A model generated the notes under the pieces. That model had not been told where the DNA came from and did not search any database. It saw only the letters and a list, made by a program, of their open reading frames with translations. Made by a program: the position numbers and the translations under genes. 64,000 bases of DNA from Vandammella animalimorsus (GTDB lineage: Bacteria; Pseudomonadota; Gammaproteobacteria; Burkholderiales; Burkholderiaceae_C). Below, piece by piece: positions 1-64,000 of this stretch. Each line of letters starts with the position of its first letter. Position 1 is the first letter of the stretch. Location: positions 682,001 through 746,000 of the forward strand of contig NZ_NSJF01000001.1 in assembly GCF_002285285.1 (NCBI RefSeq), read 5' to 3'.

Positions 1-39
1 TCCTTGGGGTGTTGGGGTAAGAGATGATGCTGCGAAATG

Positions 40-66
40 CCTGCGCCGCCGGATAGGCGGCGCAGG
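40..66 (-). terminator. Possible terminator hairpin after the first gene
   Basis: A perfect 11-bp GC-rich stem (CCTGCGCCGCC with its complement) closes a 5-base loop about 30 bases beyond the stop of the minus-strand gene at 99-614. Only three T residues follow on that strand, so it may act as a weak or Rho-assisted terminator, or simply as an mRNA 3'-end stabiliser. Confidence 0.45.
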
Positions 67-98
67 TCAAAGGTCCTTAGGTTGGTGGCCCAGCGGTC

Positions 99-614
99 TC
101 AGCGCAGACGACTGATCTCGCGCTGAATGCCCTCGATGTCAGCCTGCACGCGCTCGATATTGGCCTTGAGTTCTGCCGTGCGCTCAATGTAGCCCTGGGG
201 GTTGCGCAACTCCAACGCCGTGCGCACAGGAGCGCCGTTGTTGTATTCAGCCTCCAGCGTGGCCAGACGCTCTTTGGATTTGCGCAATTCGGCTTCCAGG
301 ATGGTGCGGGCATCGGCATCGCGGTTGCGCTGCGTGGATTGATCGACCCTGGGCGCATTGACCGGTGCGGGGGCGCTGCTTTGTCGTTGGCTGCCGCCTG
401 AGGAGGATGAGACCGTGCTGCGCCGCGCTGCCGGGGCTCTTCCAGAGCTTTGGATGACGGTGACATTGCCACCCTCGACAAGCCTGCACCCCTGGCGCTT
501 GGATGCGCCCGAGGCATTGGTGTACTCATTGCCGCAGCGGTAGACGCGCTCTTGCGCGAAGGCAGCAGTCCCCAGGACTGCGAGCACCAAAGCGATCACG
601 CTGGATTTTTTCAT
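99..614 (-). CDS. Small secreted coiled-coil protein, DUF4124-like
   Basis: The 171-residue product begins with a clear signal peptide (MKKSSVIALVLAVLGTAAFA, cleavage after AFA), so it is probably periplasmic. Residues 22-50 hold RVYRCGNEYTN and a second cysteine (KRQGCRLVEGG), resembling the short cysteine-containing region of DUF4124-type betaproteobacterial proteins. A serine/alanine-rich stretch (55-95) leads into a charged C-terminal coiled coil (about 100-171, many Glu, Leu, Arg). No catalytic motif is visible and the function is unknown. It stands alone, with a 228-base upstream region before the inverted-repeat element at 843. Confidence 0.75.
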   Translation of the reverse strand: MKKSSVIALVLAVLGTAAFAQERVYRCGNEYTNASGASKRQGCRLVEGGNVTVIQSSGRAPAARRSTVSSSSGGSQRQSSAPAPVNAPRVDQSTQRNRDADARTILEAELRKSKERLATLEAEYNNGAPVRTALELRNPQGYIERTAELKANIERVQADIEGIQREISRLR

Positions 615-842
615 GACGACACTCTCTCATTGATTGGAATCATCGGCTGCCAATGCTGCATGCCGTGGGTCTGTACAGGCCAAGGCATGGGGCGATGCGG
701 CCCTGACGCCAATTGCTGCGCCTCGTCTGGAGAGGCGCATTTTCGGCATCGATTCTAAACCAAGCCCCTTTGCAGAGGCCCTGCGGCAGACTGTGCTGGA
801 CAAGACAAGAGGGTTGGAAAAACGCGTCTGATCAGGCGCTTA

Positions 843-1108
843 GAGCGTGTTATGCACTTTTCGTCCCCCGCGAGAGCCCCCCGGCGTGTGCAGTGCAAGG
901 CGCCGTTGCCGCCGCAGCCCGGTGGGCTGCAAGGCGACGGCAACGCCGCAATGCGCATGCCGGGGCGCTCTCCCTTCGGGCTGACCCCAAAACCATGCAC
1001 TCGCCGCGTTGGCCCGCTTGCCAAGGCAGCCAGCCTTGGCAAGCGCGCCGCCTTGCGATTACACGGTTTTGGGGCCAGCGCGGGGGGCGAAAAATGCATA
1101 ACACGCTC
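843..1108. repeat. 266-bp MITE-like inverted-repeat element, family A
   Basis: The ends are near-perfect inverted repeats of about 31 bp (GAGCGTGTTATGCAC at the left, its complement at the right, two mismatches) and are flanked on both sides by TA (841-842 and 1109-1110). There is no convincing coding sequence inside; internal smaller inverted repeats (around 903-948 and 1014-1052) suggest strong secondary structure. The copy at 57796-58061 has exactly the same length and a similar internal plan but diverged sequence. The right end overlaps the folD stop codon. TA duplication and the absence of a transposase fit a non-autonomous element mobilised by an IS630/Tc1-type enzyme, which is inference. 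Confidence 0.8.
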
Positions 1109-1968
1109 TAATTTTTGCCTGCGGCGCGTTGGGCCGATTCGATGGTGTTGGCCAGCAGCATGGTGATGGTCATGGGGCCGACGCCACCGGGCACAGGGGT
1201 GATCCAGGAGACCACTTGCTGCACTTGCTCAAAGTCCACATCGCCGCAGAGTTTGCCCTGAGCGTTGCGGTTCATGCCCACGTCGATGACCACGGCCCCG
1301 GGCTTGACCATCTCGCGCGTGATCAGCTTTTCCTTGCCTACGGCCGCAACCAGTACATCCGCCTGGCGCGTGATGGCCCCCAGATCGGCTGTGGCGCTGT
1401 GGCAGATGGTGACGGTTGCACTGCGCGCCAGCAGCATCATGGCCATGGGCTTGCCAACGATGTTGCTGCGCCCGACGACCACGGCGTGCTTGCCGCGCAG
1501 CTCATAGCCGATGGCGTCCAGCATTTGCAGGCAGCCGTGCGGCGTACAGGGCCAGAAGCCACCTGGCAGGCCGGTCATCAGCGCGCCGGCGCTGGCGACG
1601 TGAAAGCCATCGACGTCCTTTTCCGGGGCAATGGCTTCGATCACGGCATCGGCATCCAGATGCTTGGGCAGGGGCAGCTGTACCAGGATGCCGTGAATGC
1701 TGGCATCCGCATTGAGCGTTGCGATGTGCCCAAGCAGCTCTTCCTGGCTGGTCTGGGCCGGCAGCTTTTGCAGCACGGAGTGGATGCCTGTTTCCTCACA
1801 GGCCTTGATCTTGTTGCGCACGTAGACCTGCGAGGCCGGGTCCTCGCCCACCAGCACCACAGCCAGCCCGGGGCGAAGCCCCTGATCGTTCAGGGCCTGG
1901 GCTTGCTGGGCGATTTGCAGTCGCAGTTTTTTTGAAAGGGCAAGGCCGTCGATGAGTTGGGCGGGCAT
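1108..1968 (-). CDS. folD: Bifunctional methylenetetrahydrofolate dehydrogenase/cyclohydrolase FolD
   Basis: FolD interconverts 5,10-methylene-THF, 5,10-methenyl-THF and 10-formyl-THF in the cytoplasm, feeding purine and formyl-Met synthesis. The 286-residue length is normal. The N-terminal catalytic domain has the Y49-xxx-K53 pair (YVRNK) and the conserved DVDGFH segment; the NAD(P)-binding Rossmann half has [12 protein letters not shown] (about 164-175); the C-terminal [10 protein letters not shown] signature is intact. The stop codon TAG is formed by the TA flank plus the first base of the repeat element, so the insertion fixed the present C-terminus (AAGKN). It lies downstream of the regulator/kinase pair on the same strand. 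Confidence 0.97.
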
Positions 1969-2055
1969 GGTGTCAAGTCGTCACGAAGGAGGGCGCGGCA
2001 AAGTCCGCAGAAAAAGTTTCAGAACCCGTTTTGCACAGGCTCTCATCGCCTGTTT

Positions 2056-2676
2056 TCAGGCCACTGGGCCGCCCAGAGCCACCTTGAGCAGGTCGGCCAC
2101 GGTATTGGCGCCGAGCTTTTCCATGATGTTGGCGCGGTGCGCTTCCACCGTCTTGATGCTGATGTTCAGATCATCGGCAATTTGCTTGTTCAGGCGCCCG
2201 GCAACGATGCGCTCAAGCACTTGGGATTCGCGCGCCGTCAGCTTGGCGAGCAGGGCTTCGCGCGTGGCCGCTTGCTGCTGGTTGGCGAAACTGCTCTCGG
2301 CTTGCTTGAGCATGCGCGCCACCAAGCCTGTGATGGCCTGTTCTTCAAAAGGTTTTTGGATGAAATCGACCGCGCCCTTTTTCATGGTTTCCACGGCCAT
2401 GGGCACGTCGCCGTGGCCAGTGATGATGGCCACGGGCAGGGCAGGGCAGCGCTCGACCAGCGATTCCTGCAGTTCCAGCCCGGACATGCCGCCCATGCGG
2501 ATGTCGGTGATCAGGCAGGCGACCTCGCGCGGGTCGTAGTGGCTCAGAAAGGATTCGGCGCTGTCAAAGCAGCGCACATGGAAGTCGCGCCCCTCCAGCA
2601 GCCACTGCAGAGAGTCGCGGATGGCCTCATCGTCATCCACGATATAAACCGTGCCTTTTTTATTGCCAATCGTCAT
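2056..2676 (-). CDS. FixJ/TodT-type response regulator
   Basis: The 206-residue protein has an N-terminal receiver domain with acidic residues D14-D16 (IVDDDEAIRD), phospho-acceptor D58 in LITDIRMGG, the switch Thr in ITGHGD and Lys in IQKPFEE. The C-terminal LuxR-type helix-turn-helix (about 146-201, LTARESQVLERIVAGR and NKQIADDLNISIKTVEAHR) puts it in the FixJ/NarL-like group of DNA-binding regulators. Its partner kinase is encoded just upstream on the same strand. The position opposite aceE suggests that the pair controls the pyruvate dehydrogenase operon or respiratory carbon flux, but the signal is unknown. Confidence 0.92.
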   Translation of the reverse strand: MTIGNKKGTVYIVDDDEAIRDSLQWLLEGRDFHVRCFDSAESFLSHYDPREVACLITDIRMGGMSGLELQESLVERCPALPVAIITGHGDVPMAVETMKKGAVDFIQKPFEEQAITGLVARMLKQAESSFANQQQAATREALLAKLTARESQVLERIVAGRLNKQIADDLNISIKTVEAHRANIMEKLGANTVADLLKVALGGPVA

Positions 2677-2793
2677 GCCATCGTCCTGTCATGGTGTGGG
2701 GTGCATTGCCGCAGCCCCCCTGCTTGTATGGGACGCTGGGGCAGGCCACAGCGGGGCCTGTGCGGGGGCTTGGGCTCAGGGCTGCACCGTCCT

Positions 2794-5325
2794 TCAGCCC
2801 AAAATGGGATCGGCTGGTCCATCCTCGGGCGCATGTGGGTTCTGCGCGGCCGGCAGCCAGAAGGAAAATTCACAGCCTGTTACCAGGGCGCCATTGTAGA
2901 GGTTGCGCACTTGCATTTTTCCTTGGTGGGATTCGATGATGCTGCGGCACAGATTCAGGCCGATGCCCATGCCATCTTGCTTGGTGGAATAAAACGCATC
3001 AAAGAGGTGCTGCAAGACTTCTTCGGGCAAGCCGGGGCCTTGGTCTGCAATGCGAAACCGCAGGCCTGTGCCGTCGCGGTGCACGATCAGCTCGATGCCG
3101 CGCCGCTGCGGCGGCAGATCAGCGCCATCAATGGCCTCGGCGGCATTTTTCAACAGGTTGATCAGCACCTGCTCAATCAGGATGGCATCGGCATGCAGTG
3201 GCGGCAAATGGGCTTCGGTTTGCACGCTCAGACGCACATTGCGCCGACGGATTTCGATGTTGGCCAGCTCAACGGCCTCGCCAACCAGGCGCTGGGCCTG
3301 GCAGGGCTCGCGCTGCGACTGGCTGCGTTGCACGAAGGAACGAATGCGGTGGATGACTTGACCGGCGCGCACAGCCTGGTGGGCGGTTTTTTCCAGCGGC
3401 AGCAGCAGTTGCTCCTTTTCGATGGAATTGCTCTGAATGCGCGCAATCATGCCGCCCACGTAGTTGCTGATGGCTGCCAAGGGTTGGTTGAGCTCGTGCG
3501 CCACGCTGGAGGCCATCTCCCCCATGGTCATCAGGCGGTTGACGCTTTCCATTTTCTGCATCTGACGTGAGGCCTGTTCCTCGGCCTGCTTGCGCTTGCT
3601 GATGTCCGTGGCAATCAGCATCTGCGCCAGTCGGCCATCGACCCATTCGAGGTAGCGAGAGCGCACCTCCAGCCATTTGCCCAAGGATTCGACGTAAATT
3701 TCGGCGCGCTCGGAACTGGCGCTGGTGAGCATGTCCGCCGGCAGGCCCATCAGCAAATCCTCGGGCTCCGCATCGCTTTGGCCCTCCGCACTGCCTTGCT
3801 GAGCTTGGCTGGCGCTGCGCTCGCCAGCTTGGGCCAGCATTTGCAAATGCCCGGCACTGTGCGTGCCAAACCATTGGCGGTAAAGGCGGTTGGCAAACAG
3901 CAGCTCTTTGCTGCCCAGCGGGGTGATGCTGATGGAGGCATCGAGCGATTCGAGCACCAGCGTGAAGCGCTCGTGCGCGGTGGCCAGCTGCTGGCGGATG
4001 CGGTTGGGTTCGGTGATGTCGTTGATGGTGGTCAGCCAGCCGACCTGCGTGCCGCTCTCGTCGCGCAGCGGCGTCAAAAAAACCCGGGCATCGAACGAGG
4101 TGCCATTCTTGCGCCGCATCCTCAGCTGCAAACCACCCGGATAGTGCCTGCCATCGAGCTCGGCCTGGAAGCGCTGCTGCAAAATCTCCCGATCCTGGCG
4201 CGGCCAGTAGGGGAAGGGCGCCTTCATGCCCACCATTTCGTCCTGGCTCCAGCCCACCATGCGGCTGAAGGCCGCGTTGGTGTAGGTCGTCGTGCCCTGC
4301 ATGTCCAGTGCGCGGATGCCGGTGGTCAAGGCGTTTTCGATTGCCAGGCGGAAGTTGTACTCCTGGCGTAGATGGCGCTGCGTTTGCAAGCGCCTGCGGC
4401 TCAAGCGCCAGTTCATCCACAGCATGCCCACTGTGCTCAAACCCAGCAGCAGCAGCAGCAGTGACAGCGCGCGCGTGGTCATGTCCCGGTCGGAGCGATA
4501 CAGAGCCACGTTCAGGCGCCATTGCCCGCCCAGCGCCTGCACAGGCACGGCCAGTTGCGTCGGGGCCTGCTGCGCAGGATCCCAAGCGAAGCCGGCTTTG
4601 GCATCAGCAGCTTGTGCCGGCGCTGCGCCAGCAATGAGCTGGCCTTGCGCATCGAGCAATGACACAGCCAGGCCATTGGTCAGGCGCGCCTCGTTCAACG
4701 CAGCATTGAGCAGCAGGTGCGGCGCGTACTCCGCCATCACCGCACCAAGCGGGTGGCCGTTGATCGCGATGGGGATGAAAAACTGCAGCACGGCCGGATG
4801 GACTTCCTGGCTTTGCTGCTCTTGCCCGGCTACGCTGCGCCAATGGCTTTGCAGCGCATCCTCGGGCGCGATGCCATGCACCACTTGCCCCAGATTGCGG
4901 CGCAGGCTGCTGGGGACCATGGCCGAATGGTGGCTGCTGACCACGCGCTGGCTGGCATCGAACCAGGTCAGCGCGTACAGCGCCCGGTCACGCCCAATGA
5001 GCGTGCGTGCGCCCTGGTCAAAACCAGTGTTGGAGTTGGGCGAGAGCATGTCCAACACCAGGCGCTGGATCTGGTCCTGCCGCGAGAGCAGCTGCTCGTT
5101 CAAGCGCAGCAGCAGAAACTGCGTGTGCTGCTGCAGCAGTTGCTTCTCACGGGCCTGCTCCTCGCTGCGCAAAAAACCATACGCCCCGACCATGACGACG
5201 ATGAACAGCACGACGGACAGCAGCGGAATCAGCACGCTGAGCCGCTCCAGGCGCAGCCAAGTGGGCGTTTTCTTGCCATTGGCAGCGCGGATGGGGTTGT
5301 GCAGCGGGGAGGCGGTTTCGGGCAT
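2794..5325 (-). CDS. Membrane-bound PAS sensor histidine kinase
   Basis: This 843-residue kinase is the likely partner of the downstream FixJ-type regulator. Order of parts: a transmembrane segment near residue 35 (LSVLIPLLSVVLFIVVMVGA), an extracytoplasmic sensor region, a second transmembrane segment (SLLLLLLGLSTVGMLWMNW), two PAS-like domains, a dimerisation/phospho-acceptor domain with His610 in AHELNQPLAAISNY, and an ATPase domain with N-box INLLKNAAEAI, DQGPGLP and GMGIGLNL. The H-box and organisation match the FixL/NtrB/DctB kinase type. I chose the ATG at 5325 (MPETASP) because upstream codons run into sequence antisense to the aceE region. It diverges from aceE. Confidence 0.9.
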   Translation of the reverse strand: MPETASPLHNPIRAANGKKTPTWLRLERLSVLIPLLSVVLFIVVMVGAYGFLRSEEQAREKQLLQQHTQFLLLRLNEQLLSRQDQIQRLVLDMLSPNSNTGFDQGARTLIGRDRALYALTWFDASQRVVSSHHSAMVPSSLRRNLGQVVHGIAPEDALQSHWRSVAGQEQQSQEVHPAVLQFFIPIAINGHPLGAVMAEYAPHLLLNAALNEARLTNGLAVSLLDAQGQLIAGAAPAQAADAKAGFAWDPAQQAPTQLAVPVQALGGQWRLNVALYRSDRDMTTRALSLLLLLLGLSTVGMLWMNWRLSRRRLQTQRHLRQEYNFRLAIENALTTGIRALDMQGTTTYTNAAFSRMVGWSQDEMVGMKAPFPYWPRQDREILQQRFQAELDGRHYPGGLQLRMRRKNGTSFDARVFLTPLRDESGTQVGWLTTINDITEPNRIRQQLATAHERFTLVLESLDASISITPLGSKELLFANRLYRQWFGTHSAGHLQMLAQAGERSASQAQQGSAEGQSDAEPEDLLMGLPADMLTSASSERAEIYVESLGKWLEVRSRYLEWVDGRLAQMLIATDISKRKQAEEQASRQMQKMESVNRLMTMGEMASSVAHELNQPLAAISNYVGGMIARIQSNSIEKEQLLLPLEKTAHQAVRAGQVIHRIRSFVQRSQSQREPCQAQRLVGEAVELANIEIRRRNVRLSVQTEAHLPPLHADAILIEQVLINLLKNAAEAIDGADLPPQRRGIELIVHRDGTGLRFRIADQGPGLPEEVLQHLFDAFYSTKQDGMGIGLNLCRSIIESHQGKMQVRNLYNGALVTGCEFSFWLPAAQNPHAPEDGPADPILG

Positions 5326-5715
5326 GCGCAGGGCGGGCAAGGGGGAAATGCCCGTGCCCAAGTCGTCAAAGAAAAGGGGCTTATTGTGCCGGCCCGTTGC
5401 AATGGCCTGGCCAAACCTCTCAAGAAGCCTTTGCGGCCGCAGAAATCCATTTAATTTTCTTGATGCGAAAAACACTGTCTCAATTTGAAAAACCCTCCCG
5501 GCAAACGTGCGACACTTCAGCCGTTGCCACCCCTGTGATGGGCGCCCCGCCCGGTCGCTTTGTGTGAAGGCGGGCGGGCCGGTGGTAGGTAAAGATTCCG
5601 CGTTTCCCCTAGGTATTGCCGCTGCCTTTCTGGCTGCTGAGCCCGGTGGACTCGGGTAGATTTCCAGCGGTGTGCTGCAAAGCATCGTGATTTCATGAAA
5701 TGGAGACTGGACGAT
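5326..5715. other. Divergent promoter region between the sensor kinase and aceE
   Basis: This 390-base gene-free stretch separates the kinase start from aceE and should hold both promoters. An AT-rich patch lies at about 5445-5495, in contrast to the GC-rich surroundings. Two copies of TAGGTA occur 24 bases apart (5586-5591 and 5610-5615), which could be regulator sites; this is only a visual pattern. I see no repeat element or RNA gene here. Confidence 0.4.
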
Positions 5716-8451
<2,736 letters not shown>

Positions 8452-8474
8452 GGCGGCCAGGAAGGAGACAACAC

Positions 8475-10175
8475 ATGGCATTGGTTGAAGTCAAGGTCCC
8501 CGACATTGGCGACTTCTCGGACGTGGCCGTCATCGAGCTGCTGGTGCAGCCCGGCGACGCGGTGAAGGCCGAGCAAAGCCTGATCACCGTGGAGAGCGAC
8601 AAGGCCAGCATGGAAATCCCCAGCAGCCACGCCGGCGTGGTCAAAGAGCTGAAAGTCAAGCTGGGCGACAAGGTCAGCGAAGGCGCCGTCGTGCTGCTGC
8701 TGGAGGCCGAGGGGGCGGAAGAAAAAACGGCCCCAGCGCCCGCTGCGCCAGCGCAAGCAGCTATCAAAAACGAAGCGGTTGCCGCGCCCGCAGCCCCGGC
8801 AGCGGCAGCCCCCGCCGCCAGCGGCCCGGTCGAAGTGCGCGTGCCCGACATTGGCGACTTCAAGGACGTGGCCGTGATCGAGGTGTTCGTGCAGCCCGGC
8901 GACACGGTGAAGGTGGAGCAATCGCTCATCACCGTGGAGAGCGACAAGGCCAGCATGGAAATCCCCAGCAACCATGCGGGCGTGGTCAAGGAAATGAAGG
9001 TCAAGCTGGGCGACAAGCTCAACATGGGCGACGTGATCGCCGTGCTGGAAGGCGCGGCGGATTCAGCAGCGCCGGTTCAGCGTTCAGCGTCCGGCGTTGA
9101 GCGTGAAAACGTCCCGGCTCCTGCGCCCGCTGCGGCCTCTGCCGCCGCCTCTTCTCCCTCTCCCGCCCAGGCGGGAGAGGGCCGGGGTGAGGGTGGGGCG
9201 GCCGCCCCCGCCCACGACCCCACCCAGCCCCCGCTGGGCCTGCCCCACGCCAGCCCCAGCGTGCGCAAGTTCGCGCGCGAGCTGGGCGTGCCGCTGGCCG
9301 AAGTCAAGGGCAGCGGCCCCAAGGGCCGCATCACGCAGCAGGACGTGCAGCAATTCACCCAGGCCGTCATGGCCGGCAGCCTGCAAACCCAGGCCCAGGC
9401 CGCCCGCGCGCCCGCCAGCAGTGCAGGCGGTGGCGGCGCCGGGCTGGACCTGCTGCCCTGGCCCAAGGTGGACTTCGCCAAGTTCGGCCCTGTCGAGGCC
9501 AAGCCGCTGTCACGCATCAAGAAAATCAGCGGCGCCAACCTGGCGCGCAACTGGGTGATGATCCCCCACGTCACCAACCACGACGACGCCGACATCACCG
9601 AGCTGGAAGCCCTGCGCGTGCAGCTCAACAAGGAGAATGAGAAGAGCGGCGTCAAAGTCACCATGCTCGCCTTCCTCATCAAAGCCTGCGTGGCCGCGCT
9701 GAAGAAATTCCCCGAATTCAACGCCAGTCTGGACGGCGACAACCTGGTCTACAAGCAGTACTGGAACATTGGCTTCGCCGCCGATACCCCCAATGGCCTG
9801 GTCGTGCCCGTCATCAAGCAGGCCGACGCCAAGGGCGTGATGCAAATCAGCCAGGAGCTGGCCGAACTCAGCAAGAAAGCCCGCGACGGCAAGGCCAGCC
9901 CGGCCGACATGCAAGGCGCCACCTTCACCATCAGCAGCCTGGGCGGCATTGGCGGCACCTACTTCACGCCCATCATCAACGCGCCCGAAGTGGCCATCCT
10001 CGGCGTGTGCCGCAGCGAAATGCGCCCGCGCTGGAACGGCGAGAAATTCAAGCCCCGCCTGATGCTGCCGCTGTCCTTGAGCTACGACCACCGCGTCATT
10101 GACGGCGCGGCCGCCGCGCGCTTCAACGCCTATCTGGCCCAGGTGCTGGCGGACTTCCGCCGGGTCATGCTGTGA
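8475..10175 (+). CDS. aceF: Dihydrolipoyllysine acetyltransferase, pyruvate dehydrogenase E2
   Basis: E2 forms the core of the complex and transfers acetyl groups to CoA. The 566-residue protein has two tandem lipoyl domains (about 1-80 and 118-195), each with the lipoylated lysine in [12 protein letters not shown] (K43 in the first). A peripheral-subunit-binding domain follows (PSVRKFARELGVPLAEV), then the catalytic domain with the C-terminal SYDHRVIDGAAAARF active-site motif. The start follows AGGAAGGAGA. The two Ala/Pro-rich linkers contain sequences that look like captured intergenic repeats, described separately. The stop overlaps the next start (GTGA). Confidence 0.97.
   Translation: MALVEVKVPDIGDFSDVAVIELLVQPGDAVKAEQSLITVESDKASMEIPSSHAGVVKELKVKLGDKVSEGAVVLLLEAEGAEEKTAPAPAAPAQAAIKNEAVAAPAAPAAAAPAASGPVEVRVPDIGDFKDVAVIEVFVQPGDTVKVEQSLITVESDKASMEIPSNHAGVVKEMKVKLGDKLNMGDVIAVLEGAADSAAPVQRSASGVERENVPAPAPAAASAAASSPSPAQAGEGRGEGGAAAPAHDPTQPPLGLPHASPSVRKFARELGVPLAEVKGSGPKGRITQQDVQQFTQAVMAGSLQTQAQAARAPASSAGGGGAGLDLLPWPKVDFAKFGPVEAKPLSRIKKISGANLARNWVMIPHVTNHDDADITELEALRVQLNKENEKSGVKVTMLAFLIKACVAALKKFPEFNASLDGDNLVYKQYWNIGFAADTPNGLVVPVIKQADAKGVMQISQELAELSKKARDGKASPADMQGATFTISSLGGIGGTYFTPIINAPEVAILGVCRSEMRPRWNGEKFKPRLMLPLSLSYDHRVIDGAAAARFNAYLAQVLADFRRVML
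9156..9181. repeat. REP-like palindrome captured inside the aceF linker
   Basis: A perfect 11-bp stem (CCCTCTCCCGC with GCGGGAGAGGG) around a 4-base loop is followed by CCGGGGTGAGGGTGGG. This is the usual form of short extragenic palindromes found between genes in many GC-rich proteobacteria. Here it is read in frame in the flexible segment between the second lipoyl domain and the subunit-binding domain. A second foreign-looking stretch, with AGCTATCAAAAACGAAG near 8759-8775, lies in the linker between the two lipoyl domains. Confidence 0.65.
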
Positions 10176-11149
10176 GCTTGGTTTCTGCCGCTGCCGCCAC
10201 GGCCGGGTCAGCCGCGCCAGCCGCGTCTGGCGTGCCTGACATGCCTGATGCGCCGGCCGTGCAAGCTGTGCAAGAGGCCCTGCGCGGCCTGCGCGCGCCC
10301 GTGGGCGTGTTCGACGCGGGCATTGGCAGCTACGCGCTGGTGCGGCTCATCCAGCAGCGCTGCCCGTGGCAGGACGTGATTTACCTGGCCGACCGCGCCA
10401 GCTTCCCCTACGGCGGCAAAACGCCTGCTGAGCTGGCCCATGCCGTGGAAGCGGCCATCGCCGCCCTGGCGCGCTGGGGCGCGGCGGCGGCGGTGCTGGC
10501 TTCCAACGCGCCCTCCGTCATAGTGCTGGACGCCGTGCGCCCGCGCAGCCCCGTGCCCGTGCTGGGTGTGCTGCCGCCCGTGCGCGAAGCATTGGCGCGC
10601 TCGCGCAGCGGCCAGGTGGCGCTGCTGGGCGTGGCCTCGTTGGCTGGCAGCCCGCAAATCGCCGATTACGTGGCGCGCCAGGCCCAGGGCCGCCCGGTGC
10701 GGGTGGTCAATGCCTCGCCCTTGGTCGAGTTGGTGGAAAGCGGCGCTTTCTTGTCCGACCCGGCTGGCACGCAAGCGCAGGTCAGCGCCTTCATGCAGGC
10801 GCTGCGCCAGCAGCAGCCGGGGCTGGACGTGTGCACGCTCTCGTCCACCCATCTGCCCTGGCTGCGCCCCTTTTTCGAGCAGGCCGCGCCCGGCCTGGCC
10901 TTTCTGGACCCGGCGCAGACCGTGGTGGACGAGCTGGCCGCGCGCCTGCCCGCACCGCCGCCGGAGGGCGCGGCGGCGCACGCTGGCCCTGCTGATGGCA
11001 CTGATGGCGTGGGCCGCGTGGTCTGCCTGGCCACCGCCTCGCCCGCCTACCCGCTGGCGGGCCTGCAAGACATGCTGGCGCGGCTGGGCGTGAGCTTACC
11101 CGTGCACGCCGTGCAAGTTCTGCCCGCGCCGCTGCCTGCCCAACTTTGA
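10172..11149 (+). CDS. MurI-like Asp/Glu racemase homologue lacking both catalytic cysteines
   Basis: The 325-residue product has the glutamate racemase framework: GVFDAGIGS (residues 46-53; MurI has FDSGxGG), FPYGGKTPAEL, and the two regions that normally carry catalytic cysteines. The first reads VLASNAPSV, with Ser111 where MurI has Cys (ACNTA). The second reads LSSTHLP, with Ser225 where MurI has GCTHYP. Both positions are clear in the nucleotide sequence (TCC and TCC). It starts with GTG overlapping the aceF stop and is followed 24 bases later by lpdA, so it is co-transcribed with pyruvate dehydrogenase. Racemase activity is doubtful; a binding or regulatory role, or a different reaction, is possible. 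Confidence 0.8.
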   Translation: MSLVSAAAATAGSAAPAASGVPDMPDAPAVQAVQEALRGLRAPVGVFDAGIGSYALVRLIQQRCPWQDVIYLADRASFPYGGKTPAELAHAVEAAIAALARWGAAAAVLASNAPSVIVLDAVRPRSPVPVLGVLPPVREALARSRSGQVALLGVASLAGSPQIADYVARQAQGRPVRVVNASPLVELVESGAFLSDPAGTQAQVSAFMQALRQQQPGLDVCTLSSTHLPWLRPFFEQAAPGLAFLDPAQTVVDELAARLPAPPPEGAAAHAGPADGTDGVGRVVCLATASPAYPLAGLQDMLARLGVSLPVHAVQVLPAPLPAQL

Positions 11150-11173
11150 ATTGACAAAAACAGGAGACTTTCC

Positions 11174-13066
11174 ATGTCCACCATCGACATCCAAGTGCCC
11201 GACATCGGCGACTTTGCCGACGTGGCCGTCATCGAGCTGCTGGTGCAGCCGGGCGACACGGTGAAGGTGGAGCAGTCGCTCATCACCGTGGAAAGCGACA
11301 AGGCCAGCATGGAAATTCCCAGCAGCCACGCGGGCGTGGTGAAAGAGATGAAAGTCAAGCTGGGCGACAAGGTGAGCGAAGGCACGGTCATCCTGACGCT
11401 GGAGGCCAGCGAGGCCAGTGCTGCGGCGAACCCTCCCCCGCTGGGGGAGGGTAGGGTGGGGGCAAGCGCCTCCACCCCAGCGGCGGTGGCCGCGCCCTCA
11501 CCCCAACCCTCACCCCAACCCTCACCCCAACCCTCACCCCAACCCTCACCCCAACCCTCACCCCAACCCGCGCCCCAACCCGCACCCCAGGCCGCCAGCT
11601 ACCAAGGCAGCGCCGATGTGCAATGCGACGTGCTCGTGCTCGGCGGCGGCCCCGGCGGCTACAGCGCGGCCTTCCGCGCCGCCGATCTGGGCCTGAACGT
11701 GGTGCTCATCGAGCGCTACGCCACGCTGGGCGGCGTGTGCCTGAACGTGGGCTGCATCCCCTCCAAGGCGCTGCTGCACGTGGCCGCCGTGATGGACGAA
11801 GTGGGCCATCTGGCCGCGCTGGGCGTGGACTACGGCGCGCCCAAACTCGACATCGACAAACTGCGCGCCCACAAGGAAAAAGTCATCGCCAAGCTCACCG
11901 GCGGCCTGGGGGCCATGGCCAAGATGCGCAAGGTGAAAGTGCTGCGCGGCTACGGCAGCTTCGTCGGCGCCAACCATGTGCAGGTGGAAGAAACCAGCGG
12001 CAGCGGCCAGGAGAAAACCGGCGGCAAGCAAGTGGTGCAATTCCAGCGCGCCATCATCGCCGCGGGCAGCCAGGCCGTGCGCCTGCCCTTCATGCCCGAA
12101 GATCCGCGCGTGGTTGATTCCACCGGCGCGCTGGCCCTCAAGGGCGTGCCCAAACGCATGCTGGTGCTGGGCGGCGGCATCATCGGGCTGGAGATGGGCA
12201 CCGTTTACAGCACCCTGGGCGCACGCCTTGACGTGGTGGAAATGATGGACGGCCTGATGCAAGGCGCCGACCGCGATCTGGTCAAGGTCTGGCAGAAGAT
12301 GAATGCGCCGCGCTTTGACCACATCATGCTGGGCACAAAAACTGTGGCCGCCCGCGCCACCGACGCGGGCATCGAAGTCACCTTCGAGGGCGAAGGCGCG
12401 CCGCCGCCGCAAACCTACGACCTGGTGCTGCAAGCCGTGGGCCGCAGCCCCAACGGCAAGAAAATCGGCGCCGAAAACGCCGGCGTGGCTGTCACCGAGC
12501 GCGGCTTCATCCCTGTGGACGTGCAAATGCGCACCAACGCGCCGCACATCTTCGCCATTGGCGACATCGTCGGCCAGCCCATGCTGGCGCACAAGGCCGT
12601 GCACGAGGCGCACGTGGCCGCCGAAGTCATCGCCGGTGAACTCAAGGGCGACGAAAAGCTGGCCCGCGCCGCCTTCAACGCCCGCGTCATCCCCAGCGTG
12701 GCCTACACCGACCCCGAAGTCGCCTGGGTCGGCCTGACCGAAGACCAGGCCAAGGCCCAGGGCGTGAAGGTGAAAAAAGGCCTGTTCCCCTGGAGCGCCT
12801 CCGGCCGCGCCATCGCCAACGGCCGCGACGAAGGCTTTACCAAGCTGCTGTTTGACGAAGCCACCCACCAGATCGTGGGCGGCGGCATCGTCGGCACCCA
12901 CGCGGGCGACATGATTGGCGAAATCGCCCTGGCCATCGAAATGGGCGCGGACGCCATCGACATCGGCAAGACCATCCACCCCCACCCCACGCTGGGCGAA
13001 AGCATCGGCATGGCCGCCGAAGTGGCGCACGGCAGCTGTACCGATTTGCCGCCACAGAAGCGCTGA
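11174..13066 (+). CDS. lpdA: Dihydrolipoyl dehydrogenase E3 with N-terminal lipoyl domain
   Basis: E3 reoxidises the dihydrolipoyl groups of E2 with FAD and NAD+. At 630 residues it is about 150 longer than plain E3 because of an N-terminal lipoyl domain (about 1-80, [16 protein letters not shown]) and a Pro-rich linker (about 85-145). The flavoprotein part has the FAD motif [19 protein letters not shown], the redox disulfide [15 protein letters not shown], the NAD motif [14 protein letters not shown], and the C-terminal catalytic [10 protein letters not shown] lipoyl-E3 arrangement is known in betaproteobacteria. The linker contains a REP-like palindrome and a 12-bp tandem array. It starts after AGGAGAC and closes the operon. 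Confidence 0.97.
11431..11451. repeat. REP-like palindrome inside the lpdA linker
   Basis: A perfect 9-bp stem (CCCTCCCCC with GGGGGAGGG) has a 3-base loop and is followed by TAGGGTGGGGG. It is the same kind of palindrome as in the aceF linker and is likewise translated in frame. Confidence 0.6.
11496..11591 (+). repeat. 12-bp tandem array in the lpdA linker
   Basis: Six perfect copies of CCTCACCCCAAC are followed by two degenerate copies. The array encodes repeated Ser-Pro-Gln-Pro then Ala-Pro-Gln-Pro units in the flexible linker between the lipoyl and flavoprotein parts. The unit equals the tail of the nearby REP-like repeat type (GGGTGAGGG on the other strand), so the array probably arose by slippage on such a repeat. 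Copy number should vary between strains. Confidence 0.9.
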
Positions 13067-13140
13067 GCGCTCAAGCCCCCAAAGAAGGGGCCAGCGGCGC
13101 AGCCAGCACATGGCGTTATTACGAGGGAGGAGGGCGCAAC

Positions 13141-14463
13141 ATGCACGCACCAGCATTCACGACGGCCAATGCCGCCAGCGCAGCCCAGGCGGCTTGGCTC
13201 ATTGCGTTGATAGGCCTGGCAACTGCCTGGCCAGCCCTGGCGCAAGGGGGCGGCGAGGGGGCCAGCGATGCCCAAATCATGGCCCAGGCCATGCGCGAAG
13301 CCAAGGCTTACCAGCGCGGGGCCAGCGGGCCAATGGGCGCGTCGCCACCGTCAGGCCAGCCGCTGCAGCCCGCCTTGCTGGCCCCGGTCTTTCAAAGCGC
13401 GGCGCAGGCGCGCAGCCAAGCGGGCGTGACGCTGCGCTTTACTGCCCAGGCGCCAGCACGCTTTGCCGGCCGGCGTCTGGCGCTGGAGAAAGCGACCAGG
13501 GACCAGTGTTACACCGATGCGCTCTTGCGCCCCGGCGCGGCCTGTCGCAGCGTCACGCCCGAGGCCATGGATCGCATCGTGCAAGGCCAGCAGTGGTACG
13601 CCCGCAACCAGGCCAGCGCCGACGAGCAGCAGCGCATCTACAAGCAGCGCAGCGCGCAAAGCGACGCCCCTTGCCAGGAGTGGATGGCGGCGCTGCCGCC
13701 GGACTTCACGGTGCTGCACATCGACCAGCCCGCCCGCATCGGCCAGGGCAAGCGCTTGCAGGGCATCCAGCTCAAGGGCGACGACAGCGGCGGCGGCGTG
13801 GTTTACCACGTGCAGGCGCGCATCAATCAGCCGGAAAAGCCCGTCGTTCTGCTGCTGACCAGCTACTACCCCACCATCTGGCAGATCTCGCGCAGCCCGC
13901 AGACGCGCATCGCCGCCGTCTGGGCCAGCGGCTACCACCGCCAATACCCCATCGGCACCGATGAGCAAGTGCCCGTGCTCACCACCTCCCACGACGAACC
14001 GCGCTGCAAAAGCCACCGCCCCCAGGGCCTGCCGCCTTTTGCCAGCCAGGCGCAGAAGTTCAGCAGCGACCGCACGGGCGAAGTGCTCATTGGCAACCCC
14101 AGCGCCCGGTGGATATCGCACGGCCACATCGCCAGCCTGCAAAAAGGCAGCGATGAGCTGCACTCGGGCCAGGGCGGCATGGCGCAATTGCTGCAGCGCG
14201 GCATCGTGCGCCAGGTCACCGAGCGTGAATACGCGGCCAACCGCGAGCAGCGCGGCCAGCGCGCCTATCTGCGCAACCAACCTGATGCTCCCGTCCAAGA
14301 CCACTACCGCATCCTGCAAGGCATGCGCTTTCCCAGCGGCATGTACGGCGGCTATTCGGCCCACTTCTATGTGCCCGAGGGCGTGCCTTTGCCCGAAGGC
14401 GACGTGGGGCACAACAGCATCTACCTGCTGCCCAGCGGCTATTGCCTGGGGATTTGCCCCTGA
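13141..14463 (+). CDS. Unrecognised secreted protein, 440 residues
   Basis: I do not recognise this family. The N-terminus (about residues 15-35, AAWLIALIGLATAWPALAQ) looks like a signal peptide ending at ALAQ, so the product is probably exported. The mature part has five or six cysteines (DQCYTD, AACRS, DAPCQEW, EPRCKS, YCLGICP), which could form disulfides, and an Ala/Gln/Arg-rich N-terminal third. A central part, with PEKPVVLLLTSYYPTIWQIS and AAVWASGYHRQYPIG, looks like a folded domain. It follows lpdA by 74 bases on the same strand, with GGGAGGAGGG before the start, but a functional link with pyruvate dehydrogenase is not evident. Confidence 0.8.
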   Translation: MHAPAFTTANAASAAQAAWLIALIGLATAWPALAQGGGEGASDAQIMAQAMREAKAYQRGASGPMGASPPSGQPLQPALLAPVFQSAAQARSQAGVTLRFTAQAPARFAGRRLALEKATRDQCYTDALLRPGAACRSVTPEAMDRIVQGQQWYARNQASADEQQRIYKQRSAQSDAPCQEWMAALPPDFTVLHIDQPARIGQGKRLQGIQLKGDDSGGGVVYHVQARINQPEKPVVLLLTSYYPTIWQISRSPQTRIAAVWASGYHRQYPIGTDEQVPVLTTSHDEPRCKSHRPQGLPPFASQAQKFSSDRTGEVLIGNPSARWISHGHIASLQKGSDELHSGQGGMAQLLQRGIVRQVTEREYAANREQRGQRAYLRNQPDAPVQDHYRILQGMRFPSGMYGGYSAHFYVPEGVPLPEGDVGHNSIYLLPSGYCLGICP

Positions 14464-14589
14464 GCCTGCCGTATGGGGCAACATGGCAATCGTCTTTACA
14501 GGCAAGGCTGTTCAATGCCGCAATCCCCTTGGCCAAGCGCTCTCGTACTTGACTTGAGCTTGCCCGACAAGCCATCGAAGGAGATTGAA

Positions 14590-14817
14590 ATGGGAACCTC
14601 CAGCAACTATGCCCTGCGCCTGCCGCGCTCCTTGAAAGCCGGCGCCGAACAAGTCGCCCGCGAGGACGGCAGCACGCTGAACCAGTTCATCGTCAGCGCG
14701 GAGGCCGAAAAGCTGGCGGCGCTGAAAACGGCCGACTATTTCATGCAGCGCGCAGAGCGCGGCGACATGGCCGCGGCCCTGGCCACGCTGGGCCGCGTTG
14801 GCGGCCAGCGCCCCTAA
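14590..14817 (+). CDS. Orphan HicB/ribbon-helix-helix antitoxin-like protein
   Basis: This 75-residue protein carries a ribbon-helix-helix pattern: a short strand (SNYALRLPRSL) and two helices (KAGAEQVAREDG, TLNQFIVSAEAEKLAAL), as in HicB/CopG-type antitoxins and repressors. The start at 14590 follows AAGGAGATTG and removes an unlikely upstream extension. No toxin-sized gene accompanies it: the 79 bases downstream hold nothing and the next gene is on the opposite strand. It may be an orphan antitoxin or a small stand-alone DNA-binding regulator. Confidence 0.7.
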   Translation: MGTSSNYALRLPRSLKAGAEQVAREDGSTLNQFIVSAEAEKLAALKTADYFMQRAERGDMAAALATLGRVGGQRP

Positions 14818-14896
14818 GGTGAGGAGGCGCCCTGATCGCGCCTTGATAAGCGCCCCTTGAACACGCTTTGAGCGGGTGGCGCGAGCTGGCGCGCTG

Positions 14897-16084
14897 CTAC
14901 AGCCGTGCCAGTCGCTGCAATGCGGCGTGCAGCGTCTCATCCTGCTTGGCGAAGCAAAAGCGGATCACCTTCTGGTCAAACCCATCGCCATAAAAGGCCG
15001 AGAGCGGGATGGCGGCCACGCCGATCTCGCGCGTGAGCCATTGGCAGAACTGGTCTTCCGGCAGGTCGCGTTCGGGCACGGCCAGTTGCTCGATGCCTAC
15101 GCACTGAAAGTAGCTGCCCTCACAGGGCAGCAGGCGAAAGCGCGTTTGCGCCAGCCCTTGGCGGAACAGGTCGCGCTTGGCCTGGTAGAAGGCGGGCAAC
15201 CCCAGGTAGGGCGCGGCATCTTGCATGTAGGCGGCCAGGCCGTGCTGCATGGGGGTGTTGACGGTGAACACGTTGAATTGGTGCACCTTGCGGAACTCGG
15301 CGCTGAGCGCGGCAGGGGCGGCCACGTAGCCCACCTTCCAGCCCGTGACGTGGTAGGTCTTGCCAAAGCTGCTGACGATGAAGGCGCGCGCGGCCAGGCC
15401 GGGGTAGCGCGCGGCGCTTTCGTGGCACAGCGGGGCGTAGACCATGTGCTCGTACACCTCGTCGGAAATGAGGAGAACATTGGTGGGCGCCAGCAGCTCC
15501 TGCAGGCGCAGCATGTCCTGGCGCGACCACACGGTGGCGCTGGGGTTGTGCGGGGTGTTGATGATGAGCGCGCGGGTTTTGGGGCCGATGGCGGCGGCGA
15601 TCTTGTCGAAGTCGGGCCGGAAGCTGCCGGGCATCAGCGGCACGCGCACGGCCGTGGCGCCGGCCAGGGCGATGCCGGGCAGGTAGCTGTCGTAGCAGGG
15701 TTCGAGCACGATCACCTCGTCGCCCGGCCCGGCGCAGCACATCAGCGCGGTGAAGATGGCCTGCGTGGCCCCGGCGGTGACGGTGATCTCGCGCTCGGCG
15801 CAATAGGCGCGGCCGTACAGCGCCTCGGTCTTGGCGGCGATGGCCTGGCGCAGCGCGGGCACGCCAGCCATGGGCGGGTACTGGTTGTGGCCCTGCTGCA
15901 TGGCGGCGCCGACGGCCTCCGGCAGGCGCGGGTCGCAGCCAAAATCAGGGAAGCCCTGGCCCAGGTTGATGGCCTGGTGCTCGGCCGCCAGCGCAGACAT
16001 GACGCTGAAAATGGTGGTGCCCACGCCTGGCAGGCGCGAGGCGATGGCGGGCGTGGCCGAAGCCAGAGAGAGGGCGGCAGACAT
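14897..16084 (-). CDS. PLP-dependent aminotransferase, YbdL/methionine aminotransferase-like
   Basis: A 395-residue class I/II aminotransferase. The pattern NLGQGFPDFGCDPRLPEAV, followed by QYPPMAGVPALRQAIA, ITVTAGATQAIF and the PLP lysine in SSFGKTYHVTGWKVGY, places it with YbdL/kynurenine-type enzymes, which in E. coli prefer methionine as amino donor. It is not HisC, although it sits just downstream of hisD, where HisC is found in many related operons. The gap to hisD is 54 bases on the same strand, so co-transcription with hisG-hisD is likely. Confidence 0.88.
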   Translation of the reverse strand: MSAALSLASATPAIASRLPGVGTTIFSVMSALAAEHQAINLGQGFPDFGCDPRLPEAVGAAMQQGHNQYPPMAGVPALRQAIAAKTEALYGRAYCAEREITVTAGATQAIFTALMCCAGPGDEVIVLEPCYDSYLPGIALAGATAVRVPLMPGSFRPDFDKIAAAIGPKTRALIINTPHNPSATVWSRQDMLRLQELLAPTNVLLISDEVYEHMVYAPLCHESAARYPGLAARAFIVSSFGKTYHVTGWKVGYVAAPAALSAEFRKVHQFNVFTVNTPMQHGLAAYMQDAAPYLGLPAFYQAKRDLFRQGLAQTRFRLLPCEGSYFQCVGIEQLAVPERDLPEDQFCQWLTREIGVAAIPLSAFYGDGFDQKVIRFCFAKQDETLHAALQRLARL

Positions 16085-16138
16085 GGCAGCACAAAGAGAA
16101 GAGGCTTGAGCGGGCTCGCCAGGGCCAAGTGAAGAAGC

Positions 16139-17464
16139 TCAGTCGCCCGCCTGCATGCGCATGGCTGCCGCCTGGGCGTGGGCTTGCAGGCCCTCGCCTT
16201 CGGCCAGCACCTGGGCGATGGCACCGAGCTGACGCGCGCCGGCCGGGCTGACTTCAATCAGCGAGCTGCGCTTTTGGAAATCCATGACCGACAGCGGCGA
16301 GGAAAAACGCGCCGTGCCGCTGGTGGGCAGCACGTGGTTGGGGCCGGCGCAGTAATCGCCCAGCGACTCGCTGGTGTAGGCGCCCAGGAAGATGGCGCCG
16401 GCGTGGCGCAGCAGCGGCTCCCAGCGCTGGGGCTCGCGGCTGGAGATTTCCAGGTGCTCGGGCGCAATGCGGTTGCTGATGGCGCAGGCCTCGTCCATGT
16501 CGCGGGTCTGGATCAGCGCGCCGCGGCCGTTCAGGCTCTGGGCGATGATGGCCGCGCGCGGCAGCGTGGGCAGCAGGCGGTCGATGGCCTGCTGCACGGC
16601 GTCGATGTAGGCCGCATCCGGGCACAGCAGAATGCTTTGCGCCAGCTCATCGTGCTCGGCCTGGGAGAACAAATCCATGGCCACCCAGTCCGGCGGGGTG
16701 CTGCCGTCGGCCAGCACCAGGATTTCGCTGGGCCCGGCGATCATGTCGATGCCCACCTGGCCGAAGACGTGCTTCTTGGCGCTGGCCACGTAGGCGTTGC
16801 CTGGGCCGGTGATTTTGTCGACCTTGGGCACGGTCTGTGTGCCATAGGCCAGCGCGGCAATGGCCTGGGCGCCGCCGATGGTGAAGAGCCGGTGCACGCC
16901 GGCCACGTGGGCTGCGGCCAGCACCAGCGGGTTTTTCTCGCCCCTGGGGGTGGGGGCGACCATGATGATTTGCCCCACGCCAGCGACCTGTGCGGGAATG
17001 GCGTTCATCAGCACGCTGGAGGGGTAGGCGGCCTTGCCGCCGGGCACGTAGATGCCGGCGCGATCCAGCGGCGTGACTTTCTGGCCCAGCAGGCTGCCGT
17101 CCTCGTCGCGGTAGCTCCAGCTCTGGCCGGCGGCCTTTTTCTGTGCCTCGTGGTAGCTGCGGATGCGCGCGGCGGCCTGTTGCAGCGCCTGGCGCTGGGC
17201 TTGGGGCAGGCCGTCGAAGGCGGCCTGCAGCTCACTGGCGGGGATTTCCAGCTCGGCCACGCTGGCCGCCTGCAGGCCGTCGAGCTGCTGGCTCAGGCGC
17301 AGCACGGCGGCGTCGCCCTCTTGGCGCACAGCCTGCAGGATGTCGGCCACGCGCTGCTCGATGGCCGCGTCGGTATCGGCGCTCCAATGCAGGCGCTGCT
17401 GGAACTGGGCCTCGAAATCGGGCGACTGGGTGGACAGGCGCAGAGGGCTGGCTTTGAGGGTCAT
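16139..17464 (-). CDS. hisD: Histidinol dehydrogenase
   Basis: HisD oxidises L-histidinol to L-histidine in two NAD+-dependent steps. The 441 residues include the family signature around [16 protein letters not shown], the zinc-binding and catalytic residues in the segments [13 protein letters not shown] and RIAPEHLEI, and [18 protein letters not shown] near the C-terminus. I start at the ATG at 17464 ([10 protein letters not shown]); the 45 codons upstream are Pro-rich and unlike the family. It lies downstream of hisG, 138 bases away on the same strand. Confidence 0.96.
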
Positions 17465-17602
17465 GGCAAAAAGGGCGGGCAATGAAGGCGCTGGGGCACT
17501 GGGGCACTTGGTCGCTGGCGCTGCGACAATCCGGTATGGCGGCGGGCGGCGCAGCTCAGCGGCGGGACTTGGAGTGGATGGCGGCGGCCAGGGGTGCAAA
17601 CC

Positions 17603-18259
17603 TCAGGCCGCTGCCGCGCTGCGTGCGGCGGTGGCCTGGGCAAAGACCTCGATCAACTGCCGCAGCGGCGCTTGCTTGAGCCGCAGCGCGGCCTGGTTGA
17701 CGATGAGCTGGGAGCTGATGTCCATGATTTGCTCGACTTCCACGAGCTGGTTGGCGCGCAGCGTGCTGCCGGTGGAGATCAAGTCCACGATGGCATCGGC
17801 CATGCCCGTCAGCGGCGCCAATTCCATGCTGCCGTAGAGCTTGACCAGATCGACGTGCACGCCCTTGCGGGCGAAAAACTCGCGCGCGATGGTGGTGTAC
17901 TTGGTGGCCACGCGCAGGCGCGCGCCCTGGCGCACAGCGCTGGCGTAGTCAAAACCGGCAGGCACGGCCACGCCCATGCGGCAGCGGGCAATGTGCAGAT
18001 CCAGCGGCTGGTACAGGCCTTCGCCGCCGTGCTCGATGAGCACGTCCTTGCCGGCCACGCCAATGTCGGCACCGCCAAACTGCACGTAGGTGGGCACGTC
18101 GCTGGCGCGCACCAGCACCACGCGCAGGCCTTCGCGGTTGCAGGGCAGGATCAGCTTGCGCGATGTCTCTGGGTCATCGAGCACGGCAATGCCTGCGCTG
18201 GCCAGCAGCGGCAGGGTTTCATCGAAGATGCGCCCTTTGGACAGGGCCAGCGTAATCAT
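17603..18259 (-). CDS. hisG: ATP phosphoribosyltransferase, short form
   Basis: HisG joins ATP and PRPP in the first committed step of histidine synthesis. At 218 residues it is the short form (HisGS), which lacks the C-terminal regulatory domain and needs HisZ for activity and feedback control. The start [18 protein letters not shown] and the PRPP loop [18 protein letters not shown] are intact. The required HisZ is encoded separately at 26513-27727 on the other strand. The upstream region contains a small inverted-repeat element. Confidence 0.95.
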
Positions 18260-18335
18260 GGTTGTTCGATCGCTTGGGTGGTGCGGGGCGCGCTCTGCAA
18301 CCCCGATGGCCGGTTGAAAACAGGGCGCGATTTTA

Positions 18336-18403
18336 GAGCGTGTTCAAAGCCATGGCCTGCGCCAATGCAGTGCGATTGGGGGCGCAAAGTGCATCACACG
18401 CTC
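18336..18403. repeat. 68-bp family A inverted-repeat element
   Basis: It starts GAGCGTGTTCAAAGCC after a TA (18334-18335) and ends GTGCATCACACGCTC, giving a degenerate terminal inverted repeat. The right end resembles the end of the 843-1108 element (GTGCATAACACGCTC). It lies between hisG and the next gene, overlapping the latter's stop codon (TGA at 18402-18404). Confidence 0.65.
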
Positions 18404-18971
18404 AAGGCTTGCAACCGCCCTTGCCCTGGATGCAGGGCAGCTCGGCCATGCTGTCGCTCCGGTGGGCGCCCCGGTAGAGCGCCCAGCGCCGGCTGCGGTC
18501 CGCGTGAAGCATCAGCACCAGATTGGCCACGGCGTGCTGTTTGAACCATTGGGCGGGAAAGTCACCGAGATCGCCTTGCTCGATCTTGGGCAGGCTGTCC
18601 AGCAACTGCTGGAACTGGCTGTCGTCGTCGAGCAGCCACAGCCAGGCATCGGGCTCGCGCTGGTGCCACTGCTGCGCCAGCGCAATGATGCGGGCATCGT
18701 CCAGCCCGGCAGGCACCCGCACGTACAAGTGCCGAAAGCCATAGCGGTTGACGAACTCACCCAACCGCCGGCCTTCGGCCAGATCCTGCCGGGCGGCGGC
18801 GGCCTCTGCCTGGGGCGGCGTGGCCTGCGCTGCGGCCTGGGCGCTGGCGGGCTGGGCCGCCACTGGCAGCGCAGCCAACAGCAGCGCAGCCAACAGCAGC
18901 GCAGCCTGCAGCAGGGCGGGCAACAGGCCCAGCAGGGCGGAGGATGCGATGGGGGGCAGGGTGCTTTTCAT
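18402..18971 (-). CDS. Unrecognised exported protein
   Basis: The product is about 189 residues from the ATG at 18971; in-frame GTG (18986) and ATG (18980) starts are alternatives. A long hydrophobic N-terminal segment ends near PVAAQPASAQ, suggesting a signal peptide or anchor. It contains a short duplicated Leu/Ala block (LLLAALLLAAL) encoded by a 15-base direct repeat. The folded part (about 65-175, with GFRHLYVRVPAGLDDARIIAL and WLWLLDDDSQFQQLL) has no motif I can name. It ends in a Cys-containing tail (CIQGKGGCKP) whose stop codon overlaps a repeat element. Confidence 0.65.
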   Translation of the reverse strand: MKSTLPPIASSALLGLLPALLQAALLLAALLLAALPVAAQPASAQAAAQATPPQAEAAAARQDLAEGRRLGEFVNRYGFRHLYVRVPAGLDDARIIALAQQWHQREPDAWLWLLDDDSQFQQLLDSLPKIEQGDLGDFPAQWFKQHAVANLVLMLHADRSRRWALYRGAHRSDSMAELPCIQGKGGCKP

Positions 18972-19034
18972 GGGCGGCATTGTCACGGTGTGGGCCGCGC
19001 CGGAGTGGTATCAAGGTGTATCGGCCCGCGCTGC

Positions 19035-20255
19035 TCAGCCGGGCATGAACAGCTGCTGCAAATCGCTGAGGAAATCAAAGCCGCGCTCGGTGGGACGCAG
19101 CAGATCGGGGCCGGGCTGCTCCAGCAGGCCGCGCTGCAACGCCTGCTGCAAGGCCGGCTCGATGCTCGACAGCGGCATGCCGGTGCGGCGCTGGTAATCG
19201 GAGAGCAAAAAGCCCGAGCGCAGCCGCAGCGCATTGAGCATGAACTCGAAGGGCAGATCCTGGCGGGCCACCTCGTGCTCCTGCGCGATGGCCTGGCTGG
19301 CCAGCGCGGCCTGCATGTAGCGCTGCGGATCGCGCACGCGCACCTGGCGCACGATGCGGTGCGCGAAGCTGAGCTTGCTGTGCGCGCCCGCGCCCAGACC
19401 CAGGTAATCGCCAAATTGCCAATAGTTCAGGTTGTGGCGGCACTGATGGCCAGGCTGGGCATAGGCCGAGACCTCGTAGCGCTCAAGGCCAGCCTGCGCA
19501 GTGCCGGCCGTGATGTGGTCGAGCATGTCGTAGGCCAGGTCCTCATCGGGCAGGCGCGGCGGATACTTGGCAAACAAGGTGTTGGGCTCGATGCTCAGGT
19601 GATAGACGGACAGGTGCGGCGGCTGCAGCGCCAGCGCCGTGGCCAGGTCCTCGCGCAGCAGCGCCAGATCCTGGCCGGGCAGGGCGTACATCAGATCGAG
19701 GTTGAAGGTCTCGAAGGCCTCGCGCGCTTCCTGCACGGCCGCCAGGGCCTGGGCGCGGCTGTGCACGCGGCCCAGGGCCTGCAGCTGCGCATCGCCAAAG
19801 CTTTGCACGCCGATGGACAGGCGCGTCACGCCCGCATCGCGGTAGGCGGCAAAGCGGTCGGTCTCGAAGGTGCCGGGGTTGGCCTCCAGCGTGATCTCAC
19901 AGCCGGGCACCAGTCGCAGGCGCGCCCGCACGCTGGCCAGCAGGCGGTCGATGTGCTCGGCATCGAACAGGCTGGGCGTGCCGCCGCCCATGAAGATGCT
20001 GATGACGCTGCGCCCCCAGACCAGCGGCAGCGCCGCGTCCAGGTCGGCCTCCAGCGCCTGCAGATAGCGCAGCTTTTGCTCCGCCCCCAGGCCCGCGCCC
20101 GGCGCCGCGCCTCGCACGGCGTGCGAGTTGAAGTCGCAATAAGGGCATTTGCGCAGGCACCAGGGCAGGTGCAGATACAGCGACAGGGGTGGCAGTTCCT
20201 GCAATTGCAGCAGGCCAGGGCGCTGGTAATGCGCGATGTCGGCGGGGGAGGGCAT
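19035..20255 (-). CDS. hemW: Radical SAM heme chaperone HemW
   Basis: HemW (formerly called oxygen-independent coproporphyrinogen oxidase-like) binds heme and delivers it to haem proteins such as respiratory enzymes. The 406 residues start with SLYLHLPWCLRKCPYCDFNSH, holding the radical-SAM CxxxCxxC plus the HemW/HemN-type extra residues. They continue with the glycine-rich SAM segment SIFMGGGTPSLF and a C-terminal winged region. The normal partner rdgB is not adjacent. The upstream region is occupied by two repeat elements. Confidence 0.93.
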   Translation of the reverse strand: MPSPADIAHYQRPGLLQLQELPPLSLYLHLPWCLRKCPYCDFNSHAVRGAAPGAGLGAEQKLRYLQALEADLDAALPLVWGRSVISIFMGGGTPSLFDAEHIDRLLASVRARLRLVPGCEITLEANPGTFETDRFAAYRDAGVTRLSIGVQSFGDAQLQALGRVHSRAQALAAVQEAREAFETFNLDLMYALPGQDLALLREDLATALALQPPHLSVYHLSIEPNTLFAKYPPRLPDEDLAYDMLDHITAGTAQAGLERYEVSAYAQPGHQCRHNLNYWQFGDYLGLGAGAHSKLSFAHRIVRQVRVRDPQRYMQAALASQAIAQEHEVARQDLPFEFMLNALRLRSGFLLSDYQRRTGMPLSSIEPALQQALQRGLLEQPGPDLLRPTERGFDFLSDLQQLFMPG

Positions 20256-20292
20256 GGGGCGACTGGGGCGGCGGGCAAAGCATAGAATCTTA

Positions 20293-20453
20293 GAGCCTGT
20301 TCAAAATCTCGGCGCGAGTGGGCAAGAAGCGGTTTGGGATGGGCTGCAAGGCGCAAAACGCAGCCATAGCTGGGGCTATGGCGAGGCTTTGCAACGCAGC
20401 AGAGCGCCCAAATCCGCGCTCTTGACCGCCGTGCAAAGATTTTGAACACGCTC
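20293..20453. repeat. 161-bp family A inverted-repeat element
   Basis: The ends are GAGCCTGTTCAAAATCT and its near complement AGATTTTGAACACGCTC, flanked by TA on the left (20291-20292) and TG on the right. The interior has an additional perfect hairpin (GCAGCCATAGC with its counterpart around 20360-20386). The first 50 bases and the last 50 bases align well with the element at 31245-31370 (shared GGGCAAGAAGCGGTTT and CCGCGCTCTTG). Confidence 0.8.
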
Positions 20454-20455
20454 TG

Positions 20456-20502
20456 GAGCCTGTTCACGATCTCTGGCCTGCGCCAAGATCATGAACAGGC
20501 TT
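20456..20502. repeat. 47-bp minimal family A copy next to the previous element
   Basis: GAGCCTGTTCACGATCT is followed by a 13-base loop and AGATCATGAACAGGCTT. It is essentially only two terminal repeats facing each other, placed two bases after the 161-bp copy. It could be an internal-deletion derivative. The two copies fill most of the 335-base gap between hemW and the EamA gene. Confidence 0.65.
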
Positions 20503-20590
20503 TGAATCGCTGCGGCCGAGCAAACATGGCCCGCAGCCCGATGAAGCCGCATGCCATGCTGGCCTTGCGTGCGAATGGCAGGGGTAGGGC

Positions 20591-21490
20591 ATGCATGCAC
20601 TGTGGATGGTTTTGGGCGCGTTCCTGTTTGCGACGATGGGAGTGTGCGTCAAATATGCGTCGGCACATTTTTCACCGGCGGAGATGGTGTTCTACCGCAG
20701 CGCCATTGGCGTGCTGCTGTTGGCGGCGCTGGCGCGCCGGCAAGGTGTGGGCCTGGCCACGCAGTACCCAGGCATGCACGCCTGGCGCAGCATCGTCGGC
20801 GTGGCGGCGCTGGGGGCGTGGTTCTACGCCATCGGCAAGCTGCCGTTGGCCACGGCCATGACGCTCAATTACATGAGCAGCGTCTGGATCGGCGTGTTCG
20901 TGCTCGCCGGCACGCTGCTGCACTGGCGCCCCGATGCGCGCCACGGCAAGCCGCCCCTGCATGGGCCTTTGATGCTGACGATTCTGGTGGGCTTTGCCGG
21001 CGTGGTGCTGATGCTGCGCCCGAGCTTTGCCGCTGAGCAGAGCTTTGCGGCCATCGTCGGCTTGCTCTCGGGCATGATGGCCGCGCTGGCCTACATGCAG
21101 GTGGCGGCGCTGGGCCGCCTGGGCGAGCCCGAGACGCGCGTGGTGTTTTATTTCGCGCTGGGCGGCACGCTCGCCGGAGGCGCCGTCATGGCCGCCACAG
21201 GCGCGCACAGCCTGGCCACGCCAGCGGCGCTGTGGCTGCTGCCCATCGGCCTGCTGGCCACGCTGGGCCAGCTGTGCATGACCCATGCCTATTCCACCGC
21301 ATCGAGCGCGCGCAACACGCTGATGGTGGCCAGCCTGCAGTATTCGGGCATCGTGTTTGCCTCCCTGTACGGGCTGCTGCTGTTCCAGAGCGAGCGCATC
21401 GGCGCCTGGGGCTGGCTGGGCATGGCGCTGATCGTGCTCAGCGGCCTGGCCGCCACCGTACTGCGCGCGCGCGCCGCCAAGCCGGCCTGA
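20591..21490 (+). CDS. EamA/DMT-family transporter
   Basis: A 299-residue integral membrane protein of the drug/metabolite transporter superfamily, with about ten hydrophobic segments in two EamA repeats (first MVLGAFLFATMGVCVKYAS; second MMAALAYMQVAALGRLGEP onward). Such proteins move small metabolites or amino-acid derivatives; the substrate cannot be deduced. It is alone on the plus strand between repeat elements and rho. Confidence 0.88.
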   Translation: MHALWMVLGAFLFATMGVCVKYASAHFSPAEMVFYRSAIGVLLLAALARRQGVGLATQYPGMHAWRSIVGVAALGAWFYAIGKLPLATAMTLNYMSSVWIGVFVLAGTLLHWRPDARHGKPPLHGPLMLTILVGFAGVVLMLRPSFAAEQSFAAIVGLLSGMMAALAYMQVAALGRLGEPETRVVFYFALGGTLAGGAVMAATGAHSLATPAALWLLPIGLLATLGQLCMTHAYSTASSARNTLMVASLQYSGIVFASLYGLLLFQSERIGAWGWLGMALIVLSGLAATVLRARAAKPA

Positions 21491-21962
21491 CTCCTGCTGC
21501 GGAGCCAATCCAGCCGAACAGGGCTGCGCGCAGTATTTTTTGCGCCATGCCGGGCGCAGGCGGGCGGGCAGCTGGCTTTTGCTGTCATAATTCGCGCGCT
21601 TCGAGAAACGGCGGCGTGCGCCGCGTGCTGCCCGCCTTGTTTCTCCGCAGGGCTTGGCTTGCGCAATGGCTGCCGTTGTTGACGCGCCGCGCCAGTCCAT
21701 GGCGTCAGGCGCAGCAGCTGCTCATCGCAGAGCAGTCTCTTGCCCCGGCGCTGCGCCACGCCTGTATATGCCAGCCAGGCGTGCTGCGTTTGCTCCCTCA
21801 TTAGCCCCTGCGGCCCCGTTGGCCGCCTTGCTTATTTGTTCCTGTCTTGCCAAACGCGCCAATACGGCGGGCAAGCCCAGGCCTGGGCCGCATCGCGCGC
21901 ATGCGCGGCAGCGACATCTTCCCCATTCCCCACACACTCTCTTAGTTCTGGAGACCGTATTC
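21491..21962. other. 472-base gap upstream of rho
   Basis: No supported gene lies here. An open frame continuous with rho exists but its sequence is low in quality and unlike Rho, so I treat the region as promoter and 5' leader. Rho genes are commonly autoregulated through long leaders, which fits, but no specific structure is obvious to me. The thioredoxin gene that often precedes rho in related genomes is absent. Confidence 0.4.
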
Positions 21963-23225
21963 ATGCACTTGAATGAGCTCAAGGCACTGCATGTGTCCGA
22001 GGTATTGAAGCAGGCCGAGGCCCTGGGCATCGAAAACACCGGCCGCATGCGCAAGCAGGAGCTGATGTTCGCCATCATCAAAAAACGCGCCAAGGAGGGC
22101 GAGCAGGTCTTTGCCGATGGCGTGCTGGAAATCCTGCCCGATGGCTTTGGCTTTTTGCGCAGCCCGGACACGAGCTTCACCGCCAGCACGGACGACATCT
22201 ACATCTCGCCCAGCCAGGTGCGGCGCTTCAACCTGCACACGGGCGACATGATCGAGGGCGAGGTGCGCATCCCCAAGGATGGCGAGCGTTACTTTGCGCT
22301 GACCAAGCTCGACCGCATCAACGACGGCCCGCCCGAACAGAACAAGCACAAGGTGATGTTCGAGAACCTCACGCCGCTGTTCCCCAAGCAGCAGATGAAG
22401 CTCGAGCGCGACATCAAGGCCGAGGAGAACATCACCGGCCGCATCATCGACATCGTTGCCCCGCTGGGCCGCGGCCAGCGCGCGCTGATCGTCGCGCCGC
22501 CCAAGAGCGGCAAGACCATGATGATGCAGCACATCGCCCACGCCATCACGGCCAACAACCCGGACGTGCACCTGATGGTGCTGCTGGTCGATGAGCGCCC
22601 CGAAGAAGTGACCGAGATGCAGCGCACCGTCAAGGGCGAGATCATCGCCTCGACCTTCGACGAGCCGGCCGCGCGCCACGTGCACGTGGCCGAGATGGTG
22701 ATCGAGCGCGCCAAGCGCCTGGTGGAGCTGAAAAAGGACGTGGTGATCCTGCTGGACTCCATCACCCGCCTGGCGCGCGCCTACAACAACGTCGTGCCCA
22801 CCAGCGGCAAGATTCTTTCCGGCGGTGTGGATGCCAATGCCCTGCACCGGCCCAAGCGCTTTTTTGGCGCCGCGCGCAATGTGGAGGAGGGCGGCAGCCT
22901 GACCATCATCGCCACCGCGCTGGTGGACACGGGCAGCCGCATGGACGAGGTGATCTTTGAGGAATTCAAGGGCACGGGCAACAGCGAAATCCACCTCAGC
23001 CGCCGCCTGTACGAAAAGCGCGTGTTCCCGGCCATCGAGCTGTCCAAGAGCGGCACGCGCCGCGAGGAGCTGCTGCTGGCGCCCGAGGTGCTGCAGAAAA
23101 CGCGCATCCTGCGCCAGTTCCTGTTCAACATGGACGAGATCGAATCCATGGAGCTGATGCTCAAGAACATGAAGGCCACCAAGAACAACCACGAGTTCTT
23201 CGACATGATGCGCCGTGGCGGTTGA
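21963..23225 (+). CDS. rho: Transcription termination factor Rho
   Basis: Rho is a hexameric RNA-dependent ATPase/helicase that ends transcripts. The 420 residues ([19 protein letters not shown]) include the N-terminal helical domain, the RNA-binding cold-shock-like domain with [11 protein letters not shown], Walker A ([12 protein letters not shown]), Walker B ([17 protein letters not shown]) and the R-loop [20 protein letters not shown]. Length and all motifs are standard. The ATG at 21963 follows CTGGAGACC. Confidence 0.98.
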
Positions 23226-23309
23226 GCCACGGCCCCACGCGCCTGCTTGCCGGCCCCCCCTGTCGGCCTGTGGAACAATCGCGCCTTTGACCTGCTGTAG
23301 CTTTTTGCC

Positions 23310-24656
23310 GTGGACGCTCCGCCAACGCCCCCCGCACCGCCACCAGCCGCTGCTCCATTGCCCCAGCTGCTGGCGCGCTGGCGCAAGCCCCTGACGCTGC
23401 CGGCCTGGGGCATCTGGCTGCTGTCACTGACGGCGGCGCTGGCCTTGTGGCTGGCCCATGGGCAGTGGAAGCGCCTGAACCACCTGCAGGAGCGCCTGGC
23501 CCAGCAATCGGCTGCAACCCAGGCCCAGGCCATCGAGGCGCGCAGCCTCTCGCAGCAGGCTCAGGCCCTGGCGCAGCAGGCCGCCACGCGCGCCAGCCTG
23601 AGCGAGGCGCGCATCAATGAATACACGCTGCAGCGCTCGCACCTGGAGCAGCTGGCCTTCGAACTCTCGCGCACGCGCGACGAGGCCATGCTGATCGACA
23701 TCGAGGCCTCGCTGCGGCTGGCGCAGCAGCAGGCCCAGCTGACCGGCCTGGCCGATCCGCTCATCGCCGCGCTGCGCAATGCCAGCCACCGCCTGCAGCG
23801 CGCCGAGCAGCCGCGCCTGACGCCCATTGTGGCCGCCATCGACCGCGATCTGGCGCGCCTGACGGGCGCGGCCGTGACGGACACGGCCGGTCTGCTCGGC
23901 CGCATGGATGCGCTGCTGCTGCAACTGGAAAGTCTGCCACTGGGCAACGCCGTGGGCAGGGGCAACCGCAAGCGGGCCGTGCGCGCGCCGGTGGCCATCT
24001 CCGACCACGAGGCCCAGGCCCTGGGCGTGCTGCCCGGCAGCACCATTGCCCCGCAGGCCAGCACCCCAGCCCAGCCGCCAGCCGAGCCAGCGCCTGCACA
24101 GCCGCCACAAACGCCGCCCCCGCAAACAAGGCTTGACGCAACAGAGGCCCCGGCGGCAATGGAAGAAGCCCAGCATGCCGAAACGCAAGACGACGAGGGC
24201 GGCTTCTGGGCCGGATTGCGCCAGGCCTTTCACGGCCTGGTGCGCGTGCAGCGCATCGAGCACCCGGACGCGGCATTGCTGACACAGGAGCAGGCCTTCT
24301 TCCTGCGCGAAAACCTGCGCCTGCAACTGATGAATGCCCGCATGGCCCTGCTGGCCCGGCAAAGTGCCTCGGCGCGCACCGATCTGGCCGGTGTGCAGGC
24401 CTTGCTGCGCAAGTACTACGATCTGGACGCGCCGCGTACCCGTCAGGCGCTGCGCACCCTGCAGCAATTGCAGGAGCACATCCAGGCCGTGCAGCCGCCG
24501 GCCATCACGGACACGCTGCTGGCCATCGCTGCCGCACAAGATACCCTGCGCCCGGCCGGCGGCCAGGGCGGCGCAGCCCATGCAGCAGGCGAGGAGGAGG
24601 GCGGCAACGCTACCGCTGCGCCGGCTGCAGCCAGCCATCCGCAGGGGCGGCAGTGA
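23310..24656 (+). CDS. hemX: HemX-like membrane protein (uroporphyrinogen-III C-methyltransferase family name)
   Basis: The 448-residue product begins at a GTG, has one transmembrane helix (about 35-55, GIWLLSLTAALALWLAHG), a long coiled-coil periplasmic part (about 60-130) and the HemX core (RSHLEQLAFELSRTRDEAMLIDIEASLRLAQQQAQLTGLADPL is split here as RSHLEQLAFELSRTRDEAML and onward). A Pro/Gln-rich spacer divides the core. HemX is named from its place beside hemCD in proteobacteria; true methylase activity is not expected since the SAM motifs are absent. Here hemC and hemD are not adjacent. Its stop overlaps the next start (TGATG). Confidence 0.85.
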   Translation: MDAPPTPPAPPPAAAPLPQLLARWRKPLTLPAWGIWLLSLTAALALWLAHGQWKRLNHLQERLAQQSAATQAQAIEARSLSQQAQALAQQAATRASLSEARINEYTLQRSHLEQLAFELSRTRDEAMLIDIEASLRLAQQQAQLTGLADPLIAALRNASHRLQRAEQPRLTPIVAAIDRDLARLTGAAVTDTAGLLGRMDALLLQLESLPLGNAVGRGNRKRAVRAPVAISDHEAQALGVLPGSTIAPQASTPAQPPAEPAPAQPPQTPPPQTRLDATEAPAAMEEAQHAETQDDEGGFWAGLRQAFHGLVRVQRIEHPDAALLTQEQAFFLRENLRLQLMNARMALLARQSASARTDLAGVQALLRKYYDLDAPRTRQALRTLQQLQEHIQAVQPPAITDTLLAIAAAQDTLRPAGGQGGAAHAAGEEEGGNATAAPAAASHPQGRQ

Positions 24657-25267
24657 TGCGCAGCGCGCTGTGGGTGCTGATGCTGTTTGCCTCCGCCGTG
24701 GCGGCAGCTTTGTTCCTGAGCAACAATGGCGCCACCGTCACGCTGTTCTGGTTCCCCTACCGGGTGGACATGTCGCTGAACCTGCTGCTGCTGCTGCTGG
24801 CCCTGGTCTTCATGCTGGGCTTGCTGCTGCTTTACGCGCTGGTATCGGTCTGGCGCATGCCGGCCGAAGCCCGCCTCTGGCGCGAATACCGACACGATGC
24901 GGCCGCCCATCACGCATTCGTGCGCGCTGCCGAGCATTTTGCGCAAGCCCGCTGGCAGCAGGCCGCCGAGGAGGCTGCCGCCGTGCCACCGCTGCTGGCG
25001 CAGTGGGAAGCGCAGCATGCGCAAAGCAAGGCTGCCAGTGCCGACGTGCAGGCCCATGCACGCCTGCTGGCCGTCAGCCAGCAGCTGCAACAGGCGGCGC
25101 AGCAGCGCCTGCAGGGCAGCGCCAGCGCCGATTCAGCGCCGATCGCGCCGGCCACGCCCACGCCGGCATTGCTGCAAGCGCCCCGAGCTCAGCGTGCGGC
25201 GGCCCCGGCCAGCCCGGCAGCGCAAGGGCAGGGCGACTGGGCAGTCCCGCCCGAACAGTCAGAGTAA
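24656..25267 (+). CDS. Truncated HemY-like inner-membrane protein
   Basis: The first about 100 residues (two hydrophobic helices, with NNGATVTLFWFPYRVDMSLNL between them) match the N-terminal region of HemY, the tetratricopeptide membrane protein that follows HemX. HemY is usually near 400 residues; this one is 203 and lacks the TPR C-terminal half, ending in an Ala/Pro/Gln-rich tail. A family A repeat begins three bases after the stop. Either the gene was truncated near this insertion or this lineage keeps a short form. It is translationally coupled to the hemX-like gene. Confidence 0.75.
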   Translation: MRSALWVLMLFASAVAAALFLSNNGATVTLFWFPYRVDMSLNLLLLLLALVFMLGLLLLYALVSVWRMPAEARLWREYRHDAAAHHAFVRAAEHFAQARWQQAAEEAAAVPPLLAQWEAQHAQSKAASADVQAHARLLAVSQQLQQAAQQRLQGSASADSAPIAPATPTPALLQAPRAQRAAAPASPAAQGQGDWAVPPEQSE

Positions 25268-25269
25268 TC

Positions 25270-25360
25270 GCCTGTTCAAAGCTTCTTCAAAGTTTCAGGC
25301 TGCCCGCCCGTCCCGCCGAGACTGTGCGCTGACACCTGTGCGCCGGGGCTTTGAGCAGGC
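25270..25360. repeat. 91-bp family A inverted-repeat element between two convergent genes
   Basis: It starts GCCTGTTCAAAGC and ends with the near complement GCTTTGAGCAGGC. It fills the space between the stop codons of the hemY-like gene (plus strand) and rarD (minus strand), touching both. A folded transcript from either side could work as a bidirectional terminator. Confidence 0.65.
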
Positions 25361-25361
25361 C

Positions 25362-26288
25362 TCATGCAACGCGCTGCCGCGTGGCGCGCAGCGCATCGGC
25401 GCAATACAACGCCAGCCCCAGCCAGATCAACACGAAGGCGACCCAGTGCGTGCGCGTGAAGGCCTCGTGATAGAGCAGTACCGCCAGGGCCAGCTGAATC
25501 GACGGCGCCAGGTACTGCACCAGCCCCAGGGTCGACAGCGGCAGGCGCTGCGCGGCATTGGCAAACCACAACAACGGCAAGGCGGTGACGATGCCCGAGG
25601 CGGCAATGGCCAGCGCCCCTGGCCAGCCGTGGCGCCAGAACATCGGCTCGGGCAGACTCCAGGCACACCAAGCCATATAGACCAGCGCAAATGGCAGCAT
25701 CAGCAGCGTTTCCACAGCCAACCCGACAGTGGCCGAGACGGGCGTGAATTTGCGCAGCAGCCCGTACAACGCAAAGCTCGTGGCCAGGAACAGCGACACC
25801 CATGGCCACTGGCCCAGGCCACGCGCCATCCAGCCCACGCCCAGCGCCACTACCAGCACGGCAGCCCATTGCAAAGGCCGCAGGCGCTCGCGCAGCAGCA
25901 GCACGCCCAGGAGCAAACTCAGCAGCGGGTTGATGAAGTAGGCCAGGCTGACCTCGGTCACCCGCGCCTGTGCAATGGCCCAGACGAAGATCAGCCAGTT
26001 GGCCGTGATCAAGGCTCCGCTCAGGCCCAGCATGGCCAGCACCCGGGGCTGGCGCAACAGGCGCAGCAAGGCAGGCCACTGGCCCAGCCACAGCAGCAGC
26101 GGCAGCAGGAACACCACAGACCACAGCACGCGCTGCGCAATCAGCAGGCTATGGGGCACCCAGGGCAACAGCTTCCAATACATGACGCTAAAGCCCCACA
26201 CGCCATAGGCCAGCAGGGCATAGGACATGCCTGCGCGCCAAGTGGCATCAAGGGGGCCGGCGGCCTGGGGCGATGGGGCAGGGGGCAT
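25362..26288 (-). CDS. rarD: RarD-type EamA transporter
   Basis: A 308-residue membrane protein with about ten helices. The N-terminal pattern SYALLAYGVWGFSVMYWKLL and PHSLLIAQRVLWSVVFLLPLLL is typical of the RarD branch of the EamA superfamily (chloramphenicol-sensitive protein family), whose physiological substrate is unknown. I start at the ATG at 26288 (MPPAPSPQAAG) because codons upstream overlap the promoter of hisZ and are not membrane-like. Its stop codon touches a repeat element. Confidence 0.88.
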   Translation of the reverse strand: MPPAPSPQAAGPLDATWRAGMSYALLAYGVWGFSVMYWKLLPWVPHSLLIAQRVLWSVVFLLPLLLWLGQWPALLRLLRQPRVLAMLGLSGALITANWLIFVWAIAQARVTEVSLAYFINPLLSLLLGVLLLRERLRPLQWAAVLVVALGVGWMARGLGQWPWVSLFLATSFALYGLLRKFTPVSATVGLAVETLLMLPFALVYMAWCAWSLPEPMFWRHGWPGALAIAASGIVTALPLLWFANAAQRLPLSTLGLVQYLAPSIQLALAVLLYHEAFTRTHWVAFVLIWLGLALYCADALRATRQRVA

Positions 26289-26312
26289 GGGCAGGAAAGC
26301 TGGAACTGGTTC

Positions 26313-26340
26313 TTGGGCAAGGGCGCGGGGCCGGTAGAAT
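26313..26340 (+). promoter_or_regulatory. Candidate sigma-70 promoter of the hisZ-purA operon
   Basis: TTGGGC at 26313-26318 and TAGAAT at 26335-26340 are separated by 16 bases, pointing toward hisZ. The -10 hexamer matches the consensus in five of six positions. The resulting leader would be about 165 bases and contains GGCCCCGGGGCC followed by five T residues at 26413-26429. Confidence 0.4.
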
Positions 26341-26512
26341 ACGCTTTTTAACTGCGGAGGCCAGCGCAAAGCAGGGCGCACAGCAGCTCATTGGTCCCAT
26401 GGGGTTTGGATCGGCCCCGGGGCCTTTTTGCTGAACAGCGCGCCCACTGTGCCCGCTCTCGCCCGCATGTCTGCATGCGAGCCAGGCCCCCGCCAGCCCT
26501 TTGCCTTTTGCC

Positions 26513-27727
26513 ATGTCCGCCTGGGTACTGCCCGACCACATTGCCGATGTCCTGCCTTGCGAGGCGCGCCACCTGGAAGGGCTGCGACGCAGTTTGCTGG
26601 ACGTGGCCGCCAGCTTCGGCTATGAGCTGATCGTGCCGCCATTGATGGAATATCTGGAGTCGCTGCTGACCGGCAGCGGCCAGGCCTTGGATCTGCAGAT
26701 CGTCAAAAGTGTGGATCAGCTCTCGGGCCGCACCGTGGGCATCCGCGCCGACAGCACGCCCCAGGTGGCGCGCATCGACGCCCATCTGCTCAACCGCACG
26801 GGCGTGGCGCGGCTGTGTTATTGCGGCCCGGTACTGCATGCCCGCCCCGAGCGCCCAGGGGCCTCGCGCGAGCTGCTGCAATTCGGCGCTGAAATCTACG
26901 GCCACGCAGGCCCCGAAGCCGACCTGGAAATCGTGCAACTGGCCCTGGCCTGCACGCGCCAGCCGGGCATTGCCGCGCCAGTGCTGGTGCTGGGCGACGT
27001 GCGCATTGTGCGCAGCCTGCTGGCCGGCGTGATGGCCAGCATGGATACCTTGGCTGCTGTGCACACCGCATTGGCCGCCAAGGATGCCAGCGCGCTGCAG
27101 GTGGCCACGGCCGATTTCCCCCAGGCCCAACGCGAAGGCCTGGCCGCCTTGCTGGACCTGTACGGCGAGCCCGGGCCCGTCATGGCCCAGGCCAGGCAGC
27201 GGCTGGCCTCATTCCCCGCTGCGCTGAAGGTGCTCGATGGCCTGCAGTGGCTGACGCAGCAATTGCAAGCCGAAGATCAGGCCCTGCCTTTGAGCTACGA
27301 CCTGGCCGACGTGCGCGGCTACGGTTATTACAGCGGCGTGCGCTTCTCGCTCTACGTGCCCGGTTGCAACGATGCGCTGGTGCGCGGTGGCCGCTACGAC
27401 GAAGCCGGCGCCGTTTTTGGGCGCAACCGCCCGGCAGCAGGCTTCAGCCTGGACGTCAAGCAACTGGCCCGCGTGGCCAGCCAAGGCCCCCAGGCCATGG
27501 CCATTCGCGCCCCCTGGGTAGAGGGCGACGCCGCGTTGCGCAACGCCATCGCCCGCCTGCGCAGCCAGGGCGAAGTGGTGCTGCAAACCCTGCCCGGCAG
27601 CGAGGCTGCGGACGACGCGCAGCGCTGCGACCGCGAATTGCGGCTGAGCAATGGGCAGTGGCAGGTGCATCAGGCCGCCCTACAGCCCGCAGCCGCCCAA
27701 GAGGGCTTGTTGGAAACATCCCGCTGA
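26513..27727 (+). CDS. hisZ: ATP phosphoribosyltransferase regulatory subunit HisZ
   Basis: HisZ resembles the catalytic core of histidyl-tRNA synthetase but only binds histidine. It assembles with short HisG to form the active, feedback-inhibited enzyme. The 404 residues contain [19 protein letters not shown] at the N-terminus, the motif-2-like [16 protein letters not shown] ... [13 protein letters not shown], and the motif-3-like [17 protein letters not shown] with [23 protein letters not shown]. It precedes purA by about 120 bases, an arrangement common in Burkholderiales. HisG lies 8 kb away on the other strand. Confidence 0.95.
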
Positions 27728-27817
27728 GTACACGGCCACAGCCCCTGCGCCGCAGCAAGCGCCGTGCACGAATGACCTGGCCCACACAGCCTGCCAGCGC
27801 AGCCGCCAAACCTTTGA

Positions 27818-29272
<1,455 letters not shown>

Positions 29273-29322
29273 GCGCCCCAGCCTCAGTTCCCAGCACCAA
29301 CACCCTCAGGAGACCTCGCCCC

Positions 29323-29844
29323 ATGCTCACCGAAGACGGCAAGCACCTGTACGTCAGCTACCACGAATACCACAACCTGATCGAAAAGCTGGCGCTGCAA
29401 ATCCACCGCTCAGGCTGGGAGTTCGACAACGTGCTGTGCCTGGCGCGCGGCGGTCTGCGTCCGGGCGACATCATCAGCCGCATCTTCGACCGGCCGCTGG
29501 CCATCATGTCCACCAGCTCTTACCGCGCTGGCGCAGGCACCATCCAGGGCAAATTGGATCTGGCCAAATACATCACTACGCCCAAGGGCGAGCTCTCGGG
29601 GCGGGTGCTGCTGGTCGATGACCTGGCCGACACTGGCCACACGCTGCACGCCGTGGTCGAGATGCTGCGTCGAGACTATCCGCCCATCACCGAATTGCGC
29701 AGCGCCGTGATTTGGACCAAAGGCATTTCGACATTCCGCGCCGATTATTCTGCCGAGGAACTGCCCACCAATCCCTGGATCCACCAGCCCTTCGAACAAT
29801 ACGACAGTACACGCCCGCAGGATCTGCTGAGCAAATGGGGCTGA
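29323..29844 (+). CDS. Phosphoribosyltransferase, purine-salvage type
   Basis: This 173-residue type I phosphoribosyltransferase has the PRPP-binding motif VLLVDDLADTGHTLHAVV (about 92-109) and the N-terminal LCLARGGLRPGDIISR. These proteins use PRPP to make nucleotides from bases such as hypoxanthine, xanthine or guanine; the exact base is not deducible. Its place 50 bases behind purA supports a purine role. The start follows AGGAGACC. Confidence 0.9.
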   Translation: MLTEDGKHLYVSYHEYHNLIEKLALQIHRSGWEFDNVLCLARGGLRPGDIISRIFDRPLAIMSTSSYRAGAGTIQGKLDLAKYITTPKGELSGRVLLVDDLADTGHTLHAVVEMLRRDYPPITELRSAVIWTKGISTFRADYSAEELPTNPWIHQPFEQYDSTRPQDLLSKWG

Positions 29845-30240
29845 GATTCTGAATCCAAACGCGCGCCTGCAGGCATCCGCATGGCCGCTTGGGTGCAAGG
29901 ACGGGCTGGCGGCAATGGCTTGAATTGCTGCCAGCATCCTCGAGAGTGCGGGACCGGCGCAAAACACATCTTGCTGCACATTTCAGCCTCCCCGTCTGAT
30001 ATTTGATACGATGTATATTATGTCAAATATCAAATGGATGAATCCCAGCTCCGTGCAAAGCCAGCGCCCCGGCCTGCCGTCCCCGTTGCCGTTATTTTTC
30101 GGCGGCATTGCCTGCTTTGCTGACCATCCTGCGAAGCATTCAAGCATCAAGCTTGCACGGCGCACGGATGCTTGCTTGCCCTGTGTGCAGCACAAGCGCC
30201 TTGCTTTGCTGTCACTACAAACCACACCTGATCCCACTCC
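29845..30240. other. 396-base gap containing the promoter of the LysR gene
   Basis: No supported gene lies here. The right half contains a strikingly AT-rich island (about 29995-30040) with a perfect inverted repeat, described separately. A 77-codon open frame starting inside the island has no recognisable features and I reject it. Confidence 0.4.
29997..30032. promoter_or_regulatory. Perfect 10-bp inverted repeat, operator-like
   Basis: TGATATTTGA and TCAAATATCA are exact inverted copies separated by 16 bases (centre to centre 26) in an AT-rich island inside otherwise GC-rich DNA, about 210 bases before the LysR-type gene. The form suits a dimeric regulator binding site or promoter with operator, but which protein binds is unknown. 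Confidence 0.55.
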
Positions 30241-31152
30241 ATGATTGACTTGCGCGGCATCGAGACTTTTTATTGGGTAGCCACGCTGGGAGGCTTTCGC
30301 GCGGCTGCCGAGCAGCTGCATGCCAGCCAGCCAGCGATATCCCAGCGCATTCAGCAGCTTGAGGAAGCCCTGGGCGTGCGTTTGTTTGATCGTGATACGC
30401 GCGGCGTGCGGCTGACGGTGCGCGGCCAGGCTTTGCTCACCCATGCCGAGCGCATGTTGCAGTTGCGCCAGGACATGCTGCGCGCAGCGCGTGAGCAAGA
30501 TGGCATTGCCGGGCGGCTGACCCTTGGCGTGGCCGAAACCATCGTCCAAACCTGGCTGCCCGCATTGCTGGAGCGGGTGCACAGCACTTTTCCCAATTTG
30601 GTGCTGGAAATTGAGGTGGACACCACGGCTGTGATGCGCGCCCATCTGTTGGCGCGGCAGGTTGACCTGGCCTTTCTGATGGGCCCGTTGGACGACGCGC
30701 AGGTGGAAAACCTGCCACTGTGCCAGTACCCGCTGACGTGGGTGGCCAGCCCCAGGCTGGCGCAAACACTGGGGCCAGAGCCCATGCCGCTGGCGCGAAT
30801 TGGTGAGCACCCCATCATCACCTACCCAGCCAGCAGCAAGCCACACCAGGCCTTGCGGCAGATGCTGCTTCGCGCGGGAGTGCCAGCGCCGCAGATGTAT
30901 GGCTCGGCATCGCTCAGCACCACGGTGCACATGGTGCAGGCCGGCATGGGCGTGGGGGTCGTGGCCCCGGCGATCCTCGCGCGGGAACTGGCCGAAGGGC
31001 AATTGCAACTGCTTGAGGTGACGGGCCAGGCATTGCCGGAGCTGGTATTCACTGCATCATGGCGGCGCGGCAGCGACAGCCATGTGGCCGCAGCCATTGC
31101 GCGGCTGGCTGTGCAGGTAGCCAATGGGTTGACCACTGATTCAAATTTTTGA
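30241..31152 (+). CDS. LysR-family transcriptional regulator
   Basis: The 303-residue protein has the N-terminal LysR helix-turn-helix (residues 3-62: GIETFYWVATLGGFRAAAEQ, ASQPAISQRIQQLEEALG, RLFDRDTRGVRLT) and a periplasmic-binding-like effector domain (about 90-295). It precedes, in the same direction, a TRAP transporter, a DUF2848 protein and an amidase, so it is probably their substrate-responsive regulator. The effector is unknown; by analogy with other LysR systems it would be the transported compound or its breakdown product. Confidence 0.93.
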   Translation: MIDLRGIETFYWVATLGGFRAAAEQLHASQPAISQRIQQLEEALGVRLFDRDTRGVRLTVRGQALLTHAERMLQLRQDMLRAAREQDGIAGRLTLGVAETIVQTWLPALLERVHSTFPNLVLEIEVDTTAVMRAHLLARQVDLAFLMGPLDDAQVENLPLCQYPLTWVASPRLAQTLGPEPMPLARIGEHPIITYPASSKPHQALRQMLLRAGVPAPQMYGSASLSTTVHMVQAGMGVGVVAPAILARELAEGQLQLLEVTGQALPELVFTASWRRGSDSHVAAAIARLAVQVANGLTTDSNF

Positions 31153-31159
31153 TTAATCA
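31150..31159. promoter_or_regulatory. Palindrome TGATTAATCA at the end of the LysR gene
   Basis: A perfect 10-base palindrome overlaps the LysR stop codon in an AT-rich patch, 290 bases before the TRAP binding-protein gene. It has the T-N-A dyad character of LysR-type boxes and could be the operator for the downstream operon. The family A repeat at 31245 lies between it and the operon, so this remains weak. Confidence 0.3.
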
Positions 31160-31244
31160 GCATCGAAACATGGAATTGGACAGCGACAGGCATTTCGGCT
31201 GAAATCCGCCAGCCTTCGGGAGCACGGCGCGCGCCTTGCACTCA

Positions 31245-31370
31245 GGCCTGTTCAAAACCTCGGTGTGAATGGGCAAGAAGCGGTTTAGGCTGGGCGGCAA
31301 GGCATTTGCCATGCCGCAGACCAGCGATCTCCGCGCTCTTGCCCGCCGTCCAAAGGTTTTGAGCAGGCTC
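31245..31370. repeat. 126-bp family A inverted-repeat element
   Basis: It starts GGCCTGTTCAAAACCTCGG and ends with AAGGTTTTGAGCAGGCTC. It aligns with the 161-bp element at 20293 at both ends and through GGGCAAGAAGCGGTTT; the middle differs. It lies in the leader between the LysR gene and dctP, so it may influence transcription into the TRAP operon. Confidence 0.75.
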
Positions 31371-31448
31371 TCGCTGCCAAGCGGCTGCCTTGCCAGCCAG
31401 GCTGCGCCCGCCCTGCCCTTGCTTTTTCCATCGAACAGGAGACCTGCC

Positions 31449-32492
31449 ATGAAATCCTTTGCCCTGCTGGCCGCCGCTGCCGCTTTGAGTGCCGCCCCTG
31501 TCTTGGCCCAAGAGCTGCCCAAGACCCATTTGAAAGTGACCGGTGGCCTGTCCAACCTGTCGGCCTACCAGGATTACGAGCTGCCGTTCTGGAGCAAGAG
31601 CATTCCTGAAAAAAGCGCCGGCCGCATCACCGCGGACATCAAGGGCTATAACGAGATGGGCCTCAAGGGCCCAGAGATGCTGCGCCTGATGGGCAACGGC
31701 GTGGTCGAGTTTGGCACGGCCACGCTGGCTTATTTCGCCAGCGATAACCCGATCAACGAAGCCATCGACCTGGCCGGCCTGGCCCCTGATCTGAAAACGG
31801 CGCGCGAGGTCACTGCTGCATTCGAGCCGGTTTACGCCAAGTTCTACGGCCAGGGCAACAACGTCAAGCTGTTGGGCATTTCCACCTATCCGGCCCAGGT
31901 GCTGTTCTGCAATGCGCCCATCAGCGGCCTGGCCGACATCAAGGGCAAGAAGGTGCGCACTTCCAGCCGCACGCAGGCCGATTTCATCGAAGCATTGGGT
32001 GGCGCCAGCGTGACCATGGCCTTTGGCGAGGTGGTGCCGGCGCTGCAGAACAAAGTGGTGGACTGCGCCATCACTGGCTCGCTGTCGGGCTATTCGGCCA
32101 AGTGGTATGAGGTGTCCACCCACCTGGTGGCGTTGCCCATCAACTGGAATCAGCAAATCCACGCCGTCAATGCCAAGGCCTGGGCCAAGCTCGACCCCAA
32201 GGTGCAGCAATTCCTGCAGACTGAAATCAATGGCCTGGTGAACAGCATCTGGGATGCGGCCGGTCGCCAGACCCAGCAGGGCTACGACTGCAATACCGGC
32301 GCAGACGCTTGCACCCAGCCCGTCAAGGGCAAGATGGTGCTGGTCCAACCCTCCGAGGCCGATCAGGCCTTGCTCAAAGACATTCGCGGCCAGGTCATCG
32401 CCAAATGGGCCCAGCGCTGCAACGCCCAGTGTGTCAGTGACTTCAACGACACCGTGGGCAAGCTGCTGGGCCTGAGCGCCGAGAAGAAATAA
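31449..32492 (+). CDS. TRAP transporter substrate-binding protein (DctP family)
   Basis: A 347-residue periplasmic binding protein with a signal peptide (MKSFALLAAAAALSAAPVLA). The DctP fold is indicated by MLRLMGNGVVEFGTATLAYF, the central IKGKKVRTSSRTQADFIEALG with the family Arg that binds carboxylates, and VVPALQNKVVDCAITGSLSG. It has four cysteines, which may form disulfides (LFCNAP, VDCAITG, YDCNTG/DACTQ, RCNAQC). It is the first gene of a P-Q-M-DUF2848-amidase operon. The ligand is unknown; a carboxylate-bearing amide would fit the downstream enzyme. Confidence 0.93.
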   Translation: MKSFALLAAAAALSAAPVLAQELPKTHLKVTGGLSNLSAYQDYELPFWSKSIPEKSAGRITADIKGYNEMGLKGPEMLRLMGNGVVEFGTATLAYFASDNPINEAIDLAGLAPDLKTAREVTAAFEPVYAKFYGQGNNVKLLGISTYPAQVLFCNAPISGLADIKGKKVRTSSRTQADFIEALGGASVTMAFGEVVPALQNKVVDCAITGSLSGYSAKWYEVSTHLVALPINWNQQIHAVNAKAWAKLDPKVQQFLQTEINGLVNSIWDAAGRQTQQGYDCNTGADACTQPVKGKMVLVQPSEADQALLKDIRGQVIAKWAQRCNAQCVSDFNDTVGKLLGLSAEKK

Positions 32493-32510
32493 CCGCCTGG
32501 CCTTTCGCAC

Positions 32511-33158
32511 ATGAACACCACCGGTGATTTTTCCTGGCTGGGCCGCGCGCTGGCCTGGGCGCGGCGCCTGTCGCGGGCGGCAGTCTGGGTCGGCGGCGCG
32601 CTGACGCTGCTGAGCGTGGCCTTGATCTGCGCCGATGTGCTGGCCCGGCGCTTGCTGGGCGTGAGCATGGGCGGCGCCGATGAACTGTCTGGCTATGCCT
32701 TTGCCATCAGCGTGAGCTGGGCCCTGGCCTTCACAGCCCTGGAGAGGGCCAATGTACGCGTTGACGTGCTCTACCAGCGCCTGCCATTGCGCGTGGCTGC
32801 CGTGGCCGATTGGCTCTCGCTGGTGGCGCTGAGCGTCTTTGCCGTGGTGCTGTGCTGGTATGCCGCCCAGGTGGCGCTGGCTTCGTTCGAAATGCGCTCC
32901 AGCGCCAATACGCCATTGGGCACGCCGCTGGTGCTGCCCCAGGCCCTGTGGGCCGCTGGGCTGCTGTGGTTTGTCATCGTGCTGGCGCTGATGCTGCTGC
33001 GTGCTTCGCTGGCGCTGGTAACGGGTGATCTGGCTTTGCTGCGTGCGGTCTGCGGCATCAAGTCCGCCGTTGAGGAAGCCGGCGAAGAGGCTGCCGCTGG
33101 CGAGCGCCTGGTGCAGGCCGAGCTTGCCGCCGCAGCGCAGAAAGGCCCGCAGCCATGA
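32511..33158 (+). CDS. TRAP transporter small permease (DctQ family)
   Basis: A 215-residue membrane protein with four predicted helices, including GGALTLLSVALICADVLARR and the conserved DELSGYAFAISVSWALAF region of DctQ subunits. DctQ couples the binding protein to the large permease. A charged, Ala/Glu-rich C-terminal tail of about 40 residues is longer than usual. The stop overlaps the start of the large subunit gene. Confidence 0.9.
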   Translation: MNTTGDFSWLGRALAWARRLSRAAVWVGGALTLLSVALICADVLARRLLGVSMGGADELSGYAFAISVSWALAFTALERANVRVDVLYQRLPLRVAAVADWLSLVALSVFAVVLCWYAAQVALASFEMRSSANTPLGTPLVLPQALWAAGLLWFVIVLALMLLRASLALVTGDLALLRAVCGIKSAVEEAGEEAAAGERLVQAELAAAAQKGPQP

Positions 33159-34438
33159 TTGCCGTCGCCTTGATCCTGCTGCTGGTGCTGATCGGCATCA
33201 GCATTCCTGTTGCGGCAGCGCTGGGCGTGCTCGGGCTGGTGCTCGATCCGCTGTATTCCGCCCTGCCCCTGACCCGCGCCATGGGCGAGATGGCCTGGAG
33301 CTCCAGCAACGAATTTTTGCTGGTGGCCATTCCGCTGTTCATCCTGCTGGGCGAGATCCTGCTGCGCTCGGGCTTTGCCCAGCGCATGTACGATGCCATG
33401 GCGCTGTGGCTGTCCTGGCTGCCCGGCGGGCTGATGCACGCCAACATCGGCGCATCAACACTGTTCTCGGCCACCTCCGGCTCCAGTGTTGCCACCGCCG
33501 CCACGGTGGGTACGGTCGCCCTGCCGCAGATTCGCCGCCGCGGCTACCACGAGCCCTTGTTCCTGGGCAGTATCGCGGCTGGGGGGACTTTGGGCATTCT
33601 GATTCCGCCCTCGATCAACCTGGTGATCTACGGCGTGTTGACCAATACCTCGGTGCCCAAGCTCTACCTGGCAGGCATCATCCCGGGCGTGCTGATGGCG
33701 CTGCTGTTCATGGCCGTGATTGTTGGCGCCTGCCTGCTGCGCCCCGGCTGGGGCGGGCAGCGCATCAGCGCCAGCTGGGGCCAGCGCATTCGCAGCTTGG
33801 TTCACCTGCTGCCGCCTTTGGGCATCTTCCTGTTGGTGGTGGGCAGCATTTACGCAGGTTTGGCCACCCCGACCGAGGCTGCCGCCTTGGGCGTGGCCGG
33901 CGCATTGCTGCTGGCGGCGCTGTCCGGGCGGATGTCGCTGGCCATGCTGCGCGAGGCCTCGGAAAACACCATGCGCGCCACGGCCATGATCATGCTCATC
34001 GTCATTGCCGCGGCCTTTCTGAACTTCATCATGTCGGCCATCGGCCTGACCACGGCGCTGACCGATGCCATCACCGGCCTGGGGCTTTCGCCCATGTGGA
34101 TGCTGCTGGCGCTGGTGCTGTTCTATATCGTGCTGGGCTGCTTCATGGAAACCCTGTCGATGATGATCACCACCGTGCCCATCGTCGCGCCGGTGATGAT
34201 GGCCCTGGGCTTCGATCCGGTCTGGCTGGGCATCGTCATCATCGTGCTGGTGGAAACGGCGCTCATCACGCCGCCAGTGGGCCTGAACCTGTTCGTGGTG
34301 CAAAGCCTGCGCCCCGAAGGCTCGATGCAAGCCGTCATCTACGGCGCCCTGCCCTTCGTGCTGGCGCTGTTTGCCATGGTCGCCCTGTTGGCGCTATTCC
34401 CCCAGATGGCGCTGTGGCTGCCCACTCTTTTTGGATGA
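33155..34438 (+). CDS. TRAP transporter large permease (DctM family)
   Basis: The 427-residue, about 12-helix protein forms the sodium-coupled transport channel. Family signatures visible are FLLVAIPLFILLGEILLRSG, ASTLFSATSGSSVATAATVG, GGTLGILIPPSINLVIYGVL and the C-terminal ITPPVGLNLFVVQSL. It starts inside the end of the small subunit (ATGA overlap), giving coupled translation, and precedes the DUF2848 gene by nine bases. Confidence 0.95.
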   Translation: MIAVALILLLVLIGISIPVAAALGVLGLVLDPLYSALPLTRAMGEMAWSSSNEFLLVAIPLFILLGEILLRSGFAQRMYDAMALWLSWLPGGLMHANIGASTLFSATSGSSVATAATVGTVALPQIRRRGYHEPLFLGSIAAGGTLGILIPPSINLVIYGVLTNTSVPKLYLAGIIPGVLMALLFMAVIVGACLLRPGWGGQRISASWGQRIRSLVHLLPPLGIFLLVVGSIYAGLATPTEAAALGVAGALLLAALSGRMSLAMLREASENTMRATAMIMLIVIAAAFLNFIMSAIGLTTALTDAITGLGLSPMWMLLALVLFYIVLGCFMETLSMMITTVPIVAPVMMALGFDPVWLGIVIIVLVETALITPPVGLNLFVVQSLRPEGSMQAVIYGALPFVLALFAMVALLALFPQMALWLPTLFG

Positions 34439-34447
34439 TCTCCTGCC

Positions 34448-35137
34448 ATGCTGCTGCATTTCGAACTCCACACCGATGAAGGCATTCGCCCGATCGAGGT
34501 CGAACTGGACCAACTGGTCATTGCCGGCTGGGCCGGGCGCGATCTGGCCGCCATCGAACACCACATCGAGGAGCTGGCCGCATTGGGCGTGCCGCGCCCG
34601 TCCAAGGTGCCGCTGTATTACCGCGTCTCGGCCCAGCAGCTGACGCAGCAAGCCAGCGTGCAAGTGGTCGGCCCGCACAGCTCGGGCGAGGTCGAGGCCT
34701 TTGTCTTCGCGGCCGCTGACGGGCAGCTGCTCGTCAGCCTGCTCTCGGACCACACCGATCGCAAGCTCGAGGCCGCCAGCGTCGCGCTCTCCAAGCAGGT
34801 CTGCCCCAAGCCTGTGGCGCGCAGCGCATGGCGCCTGGCCGATGTGGCCGGCCATTGGGACAGCCTGCGCCTGCAGGCCCACATCGTTGAAAACGGCAGC
34901 CAAGTGCTGTATCAAGACGGCGCGCTGGCCAGCCTGCGCAGCCCGCAAGAACTGATTGCCGGTTACACCGGCGGCGCCCTGGCCCTGCCCCCGGGCACGG
35001 GCATGAGCTGTGGCACCGTGGCCGCCCTGGGCGGCATCCGCCCTGCCAGCCGCTTTTCCATGGCCTTGCTGGATCCGCAGCGCGACCGCCGCATCGAGCA
35101 CAGCTACGCCATCGATGTGTTGCCCGAGGTGGCCTGA
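34448..35137 (+). CDS. DUF2848 family protein
   Basis: A 229-residue cytoplasmic protein of the DUF2848 family, recognised by its start (HFELHTDEGIRPIEVELDQL), YYRVSAQQLTQQ and VVGPHSSGEVEAFVF, plus the late YTGGALALPPGTGMSCGTVA. The family resembles fumarylacetoacetate hydrolase folds and has no settled reaction. It lies between the TRAP genes and an amidase with tight spacing (9 and 38 bases), which suggests that it acts on the imported compound or on the amidase product. Confidence 0.85.
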   Translation: MLLHFELHTDEGIRPIEVELDQLVIAGWAGRDLAAIEHHIEELAALGVPRPSKVPLYYRVSAQQLTQQASVQVVGPHSSGEVEAFVFAAADGQLLVSLLSDHTDRKLEAASVALSKQVCPKPVARSAWRLADVAGHWDSLRLQAHIVENGSQVLYQDGALASLRSPQELIAGYTGGALALPPGTGMSCGTVAALGGIRPASRFSMALLDPQRDRRIEHSYAIDVLPEVA

Positions 35138-35175
35138 GCCGGCCCGACATTTCACCTGGTTCGACAGTCACGCCC

Positions 35176-36546
35176 ATGAACTGCCCCATCCCCACGCTGG
35201 CCGCACTGGCCGATGAGCTGGCCGCTGGCCGCACCACGGCCCTGCAACTGGCCGAGGCCGCACTGGCGCGCGCCGAAGATCCGGCCGGCGAAGGCGCGCG
35301 CGTGTTCACCCGCATCGACCGCGAGCGCGCTCTGGCGCTGGCGCGCGCCAGCGATGGCTTGCGCGCCGCCGGCATCGTGCGCTCGCCGCTGGAGGGCGTG
35401 CCCGTGTCGGTCAAGGACTTGTTCGACGTGGCCGGCCAGGCCACCACGGCTGGCTCGGCCGTGCTGCGCCAGGCCCCGGTGGCCACGCACAACGCGCCAG
35501 TGATCGAGCGCCTGCTGGCCGCCGGCGCCGTCATCGTCGGGCGCACCAACATGACGGAGTTCGCCTTTTCCGGCCTGGGGCTGAACCCGCACTACGGCAC
35601 GCCGAAAAACCCTTGGGATCGCGCCACCGGGCGCATCCCGGGGGGCTCTTCCAGCGGCGCGGCCGTCTCCGTCACCGATGGCATGGCCGCGCTGGCCATT
35701 GGCTCGGACACCGGCGGCTCGGTGCGCATTCCCTCGGCGTTGTGCGGGCTGACGGGCTTCAAGCCCACCCAGCGGCGCGTGCCCACGGCCGGCACGCTGC
35801 CGCTGTCCACCTCGCTCGATTCCGTCGGCCCGCTGGCCGCCAGCGTGCACTGCTGCGCCCTGGCCGATGCCGTGCTGGCCGGCGCCGATGCGCAGGCCAT
35901 GCCCACGCCGTTGCCGCTGGCCGGTGCGCGCCTGGCCGTGCCCGCGCAAGTGGCGCTCGATGACCTGGATGAGGCCGTGGCCGCCGCCTTCGAACGCGCC
36001 CTGGCTTGCCTGCGCGAGGCCGGCGCGCGCATCCACAGCCTGCCCGTGCCCGAATTTGCCGAATTGGCCGCGCTGCATGCGCGCGGCACCCTGGCCGGCG
36101 CCGAAGCCTGGGCCTGGCACCGCCGCCTGCTGGCCGAGCAAGCCAGCGGCTACGACCCGCGCGTGCGCGTGCGCATCGAGGCGGGCGCGCGCATGGACGC
36201 GGCCGATTACATCGAGCTGCGCGCCGCGCGCCAGCGCTGGATCGCCCAGGTGCAGGCGCGGCTGGCGCCCTTCGATGCGCTGCTGATGCCCACCGTGCCG
36301 CACATTGCACCGCCCATTGCCGCGCTGCAAGCCGACGACGCGCTGTACGGCCAGACCAATCTGCTGATGCTGCGCAACCCCACGCTGATCAATTTTCTGG
36401 ATGGCTGCGCCCTGTCCCTGCCCTGCCATGCGCCTGGTGACGCGCCCGTGGGCCTGATGCTGGCCGGGCCAGCGCTGGCCGATGCGCGCATCCTGGGCCT
36501 GGGGCTGAGCGTGGAGGCTGCGCTGGCGCGCCTGCGCGGCAGTTGA
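35176..36546 (+). CDS. Amidase-signature family hydrolase
   Basis: A 456-residue amidase-signature enzyme. The Ser-cisSer-Lys catalytic triad is intact: Lys in VPVSVKDLFDVAG, the cis-Ser and the nucleophile in RIPGGSSSGAAVSV and GSDTGGSVRIPSALCG. Close relatives include glutamyl-tRNA amidotransferase A and AtzF/ureide-type amidases; the stand-alone context with TRAP and DUF2848 genes and the absence of gatB/gatC argue against tRNA amidation. It probably hydrolyses an imported amide or ureide carboxylate. The specific substrate is unknown. Confidence 0.9.
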   Translation: MNCPIPTLAALADELAAGRTTALQLAEAALARAEDPAGEGARVFTRIDRERALALARASDGLRAAGIVRSPLEGVPVSVKDLFDVAGQATTAGSAVLRQAPVATHNAPVIERLLAAGAVIVGRTNMTEFAFSGLGLNPHYGTPKNPWDRATGRIPGGSSSGAAVSVTDGMAALAIGSDTGGSVRIPSALCGLTGFKPTQRRVPTAGTLPLSTSLDSVGPLAASVHCCALADAVLAGADAQAMPTPLPLAGARLAVPAQVALDDLDEAVAAAFERALACLREAGARIHSLPVPEFAELAALHARGTLAGAEAWAWHRRLLAEQASGYDPRVRVRIEAGARMDAADYIELRAARQRWIAQVQARLAPFDALLMPTVPHIAPPIAALQADDALYGQTNLLMLRNPTLINFLDGCALSLPCHAPGDAPVGLMLAGPALADARILGLGLSVEAALARLRGS

Positions 36547-36567
36547 GGCCAGCTAAGCCTTCACCAA

Positions 36568-36611
36568 GGGTTGTTGGATTTGGTTTGCAGCCACTGCAGT
36601 CTCAACAGCCC
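36568..36611. repeat. Degenerate remnant of the family B repeat
   Basis: GGGTTGTTGGA and CTCAACAGCCC face each other across a short loop and are followed by TA (36612-36613). The ends match the GGGGTTGTTGAGAT ends of the element at 40872. The sequence immediately after (AACCGCTTCCTGCCCAC) is the complement of a segment found inside family A copies (GTGGGCAAGAAGCGGTT), hinting at a composite or recombined remnant. Confidence 0.45.
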
Positions 36612-36689
36612 TAAACCGCTTCCTGCCCACTTGCACTCAGTTCGCGGGCTGGGTTCTTGACCCACACGCTGCCATGTGGGCCAGGGCCA

Positions 36690-37142
36690 TCACAGCGCAC
36701 GGCGGTAGTGCAAGAACTGCACATCGCGCTGCCAGCCATCGGCTTCGTACAAGGCTTGCGCCTGGGTGTTGTCCTGCGCCGTGGCCAGGGACAGGGCTGC
36801 AGCGCCGATGGCTTGGCCATATTCGCGCGCGGCTGCCAGTAATTGCCTACCCACGCCTTGCCCGCGTGCGTCAGGGGTGACGAACAAGTCATTGAGCACC
36901 AGGGCGCGGCGCATGGAGATGGACGAAAACGTCGGGTAAAGCTGGGTGAAGCCCAAGGCCCGGCCACTGGCTTCGTGCGCAATGAACATGACGGATTGGC
37001 CGTGCTCAAAGCGCGCCTGCAGGAATGCGCATGCGCCAGCCACATCGCTGCTTTGCCCATAAAACTGGCGATAGCTGTCAAACAGTATCGCCAATGCCGG
37101 CAGGTCTGCCAGCACGGCTTGCCGGATGGTGATCGTGTCCAT
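36690..37142 (-). CDS. GNAT-family N-acetyltransferase
   Basis: A 150-residue GNAT enzyme that would move an acetyl group from acetyl-CoA to an amine. The acetyl-CoA loop is LNDLFVTPDARGQGVGRQLL (R/QxxGxG/A type), followed by LATAQDNTQAQALYEADGWQ, as in small-molecule or aminoglycoside-like acetyltransferases. The ATG at 37142 is preferred (AGAGGGG upstream) over one ten codons earlier. The substrate is unknown. It is on the same strand as rapZ but separated by 48 bases. Confidence 0.88.
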   Translation of the reverse strand: MDTITIRQAVLADLPALAILFDSYRQFYGQSSDVAGACAFLQARFEHGQSVMFIAHEASGRALGFTQLYPTFSSISMRRALVLNDLFVTPDARGQGVGRQLLAAAREYGQAIGAAALSLATAQDNTQAQALYEADGWQRDVQFLHYRRAL

Positions 37143-37190
37143 GTTGAAGCCCCTCTTCGAGCGAGTGTTCAAAACGCAAAACCTGCGCTG

Positions 37191-38078
37191 TCATGACTGG
37201 CCCGCGGCGGCGTTGGCGCGGCGTTCGATCTCGCGGTGGCGGCGCAGGGTTTGCCATTCCTCCTGCGCGAATTGCTCGGCCAGCTGCTCGACCAGATAGA
37301 CCGAGCGGTGCTGGCCGCCCGTGCAGCCGATGGCCACGCTGACGTAGCTGCGGTGGTTTTGCGCGTGCTGCGGCAGCCATTTGTGCAAGAAGGCCGTCAC
37401 GTCGTGCTGCATGACGTGCACCAGCGGCTCGCGCGCGAGGAATTCGGCCACGGGCGCGTCCAGCCCGGTCAGCGGGCGCAGCGCCGGGTCGTAGTGCGGG
37501 TTGGGCAGCATGCGCACGTCGAACACGTAGTCCGCATCGCGCGGGATGCCCCGCTTGTAGGAGAAGGACTGGAAGATCAGCACCAGATGGCCCGGGCCCA
37601 GGCGCAGGATTTGCTTGAGCTGGCTTTGCAACTCGGCCGAGCGGGTCAGGCTGGTGTCGATGACCAGCGACATGTCGCGCAGCGACCCCATCAGCCCCCT
37701 CTCGCGCAGAATGATTTGCACCAGCGCGTCGTCGCCGTGCGCATCGGCATCGGCGGCCAGCGGGTGCTTGCGGCGCGTTTCTGAAAAGCGCCGCACCAAC
37801 GCATCGGTCGAGGCGTCGAGGAACAGCACGCGCACGTTCACGCCCTGGTCGCGCACGTTCTGCAGAATGGGCGGCACCAGCGGCAGCGAGGCGGCGCTGC
37901 GCACGTCAATGACGATGGCCATGCGCGAGATCTGCTGGTTGCGCTCCAGCGTCAGGCTGGGCAGCAGCAGCTCGGGCGGCAGGTTGTCGATGCAGTAATA
38001 GCCCGCGTCCTCCAAGGCGCTCAAGGCCACGGATTTGCCCGAACCGGACATTCCGGTAATCACCACCAGTTCACGCAT
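37191..38078 (-). CDS. rapZ: RNase adapter protein RapZ
   Basis: RapZ is a P-loop protein; in E. coli it guides RNase E to the small RNA GlmZ and binds GlcN6P. The 295 residues contain Walker [19 protein letters not shown], the segment [34 protein letters not shown], and the C-terminal [18 protein letters not shown]. In betaproteobacteria the gene often stands near recN or hpr genes rather than glmS, so the role here is inferred from the family. Confidence 0.94.
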
Positions 38079-38126
38079 TGCGTCTTGCTCCAGAAATTCC
38101 AGCCAGGGTCTGTGCTTCCATTGCCC

Positions 38127-39896
38127 TCAGCGCCGCCGGCTGCCAGTCGCCCGGCCGGCCTCCGCCTTGGCATGCGCTGCGCGGCCCGCGCGTGCGGCGG
38201 CGGGCTGCGCGGGCGTTTCAGCCTGCGCCTGGGCTGCGGCCTGCAGCATCTCCGTGGCGTGCTCCAACGTGGCTTGGCTGGGCGCGTCGCTGCCGAGCAT
38301 GCGGGCAATCTCGGCCACGCGCTGCGCGCCCTGCACGGGCTGCACGCTGCTGCTGATGCTTGCGCCCTGGCGCTGCTTGCGCACCTGCAGGTGCTGGTTT
38401 GCGCAAGCAGCCACCTGGGGCAGATGGGTCACGGCCAGCACCTGGCGATCGCGCCCGAGCTGGGTCAGCAGCGCCCCCACGCGGTGCGCTACGGCGCCGC
38501 CAATGCCCGTGTCCACTTCGTCGAACACCAGCGTGCCGGCCTGGCCCAAGCGGCTGGTTTGCACGGCAATGGCCAGGCTGATGCGCGAGAGCTCCCCGCC
38601 GGAGGCCACCTTGGCCAGCGCGCGCGGCGCGCCCTGGTCATGGCTGGCGATCTGAAATTGCACATCGTCCAGGCCGTGGGCCTGGGGCTGCTCCAACGCT
38701 TGCAAGGCAATGCCAAAGCGGCTGCCGGCCATGCCCAGCTCTTGCAGGCTGTCGGTGACGGCCTGGGCCAGTCTCGGCGCGGCCTGCTGGCGCTGGTGCG
38801 AGAGCTGCTGCGCCAGCGCCATGAAGTGTTCGCGCGCCTGCTGCTCGGCGGCCTGCAGGGCCTGCAGGTCAATGCCTGCATCCAGCGCCTGCAGGGCCTG
38901 TTGCCATTGCTGCCACAACGCTGGCAAATCTTCAGGCGGTTGGCGGTGGCGGCGCGCCAGGGCCAGCCATTGGCCCACGCGGGCGTCGAGCTGCTCCAGC
39001 TCGGCCGCATCCCACTCCTGGGCTTGGGCGTAGTCGCGCAGCTGGCGTGCCGCGTCCTGAAGCTGATCGGCCAGTGGCTGCAACTGCTCCTGCAATTGGG
39101 CAAATTGCGGCTCGATGTGGCCGTGCTGCTCCAGCGCCTGCAGGGCCTGGGCAAGCGCAGGCAGCGCGCCGCCCTCGCCCCCCGCATCGCCGCCGTCCAG
39201 CGCCTGCCAGGCCTGGGCCGCGGCCTGCTGCAGGTCTTGCATGTGCGTCAGGCGCGTGTGCTGCTGGTTGAGCTGCTCCCATTCGCCTTGGCCTGGCGCA
39301 AGTTTTTCGATGCTGTCGAGCTGCCACTGCAAGCGCTCGCGCTCTTGCTGCCATTGGGCCTGGTTGTCCTGCGCCTGTTGCAGCGCCTGCTGGGCCTGGC
39401 GCCACTGCGCCCAGGCCGCTTGCACGGGCGCTTCGTCGGCGCCGGCAAAGGCGTCGAGCAGGCCGCGCACCGAGTGCGGGCGCATCAGGCTTTGCCAGGC
39501 GTGCTGGCCGTGGATGTCCACCAGCGCCTCGCCCAGGATGCGCAGCTGGCTGGCCGTGGCGGCCGAGCCATTGATCCAGGCGCGGCTCTTGCCCTGCAAA
39601 TCCACGGTGCGGCGCAACAGCAGCGAGCTGCCGGGCTCGAAGCCGTGCTCGTCCAGCCAGGCCAGCAGTGCCGGCTGGGTTGGCAGGTCAAATTCGGCCA
39701 CCACTTCGGCGCGCTGCGCGCCTTCGCGCACCAGCGAAGCATCGGCGCGTGCGCCCAGCGCGATCTGCATGGCATCGATCAGGATGGACTTGCCCGCGCC
39801 AGTCTCGCCACTGAGCACCGTAAAGCCCGGCTGCAACTCCAGCTCCAGCGCCTGCACCAGCACGAAATCGCGCAGCGCCATGCGTTGCAATGCCAT
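38127..39896 (-). CDS. recN: DNA repair protein RecN
   Basis: RecN is an SMC-like ATPase acting in repair of double-strand breaks. The 589 residues show Walker A in VLSGETGAGKSILIDAMQ, a long Gln/Leu/Ala-rich coiled-coil middle (about 150-430), the ABC signature VASGGELSRISLAI and Walker B TLVFDEVDTGIGG near the C-terminus. The C-terminal 30 residues are Ala/Arg-rich. The start overlaps the nadK stop by one base (TGATG), so the two are translationally coupled. Confidence 0.96.
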   Translation of the reverse strand: MALQRMALRDFVLVQALELELQPGFTVLSGETGAGKSILIDAMQIALGARADASLVREGAQRAEVVAEFDLPTQPALLAWLDEHGFEPGSSLLLRRTVDLQGKSRAWINGSAATASQLRILGEALVDIHGQHAWQSLMRPHSVRGLLDAFAGADEAPVQAAWAQWRQAQQALQQAQDNQAQWQQERERLQWQLDSIEKLAPGQGEWEQLNQQHTRLTHMQDLQQAAAQAWQALDGGDAGGEGGALPALAQALQALEQHGHIEPQFAQLQEQLQPLADQLQDAARQLRDYAQAQEWDAAELEQLDARVGQWLALARRHRQPPEDLPALWQQWQQALQALDAGIDLQALQAAEQQAREHFMALAQQLSHQRQQAAPRLAQAVTDSLQELGMAGSRFGIALQALEQPQAHGLDDVQFQIASHDQGAPRALAKVASGGELSRISLAIAVQTSRLGQAGTLVFDEVDTGIGGAVAHRVGALLTQLGRDRQVLAVTHLPQVAACANQHLQVRKQRQGASISSSVQPVQGAQRVAEIARMLGSDAPSQATLEHATEMLQAAAQAQAETPAQPAAARAGRAAHAKAEAGRATGSRRR

Positions 39897-40792
39897 CAGC
39901 TGCCCCCTTCGGTCCAGCCCAACTTGTTGCGCAGCATGGCGAAATAGCTCCAGCCCTTGGGGTGCAAAAAGCAGGCGCTGTGCGCCGAGCGGCGCACGTG
40001 CAGGCAGTCGCCCACCAGCAGGTCGGGCATGGTCAGCATGTCGAATTTGGCGCTCATGTCGCGCCCGGCCAGCACTTTGACGGCGATTTCGGCATCGCCT
40101 GGCAGCACGATGGGCCGGTTCGAGAGCTTGTGCGGCGCAATCGGCGCGACCACCCAGCCGGAGGTGGCCGGATGCACAATGGGCCCGCCCACCGACAGCG
40201 AATAGGCCGTCGAGCCCGTGGGCGTGGCGATGATCAGCCCATCGGCGCGCTGGTTGGAGACGAACTGCTCATTGACCTCCACGCGCAGCTCCAGCATGCC
40301 TGAGAGCGCGCCGCGCGAGATCACCACGTCGTTGACGGCATCGCCTTCGAACACGCGCAGGCCGCCGCGCTCGACCCAGGCGTGAATCAAGGGGCGCTGA
40401 TCCTGCTCGTAGATGCCGTGCAGCATGGGGCCGAGCTGGTCTTTGTAGTGGTTGAGCGGCAGATCGGTGACAAACCCCACCCGCCCCTGGTTGATGCCGA
40501 TCAGCGGCGTGCCGTAGGGGGCCAGCTCACGCGCAATGCCCAGCATGGTGCCATCGCCGCCGATGGCAATGCACAAATCGCACTGCTGGCCAATCTGCGC
40601 CGGGCTCAGCCGCGGGTAGTGTTCGATTTCCAGGTGCTGCGCCGAGTCTTGCTCCAGCGCCACATCGCAGCCGTAGCGCAACAAAAACTGCACCACGTCT
40701 TCAACGACGATGCGGGCGGCGTGGCGTGCGTCGCGCGAGGGCGTGATCTGGTGCTTGCCCAGCACCGCCACCTTGTGAAAGCGCGTTTGCAT
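39896..40792 (-). CDS. nadK: NAD kinase
   Basis: NadK makes NADP+ from NAD+ and ATP. The 298 residues include the catalytic GGDGTMLGIARELA, the GINQGRVGFVTDL motif and the TPTGSTAYSLSVGGPIV substrate loop. I place the start at 40792 (MQTRFHKVAVLGKH); an open frame continues 71 codons upstream into the repeat element at 40872-41009 and is not real. It is followed by recN in the same transcript. Confidence 0.96.
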   Translation of the reverse strand: MQTRFHKVAVLGKHQITPSRDARHAARIVVEDVVQFLLRYGCDVALEQDSAQHLEIEHYPRLSPAQIGQQCDLCIAIGGDGTMLGIARELAPYGTPLIGINQGRVGFVTDLPLNHYKDQLGPMLHGIYEQDQRPLIHAWVERGGLRVFEGDAVNDVVISRGALSGMLELRVEVNEQFVSNQRADGLIIATPTGSTAYSLSVGGPIVHPATSGWVVAPIAPHKLSNRPIVLPGDAEIAVKVLAGRDMSAKFDMLTMPDLLVGDCLHVRRSAHSACFLHPKGWSYFAMLRNKLGWTEGGS

Positions 40793-40871
40793 GGTGTATT
40801 GGCAATCGGAGGCAATCGAATGGGGGAGTCTCGGCGCGCGCCGGGTGCAGCCAGCAAAGAAAAGCGCGCTA

Positions 40872-41009
40872 GGGGTTGTTGAGATGGCGTTTGCGAAGCG
40901 CTTTTTCGAGGCAAAAGCCGCAGATGCAAGGCGAAAATGCGCGCAAGCTTGGCTACCTTGCAAGCATTTGACCGAAAACAGCGCCGCAACACTCCATCTC
41001 AACAACCCC
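40872..41009. repeat. 138-bp family B inverted-repeat element
   Basis: The ends are GGGGTTGTTGAGATGG and its near complement CCATCTCAACAACCCC, flanked by TA (40870-40871) and CA. The interior shares long stretches with the element at 58429-58556 in reverse orientation (GCGAAGCG, GAGGCAAAAG, GCAAGGCGAAA, GACCGAAAAC, GCCGCAACACT). It fills part of the 471-base gap between nadK and fis. No coding sequence lies inside. Confidence 0.8.
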
Positions 41010-41263
41010 CAGGACCTTCACCCTTCATTTGGCGCGGCAAGTATAGCGGTAGAAACTGAGCGCCCGGCGCGCATGGCCAGCGGTGTCAACGCTAAGGCGC
41101 ACGCGCTCCATCCGCCCTTGCCGGCGGCTGCGGCAAGCTGCGGTATAGTCCCGCCTCCGTAAAAACTGGCCCCTTGTCTTTTTCAACACAAGGCGCCGGT
41201 GCGCTTGGCCGCAATGCCTACTTTTTGTGCATGGCCAGGCACCGCCTTAGTACCACGCCCAAT

Positions 41264-41512
41264 ATGAAATCCCCTCTGGAAGCCAGCGTGCAGGCCAGCC
41301 TGCAGCAGTACTTCAAAGACCTCGATGGGCAAGAGCCCAGCAATGTGTACGACATGGTGATTCACCTGGTCGAGCGGCCCGTGCTGCGCGAGGTCATGGC
41401 GCGCGCGGGCCACAACCAATCGCGCGCTGCGCTGTGGCTGGGGCTCAACCGCAATACCTTGCGCAAAAAGCTCAAGATGCACGGCATGCTCGATGATGGC
41501 AGTGCAACTTGA
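41264..41512 (+). CDS. fis: Fis family DNA-binding protein
   Basis: Fis is a small nucleoid protein that bends DNA and regulates growth-rate-linked genes. The 82 residues hold the C-terminal helix-turn-helix SRAALWLGLNRNTLRKKLKMHGM and the N-terminal helix region (LEASVQASLQQYFKDLDG), with the same size as other betaproteobacterial Fis proteins. I take the ATG at 41264; an in-frame upstream ATG at 41231 would add 11 residues. A TATAGT hexamer at 41144-41149 could be its -10 element. A very strong terminator follows. Confidence 0.9.
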   Translation: MKSPLEASVQASLQQYFKDLDGQEPSNVYDMVIHLVERPVLREVMARAGHNQSRAALWLGLNRNTLRKKLKMHGMLDDGSAT

Positions 41513-41553
41513 AGCACTTCGCCCTTATTTCTCTTTTCCGCTCCTGAGCGCCC

Positions 41554-41598
41554 CGCTGCCGCCCGCTGCCACACTTGGCAGCGGGCGGCAGCGTTTTT
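41554..41598 (+). terminator. Strong intrinsic terminator after fis
   Basis: A perfect 17-bp stem (CGCTGCCGCCCGCTGCC and its exact complement) with a 6-base loop ACACTT is followed by five T residues. It isolates fis from the acyl-CoA ligase gene. Confidence 0.9.
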
Positions 41599-41741
41599 GG
41601 GCTTTCTGGCCGGGCAGGTCGGGGCCTGTGGCCATAATCGCCAGGCCCGGTGCGCAATCGCACGCATGACCTGCCTGCAATCTGCAGCCCCGGCTTTTGT
41701 CGTGAGCCCAAACATTCCAAACTGCCAAGGAGATCCCATTC

Positions 41742-43307
41742 ATGACCACCCTGTCCCCCATCGTGCGCCGTCAAAGCGTGGCCGATGTGCTGCGCCGCAC
41801 CGCGCAGCGCCTGCCCGAGAAAACCGCCGTGATCTGCGGCGATGTGCGCTGGAGCTATGCCGAGTTCGACGCGCTGGTCACGCGCGTGGCCGCGGGCCTG
41901 GCGCAGCGCGGCGTGGCCGCGGGCGACAGGGTGGCCGTGCTGGCGCGCAACTCGCACGGCTTTGCCGCGCTGCGCTTTGCGCTGGCGCGCCTGGGCGCGG
42001 TGCTGGTGCCCATCAACTTCATGCTCACCGCCGATGAGGTGGCCTACATCCTGCGCCATGCCCAGGCGCGCTGGCTGGCCACCGACAGCGGCCTGGCCAG
42101 CCTGGCCCAGGCGGCGGCCAAGCTCGATACCCAGGTGGCGCATTTCATCTGGCTGCCTGCCGAGGAGCCGGGCGAGCCTGTGGCCGGCATGACCACGCTG
42201 GACGAGCTGGCCGCCTGCACCGCGCCCCTGCCTGAAGCCGCCGGCCCCAGCAGCGACGGGCTGCTGCAAATCGTCTACACCAGCGGCACCGAGAGCCTGC
42301 CCAAGGGCGCCATGCTCACGCACGACGCCGTGCTGTGGCAATACGTCAGCTGCGTGGTCAACGCCGCCATTGCCGAGGATGACGTGCTGCTGCACGCGCT
42401 GCCGCTGTACCACTGCGCGCAGCTGGACGTGTTCCTCGGCCCGGCCATCTACATGGGCTGCACCAACCTCATCACCGCCAAGCCCACGCCCGACAACCTG
42501 CTGCCCATGATGGCGCGCCACGGCATCACCAGCTTCTTCGCGCCGCCCACGGTGTGGATTGCGCTGCTGCGCTCGCCGCTGTTTGACCAGACCGACCTGT
42601 CCAAGCTGGCCAAGGGCTATTACGGCGCTTCCATCATGCCGGTGGAGGTGATGAAGGAAATGGCGCGCCGCCTGCCCGATGTGCGGCTGTGGAACCTGTA
42701 CGGCCAGACCGAGATCGCGCCGCTGGCCACCATCCTCGGCCCCGATGACCAGCTGCGCAAACCCGGCTCCTGCGGCCGCCCGGTGCTGAATGTGGAAACC
42801 CGCGTGGTCGATGACGACATGCAGGACGTGGCCGTGGGCGAAGTGGGCGAGATCGTGCACCGCTCGCCGCACCTGATGCTGGGCTACTTCAAGGACGAGG
42901 AGCGCACCGCCGCCGCGTTCGAGGGCGGCTGGTTCCACTCGGGCGATCTGGCCACCATTGATGAAGAAGGCTACATCAGCGTCGTTGACCGCAAGAAGGA
43001 CATGATCAAGACCGGCGGCGAAAACGTCGCCAGCCGCGAGGTGGAGGAAATGATCTACCGCATGCCCGAAGTCAGCGAAGTGGCCGTGATCGGCCTGCCC
43101 GACCCGAAGTGGGTGGAGGCCGTCACCGCCGTGGTGGTGCGCAAGGACGGCGCCGAGCTGAGCGAGCAGCAGGTCATCGACTTCTGCAACGCCCACATGG
43201 CGCACTTCAAGGCGCCCAAGCGCGTGGTCTTTGCCGACAGCCTGCCCAAGAACCCCAGCGGCAAGCTGCTCAAGCGCCAGCTGCGCCAGACGATCAAAGC
43301 CGATTGA
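41742..43307 (+). CDS. Acyl-CoA synthetase (fatty-acid-CoA ligase family)
   Basis: A 521-residue AMP-forming ligase that activates a carboxylic acid to acyl-AMP and then acyl-CoA. Visible motifs are the P-loop IVYTSGTESLPKGAMLTH, YGQTEIAP, the adenylate-binding GWFHSGDLATIDEEGYISVVDR and the C-terminal catalytic lysine in PKNPSGKLLKR. The family accepts medium/long-chain fatty or aromatic acids; the acid here is not deducible. It starts after AAGGAGATCC and stands alone behind the fis terminator. Confidence 0.92.
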   Translation: MTTLSPIVRRQSVADVLRRTAQRLPEKTAVICGDVRWSYAEFDALVTRVAAGLAQRGVAAGDRVAVLARNSHGFAALRFALARLGAVLVPINFMLTADEVAYILRHAQARWLATDSGLASLAQAAAKLDTQVAHFIWLPAEEPGEPVAGMTTLDELAACTAPLPEAAGPSSDGLLQIVYTSGTESLPKGAMLTHDAVLWQYVSCVVNAAIAEDDVLLHALPLYHCAQLDVFLGPAIYMGCTNLITAKPTPDNLLPMMARHGITSFFAPPTVWIALLRSPLFDQTDLSKLAKGYYGASIMPVEVMKEMARRLPDVRLWNLYGQTEIAPLATILGPDDQLRKPGSCGRPVLNVETRVVDDDMQDVAVGEVGEIVHRSPHLMLGYFKDEERTAAAFEGGWFHSGDLATIDEEGYISVVDRKKDMIKTGGENVASREVEEMIYRMPEVSEVAVIGLPDPKWVEAVTAVVVRKDGAELSEQQVIDFCNAHMAHFKAPKRVVFADSLPKNPSGKLLKRQLRQTIKAD

Positions 43308-43331
43308 GCGCGGCTGCTGCATGGCCCTGCG

Positions 43332-44090
43332 ATGAAGTTCGCCCTGCTTTCCGACATTCACGGCAATTTGCCGGCGCTGCAAGCCGTGCTGACGTGCTTG
43401 CGCGCGCAAGGCATCGCGCAGGTGGTCAATCTGGGCGACAGCCTCTCCGGCCCCCTCTGGCCGCTGGAGACGGCGCAATGCCTCATGCAGCAAGGCTGGC
43501 CCACGCTGGCGGGTAATCACGAGCGGCAACTGCTCAGCCTGCCGCCTGAGCGCATGGGCGCATCGGACGCATACGCGCACGCACAGCTCAGCCCGGCCGT
43601 GTTCGACTGGCTGCGCCAACTGCCCGCCACCTTGCGCCCCGCGCCCGATGTCTTGCTCTGCCACGGCACGCCTGGCAGCGATCGGCATTACTTCTTGCAC
43701 AGCATAGTGGCAGGCCGCCTGTGCCTGGCCACAGCGCAAGAGATCGACGAACGGCTGGGCGGCGAACGCGCGCGCCTTGTGGCCTGCGGCCACACCCATT
43801 TGCCCGGCGTGCTGCAAACAGCCCGCGGCCAGACCCTCGTCAACCCCGGCAGCGTGGGCCTGCCCGCCTATGACGATGACCGGCCCGAGCCGCATGTGGT
43901 CGAAAACGGCTCGCCCCATGCCCGCTACGCCGTGGCAGAGCGCCTGCCTGCCGCATCGGGCAGCGCCTGGGCCGTGACGCTGCATGCCGTGCCTTACGAC
44001 CACGAAGCCGCCGCCCGCCAGGCCGAACGCAACGCCCGCCCTGACTGGGCCCATGCGCTGCGCACCGGGCGCATGCCGGCGGGGGCGTAG
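43332..44090 (+). CDS. Metallophosphoesterase (YfcE/MJ0936-like)
   Basis: A 252-residue calcineurin-like phosphoesterase with the full metal-ligand set: LLSDIHGN, VVNLGDSLSG, LAGNHERQ, VLLCHGTPGS and CGHTHLPGV, then VNPGSVGLPAYDD. Such enzymes act on phosphodiesters or phosphomonoesters in the cytoplasm; the substrate is unknown. It begins 24 bases after the acyl-CoA ligase stop. Confidence 0.9.
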   Translation: MKFALLSDIHGNLPALQAVLTCLRAQGIAQVVNLGDSLSGPLWPLETAQCLMQQGWPTLAGNHERQLLSLPPERMGASDAYAHAQLSPAVFDWLRQLPATLRPAPDVLLCHGTPGSDRHYFLHSIVAGRLCLATAQEIDERLGGERARLVACGHTHLPGVLQTARGQTLVNPGSVGLPAYDDDRPEPHVVENGSPHARYAVAERLPAASGSAWAVTLHAVPYDHEAAARQAERNARPDWAHALRTGRMPAGA

Positions 44091-44253
44091 GCCGCCAGCG
44101 GCAAGGCCGATCCGGCCAGACGTGCGCTGCGCCCTGTTCAGCCGGGGGCTGAATCAGATCTGAAAAAGCAGGCAATAGAGCCATAGGCAATGACGGTGTG
44201 CGGCCACTGCGCGCACCGGCTTTTCGGCTTCTGGCAGGCTGTGGCGGGCCCGC

Positions 44254-44499
44254 TCAGCGCCGGCGGCGCTGGCGGTCGCGGCCGAGTTGGTCGCCGACCA
44301 CGCCGCCAATGGCTGCGCCGCCTACGGTGCCCAGCACGCCGCCATTGCTGATGGCTGCGCCGGCTACGCCGCCGATGGCCGCGCCGCCCACGGCGCTGCG
44401 TTCGCGCGAGCTCATGTTGTCCCAGGTCGCGCAGGCCGACAGGCCAAAGGCCAGGCTGGTGACGGCGATGACTTGGATGGCTTTTTCCTTGGGTTGCAT
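44254..44499 (-). CDS. Glycine-zipper lipoprotein
   Basis: An 81-residue protein with a lipoprotein signal peptide (lipobox LSAC, Cys23) followed by a double glycine-zipper region (AVGGAAIGGVAGAAI and GTVGGAAIGGVVGDQLG) and an Arg-rich end. Such proteins sit in the outer membrane and can be stress-related (YMGG/SlyB-like); function is unknown. It diverges from the second TRAP operon. Confidence 0.85.
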   Translation of the reverse strand: MQPKEKAIQVIAVTSLAFGLSACATWDNMSSRERSAVGGAAIGGVAGAAISNGGVLGTVGGAAIGGVVGDQLGRDRQRRRR

Positions 44500-44719
44500 G
44501 ACTGCCTCCTGATGCAGATGACTCTGCCAATCGATTCAAGGCCAGGGCCTTGAATCTCTCTGCGGAAAAGGGCTGCGCAGGTTTTGCGACACAGCCCCAG
44601 CGGAATGGGCGCAGCCTAACGGCCCAGCTGGCGCGGCCGCGCAAGCATGGCGTTGCGGCTGTATCCAAGCGCTTCGGCACTGAGGGGCCCAATGGCATTT
44701 GGTAACACCGCTTGCTTCG

Positions 44720-44748
44720 TTGCTGGGGGCATGAATCGGCAGTAAAGT
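44720..44748 (+). promoter_or_regulatory. Candidate promoter of the second TRAP operon
   Basis: TTGCTG at 44720-44725 and TAAAGT at 44743-44748 are separated by exactly 17 bases, about 150 bases before the binding-protein start. It sits in the 399-base gap (44500-44898) between the divergent glycine-zipper gene and this operon; I see no other element in that gap. Confidence 0.45.
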
Positions 44749-44898
44749 CGCGCCTTTTTGCAAGGCTGCCCCGAATCCGCTGGCGCACACGATGCTGCGA
44801 TTCGCGTCGCCTCTTCATCGCTTGCGCTGCGGCGCGCCGTGCGCACTGGCCACAGCGCCCATGCGCTTTTCCCCCTGGTGTTTTTCTGGAGATCCATC

Positions 44899-45900
44899 AT
44901 GCACACCACACTTCGCCCCCTGCTGCGCTGGCTGGCCCCCGCGTTGATCGGCACGGCTGCCGCTGCAGCCAGCGTGCTGCCCGGCGCTGCACTGGCGCAA
45001 ACCACTTACAAAATGGCCTACGCGCTCTCGCAGCAATCGCACTACGGCGCAGCGGGCAATGCCTTTGCCAAGACCCTTGAGGAAGGCAGCAGCGGCAAGT
45101 ACAAGATCCAGCAGTTCGCCAACAGCGCATTGGGCGGCGAGCGCGAGGTCATCGAGGGCCTGCAACTGGGCACCATCGACATGGCCGTGCTTTCCACCGG
45201 CGCGACCATGAACTTCGTGCCTGCCGCTGCAGTGTTCGACGTGCCCTTCTTGCTGCGCGATCTGGAGCACGCCCGCAAGGTGCTCGACGGCCCGATTGGC
45301 CAGGAGATGCTGGCCGAGTTCAACAAACGCGGCCTGGTGGCCCTGGCCTGGGGCGAGCAAGGCTTTCGCCACCTGACCAACAACGTGCGCGCCGTGGCCT
45401 CGCCGGCCGATGCCAAGGGCCTGAAGATCCGCACCACCGAAAATCAACTGCACATTGCCGCGTTCCGCGCCATCGGCATCCTGCCCACGCCCATGGCCTG
45501 GCCGGAGGTTTCCACCGCGTTGCAGCAGGGCACCATTGACGGGCAGGAAAATCCGCTGTCGGTCATCACCTCGGCCAAGCTCTCGCAGGTGCAAAAGCAC
45601 CTCTCGCTGACGGGCCACGTCTATGCGCCGGCGGTGATCATCGTCTCGCCTTCGGTGTATGAAAAGCTCTCCGATGCGGACAAGGCCTTGTTCAAGAAGG
45701 CAGCGGAAAACGCCGGCCAGGCGATGCGCGATTTCGTCTCCAACATTGAGAAGTCGGGCGTGCAGCAGCTCAAGGACGAGGGCATGCAAATCACCGAGGT
45801 GGACCGCAGCGCCTTCGAGAAAGCCGTGGAGCCGGCCTACAAGGACTACAACAAGCGCTTTGGCGCCGATCTGCTGCAGCGCATCCGCGACACCAAGTAA
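44899..45900 (+). CDS. TRAP transporter substrate-binding protein (DctP family)
   Basis: A 333-residue periplasmic protein with a signal peptide ending PGAALAQ. It has the DctP core: ALGGEREVIEGLQLGTIDMAVLS, the carboxylate-binding Arg region AKGLKIRTTENQLHIAAFRA and GTIDGQENPLSVITSAKL. It differs clearly from the first window's DctP in sequence and lacks its cysteines. The start follows CTGGAGATCC. No regulator or catabolic gene is attached, so the ligand is not suggested by context; C4-dicarboxylate-type acids are usual for the subfamily. Confidence 0.93.
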   Translation: MHTTLRPLLRWLAPALIGTAAAAASVLPGAALAQTTYKMAYALSQQSHYGAAGNAFAKTLEEGSSGKYKIQQFANSALGGEREVIEGLQLGTIDMAVLSTGATMNFVPAAAVFDVPFLLRDLEHARKVLDGPIGQEMLAEFNKRGLVALAWGEQGFRHLTNNVRAVASPADAKGLKIRTTENQLHIAAFRAIGILPTPMAWPEVSTALQQGTIDGQENPLSVITSAKLSQVQKHLSLTGHVYAPAVIIVSPSVYEKLSDADKALFKKAAENAGQAMRDFVSNIEKSGVQQLKDEGMQITEVDRSAFEKAVEPAYKDYNKRFGADLLQRIRDTK

Positions 45901-46062
45901 TCTTGCTCCTGTCGGCAGCGCTCCATTGATGGCGTGATATTGCTTGATGCCATGGCGCGGGCCACCGCTGCCCGCGCCATGGCCCGCCGCTGCCGCACGC
46001 AGGCTGGGGCGCGTGCCCAGCCAAACCCATCGTCTGCCCCCTACCCCTGCTTGCCTTGCGCA

Positions 46063-46584
46063 ATGCCCGCATCCCCTGCTGCCATGCCTGCCCTTCAAGC
46101 CATTGACCGCGCGCTATTCGGTCTTGTTTCTTTTCTGGCCCAGCTGCTGCTCTGGCTGGCCGTGGCCATGGGATTTTTCCAGGTCGTGGCGCGCTTTGTG
46201 CTGCATTCGCCGCTGGACTGGAGCGAGGTGCTCACGCGCGCGGCCATCATCTGGGTGGTGATGCTGGGCACGGCGCTGGCCTTTCGCAGCGGCACGGCCA
46301 TTGCCGTGCAATTCCTGCACAGCCGCCTGCGCGGCCCAGCGCGCCGCTGGCTGGAGCACTTCATCGGCGCCACCTGCGTGGGCTTTTTGCTGTTTCTGGC
46401 CTGGATCGGCGCGCAAATCACCTACCGCGTGCGTTTTCAGAGCCTGGCCGGGCTGGAGATTTCCATCTCCTGGGTGTATCTGGCCATCCCGGTGGGCGCA
46501 GCGCTCTCGGCCCTGGCGGTGCTGCTGCACTGGCTGATGGCGCCGCAGGCCAGCGCAACGCCTGCCGAGCCCGCCCCGCTCTGA
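46063..46584 (+). CDS. TRAP transporter small permease (DctQ family)
   Basis: A 173-residue four-helix membrane protein with the DctQ features [20 protein letters not shown] and [19 protein letters not shown] choose the ATG at 46063 ([18 protein letters not shown]); an upstream start would add an Arg/Ala-rich stretch unlike the family, and a start at 46084 (MPALQAID) is also possible. It lies between the binding protein and large permease, 53 bases before the latter. Confidence 0.88.
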
Positions 46585-46637
46585 GCGCCTCCAAAGCATC
46601 CCCTATATCCCCAAGCCTCCAATCCCGAAAGCGCGCC

Positions 46638-47909
46638 ATGTCGCAGTTGATGATCGTCACGATGCTGATTTTCTTTGCCCTGTCCCTGCCGGTGGCAGTG
46701 GCCATTGGGTTGTCCAGCATCACCGGCATTGCTTACGCCGGGGTCAATTGGCTGGTCATGCCGCAGCAAATCTTTGCCGCGCTGGACAAATTCCCGCTGA
46801 TGGCCATCCCGTTCTTCATCCTGGCTGGCAATCTGATGGAGGCCGGCGGCATCTCGCAGCGGCTGGTGGACTTCGCCAAAAGCCTGGTGGGCCGCGTGCA
46901 AGGCGGCATGGCCATCACCTGCGTGCTGACCTGCATGATCTTTGCCGCCGTGGCCGGCTCCAGCGTCGCCACCACCTTTGCCGTGGGCAGCATCCTGATT
47001 CCTGCGCTGGTGCGCCATGGCTACCCGGCGCCGTTTGCCGCCTCGCTGCAGGCCACCTCGGCCGAGCTGGGCGTGATCATCCCGCCTTCGGTGCCGATGA
47101 TTCTGTACGCCGTCTCCACCGAAACCTCCACCGGCGAGGTTTTCATCGCCGGCATCCTGCCCGGCCTGCTGCTGGGCGCGGCGCTGATTGCCTACGCCTG
47201 GTTCTACGCCCGCCGCACCGGCCTGGGTCGCAACGACGGCCAAGGCAGCATGCCCGTCTGGGCCGCGCTGCGCCGCGCCTGGCTGGCGCTGCTGATGCCC
47301 ACCATCATCCTTGGCGGCATCTACGGCGGCGTATTCACCCCTACGGAGGCCTCGGTCGTGGCCGTGGTCTATGCGCTGGTGCTCAGCTTGTTCGTCTACC
47401 GCAGCATCGGCCTGCGAGCGCTGGGGCCGGTGTTTCACCGCGCCGTCACCGGCACGGCCGTGATCATGTTCATCATCGCCAACGCCGGCGTGTTCAGCTT
47501 CTTGCTCAACCGCGCCGGCGTGCCCGACATGCTGGGCCAGTGGCTGGGCGGCCTGTTCGAAAGCAAATACCTGTTCCTGCTGGGCATCAACCTGGCGCTG
47601 TTCGTGATCGGCATGTTCATCGAGACCTCGGCCTCCATCGTCGTGCTCGCGCCGCTGCTGCTGCCCGTGGCAGTGCAGTTCGGCGTCGATCCGGTGCATT
47701 TCGGCATCATCATGATCGTCAACCTGGCGCTGGGCATGGTCACGCCGCCCATGGGCGTGAACCTGTTTGCCGCCTGCGCCATCGCCCGCGTCTCGCTGGA
47801 GCAGATCGTGCGTCCGCTGCTGCCGCTGGTGGGCGTGGTGCTGGCCTGCCTGGCCATCATCACCTACGTGCCACAGCTGTCGCTACTGCTGCGCGACCTG
47901 GCTTATTGA
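46638..47909 (+). CDS. TRAP transporter large permease (DctM family)
   Basis: The 423-residue, 12-helix channel subunit carries the family signatures [58 protein letters not shown] and [17 protein letters not shown]. It completes a P-Q-M operon independent of the one at 31449-34438. Confidence 0.95.
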
Positions 47910-47971
47910 GCGCCGAGCCACCCGCCGCCAGGCCCAGGCGCTTGCCCAATTCCGTTCAGCCCTCTTTCTCT

Positions 47972-48724
47972 ATGACCCAGCGCCAAGCCTTTGCCTTTTT
48001 GCAGCCGGGCGATCCCTTCCCCGCCTATGGCTCGGTCAGCGAGGAGCTGGGCCCGCTGGCCGTGGGCGGGGATTTGCAGCCCCAGACGCTGCAGGCCGCC
48101 TACCGCCAGGGCATCTTCCCGTGGTTTTCCGCGCCGCCCATCCTGTGGTGGTCGCCCGATCCGCGCATGGTGCTGCAGGTGCAGGACTTTCGGCTGCACA
48201 CCTCGCTGCGCAAAAGCATTGCCCGGCTGCTGCGCGCGCAGTGCCTGCAAGTGCGTGTGGACAGCGCCTTTGGCACGGTGCTGCGCTGCTGCGCCAATGT
48301 GGCGCGGCCCGGCCAGAGCGGCACCTGGATCGTGCCCCAGATGCAGCAGGCCTATGAGCGGCTGCACCAGGCCGGGCTGGTGCACAGCGTGGAGACCTGG
48401 CTGGACGGCGAGCTCGCCGGCGGGCTGTACTTCGTCAACATCGGCCAGGCGGTGTTTGGCGAATCCATGTTCGCGCTGCGCAGCGATGCCTCGAAAATCG
48501 CCCTGGCCGCGCTGGTGGCCATGTGCCGCGCGCACGGCCTGCCGATGATCGACTGCCAGCAAAACACTGCCCACCTGGCCTCGCTGGGCGCGCGCGAGAT
48601 GCGCCGCGCGCAGTTTCTTGAGCAGCTCGCGCCCCTGGTGCAGCAGCCCGCGCCGCGCTGGCAGTTCAGCGATGCGCTCTGGGCGCAGCTGCCGCAGTGG
48701 CCCCAGCGCGATCTTCTTGCATAG
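47972..48724 (+). CDS. aat: Leucyl/phenylalanyl-tRNA-protein transferase
   Basis: Aat adds Leu or Phe from charged tRNA to proteins starting with Arg or Lys, marking them for ClpS/ClpAP. The 250 residues contain [30 protein letters not shown], the catalytic [17 protein letters not shown] and [18 protein letters not shown]. The TAG stop is embedded in TAGCGTGAACAAGCCCTAG, which looks like a lone end of the family A repeat. The related bpt gene starts 22 bases later. Confidence 0.95.
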
Positions 48725-48746
48725 CGTGAACAAGCCCTAGAAGCAG

Positions 48747-49478
48747 ATGAACCAGCGCCGCCCTGCCCTGCAGCTGTACGCCACGGCACCCTACCCGTGC
48801 AGCTATCTGCCTGGGCAGATGGCGCGCTCGCAGGTCGTCAGCCCGGGGGAGCTGGTCGGCGCGCCGGTGTACGACCAGTTGATCGCCCAGGGCTTTCGCC
48901 GCAGCGGCCTGTTCACCTACCGCCCGCATTGCGACCATTGTCAGGCCTGCCAGACGCTGCGCATCCCCGTGGCGCAGTTCCGCCCCAATCGCAGCCAGCG
49001 CCGCACCTGGCAGCAGCACCGCCAGCTGTCGGTGCGCGTCATGCCGCCGCTGCTGCAGCCCGAGCACTTCGCGCTCTACCAGCGCTATCTGCAGCAGCGC
49101 CACGGCGACGGCCAGATGGAACACGACAGCCCAGCGGACTATGAGCAGTTCCTGCTGCGCAGCCACGTACACACGCGCTTGCTGGAGTTCTCCAGCATCG
49201 ATCCATCCGGGCAAGAGCCGCCGCAACTGCGCATGGTCAGCGTGGTCGATCTGCTCGGGCACGGCATCTCCGCCGTTTACACCTTCTACGACGCGGCCAG
49301 CGCCAAGGGCCTGGGCACCTGGGCCATCCTCTGGCAAATCCAGTGGGCGCGCCAGCTGGGCCTGCCCTATCTCTACCTGGGCTATTGGATTGCCGCCTGC
49401 CCCAAGATGGCCTACAAGGCGCGCTTTATGCCCCATGAAGTGCTCATCGCTGGGCGCTGGCAGCAGGTCGATCGATGA
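48747..49478 (+). CDS. bpt: Aspartate/glutamate leucyltransferase (Bpt/Ate family)
   Basis: Bpt adds leucine to proteins with N-terminal Asp or Glu, the second route into the bacterial N-degron pathway. The 243 residues show the conserved cysteine cluster RPHCDHCQACQTLRIPV and the C-terminal LGYWIAACPKMAYKARFMP of the arginyltransferase-like family. Paired aat-bpt is a typical arrangement in this bacterial group and is consistent with function. Confidence 0.95.
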   Translation: MNQRRPALQLYATAPYPCSYLPGQMARSQVVSPGELVGAPVYDQLIAQGFRRSGLFTYRPHCDHCQACQTLRIPVAQFRPNRSQRRTWQQHRQLSVRVMPPLLQPEHFALYQRYLQQRHGDGQMEHDSPADYEQFLLRSHVHTRLLEFSSIDPSGQEPPQLRMVSVVDLLGHGISAVYTFYDAASAKGLGTWAILWQIQWARQLGLPYLYLGYWIAACPKMAYKARFMPHEVLIAGRWQQVDR

Positions 49479-49538
49479 AGAGCGCAGGCGCTGGTGCGGC
49501 AGCGCCTGCGCGCCCGAAAGCGCGCACCAACGGCCGGT

Positions 49539-50363
49539 TCAGGGCGCTTGCAGAAAGCTGCGCATGGCCTGCAGCGTGGCCTCTGGCGCCTCGGTCATCA
49601 GGTTGTGGCCCACGTCGATGCTGGCCGTTTGCAGCGCCACGCCCGCTTGCTGCGCGGACTGCACCAAGGGCTTGGCCGCGCGCGCCGGGGTCATCTGGTC
49701 TTGGCTGCCGCTGAGGATCAGCACCTGGGCCTTGACCTGGGCCATGGCCTCAGGCCCTCCTTCGTAGCTGTCGCAGGCCACGAAGCCTTTGTGGAAGATG
49801 TTCTCGCGCGGGTTGCTGCGCAGCACGCGGCGGCCCAGCGCCATGCCCATGCCGTAGGGCCAGGTGCCCGGCCCCAGCGCCGAGGGCGGCGGCGCCAGCG
49901 TGCTGCGCGAGAACACGTTGACCAGGTGCATGGCTTTCTCCGGCGCGTTCTGCGACAGCTCCAGCAGCGCGGACGAGACGCGCATGGGCGCGGCCGTGCC
50001 CAGCAGCAGCAGTTTGCTCACCCGCGCGCCCAGCTGGGCCGCAGCCTGCAGCGCGATCAGCGAGCCAAAACTGTGCCCAGCCAGCGCCAGTGGCGCATCG
50101 TCCAGCGTTTTCACCAGGGCGGCGATGGCGTCGGCGGCTTGCTGTACGCTGGCGGGCGCCTCGCTGGCGGCGCTGCGGCCATGGCCGGGCAGGTCGATGG
50201 CCAGCACGTTCCAGCCGTGGTGTGCAAACCAGCGACTTTGCAGCGCCCAGACGCTGTGGTCATTGAGCACGCCGTGGATCAGGATCAGCCAAGGCTGGCC
50301 CGGCTTGTGGGCCGTGCCGCCGGTGTAGGCATAGAGCGGGTGGCCATTGAGGGAAATCTGCAT
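49539..50363 (-). CDS. Alpha/beta-fold hydrolase
   Basis: A 274-residue alpha/beta hydrolase with oxyanion strand LILIHGVLNDHSVW, nucleophile elbow AGHSFGSLIA (Ser119-type), acid in LSGSQDQMTP and His in DVGHNLMTEAP. The substrate is unknown; esterases and peptidases share this pattern. It lies 27 bases downstream of metY on the same strand and may be co-transcribed, so a link to acyl-homoserine or methionine metabolism is possible but unproven. Confidence 0.88.
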   Translation of the reverse strand: MQISLNGHPLYAYTGGTAHKPGQPWLILIHGVLNDHSVWALQSRWFAHHGWNVLAIDLPGHGRSAASEAPASVQQAADAIAALVKTLDDAPLALAGHSFGSLIALQAAAQLGARVSKLLLLGTAAPMRVSSALLELSQNAPEKAMHLVNVFSRSTLAPPPSALGPGTWPYGMGMALGRRVLRSNPRENIFHKGFVACDSYEGGPEAMAQVKAQVLILSGSQDQMTPARAAKPLVQSAQQAGVALQTASIDVGHNLMTEAPEATLQAMRSFLQAP

Positions 50364-50390
50364 TTGTATCGCTCCTTGTCCTGGTTTTTC

Positions 50391-51692
50391 TTATGCAGCG
50401 GCTTTCTCCGCCGCTTTCAGGGCGCGCTTGAGGTCGTCGATCAGGTCATCGGCCTCCTCCAGCCCGATGGACAGGCGGATGGTGCCCTGGGCGATGCCCG
50501 CGCCGGCCAGGGCGGCATCGTCCATGCGGAAGTGGGTGGTGCTGGCCGGGTGGATGACCAGCGAGCGGCAATCGCCCACGTTGGCCAGGTGGCTGAAGAT
50601 TTTGAGCGCATCGACGAACGCCTTGCCCTGGGCGCGGCTGCCTTTGAGGTCGAAGCTGAACACCGAGGCCACGCCACGGGGCAGCAGCTTTTGCGCCAGC
50701 GCATGGCTGGGGTGGCTCTCCAGCAGCGGGTGGCCCACGCGCTCGACCATGGGGTGGCTGGCCAGGAACTGCACCACCTTTTCCGTGTTGGCGATGTGGC
50801 GCTGCATGCGCAGCGACAGGGTTTCGATGCCTTGCAGAATCGTCCAGGCGCTGTGCGGGCTGAGCGCCGCACCAAAGTCGCGCAGGCCCTCGCGGCGCGC
50901 GCGCAGCAAAAAGGCGCCGGCGGTGGCCTCCTCGCTGAAGACCATGCCGTGAAAGCCCTCGTAGGGCTGGGTCAGCTCAGGGAACAGGCCGCTGCCATCC
51001 CAATCGAAAGCGCCGCCATCGACGATCACGCCGCCCACCACGGTGCCGTGGCCGCAGAGGAATTTGGTGGCCGAGTGGTAAACCAGATCGGCCCCCAGCG
51101 CCAGCGGCTGCATCAGATACGGCGTGGTGAAGGTCGAATCCACCAGCAGCGGCAGGCGCGCGGCGCGGGCGATCTCGGCCACGGCGGGCACGTCCAACAC
51201 GTCCAGACCGGGGTTGCCCACGGTTTCGCCAAACAGCAGCCGGGTGTTGGGGCGGATGGCGGCGCGCCAGGCGTCCAGATCGCCCGGATGCACGAAGGTG
51301 GTTTCGATGCCAAAACGGCGCAGCGTGTAATTCAGCAGGTTTTGCGAGCCGCCGTAGATGGCGCTGCTGGCCACGATGTGCCCGCCCGCGCCCATCAGCG
51401 TGGCAATGGCCAGGTGCAGCGCGGCCTGGCCGCTGGCCGTGGCGATGGCGCCCGCGCCGCCTTCGAGCGCGGCCATGCGCTGCTCCAGCACTGCCGTGGT
51501 GGGGTTGCTGATGCGCGAATAGACGTGGCCGGCGCGCTCCATGTTGAACAGCGAGGCCGCGTGCTCGGAAGATTCAAAGACGAACGAGGTGCTCAGGTGC
51601 AGAGGCACGGCGCGCGCGCCAGTGCTCGCATCGGGCGCGGCGCCTGCATGCAATGCCAGGGTGTCAAAGCCGGGATCGCTGTAGCCAGCCAT
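50391..51692 (-). CDS. metY: O-acetylhomoserine aminocarboxypropyltransferase/cysteine synthase
   Basis: MetY makes homocysteine from O-acetylhomoserine and sulfide with PLP. The 433 residues have the Cys/Met-metabolism PLP family features: GYSDPGFDTLALHAG, YSRISNPTTAVLEQRMAALE, the PLP lysine in YHSATKFLCGHGTVVGG, and SIGLEEADDLIDDLKRAL. The 40-residue-longer size than MetB-type enzymes fits MetY. O-succinylhomoserine sulfhydrylase (MetZ) is the main alternative. The start region abuts a lone repeat end at about 51717. Confidence 0.9.
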   Translation of the reverse strand: MAGYSDPGFDTLALHAGAAPDASTGARAVPLHLSTSFVFESSEHAASLFNMERAGHVYSRISNPTTAVLEQRMAALEGGAGAIATASGQAALHLAIATLMGAGGHIVASSAIYGGSQNLLNYTLRRFGIETTFVHPGDLDAWRAAIRPNTRLLFGETVGNPGLDVLDVPAVAEIARAARLPLLVDSTFTTPYLMQPLALGADLVYHSATKFLCGHGTVVGGVIVDGGAFDWDGSGLFPELTQPYEGFHGMVFSEEATAGAFLLRARREGLRDFGAALSPHSAWTILQGIETLSLRMQRHIANTEKVVQFLASHPMVERVGHPLLESHPSHALAQKLLPRGVASVFSFDLKGSRAQGKAFVDALKIFSHLANVGDCRSLVIHPASTTHFRMDDAALAGAGIAQGTIRLSIGLEEADDLIDDLKRALKAAEKAAA

Positions 51693-51909
51693 GGGGTTGG
51701 TCTCCTGTTATTGGTTAAGAACCTGTTCAAAGGAAGGTTTGCGGGCAGCGCACCAGAAGCGCCCGCCAAGGGCGGTCCTTGGGCTGCGAGGGCGCTATTG
51801 TGGGCTATATTCCACGCCTGATTGGCGCAGGCCGGGCGCTTGTTGTCGCCCATGCCGCAGCTTGGCAGGCCGCAGCGCCCAGCACGACAAAACCCAGGAG
51901 ACCCCGCGC

Positions 51910-52359
51910 ATGAAAGTCAGCGATATTCTCAGAGTCAAAGGCAATACCCTGTACACCGTGCGCGCCGATGAAGCCTTGAGCGTGGCCGTCGAGACCATGG
52001 CCGAGCGCGACATCGGCTCCCTGGTAGTGGTCGAGCACGGCGAGGTGGTCGGCATTCTGACCTTCCGGGAGGTCATCCTGGCCATGGTGCAACACCGTGG
52101 CGCGCTGGACAAGGTGACGGTGCGCGCGCACATGGACGAGTCGCCCATGAGCTGCACGCAACAGACTTCACTGGACGAAGTGCGGCGCATGATGCTTGAT
52201 CGCCATGCGCGCTATATGCCGGTGATCGACAACCGCATGCTGATGGGCGTGATCAGCCTCTACGACGTGGCCAAGACCGTGGTCGACAGCCAGAACCTGG
52301 AGAACAAGCTGCTCAAGGCCTATATCCGCGATTGGCCTGAGGAGGACGCCAGCGCCTGA
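51910..52359 (+). CDS. Two-CBS-domain protein
   Basis: A 149-residue protein made of two CBS domains in tandem (about 5-65 and 75-135; IGSLVVVEHGEVVGILTFRE and ARYMPVIDNRMLMGVISLYD). Such stand-alone pairs bind adenosine nucleotides and act as energy sensors or regulators. The start follows CAGGAGACC. It ends in a strong terminator, so the following ugp genes are a separate unit. The regulated partner is unknown. Confidence 0.9.
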   Translation: MKVSDILRVKGNTLYTVRADEALSVAVETMAERDIGSLVVVEHGEVVGILTFREVILAMVQHRGALDKVTVRAHMDESPMSCTQQTSLDEVRRMMLDRHARYMPVIDNRMLMGVISLYDVAKTVVDSQNLENKLLKAYIRDWPEEDASA

Positions 52360-52414
52360 TCGACTGCATTGCCTACACGCCTTGCCCGCTGCGGCAAGCA
52401 CCTTTTGCCCCATA

Positions 52415-52443
52415 CCCGCGCCATGAGCAGCGCGGGTTTTTTT
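52415..52443 (+). terminator. Intrinsic terminator after the CBS gene
   Basis: CCCGCGC and GCGCGGG form a 7-bp stem around an 8-base loop, followed by seven T residues. A second small hairpin (CTTGCC/GGCAAG, 52381-52398) stands just upstream. Confidence 0.85.
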
Positions 52444-52462
52444 GAACGTTTGATCGCTTCGC

Positions 52463-53344
52463 ATGGAAAAACGGGTTTTGTTCCGCTCGACCTGGTTGCC
52501 CTGGGTCCTGCTGGCGCCGCAGATGGCGGTGATTCTGATCTTTTTCTTCTGGCCTGCCGGGCAGGCGCTGGTGCAGTCCTTCCAGATGGAGGACGCCTTT
52601 GGCTTCTCGCGCGAATGGGTCGGGCTGGAGAACTTCCGCCGCCTGTTCAATGATTCGAACTACCTGGCCTCGTTCCGCATCACGGCGGTGTTTTCTGTGT
52701 TGGTGGCCGTCACTGGCATCGGCCTGTCGCTGCTGCTGGCCGTTTTTGCCGACCGCATCATCAAAGGCGCACTGGTTTACAAAACAGCGCTGTTGCTGCC
52801 CTACGCCGTCGCGCCGGCCGTGGCCGGCGTGCTGTGGCTGTTCATGTTCTCGCCCAGCCTGGGGGTGGTGGCCTACCTGCTGGAGCAGGCCGGCATGCGC
52901 TGGAACCACCTGCTCAATGCCAACCACGCCATGGCGCTGATCGTCATGGCCGCAGTCTGGAAGCAAATCTCCTACAACTTCCTGTTCTTCCTGGCCGGGC
53001 TGCAGGCCATCCCCAAATCGTTGCTCGAAGCGGCCGCCATCGACGGCGCCGGCCCGCTCAAGCGTTTTCTGTCCGTGCAGTTCCCGCTGCTCTCGCCCAC
53101 CACCTTCTTCCTGTTGGTGATCAATGTGGTCTATGCCTTCTTTGACACCTTCGCCATTGTCGACGCCACCACAGAGGGCGGCCCCGGGCGCGAAACCGCC
53201 ATCCTGGTCTACAAGGTCTATTACGACGGCTTCAAGGCGCTGGACATGGGCAGCTCGGCTGCGCAATCGGTGGTGCTGATGGTCATCGTCATCGCGCTGA
53301 CCGTGATCCAGTTCCGCTACGTCGAGAAAAAAGTGCAGTACTGA
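52463..53344 (+). CDS. ugpA: sn-Glycerol-3-phosphate ABC transporter permease UgpA
   Basis: A 293-residue ABC importer permease with six helices. The start ([36 protein letters not shown]) matches UgpA, and the EAA loop is [20 protein letters not shown]. It pairs with UgpE one base downstream. The binding protein UgpB and the ATPase UgpC, normally in the same operon, are not found on either side in this window, and a terminator precedes the gene by 20 bases. Confidence 0.9.
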
Positions 53345-53345
53345 T

Positions 53346-54206
53346 ATGTTGACCATCGTTGAACGCCGCCCGATGCTGACCATCCTGGCCCATGCAGTGA
53401 TGCTGCTGGGCATTGCCGTGGTGGGCTTTCCGCTGTATCTGGCCTTCGTCGCCTCCACCCACACGGCGCAAGACATCGTGCAAGCCCCCATGCCGCTGCT
53501 GCCCGGCAGCAACTTCTGGGAAACCTACAAAACCGCCCTGCTCGGCGGCGGCGAGGGCGCAGGCTCGACCGCGCCGGTAGCGCGCATGATGTGGATCAGC
53601 TTCGTCACCGCCATGGTCATCGCCGTGGGCAAGATCGCCATCTCGCTGCTCTCGGCCTTTGCCATCGTGTATTTCCGCTTCCCGCTCAAGGGGCTGTTCT
53701 TCTGGCTGATCTTCGTCACGCTGATGCTGCCGGTGGAAGTGCGCATTGGCCCGACCTACCAGGTCATCTCCGACCTGGGCATGCTCAACAGCTACGCTGG
53801 CCTGACCATCCCGCTGATTGCCTCGGCCACGGCCACCTTCCTGTTCCGCCAGTTCTTCCTGACCGTGCCCGACGAGCTGGTCGAAGCCGCGCGCGTCGAT
53901 GGCGCCGGGCCGATGCGCTTTTTCAAGGACGTGCTGCTGCCGCTGTCCAAGACCAGCATTGCCGCGCTGTTCGTGATCCAGTTCATCTACGGTTGGAACC
54001 AATACCTCTGGCCCCTGCTGGTGACCACCTCCGAAGACATGTACCCCGTGGTCATTGGCATCAAGCGCATGATCGCTGGCGGCGATTCGGGCAACCAGTG
54101 GAACGTGGTCATGGCCACCGCCATTCTGGCCATGCTGCCGCCTGCGCTGGTGGTGGTGCTGATGCAGCGCTGGTTCGTCAAAGGCCTGGTGGACACGGAA
54201 AAATAA
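53346..54206 (+). CDS. ugpE: sn-Glycerol-3-phosphate ABC transporter permease UgpE
   Basis: A 286-residue six-helix permease of the MalG/UgpE type. It starts right after ugpA and has the EAA loop [20 protein letters not shown], with the typical [27 protein letters not shown] of UgpE. The next gene (a GST, 58 bases away) does not belong to this transporter, so the operon lacks ugpC here. Confidence 0.9.
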
Positions 54207-54264
54207 CGCGCAAAAATAACGCGCGCCCACGGCCTTGCCGCCCCCCATTCTTGCTGGAGCCCCC

Positions 54265-54915
54265 ATGAGCACCCTGACCCTGTACTCCGCCCCTGGCACC
54301 TGCGCTCAGGCCACGCACATCGCCTTGCTCGAGGCGGGCGCGCCCTTTGAGCTGGTGCAACTGGACTTCACCCAGCAAGCCCAGCGCAGCGCTGCCTATC
54401 TGGCCCTCAACCCCAAAGGCCGCGTGCCCGCGCTGCAAACCGAGCAAGGCCTGCTGACCGAAACCCCGGCGCTGCTGGCCTACATCGCGCAGCGCTTTCC
54501 CGCCGCGCGTCTGGCGCCGCTGGGCGATGCCTTCGCCTTTGCCCGGCTGCAGGAGTTCAACAGCTACCTGGCCTCCACCGTGCACGTGGCCCACGCCCAC
54601 GGCCGACGCGGCGCGCGCTGGAGCGACGATGCCGCCGCCCACGACAGCATGCGCGCCAAGGTGCCGCAGAACATGCGCGAGGCCTTTGCCTACATCGAGG
54701 CGCACTACCTGCCAGAGGGCAGCGACTGGGCGCTGGGGCAGGACTACAGCGTGGCCGATGCCTACCTTTACACCGTCACCGGCTGGCTGCCCAGCGACGA
54801 CGTGGCCATCGAGGAATTTCCCAAAGTCGCCGCCCACTACGCGCGCATGAGCGCCCGCCCGGCCGTGCAGCAAGCCCTGGCCCAAGCCAAGGCCTGCACG
54901 CCCCGGCTGCTTTGA
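54265..54915 (+). CDS. Glutathione S-transferase family protein
   Basis: A 216-residue protein with an N-terminal thioredoxin-like domain (LTLYSAPGTCAQATHIALLE, NPKGRVPALQTEQGLLTETPALLAYIAQRF) and a helical C-terminal domain with the N-capping box ALGQDYSVADAYLYTV. The Cys of SAPGTCAQ may be the catalytic residue, as in beta-class GSTs. The target is unknown; conjugation, dehalogenation or isomerisation are possible. It precedes a fumarylacetoacetate hydrolase-type gene by 32 bases, a pairing seen in aromatic-acid pathways. Confidence 0.9.
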   Translation: MSTLTLYSAPGTCAQATHIALLEAGAPFELVQLDFTQQAQRSAAYLALNPKGRVPALQTEQGLLTETPALLAYIAQRFPAARLAPLGDAFAFARLQEFNSYLASTVHVAHAHGRRGARWSDDAAAHDSMRAKVPQNMREAFAYIEAHYLPEGSDWALGQDYSVADAYLYTVTGWLPSDDVAIEEFPKVAAHYARMSARPAVQQALAQAKACTPRLL

Positions 54916-54947
54916 GCCTTTCGTCCCTGCCCTGCCCCAAAGCCACC

Positions 54948-55646
54948 ATGAGCTTTCTCTTCCCCGCCCCGGCCACCCCCAGCGTGGCCATCCTCGGCCA
55001 GGCCGAGCGCTTTCCCGTGCACCGCATCTACTGCGTAGGCCAGAACTACGCCAAGCACGCCCAGGAGATGGGCGCCAGCGGCCGCGAGCCACCGTTCTTC
55101 TTCCTCAAGCCCGCCGATGCCATCCTCAGCGTGCCCGAAGGCGGCCTGGTGGGCCAGATGCCCTACCCCAGCCTGACCGAAGACCTGCACCACGAGGTCG
55201 AGCTGGTCGCCGCCCTGCACCGCGGCGGGAGCGACATCCCCGTGGCCCAGGCGCTGGAGCACGTCTGGGGCTACGCCGTGGGCCTGGACATGACGCGCCG
55301 CGACCTGCAGGCGCAGCAGAAAAAAGCCGGCCGCGCCTGGTCCATCGCCAAGGGCTTCGAGCACAGCGCGCCCATCGGCCCCATCGTGCCCAAGGCCCAG
55401 GTCGGCGCCATCGAGCAGGCCAGCATCGAACTGGACGTGGACGGCCAGCTGCGCCAAAGCGGCAACACCGCCGAGCTGATCTGGAGCGTGGCCGAAGTCA
55501 TCGCCACCCTCTCCAAGGCCTGGGAGCTGCAACCGGGCGACCTGATCTTCACCGGCACGCCCGCCGGCGTCGGCCCCGTGCTGCCTGGCCAGCAGATGCA
55601 GGCGCGCATCGCCGGCCTGCCCGAGCTGCGCGTGATGGTGCTTTAA
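54948..55646 (+). CDS. Fumarylacetoacetate hydrolase family protein
   Basis: A 232-residue FAH-family C-C bond hydrolase or isomerase. It has the VHRIYCVGQNYAKHAQEMG start, FFFLKPADAI, the metal-binding Glu pair in DLHHEVELVAAL, the Asp in GYAVGLDMTRRDLQ and TGTPAGVGPVLPG near the end. Members include fumarylpyruvate hydrolases and oxaloacetate tautomerases; the exact substrate is not clear. With the upstream GST it could serve a maleylpyruvate-type route, which is inference. Confidence 0.9.
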   Translation: MSFLFPAPATPSVAILGQAERFPVHRIYCVGQNYAKHAQEMGASGREPPFFFLKPADAILSVPEGGLVGQMPYPSLTEDLHHEVELVAALHRGGSDIPVAQALEHVWGYAVGLDMTRRDLQAQQKKAGRAWSIAKGFEHSAPIGPIVPKAQVGAIEQASIELDVDGQLRQSGNTAELIWSVAEVIATLSKAWELQPGDLIFTGTPAGVGPVLPGQQMQARIAGLPELRVMVL

Positions 55647-55654
55647 ATACCGCC

Positions 55655-56206
55655 ATGACGACACCGCGCCACCTGATCCGCTTCTGCCGCGCCTGCGGCC
55701 AGCCTGTAGAGCACCGCGTGCCCGACGATGGCGACACCCGGGTGCGCGCCGTCTGCCCGGCGTGCCACACCATCCACTACCTGAATCCGCTGAACGTGGT
55801 CGGCACCATCCCCGTCTGGCAGGGCAAGGTGTTGCTGTGCCTGCGCAATATCGAGCCGCGCCGTGGCAAGTGGACGCTGCCGGCCGGCTTCATGGAGCTG
55901 GACGAAACCACCGCCCAGGGCGCGGCGCGCGAAACCCGCGAGGAAGCGGGTATTGAAGTCGCGCTGGGCCCACTGTTTTCCATCATCAGCGTGCCACGCG
56001 TGGGGCAGGTACACCTGTTCTACCAGGCCAGCATGCACGGGCCCGAAGTCGCCCCCGGCCCGGAAACCCAGCAAGCGCAGCTGTTCGCCGAAGACGAAAT
56101 CCCCTGGGACGAGCTGGCCTTCCACACCACGCGCCTGACCCTGCAGCGCTTCTTCGCCGACCGCCAGGCCGGCCGCTTCAGCCTGCACGACCTGGTGATC
56201 GAATAG
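55655..56206 (+). CDS. Nudix hydrolase with N-terminal zinc ribbon
   Basis: A 183-residue Nudix protein. The N-terminal zinc-ribbon has FCRACGQPVEHR and VCPACHTIHY (four cysteines). The Nudix box GFMELDETTAQGAARETREEAG is split here as GFMELDETTAQGAARE and TREEAGIEV. Such proteins hydrolyse nucleoside diphosphate derivatives, with NAD or ADP-ribose pyrophosphatases as the nearest group. It starts nine bases after the FAH-type gene. Confidence 0.9.
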   Translation: MTTPRHLIRFCRACGQPVEHRVPDDGDTRVRAVCPACHTIHYLNPLNVVGTIPVWQGKVLLCLRNIEPRRGKWTLPAGFMELDETTAQGAARETREEAGIEVALGPLFSIISVPRVGQVHLFYQASMHGPEVAPGPETQQAQLFAEDEIPWDELAFHTTRLTLQRFFADRQAGRFSLHDLVIE

Positions 56207-56278
56207 CCCGCGCCTTGCAGCGCTCAACCGCCCGAGCCTGCAGATGCACTGGGCGCGGCGATTCGTGCAGGGCATCCA

Positions 56279-56890
56279 TCAGGCTGGCGGCTTGCCAATG
56301 CGGCGCTTGGGCGGCTGCCATTCGCGCTCGGTCATGGCCTGCACCCGCGCGCCGGCCTCGCCCATCAGCTGGGGCAAGAGCTGCGCCTCGGGCAGCAAAT
56401 GCCAGTACTTCTGCGGCATCTCCTGGCGCATCATGCGCGGGTTCAGGCGCGCGGGGTTGAAGATGTGTGCGTAATAGGTCTGCCCAGGCAGCTCGCGAAA
56501 GCGCACGAAGGCTTTCATCTTGTGCGTATCGCGGCGCACGGCCTGCGCCAGGCGCATGGCGTGATGCACATCCGGGTCGGTCACTCTGTCGAGCAACCCA
56601 CGCTCGCCCGAGGCCAGCCGCCACAGCAGCCGGTACAGCAGGGCAAAGCGCTGCGGCTCGCGGTGGCACAGCGCCTGCATGGCCAGCGCCAGGAAATTCT
56701 TGGGCACATGGGGCGCAGGCCGCTGCACAGGCGCTTGGGCCACTGCCGCAGCGGCGATCAAAGTGCGTTCATCGCCGGCCAGCCAGTCCAGCGCCTCGGG
56801 CGCAATGGCCGCGCACCAGGCCTGGCGGGCCTGGTCGCGCCAGGCCTCGAGCGACCATGGCAGCGCCACCCGTGCCTGCCAGTGGCTCAT
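56279..56890 (-). CDS. DUF4130 (TIGR03915-type) putative DNA-repair protein
   Basis: A 203-residue protein matching the DUF4130 domain that accompanies the repair-associated radical SAM protein and that is elsewhere fused to UdgX uracil-DNA glycosylases. Visible pieces are LLYRLLWRLASGERGLLDRV, VRRDTHKMKAFVRFRELPG, YYAHIFNPARLNPRMMRQEM and LLPEAQLLPQLMGEAG. The C-terminal glycosylase domain is absent. It starts by ATGA overlap with the stop of the radical SAM gene, which is broken here, so the partner is missing. Function beyond the family name is unknown. Confidence 0.85.
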   Translation of the reverse strand: MSHWQARVALPWSLEAWRDQARQAWCAAIAPEALDWLAGDERTLIAAAAVAQAPVQRPAPHVPKNFLALAMQALCHREPQRFALLYRLLWRLASGERGLLDRVTDPDVHHAMRLAQAVRRDTHKMKAFVRFRELPGQTYYAHIFNPARLNPRMMRQEMPQKYWHLLPEAQLLPQLMGEAGARVQAMTEREWQPPKRRIGKPPA

Positions 56891-58416
56891 GCGAACAAAT
56901 CCCCCTGCCGTGGCTTGGGCGTGAGCCACTGCCGCAGTGCGGCCGGATCATCGAGCTGGCGTTGCGGGTGGTGGTCGGGCAGCAGGATGAAGGGCAGCAT
57001 TTTCTTCATCGGCGCACGCAGACGTGCGATGTCGGCCAGCCGCAAGGCGCCACTGCGGCGGCTGGCGATGATGCGCTGCACATTGCGCACGCCCAGGCCA
57101 GGCACACGCAGCAGCATCTCCTTGGGCGCGCGGTTCAGATCGACCGGAAAGCGCTCGGGATGGCGCAGCGCCCAGGCCAGCTTGGGGTCGATGTCCAGAT
57201 CGAGCATGCCATCGCTGCGGGCATCGGCGATTTCCTCGACCTCGTACTGGTAAAAGCGCAGCAGCCAATCGGCCTGGTACAGGCGGTGCTCGCGCAGCAA
57301 GGGCGGAGCCTTGGCTGGCAGGCGGCGCGAGGCATCCGGGATGGGGCTGAAGGCCGAGTAATACACCCGGCGCAGGTGGTAATCGCCATACAGCCGTGCG
57401 CTGGTGCGCAGGATCTGCGCATCGTTGGCCGCATCGGCGCCCACGATCATCTGCGTGCTCTGCCCGCCGGGGGCAAAACGCGGCGCGCGCACCCCGGCCG
57501 GGCGGCCCGCCATGGCCCGCACTTTGGGCGAGCGCGCCTCGCGCGCCTCGTCGATGCGCCACTTCACGGCACCCATGGCCTCGTGGATGCCGGCATGGGT
57601 TTTCTCCGGCGCCAGCTCAGCCAAGCCAGCCTCCGTGGGCAACTCAATGTTGACGCTGAGGCGATCGGCATAGCGGCCCGCCTCGGCCAGCAACGCATCG
57701 CTGCATCCAGGGATGGTCTTGAGATGGATGTAGCCGGCAAAACGATGCTGCTCGCGCAGCCGCCGCGCCACCTCGATCATCTGCTCCATGGTGCAGGGCC
57801 TGTTCACCTTATGCAAGGAGTCGCGAAGGCATGAAAAATCGCTCCGATCAAGGCGCACGTCGCAGGGCGTATGTCGATACGCTCAAGACGGGCAACGCCG
57901 AGCGGGGGGATTTTTCATGCCTTCCCCAAGGGTTGGGGTCTGTAGGGGCCGACCACGGCGTTGGCAATCCTCGCAAGGCATCCAGCCTTGTTGCGGTTGC
58001 CGCCTTGTGCTCGGCCCCTACAGGCCCCAACGCGATCTCCTTTCATAGGGTGAACAGGCCCTAATCGCCCGAGCGGATGATGCCGCTGGAGAGAAACAGC
58101 CCTTCGATGTAGTTGCGCTTGTAGAAATCCAGCGTCAGCTTCACCAGCTCGTCGATGGCAAAACGCGCCCTGGGCACATGCTGGAAATGCGGTTGACGCA
58201 GTAGGCGCAGTCGTAGATGCAAAAATTGGTCAGCAGCAGCTTGAGCAACGACACGCAGCGCCCGTCCGGCGTGTAGCTGTGGCAGATGCCCATGCCCTCG
58301 GTGCTGCCAATGCCACCGCTTTTGGCCGAATTGCGCTTGCCTGCCCCACTGGATGCGCAGGAGGCGTCGTATTTGGCCGCATCGGCAAGGATGGCGATTT
58401 TTTTGATGGTCTCCAT
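56887..58416 (-). pseudogene. Radical SAM DNA-modification/repair protein (TIGR03916 type), doubly disrupted
   Basis: The intact family member is a single radical SAM protein. Here the N-terminal part (58141-58416) has the cluster motif CIYDCAYC and GICHSYTPDGRCVSLLKLLL. Near 58178 one base is missing in the codon after CVNRISS, so translation shifts; the next stretch FAIDELVKLTLDF continues in another frame to GIIRSGD. There a 266-bp family A repeat (57796-58061) interrupts between Asp and Tyr of the family motif DYTMEQ. The C-terminal part (to 56887) is an open frame beyond it with helix-hairpin-helix motif VPGLGVRNVQRII. No single product can be made. Confidence 0.9.
57796..58061. repeat. 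266-bp family A inverted-repeat element inside the radical SAM gene
   Basis: The ends are GGGCCTGTTCACC and GGTGAACAGGCCC (perfect 13-bp, then CTTATG/CATAGG degenerate), flanked by TA at 58062-58063 and CA at 57794-57795 (a TA with one change). Removing the element and one flank restores GATTACACCATG, Asp-Tyr-Thr-Met, as in the protein family. The length equals that of the 843-1108 copy. The interior includes a perfect-looking arm pair around 57954-58025 (GTAGGGGCCGA and TCGGCCCCTAC). Confidence 0.9.
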
Positions 58417-58428
58417 GCGGGGATGTTA

Positions 58429-58556
58429 GGACTTGTTGAAATTTAGTGTTGCGGCGGTGTTTTTGGTCAAAAAACCGTAACTGCTGCGTTTCGCCTTGCA
58501 TTTGCGACTTTTGCCTCACAAAACCGCTTCGCCAACCTCATCTCAACAACACGCTC
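58429..58556. repeat. 128-bp family B inverted-repeat element
   Basis: It runs from GGACTTGTTGAAATT to TCTCAACAACACGCTC and is flanked by TA on both sides (58427-58428 and 58557-58558). It is a reverse-orientation relative of the 40872-41009 element over its whole length. The right end (ACACGCTC-TA) is identical to ends of family A copies, which ties the two families together. It lies just upstream of the broken radical SAM gene and downstream of the flavodoxin. Confidence 0.8.
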
Positions 58557-58608
58557 TAAGCGCACGAACTGCAGCGCCGTGTGCCTCTGCGGATTTGCCC
58601 CAAGCTCC

Positions 58609-59109
58609 TCAAGCCAAACCATCCCCAAAGGCCTCACGGGCCTGCTGCAGCCAGCCCGGCGCCCAGGCGGCGGCCTGTTCTTCGGGGTCGGCCGGGTCGC
58701 TGGCGTCGAGCACCAGCAGCTGGCCGATGCGCTGCGCGCCCAGGTCCTGCAGGCGGGCATCAAACAGACGCCCGCCTGCGGCAAAGGTCTCGCCGTAAAA
58801 CTGATCGCCCAGCGCGATGACGCCATAGCGCAAGGCCCCCAGGTAGCGTGGCCGCATGTCCAGATCGGCGTACAGCGGCTGCAGGTTCTCCGGCACCTCG
58901 CCACTGCCGTGGGTGGAGGTGCACACCAGCAGCAGCCCTTGGGCGCTGATTTGCTCCAGCAGCTCGCCCGTGCATTGCGCGTCGGCCAGCAGCAGCTCGA
59001 TCTCCAGCGCCTGGCCAGGGGCGGCCGTACTGCGCAGGGCCTGCTCCACGGCCTGGGCCACGTACCAGGCCGTGTCGCTGACCGTGCCTACGAGGATGGT
59101 GAGTTTCAT
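58609..59109 (-). CDS. MioC-like flavodoxin domain protein
   Basis: A 166-residue FMN-binding flavodoxin. The phosphate loop is LVGTVSDTAWYVAQAVEQAL (residues 5-24), with the flavin-binding stretches CTSTHGSGEVPENLQPLY and LGDQFYGETFAAGGRLFDARL. It could serve as a small electron carrier; flavodoxins often replace ferredoxins under iron limitation. It diverges from the siderophore-like ArCP/NRPS genes across 180 bases, so common iron control is attractive. The start at 59109 (MKLTILVGT) is preferred to one eight codons earlier. Confidence 0.88.
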   Translation of the reverse strand: MKLTILVGTVSDTAWYVAQAVEQALRSTAAPGQALEIELLLADAQCTGELLEQISAQGLLLVCTSTHGSGEVPENLQPLYADLDMRPRYLGALRYGVIALGDQFYGETFAAGGRLFDARLQDLGAQRIGQLLVLDASDPADPEEQAAAWAPGWLQQAREAFGDGLA

Positions 59110-59195
59110 AGATCGTGTATGTGTGTCGTGCAAAGCCTGTGGATGCTGTGCGGGGCTAGGGCAGAGGCAAGCGTCTGTGCCAGTGGGCAGGCTTC

Positions 59196-59214
59196 AAGAA
59201 CGATTTTCATTCCC
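59196..59214 (+). promoter_or_regulatory. Weak Fur-box candidate
   Basis: AAGAACGATTTTCATTCCC matches the 19-bp Fur consensus in 12 of 19 positions and lies between the divergent flavodoxin and carrier-protein genes. The match is marginal, so this is only a lead. Confidence 0.3.
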
Positions 59215-59289
59215 CAGGCTCTGGCACAATCGCGGATTGTCCCTTGTTTTCGGCCTGGCAAGCGCTGCACAGGCCTTGTTACCTCTCCC

Positions 59290-59541
59290 ATGCCCCAAGA
59301 ACTGCTCACCCTGGAGCGCATGCGCGCCGACATTGCCCGCATGCTGCACGAAAGCCCAGACGCCATCGCGCTGGACGACAACCTGATTGACTGGGGCCTG
59401 GACTCCATGCGCGTGCTCAACCTGTTGCTGGCCTGGAACGAAACCGGCATTGGCCTGGATTTCTCCGAGATCGCCGAACACACCACGCTGCGCGGCTGGT
59501 GGCAAGTGGTACAGCAGCGCCTGGCGCAAATGGGCCACTGA
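59290..59541 (+). CDS. Stand-alone aryl carrier protein (EntB C-terminal domain-like)
   Basis: An 83-residue carrier domain with Ser39 in DNLIDWGLDSMRVLNLLLAW, the attachment point of phosphopantetheine. The pattern (LIDWGLDSMR, then TTLRGWWQVV) resembles the aryl carrier domain of the isochorismatase EntB rather than fatty-acid ACPs. It ends 12 bases before the NRPS start, so the two are co-expressed and the carrier presumably presents an aryl acid (2,3-dihydroxybenzoate or salicylate) to the NRPS condensation domain. Confidence 0.85.
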   Translation: MPQELLTLERMRADIARMLHESPDAIALDDNLIDWGLDSMRVLNLLLAWNETGIGLDFSEIAEHTTLRGWWQVVQQRLAQMGH

Positions 59542-59553
59542 AGCCCCCGCGCC

Positions 59554-62500
59554 ATGTCCGCCCAGACGTCTTCCGATGCGGCGCAAGCCGACATTGCATC
59601 CAGTGGTCCCTGGCCGCTGACGCCCGCCCAAACCGGGCTGTGGTATGCCCAGCAGCTCGACCCTGGCAACCCCAGCTTCAACACCGGCCATGCACTGTGG
59701 CTGCAAGGCTCGCTGGACGTAGCGGCCTTTGCAGAGGCGGCCAACCAGGCCGCGCGCGAGGCCCAGGCGCTGTGCCTGCGCTTTGGCCTGCGCGCAGATG
59801 GCCAGGGCGTGCAGCAGTGGCTGGATGCGGCGCACGTGCCCGAGCTGGAAATCATTGACCTGAGAACCTGTCCAAAGTCCCAGCCAGACTCCAGCCAGTG
59901 CGCAGAGCACGCAGAGCACGCAGAGCACGCAGAGCACGCAGAGCACGCAGAGCAGACCAAGCAGGTCGCACAAGAGGCCATGCAAGCCGACATGGCCCGC
60001 CCGCTCGATCCCACGCGCGACCGACTGGCGCGCCAGTGCCTGTTCGTACTCGGCCCCGGACGTTACTGCTGGTACCAGCGCGCCCACCACCTGTTGTGCG
60101 ACGGCTATGGCATGGCGCTGTGGGAAGGCCGCGTCACTGCGCTGTACAGCGCCGCTCTGGAGGCCCGGCAAGCCCTGCCGGATGCGGATGCGACAGCGGG
60201 TGCCTCCTCGCAGCGCCCGCTGGGGCCGCTGCAGCCCGTCATCGACGAGGCCCTTGCCTATCCGGCCAGTAGCACCTGCCAGGCCGATGCAGCCTATTGG
60301 CGCGAGCTGTTCACACCCGCGATCGAGGTGGCCAGCCTCTCGGCCCAGCCGCACGCCAAGGCCCAGGCCGCGCACCACTGCCTGCGCCTGAGCATCGCAC
60401 TGCCGCAGGCCTGGCGCGAGGCCCTGCTGGCCTTTGCCCAGCAGCAGGCCATCCCCTGGCCCGATGTGCTCACGGCATTGGCGGCGCTGTACTGCCAGCG
60501 CATGGCTGCAGCCGCGCAAACCGTGGTGGGCATCCCCTTCATGGGGCGGCTGGGCAGCGCCAGCGCCCGCGTGCCGGCCATGGTGATGAACGTGCTGCCG
60601 CTGCCCGTGGCCGCCAGCGACGAGCAGGCCATGGCCCCCTGGCTGCAGACCATGGCCCGCGCGCAACTGCAGGCGCGCCGCCATGGCCGCTACCGCAGCG
60701 AGCAGCTGCGCCGCGACCTGGGTCTGCTGGGCGGGCAGCGCCGCTTGTATGGCGCGCTGATCAACGTCCAACCCTTTTACCAGCCCGTGCGCCTGCCAGG
60801 CCTGCAGACGGAGCTGGAAATCCTGGGCACCGGCCCCATCGACGATCTGACCATCGGCTTTCGCGGCGATGCCCGCCAGATGCTGGAGCTGGAGCTGGAG
60901 GCCAACCCCAATCTCTACACGCCAGAACAATTGCAGGCCCACTTGCTGCGCCTGCCCGAGTTCATCGCTCAGGCGTGGCTGGCCAATACCCTGGGCGAGC
61001 TGCGCCTGGCCAGCCAGGCCGAGGCCCAGCGCTGCCTGTTCGACTTCAACGCCACCGCGCACCCGGTGCCGCAAACCACGCTGGCTGCGTTGATCGAAGC
61101 GCAAATGCAGCGCAGCCCCCAGGCCACGGCCTTGGAGTACGAAGGCCAAAGCCTGAGCTACGCCGAGCTGGATGCGCGCACCAGCGCCCTGGCCCAGGCG
61201 CTGGTTGCCCAGGGCGTGGGGCCCGACGCCCTGGTGGCCGTGGCGCTGCCGCGCTCGCTGGAGCTGCTCATCGCCCTGGTGGCCGTGCTGCGCGCCGGCG
61301 GCGCGTATCTGCCGCTGGATTTACAACACCCCAGCGAGCGGCTGGCGCGCATCGTGCAATTGGCCCGCCCCATCTGCGCCTTGGCGCAACAGGCCGATGC
61401 CGCGCGGCTGCCCGCCGGGCTGCCTTGCCTGCCGCCAGCGGCCTGGCCCACTGCGCCGGCCGAGCCCGATGCAGCCCAGCCGCTGCCCGCGCCCCAGCCC
61501 CAGCACCTGGCCTACGTGATCTACACCTCCGGCTCCACCGGCGAGCCCAAGGGCGTGATGATCGAGCACCAGGCCATCGTCAACCGGCTGGAATGGATGC
61601 GCCAGCACTACGGCTTCGACGCCAGCGACCGCATCCTGCAAAAAACCCCGGCGACCTTCGATGTCTCCGTCTGGGAGTTCTTCCTGCCGCTGCTGTGCGG
61701 CGGCACGCTGGTGATCGCCCCGCCAGAGACGCACCGCGACCCGGCCTGGCTGGCGCGCATCATCCGCCAGCAGCGCATCGGCACCTGCCACTTCGTGCCC
61801 TCCATGCTGGCGGCCTTTCTGGCCGAGCCGCAAGCGCGCGGCATCCAGATGCGGCGCATCTTCACCAGCGGCGAAGAGCTGCCCGCTTCGCTGCGCCAGC
61901 GCCTGCACGCCACGCTGCACAGCCAGCTGCACAACCTCTACGGCCCCACCGAGGCCGCCGTGGACGTGAGCTACTGGGACGCCGGGCCGGACGACCACGC
62001 CCAGCCCGTGCCCATTGGCCGCCCGGTCTGGAACACCTGGCTGTACGTGCTCGACGCCCAACTGCGCCCACTGCCGCCGGGCGTGGCCGGCGATCTCTAC
62101 CTGGGCGGCGTGCAACTGGCGCGCGGCTATCTGGGGCGCGAGGACCTCACAAGCGCAGCCTTTGTGCCTGACCCGCACCGCCCTGGCCAGCGCATCTACA
62201 AAAGCGGCGATCTGGCGCGCTGGCGCGCCGACGGCGCGCTCGAATACCTGGGCCGCAGCGACCAGCAAATCAAGTTGCGCGGCCTGCGCATCGAACTGGG
62301 CGAGATCGACGCCACCCTGCTGCGCAGCGGCATGCTCGAACGCGCCAGCGTCATCGTCCACACGGACGAGCGCGGCGATAAAAAACTCGTGGCCTACGTG
62401 CAGCCCAAGGCCGAGCACAGCCCACTGAACAGCGCCGCGCTGCTGCGCTGCGTGGCCAGCCAACTGCCCGACTACATGGTGCCGAGCACCGCCGTGGCGC

Positions 62501-63741
62501 TGCAACGCTGGCCCGTCACGGCCAACGGCAAGCTCGACCGCCGCGCCCTGCCCGCGCCAGACTTTGGCCGCCCTGGCCAGGGGGCTGCGCCGCAGCCGCT
62601 GCAAACGGCCACGCAGCGCCAGCTGGCCCAGATATTTGCCGAGGTCCTGCAGCAACCGCTGGCGCACATCGGCGCCGACAGCGACTTCTTCAGCCTGGGC
62701 GGCGATTCTCTGAGCGCCGTGCAGCTGCTGCTGGCTGTGCAACAGCACTGGCAGCGCAACCCGGGGCTGGGCGGCGTCTTCGCCCAGCCCAGCGTGCAAG
62801 GTCTGGCGGCGCTGATCGACGACGAGCGCGTGTCCTTCGACGACGGCCTGGCGCCGCTGATCGCCCTGGCCACGCCCAACGCCGCCGAGACGGCTGAAGC
62901 CGCCGCAACCGCCGCAGCCACCGCAGCCGCTGCGCCCCAGCAGGCCCAGCCCAGCGGCAGCCTGGGCAGCGATGCCGCGCCATTGTTCGTCATCCACCCC
63001 GCTGGCGGCATCGGCTGGGGCTATCGGCACCTGGCGCGCGCCCTGGCGCACCCGCAACGCACGCCGGGCATGCCGGCCCAGGCCCGGCCACGCGCCGTCT
63101 ATGCGCTGCAATCGCCCGCGCTGGCGCCCGATCAACCGCTGCCGCACAGCATCGACGCACTGGCCGCGCAGTACGTGCAGCGCGCGCGCCAGATCCAGCC
63201 CCAGGGGCCGCTGCACCTGCTGGGCTGGTCGGTGGGCGGCATCATCGCCCAAGCCATGGCCGTGCACGTGCAGGCCAACGGCGGCAGCGTCGGCCTGCTG
63301 GCGCTCTTGGACGCCTACCCTGCCGATGCCTGGCGCGCCGAGCCCGAGCCCAGCCCCATTCAGGCCTTGCGCGCCCTGCTGGCCGTGGCCGGCTACGACC
63401 CCGAAGGCCACCCCGAGCTGGACACCCAGGACAAAGTCATTGCCTTTTTGCGCCAGGGCGACACCGCCCTGGGCCACCTGCCCGATGCCGCGCTGGCCGG
63501 CGTGGTGCGCGTAGTCACCGACACCAACCGCCTCATCCGCCAGCACCACCACCGCCGCTACGAGGGCCTGCTCACCCATGTGCGCGCCGGGCGCGACCAC
63601 CAGCACAAGCCGCATCTGCAGGCCCAGCTCTGGGCCCCCTACGCCGCGCAGCTGCGCACGTTGCAAGTGCCTTTTTTGCACGCCGAGCTCACCGGCCCCG
63701 AGGCCACGGCCGCCATCGCGCCGCAGCTGTTCTCGCCCTGA
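59554..63741 (+). CDS. EntF-like non-ribosomal peptide synthetase (C-A-T-TE)
   Basis: A 1395-residue single module. Condensation domain: HHLLCDG at 178-184, fitting HHxxxDG. Adenylation domain: YVIYTSGSTGEPKGVMIEH, FDVSVWEFF, LHNLYGPTEAAVD, NGKLDRRALPAPDF. The pocket residues I read against EntF are D, V, W, H, F, S, L, V, D plus the invariant K, the same as EntF, so L-serine is predicted. Carrier domain: Ser1052 in LGGDSLSAV. Thioesterase: Ser1226 in GWSVGG and His1376 near the C-terminus. Residues 114-140 hold a repeat insertion absent from EntF. With the upstream carrier protein it fits an aryl-capped seryl siderophore, perhaps cyclised like enterobactin. Confidence 0.93.
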   Translation: MSAQTSSDAAQADIASSGPWPLTPAQTGLWYAQQLDPGNPSFNTGHALWLQGSLDVAAFAEAANQAAREAQALCLRFGLRADGQGVQQWLDAAHVPELEIIDLRTCPKSQPDSSQCAEHAEHAEHAEHAEHAEQTKQVAQEAMQADMARPLDPTRDRLARQCLFVLGPGRYCWYQRAHHLLCDGYGMALWEGRVTALYSAALEARQALPDADATAGASSQRPLGPLQPVIDEALAYPASSTCQADAAYWRELFTPAIEVASLSAQPHAKAQAAHHCLRLSIALPQAWREALLAFAQQQAIPWPDVLTALAALYCQRMAAAAQTVVGIPFMGRLGSASARVPAMVMNVLPLPVAASDEQAMAPWLQTMARAQLQARRHGRYRSEQLRRDLGLLGGQRRLYGALINVQPFYQPVRLPGLQTELEILGTGPIDDLTIGFRGDARQMLELELEANPNLYTPEQLQAHLLRLPEFIAQAWLANTLGELRLASQAEAQRCLFDFNATAHPVPQTTLAALIEAQMQRSPQATALEYEGQSLSYAELDARTSALAQALVAQGVGPDALVAVALPRSLELLIALVAVLRAGGAYLPLDLQHPSERLARIVQLARPICALAQQADAARLPAGLPCLPPAAWPTAPAEPDAAQPLPAPQPQHLAYVIYTSGSTGEPKGVMIEHQAIVNRLEWMRQHYGFDASDRILQKTPATFDVSVWEFFLPLLCGGTLVIAPPETHRDPAWLARIIRQQRIGTCHFVPSMLAAFLAEPQARGIQMRRIFTSGEELPASLRQRLHATLHSQLHNLYGPTEAAVDVSYWDAGPDDHAQPVPIGRPVWNTWLYVLDAQLRPLPPGVAGDLYLGGVQLARGYLGREDLTSAAFVPDPHRPGQRIYKSGDLARWRADGALEYLGRSDQQIKLRGLRIELGEIDATLLRSGMLERASVIVHTDERGDKKLVAYVQPKAEHSPLNSAALLRCVASQLPDYMVPSTAVALQRWPVTANGKLDRRALPAPDFGRPGQGAAPQPLQTATQRQLAQIFAEVLQQPLAHIGADSDFFSLGGDSLSAVQLLLAVQQHWQRNPGLGGVFAQPSVQGLAALIDDERVSFDDGLAPLIALATPNAAETAEAAATAAATAAAAPQQAQPSGSLGSDAAPLFVIHPAGGIGWGYRHLARALAHPQRTPGMPAQARPRAVYALQSPALAPDQPLPHSIDALAAQYVQRARQIQPQGPLHLLGWSVGGIIAQAMAVHVQANGGSVGLLALLDAYPADAWRAEPEPSPIQALRALLAVAGYDPEGHPELDTQDKVIAFLRQGDTALGHLPDAALAGVVRVVTDTNRLIRQHHHRRYEGLLTHVRAGRDHQHKPHLQAQLWAPYAAQLRTLQVPFLHAELTGPEATAAIAPQLFSP
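59902..59955 (+). repeat. 9-bp tandem array inside the NRPS gene
   Basis: Five perfect copies of GCAGAGCAC plus a sixth with one change encode (Ala-Glu-His)5-Ala-Glu-Gln at residues 117-134, between the first subdomain strand of the condensation domain and its HHxxxDG motif. Just before it, GAGAACCTGTCCAAAG (59862-59877) resembles a family A repeat end (GAACCTGTTCAAAG), suggesting that the insert began as a captured mobile element. Confidence 0.85.
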
Positions 63742-63844
63742 AAGCTGCCGACGGCCAGTTCCCAAATCGCTGCCCAGCGGGCAATGAAGCGGATCGGGCG
63801 GTCTGCAGCGCATGCGGCAAGCACTGCTGGTCCGGCACAGACTT

Positions 63845-64000
63845 TCAACTGCGCAGCAACACCGCCTGCAGGCCGGCGCACATGGCCGCCTCGAGCGCCG
63901 GGCGGCGCTCGCGCAGCCATTGCAGGCGCTGCGGCGGCAGATCCTGCGGCGCGGTGTGCGCCGGCGCCCAGACCGGCGCGGGGAAATGCCCATCCCACTC
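63845..64000 (-). CDS. Partial unidentified gene at the window end
   Basis: The last 51 codons of a minus-strand gene run off the window, ending WLRERRPALEAAMCAGLQ plus a few residues. Coding-like composition and clean convergence with the NRPS gene (103 bases between stops) support it. I cannot name the family; a further siderophore gene is plausible from position only. Confidence 0.45.
   Translation of the reverse strand, partial: EWDGHFPAPVWAPAHTAPQDLPPQRLQWLRERRPALEAAMCAGLQAVLLRS

Follow-up and report, generated by a model that had tools for sequence, protein, structure and literature searches.

The question raised by this locus is what interrupts a radical SAM gene in the window (the whole 64,000-nucleotide stretch of Vandammella animalimorsus DNA that was analyzed), what moved it there, and what its structured interior represents. 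The reading that we favor, with a probability of roughly 0.7, is that of a nonautonomous element moved in trans by an IS5-family transposase into a TA dinucleotide of the gene, with an interior that constitutes a separate module. That the interruption is a real insertion is plain; it is an ordinary one for which the empty sites give unusually strong proof. The element is exactly 266 bp long and lies inside the gene, as the first-pass annotation of this DNA had described, with the ends GGGCCTGTTCACC and GGTGAACAGGCCC and with CA and TA as its left and right plus-strand flanks (Table 1). The TIGR03916 family to which the minus-strand gene belongs comprises radical SAM proteins linked to a UDG-like partner, and the gene is probably a DNA-repair gene. 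Read in the direction of the gene, the sequence is TA-element-TG where the site is filled and TA where it is empty, and the duplicated TA together with the first base of the element creates an in-frame TAG stop (open reading frame 58061-58519). A second, independent frameshift lies near 58.18 kb, and the gene, intact orthologs of which exist, is therefore broken twice.

Table 1. Coordinates of the element, its parts, its neighbors, and related elements (window positions unless a genome or locus is named)
Feature	Position	Strand	Evidence or remarks
Nonautonomous TA-flanked element (MITE-like), two-arm type, 266 bp	57796..58061	.	Four full genome copies, length kept exactly, empty sites
Left copy of 2-bp target duplication, decayed to CA	57794..57795	+	Sequence and empty-site comparison
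Right copy of target duplication, TA	58062..58063	+	With base 58061 gives TAG stop in coding direction
Left terminal inverted repeat, ends GGGCCTGTTCACC	57796..57824	+	Helix 1 of element family
Right terminal inverted repeat	58033..58061	-	Helix 1 of element family
Alpha-arm core (CAAGGCG ... CAACGCCG, with hairpin)	57838..57911	+	Model R2, E 2.1e-14; element in training set
Mini-hairpin CCC/GGG between arms	57925..57933	+	Helix 6, pairs invariant in 31/31 elements
Beta-arm core, opposite strand	57945..58018	-	Model R2, E 1.2e-19; element in training set
Radical SAM gene, 3' part	56887..57795	-	TIGR03916, E 6.9e-102, profile 117-399
Radical SAM gene, 5' part, itself split by frameshift near 58.18 kb	58062..58416	-	TIGR03916 fragment, E 5.5e-15, profile 75-114
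Partner gene, TIGR03915/DUF4130	56279..56929	-	Profile matches
Two-arm relative, ends TTAGAGCGTGTTATGCA	about 840..1111	.	Cores 885-959 and 993-1066, E 1e-9 and 2.1e-8
One-arm relative, ends TAGAGCCTGTTCAAA	20291..20455	.	Core 20336-20410, E 2.9e-14
Host IS5-family copy	G000:C1:913-1296 (L146 516-1337)		821 bp, ends GGCCGAATCGACATTCA, TA both sides
Arm-less palindromes	G114: L123, L124, L125, L128, L131; G150: L104, L105		47-51 bp

Orthologs matching the downstream part of the gene are present in three of the 40 genomes searched, namely the host and two members of the same genus, G006 (98% amino acid identity) and G001 (60%); the other 37 have no match to the radical SAM protein and are thus uninformative on the empty site. 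In both G006 and G001 the gene is uninterrupted at the insertion point, and their alignments with the interrupted gene break exactly at the element ends, which confirms the empty site at precisely the predicted place. The earlier proposal that deletion of the element and one TA flank restores the gene holds in its arithmetic, but the flank removed is not an intact TA; it is a decayed one, which reads CA on the plus strand and TG in the coding direction.

The host genome contains three more full copies, each 94 to 95% identical to the interrupting element, and all four are 266 or 267 bp long. One of them lies between two pirin-like genes (named by eye), and the corresponding empty site is present in genome G009, which is 97 to 98% identical there; this empty site reads CA, the filled site has TA and TG, and we infer that TA was the target here too. 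Both insertions with empty sites consist of 266 bp plus a 2-bp duplication with one duplication copy decayed in each, and one flanking TA has decayed in the interrupting element and in two of the three other copies. Movement by insertion at TA, as the first-pass annotation had proposed, is accordingly supported by the ortholog empty site at this locus and by the second empty site for another copy. TA also recurs at the flanks of copies more widely: of 44 two-arm elements (45 were found, and L042 was dropped as a spurious pair), 42 are flanked by TA at one end or both, 31 of them at both. Since many of these came from a TA-containing pattern, the 18 found by similarity, without that pattern, were counted separately, and TA is present on at least one side in 16 of them and on both sides in 6; TA accounts for 1.0% of the dinucleotides in the window. 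Elsewhere in the window, around position 48737 on the minus strand, is a single element end, GGGCTTGTTCACG, with TAG beside it and with no matching partner found.

REP, BIME, and REPIN elements resemble this family in having paired inverted structured units in many copies, but they are not known to have TA-flanked long terminal repeats. The interrupting element has terminal inverted repeats, no transposase gene, a longest internal open reading frame that is short, a target duplication with an empty site, and an autonomous partner with the same ends in other genomes. In these respects it is of the same kind as the bacterial MITEs (RUP, ERIC, and others) described in passages of PMC2229807, which are likewise noncoding, bounded by inverted repeats, flanked by TA, and multicopy; it differs in belonging to a group whose families have different ends but retain a structured interior. 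The outline of the element is thus of a known MITE kind, and what is new is the structured core common to many ends and taxa.

The ends are informative as to the mover. The pattern TAGGGCCTGTTMACR is present in 57 of 150 genomes of the host's family, and its reverse does not occur among the matches listed; opposing ends in these genomes are spaced about 50, 150 to 180, 245 to 296, and 820 to 829 bp apart. The 820- to 829-bp class corresponds to complete insertion sequences (seven distinct, in five genomes) with TA on both sides and two overlapping reading frames. The one that was scanned (L073) matches PF13340, an IS4/5-family transposase domain (2.1e-21), and PF01609 (1.5e-12), and the other six are assigned to IS5 by the likeness of their reading frames. 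They share the termini GGGCCTGTTMAC and the TA flanks with the element but encode a transposase and have no arms, whereas the element has no such gene; we take them to resemble the IS427 group of the IS5 family. The first-pass annotation had pointed to a transposase of the IS630/Tc1 type, and the TA target and its duplication are indeed traits of such elements. TA duplication is, however, common to the IS5-type elements here and is therefore not diagnostic, and with insertion sequences bearing the same ends falling in the IS5 family by Pfam, it is highly improbable that the element is an IS630/Tc1-type MITE; an IS630/Tc1 mover is not supported and is set aside.

Pieces of related transposases are present in 12 of 60 relatives, with nine copies in G013 and eight in G027. 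The host has a single transposase relative with 39% identity, located in an insertion sequence with other ends (Table 1). A search of the host genome for an insertion sequence terminating like the element came up empty: the sole opposing pair of such ends at a suitable spacing, 1.25 kb apart on contig C12, sits within a coding region, has no TA beside it, and is attributed to chance. We therefore infer, rather than observe, mobilization in trans of the interrupting copy by an IS5-family transposase of this kind. On the best available evidence the mover would be of the IS5 type and absent from, lost from, or missed in the host genome. Its transposase would cut and paste the element ends in trans; the insertion itself, for which the radical SAM gene supplied the TA target, duplicated that dinucleotide. 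Among the element families of another genome, G222, repeat copies of the ends are present, and no partner insertion sequence was recognized.

The interior of the element is a conserved fold. The DNA of the element folds 13 standard deviations below shuffled sequences, with none of 200 shuffles as good; together with the other full copies and the recurrence of the end pattern in the family, this speaks against a chance arrangement of letters. The length of two-arm elements is maintained at 263 to 267 bp in 15 of the first 18 extracted, while identity drops to about 65%. A consensus fold of 31 two-arm elements contains 94 pairs with 93.6% of cells paired and is organized as a terminal stem, a beta arm, a CCC/GGG mini-hairpin, and an alpha arm. 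Double compensatory changes are present in 73 of the 94 base pairs, and the covariation score of 0.614 compares with 0.175 for shuffled alignments and 0.087 to 0.132 with the partners slid. The beta motif GC[GA]TTG is on exactly one side in 43 of 44 two-arm elements, and each strand thus carries one arm in its sense orientation. No Rfam model matches the window (at gathering thresholds) or any of five loci (at E values up to 0.5), so an RNA gene known to Rfam was discarded as a candidate, and no promoter or terminator signal is present within the element.

The arms can be separated from the ends. None were found inside the insertion sequences with matching ends, for which three weak matches (E 0.054 to 0.57) all lie outside, and genomes G114 and G150 contain arm-less elements of 47 to 51 bp (7 of the 10 loci checked) that consist of ends only and are near-perfect palindromes with TA on both sides. 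As both the insertion sequences and these short elements lack arms, arms are not needed for use of the ends; they are therefore modules, either acquired by ends or shed by elements once these had inserted.

The distribution of the arm core was followed with a covariance model (R2) that replaced an earlier model (R1) of poorer structure; the fifty cores from which R2 was built come exclusively from the family of the host, with no Neisseria sequence among them. At an E value of 0.1, and among the candidates scored, which are part of all, R2 identifies 94 arms in the host, 58 in G006, 15 in G013, 27 in G066 (a member of another family), 21 in one Neisseria gonorrhoeae record, and none in G060. 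At an E value of 1e-5 there are matches in 60 of 229 genomes of the host's class and in 47 of 299 genomes of the phylum, 24 of the latter being outside the class. A fixed core pattern is present in at least 117 stretches of named genomes, which among the matches listed (80) are mostly from Burkholderiales with a few others, and some of the non-Burkholderiales stretches may be misbinned or chance matches. An alignment of 147 arms has 74 well-filled columns, of which four are invariant and several others more than 95% conserved; one nonstandard contact covaries (A-C, U-A, and G-A).

From the aligned arms, 61 elements could be delimited by their TA flanks and inverted repeats, with lengths of 155 to 168 bp in 24 and 256 to 275 bp in 29; their ends form 25 clusters, at least five of which look like inner boundaries, and the number of end types is thus given as about 20. 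A single core thus occurs in elements of two sizes, with TA-flanked ends of about 20 kinds. The interrupting element had earlier been offered as proof that the many inverted repeats in the window are mobile, and this is supported only in part: the arm core recurs in two others, at 840-1111 and at 20291-20455, and elements similar to the latter recur in G006, but most of the remaining inverted repeats listed for the window have neither these ends nor this core. Other sequences in the window include an inverted repeat at 40868-41012 (GCTAGGGGTTGTTGAGATGG) with a CAAGGCG-like stretch inside and no core-model match listed, and a further inverted repeat at 58426-58560, just past the radical SAM gene start, with ends TTAGGACTTGTTGA and TCAACAACACGCTCTAA and a weak core match within it (58473-58509, E 0.0059). 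A run of AEH-type codon repeats is located at about 59900-59960, near the start of a 1,395-aa NRPS-like open reading frame.

The matches in N. gonorrhoeae connect the core to a known repeat. Correia repeats are numerous in the record concerned, which is 2.17 Mb long and labeled a plasmid, and its three best R2 matches are Correia elements of about 104 bp; two N. gonorrhoeae records labeled plasmids, NZ_CP119140.1 and NZ_CP119142.1, are 2.17 Mb and chromosome-like. As described in passages of PMC2229807 and PMC2649163, Correia elements (NEMIS or CREE) are about 100 to 155 bp in length and, like the element here, have TA ends, a target duplication, and inverted repeats around a conserved core, and they disrupt genes. 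They differ in having one arm, in being shorter, and in their unrelated ends; the 26-bp Correia terminal repeat (TATAGTGGATTAA...) is not present in the element, which is therefore not itself a Correia element. This repeat is referred to as Neisseria-only, and the mobilizing mechanism as not determined, in passages of PMC2649163 (2009). An autonomous Correia-ended insertion sequence was considered and rejected, as the 1.9-kb end pair at W01:496593-498510 is without a large open reading frame, and no Correia elements were found in phage records.

The conserved core between the repeats, a Correia trait, is where the two groups meet. In 30 loci retrieved by the Correia end (90 kb in total), R2 gives 12 matches at an E value of 0.01, and 11 of these are on a Correia element, although Correia elements fill only about 3.5% of the 90 kb, which is the fraction of matches expected by position; the other 19 of the 30 loci have no match at this threshold. 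That the likeness reflects convergence or chance rather than a common module is unlikely, even with only 11 of 30 loci reaching E 0.01 at the element, with a 155-bp Correia form (L171) giving no R2 match at an E value of 1, with unrelated ends, and with an inner stem that aligns poorly in the best Correia matches, where the model calls nonstandard pairs. A model that contains no Neisseria sequence places 11 of its 12 matches on Correia elements, and the core letters CAAGGCG ... CAACGCCG are at the same places in them, both of which argue against coincidence. The core is thus likely, if not proven, to be common to the element family and Correia elements. The literature that was searched, most of it outside subscription journals, contains no description of such elements outside Neisseria, and the core-bearing group, which is widespread and likely includes Correia repeats, is apparently previously undescribed.

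The noncanonical pairs in the stems bear on whether the arm works as a folded strand. Among 125 arms (45 of 170 were dropped as being without an ungapped lower stem), each read in its own sense, there are 150 G-U and 34 A-C pairs. In 81 clustered arms the numbers are 104 and 20, declining to 45 and 17 when the four positions adjoining the core are excluded, such that most of the asymmetry is in those four. The asymmetry is gone (79 versus 63) if each element is instead read along a single strand from end to end, as would be expected of two arms with opposite senses; absence of strand preference, as that count had indicated, was abandoned once each arm was read in its own sense. The G-U preference points to a folded sense strand, RNA or single-stranded DNA alike. 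DNA hairpins tolerate G-T better than A-C, and the wobble count therefore does not separate DNA from RNA.

An arm structure devoid of function is improbable. In such a scenario the inverted repeats are kept perfect by replication template switching and the core is a remnant that recombination has passed from element to element, consistent with stems that are nearly perfect yet highly variable and with the lack of strand bias in the element-wise reading. However, neither the sense-strand preference for G-U over A-C nor the retention of unpaired letters in the core, where four of 74 columns are invariant in 147 arms, would be expected from template switching. Somewhat less doubtful, although still unlikely, is that the arms act as single-stranded DNA: one sense arm would always fold on the lagging-strand template, whatever the orientation, and recruit a replication or hairpin-binding protein that aids transposition or copying. 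The presence of one sense arm per strand (the one-sided beta motif in 43 of 44), the strong DNA fold, and a wobble count that fits DNA as well as RNA are all compatible with this, but the arm-less elements in two genomes and the arm-less insertion sequences indicate that arms are not required for movement.

RNase III binds and cleaves Correia transcripts, according to passages of PMC2649163 and PMC10969869, and by analogy RNA is favored over DNA; our guess is that the arm core acts as a folded single strand of RNA. The interior module consists of two arms, one per strand, each folding on its sense strand around the same conserved core. As the module is common to elements with quite different ends and to Correia elements, it is not there for the benefit of one transposase. 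As each strand carries one sense arm, RNA could be made by read-through from either side, and we speculate, again from the RNase III precedent, that a conserved host factor acts on folded RNA from the arms, by processing or by binding it, and so makes insertions tolerable.

More broadly, and tentatively, the arm core may be a single mobile nucleic acid module, present across the Pseudomonadota, that persists by exchanging its ends and is carried by any TA-targeting transposase available in a genome, while a conserved host factor recognizes the core in its folded, single-stranded form. Correia elements would be its Neisseria branch, with a mover that is a TA-targeting transposase with matching ends, perhaps since lost. 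For the host, the disrupted radical SAM gene is an ordinary case of gene loss by insertion, and it is the Correia link that would interest specialists. If the group has about 20 kinds of ends and Correia elements form one of its branches, the fit of transposases to ends becomes comparable across the group, and a conserved partner of the common core becomes testable by comparison. If these relationships are true, a sizable quantity of repeat DNA that is currently unannotated, with 94 arms in the host genome alone, would become a defined and searchable family.
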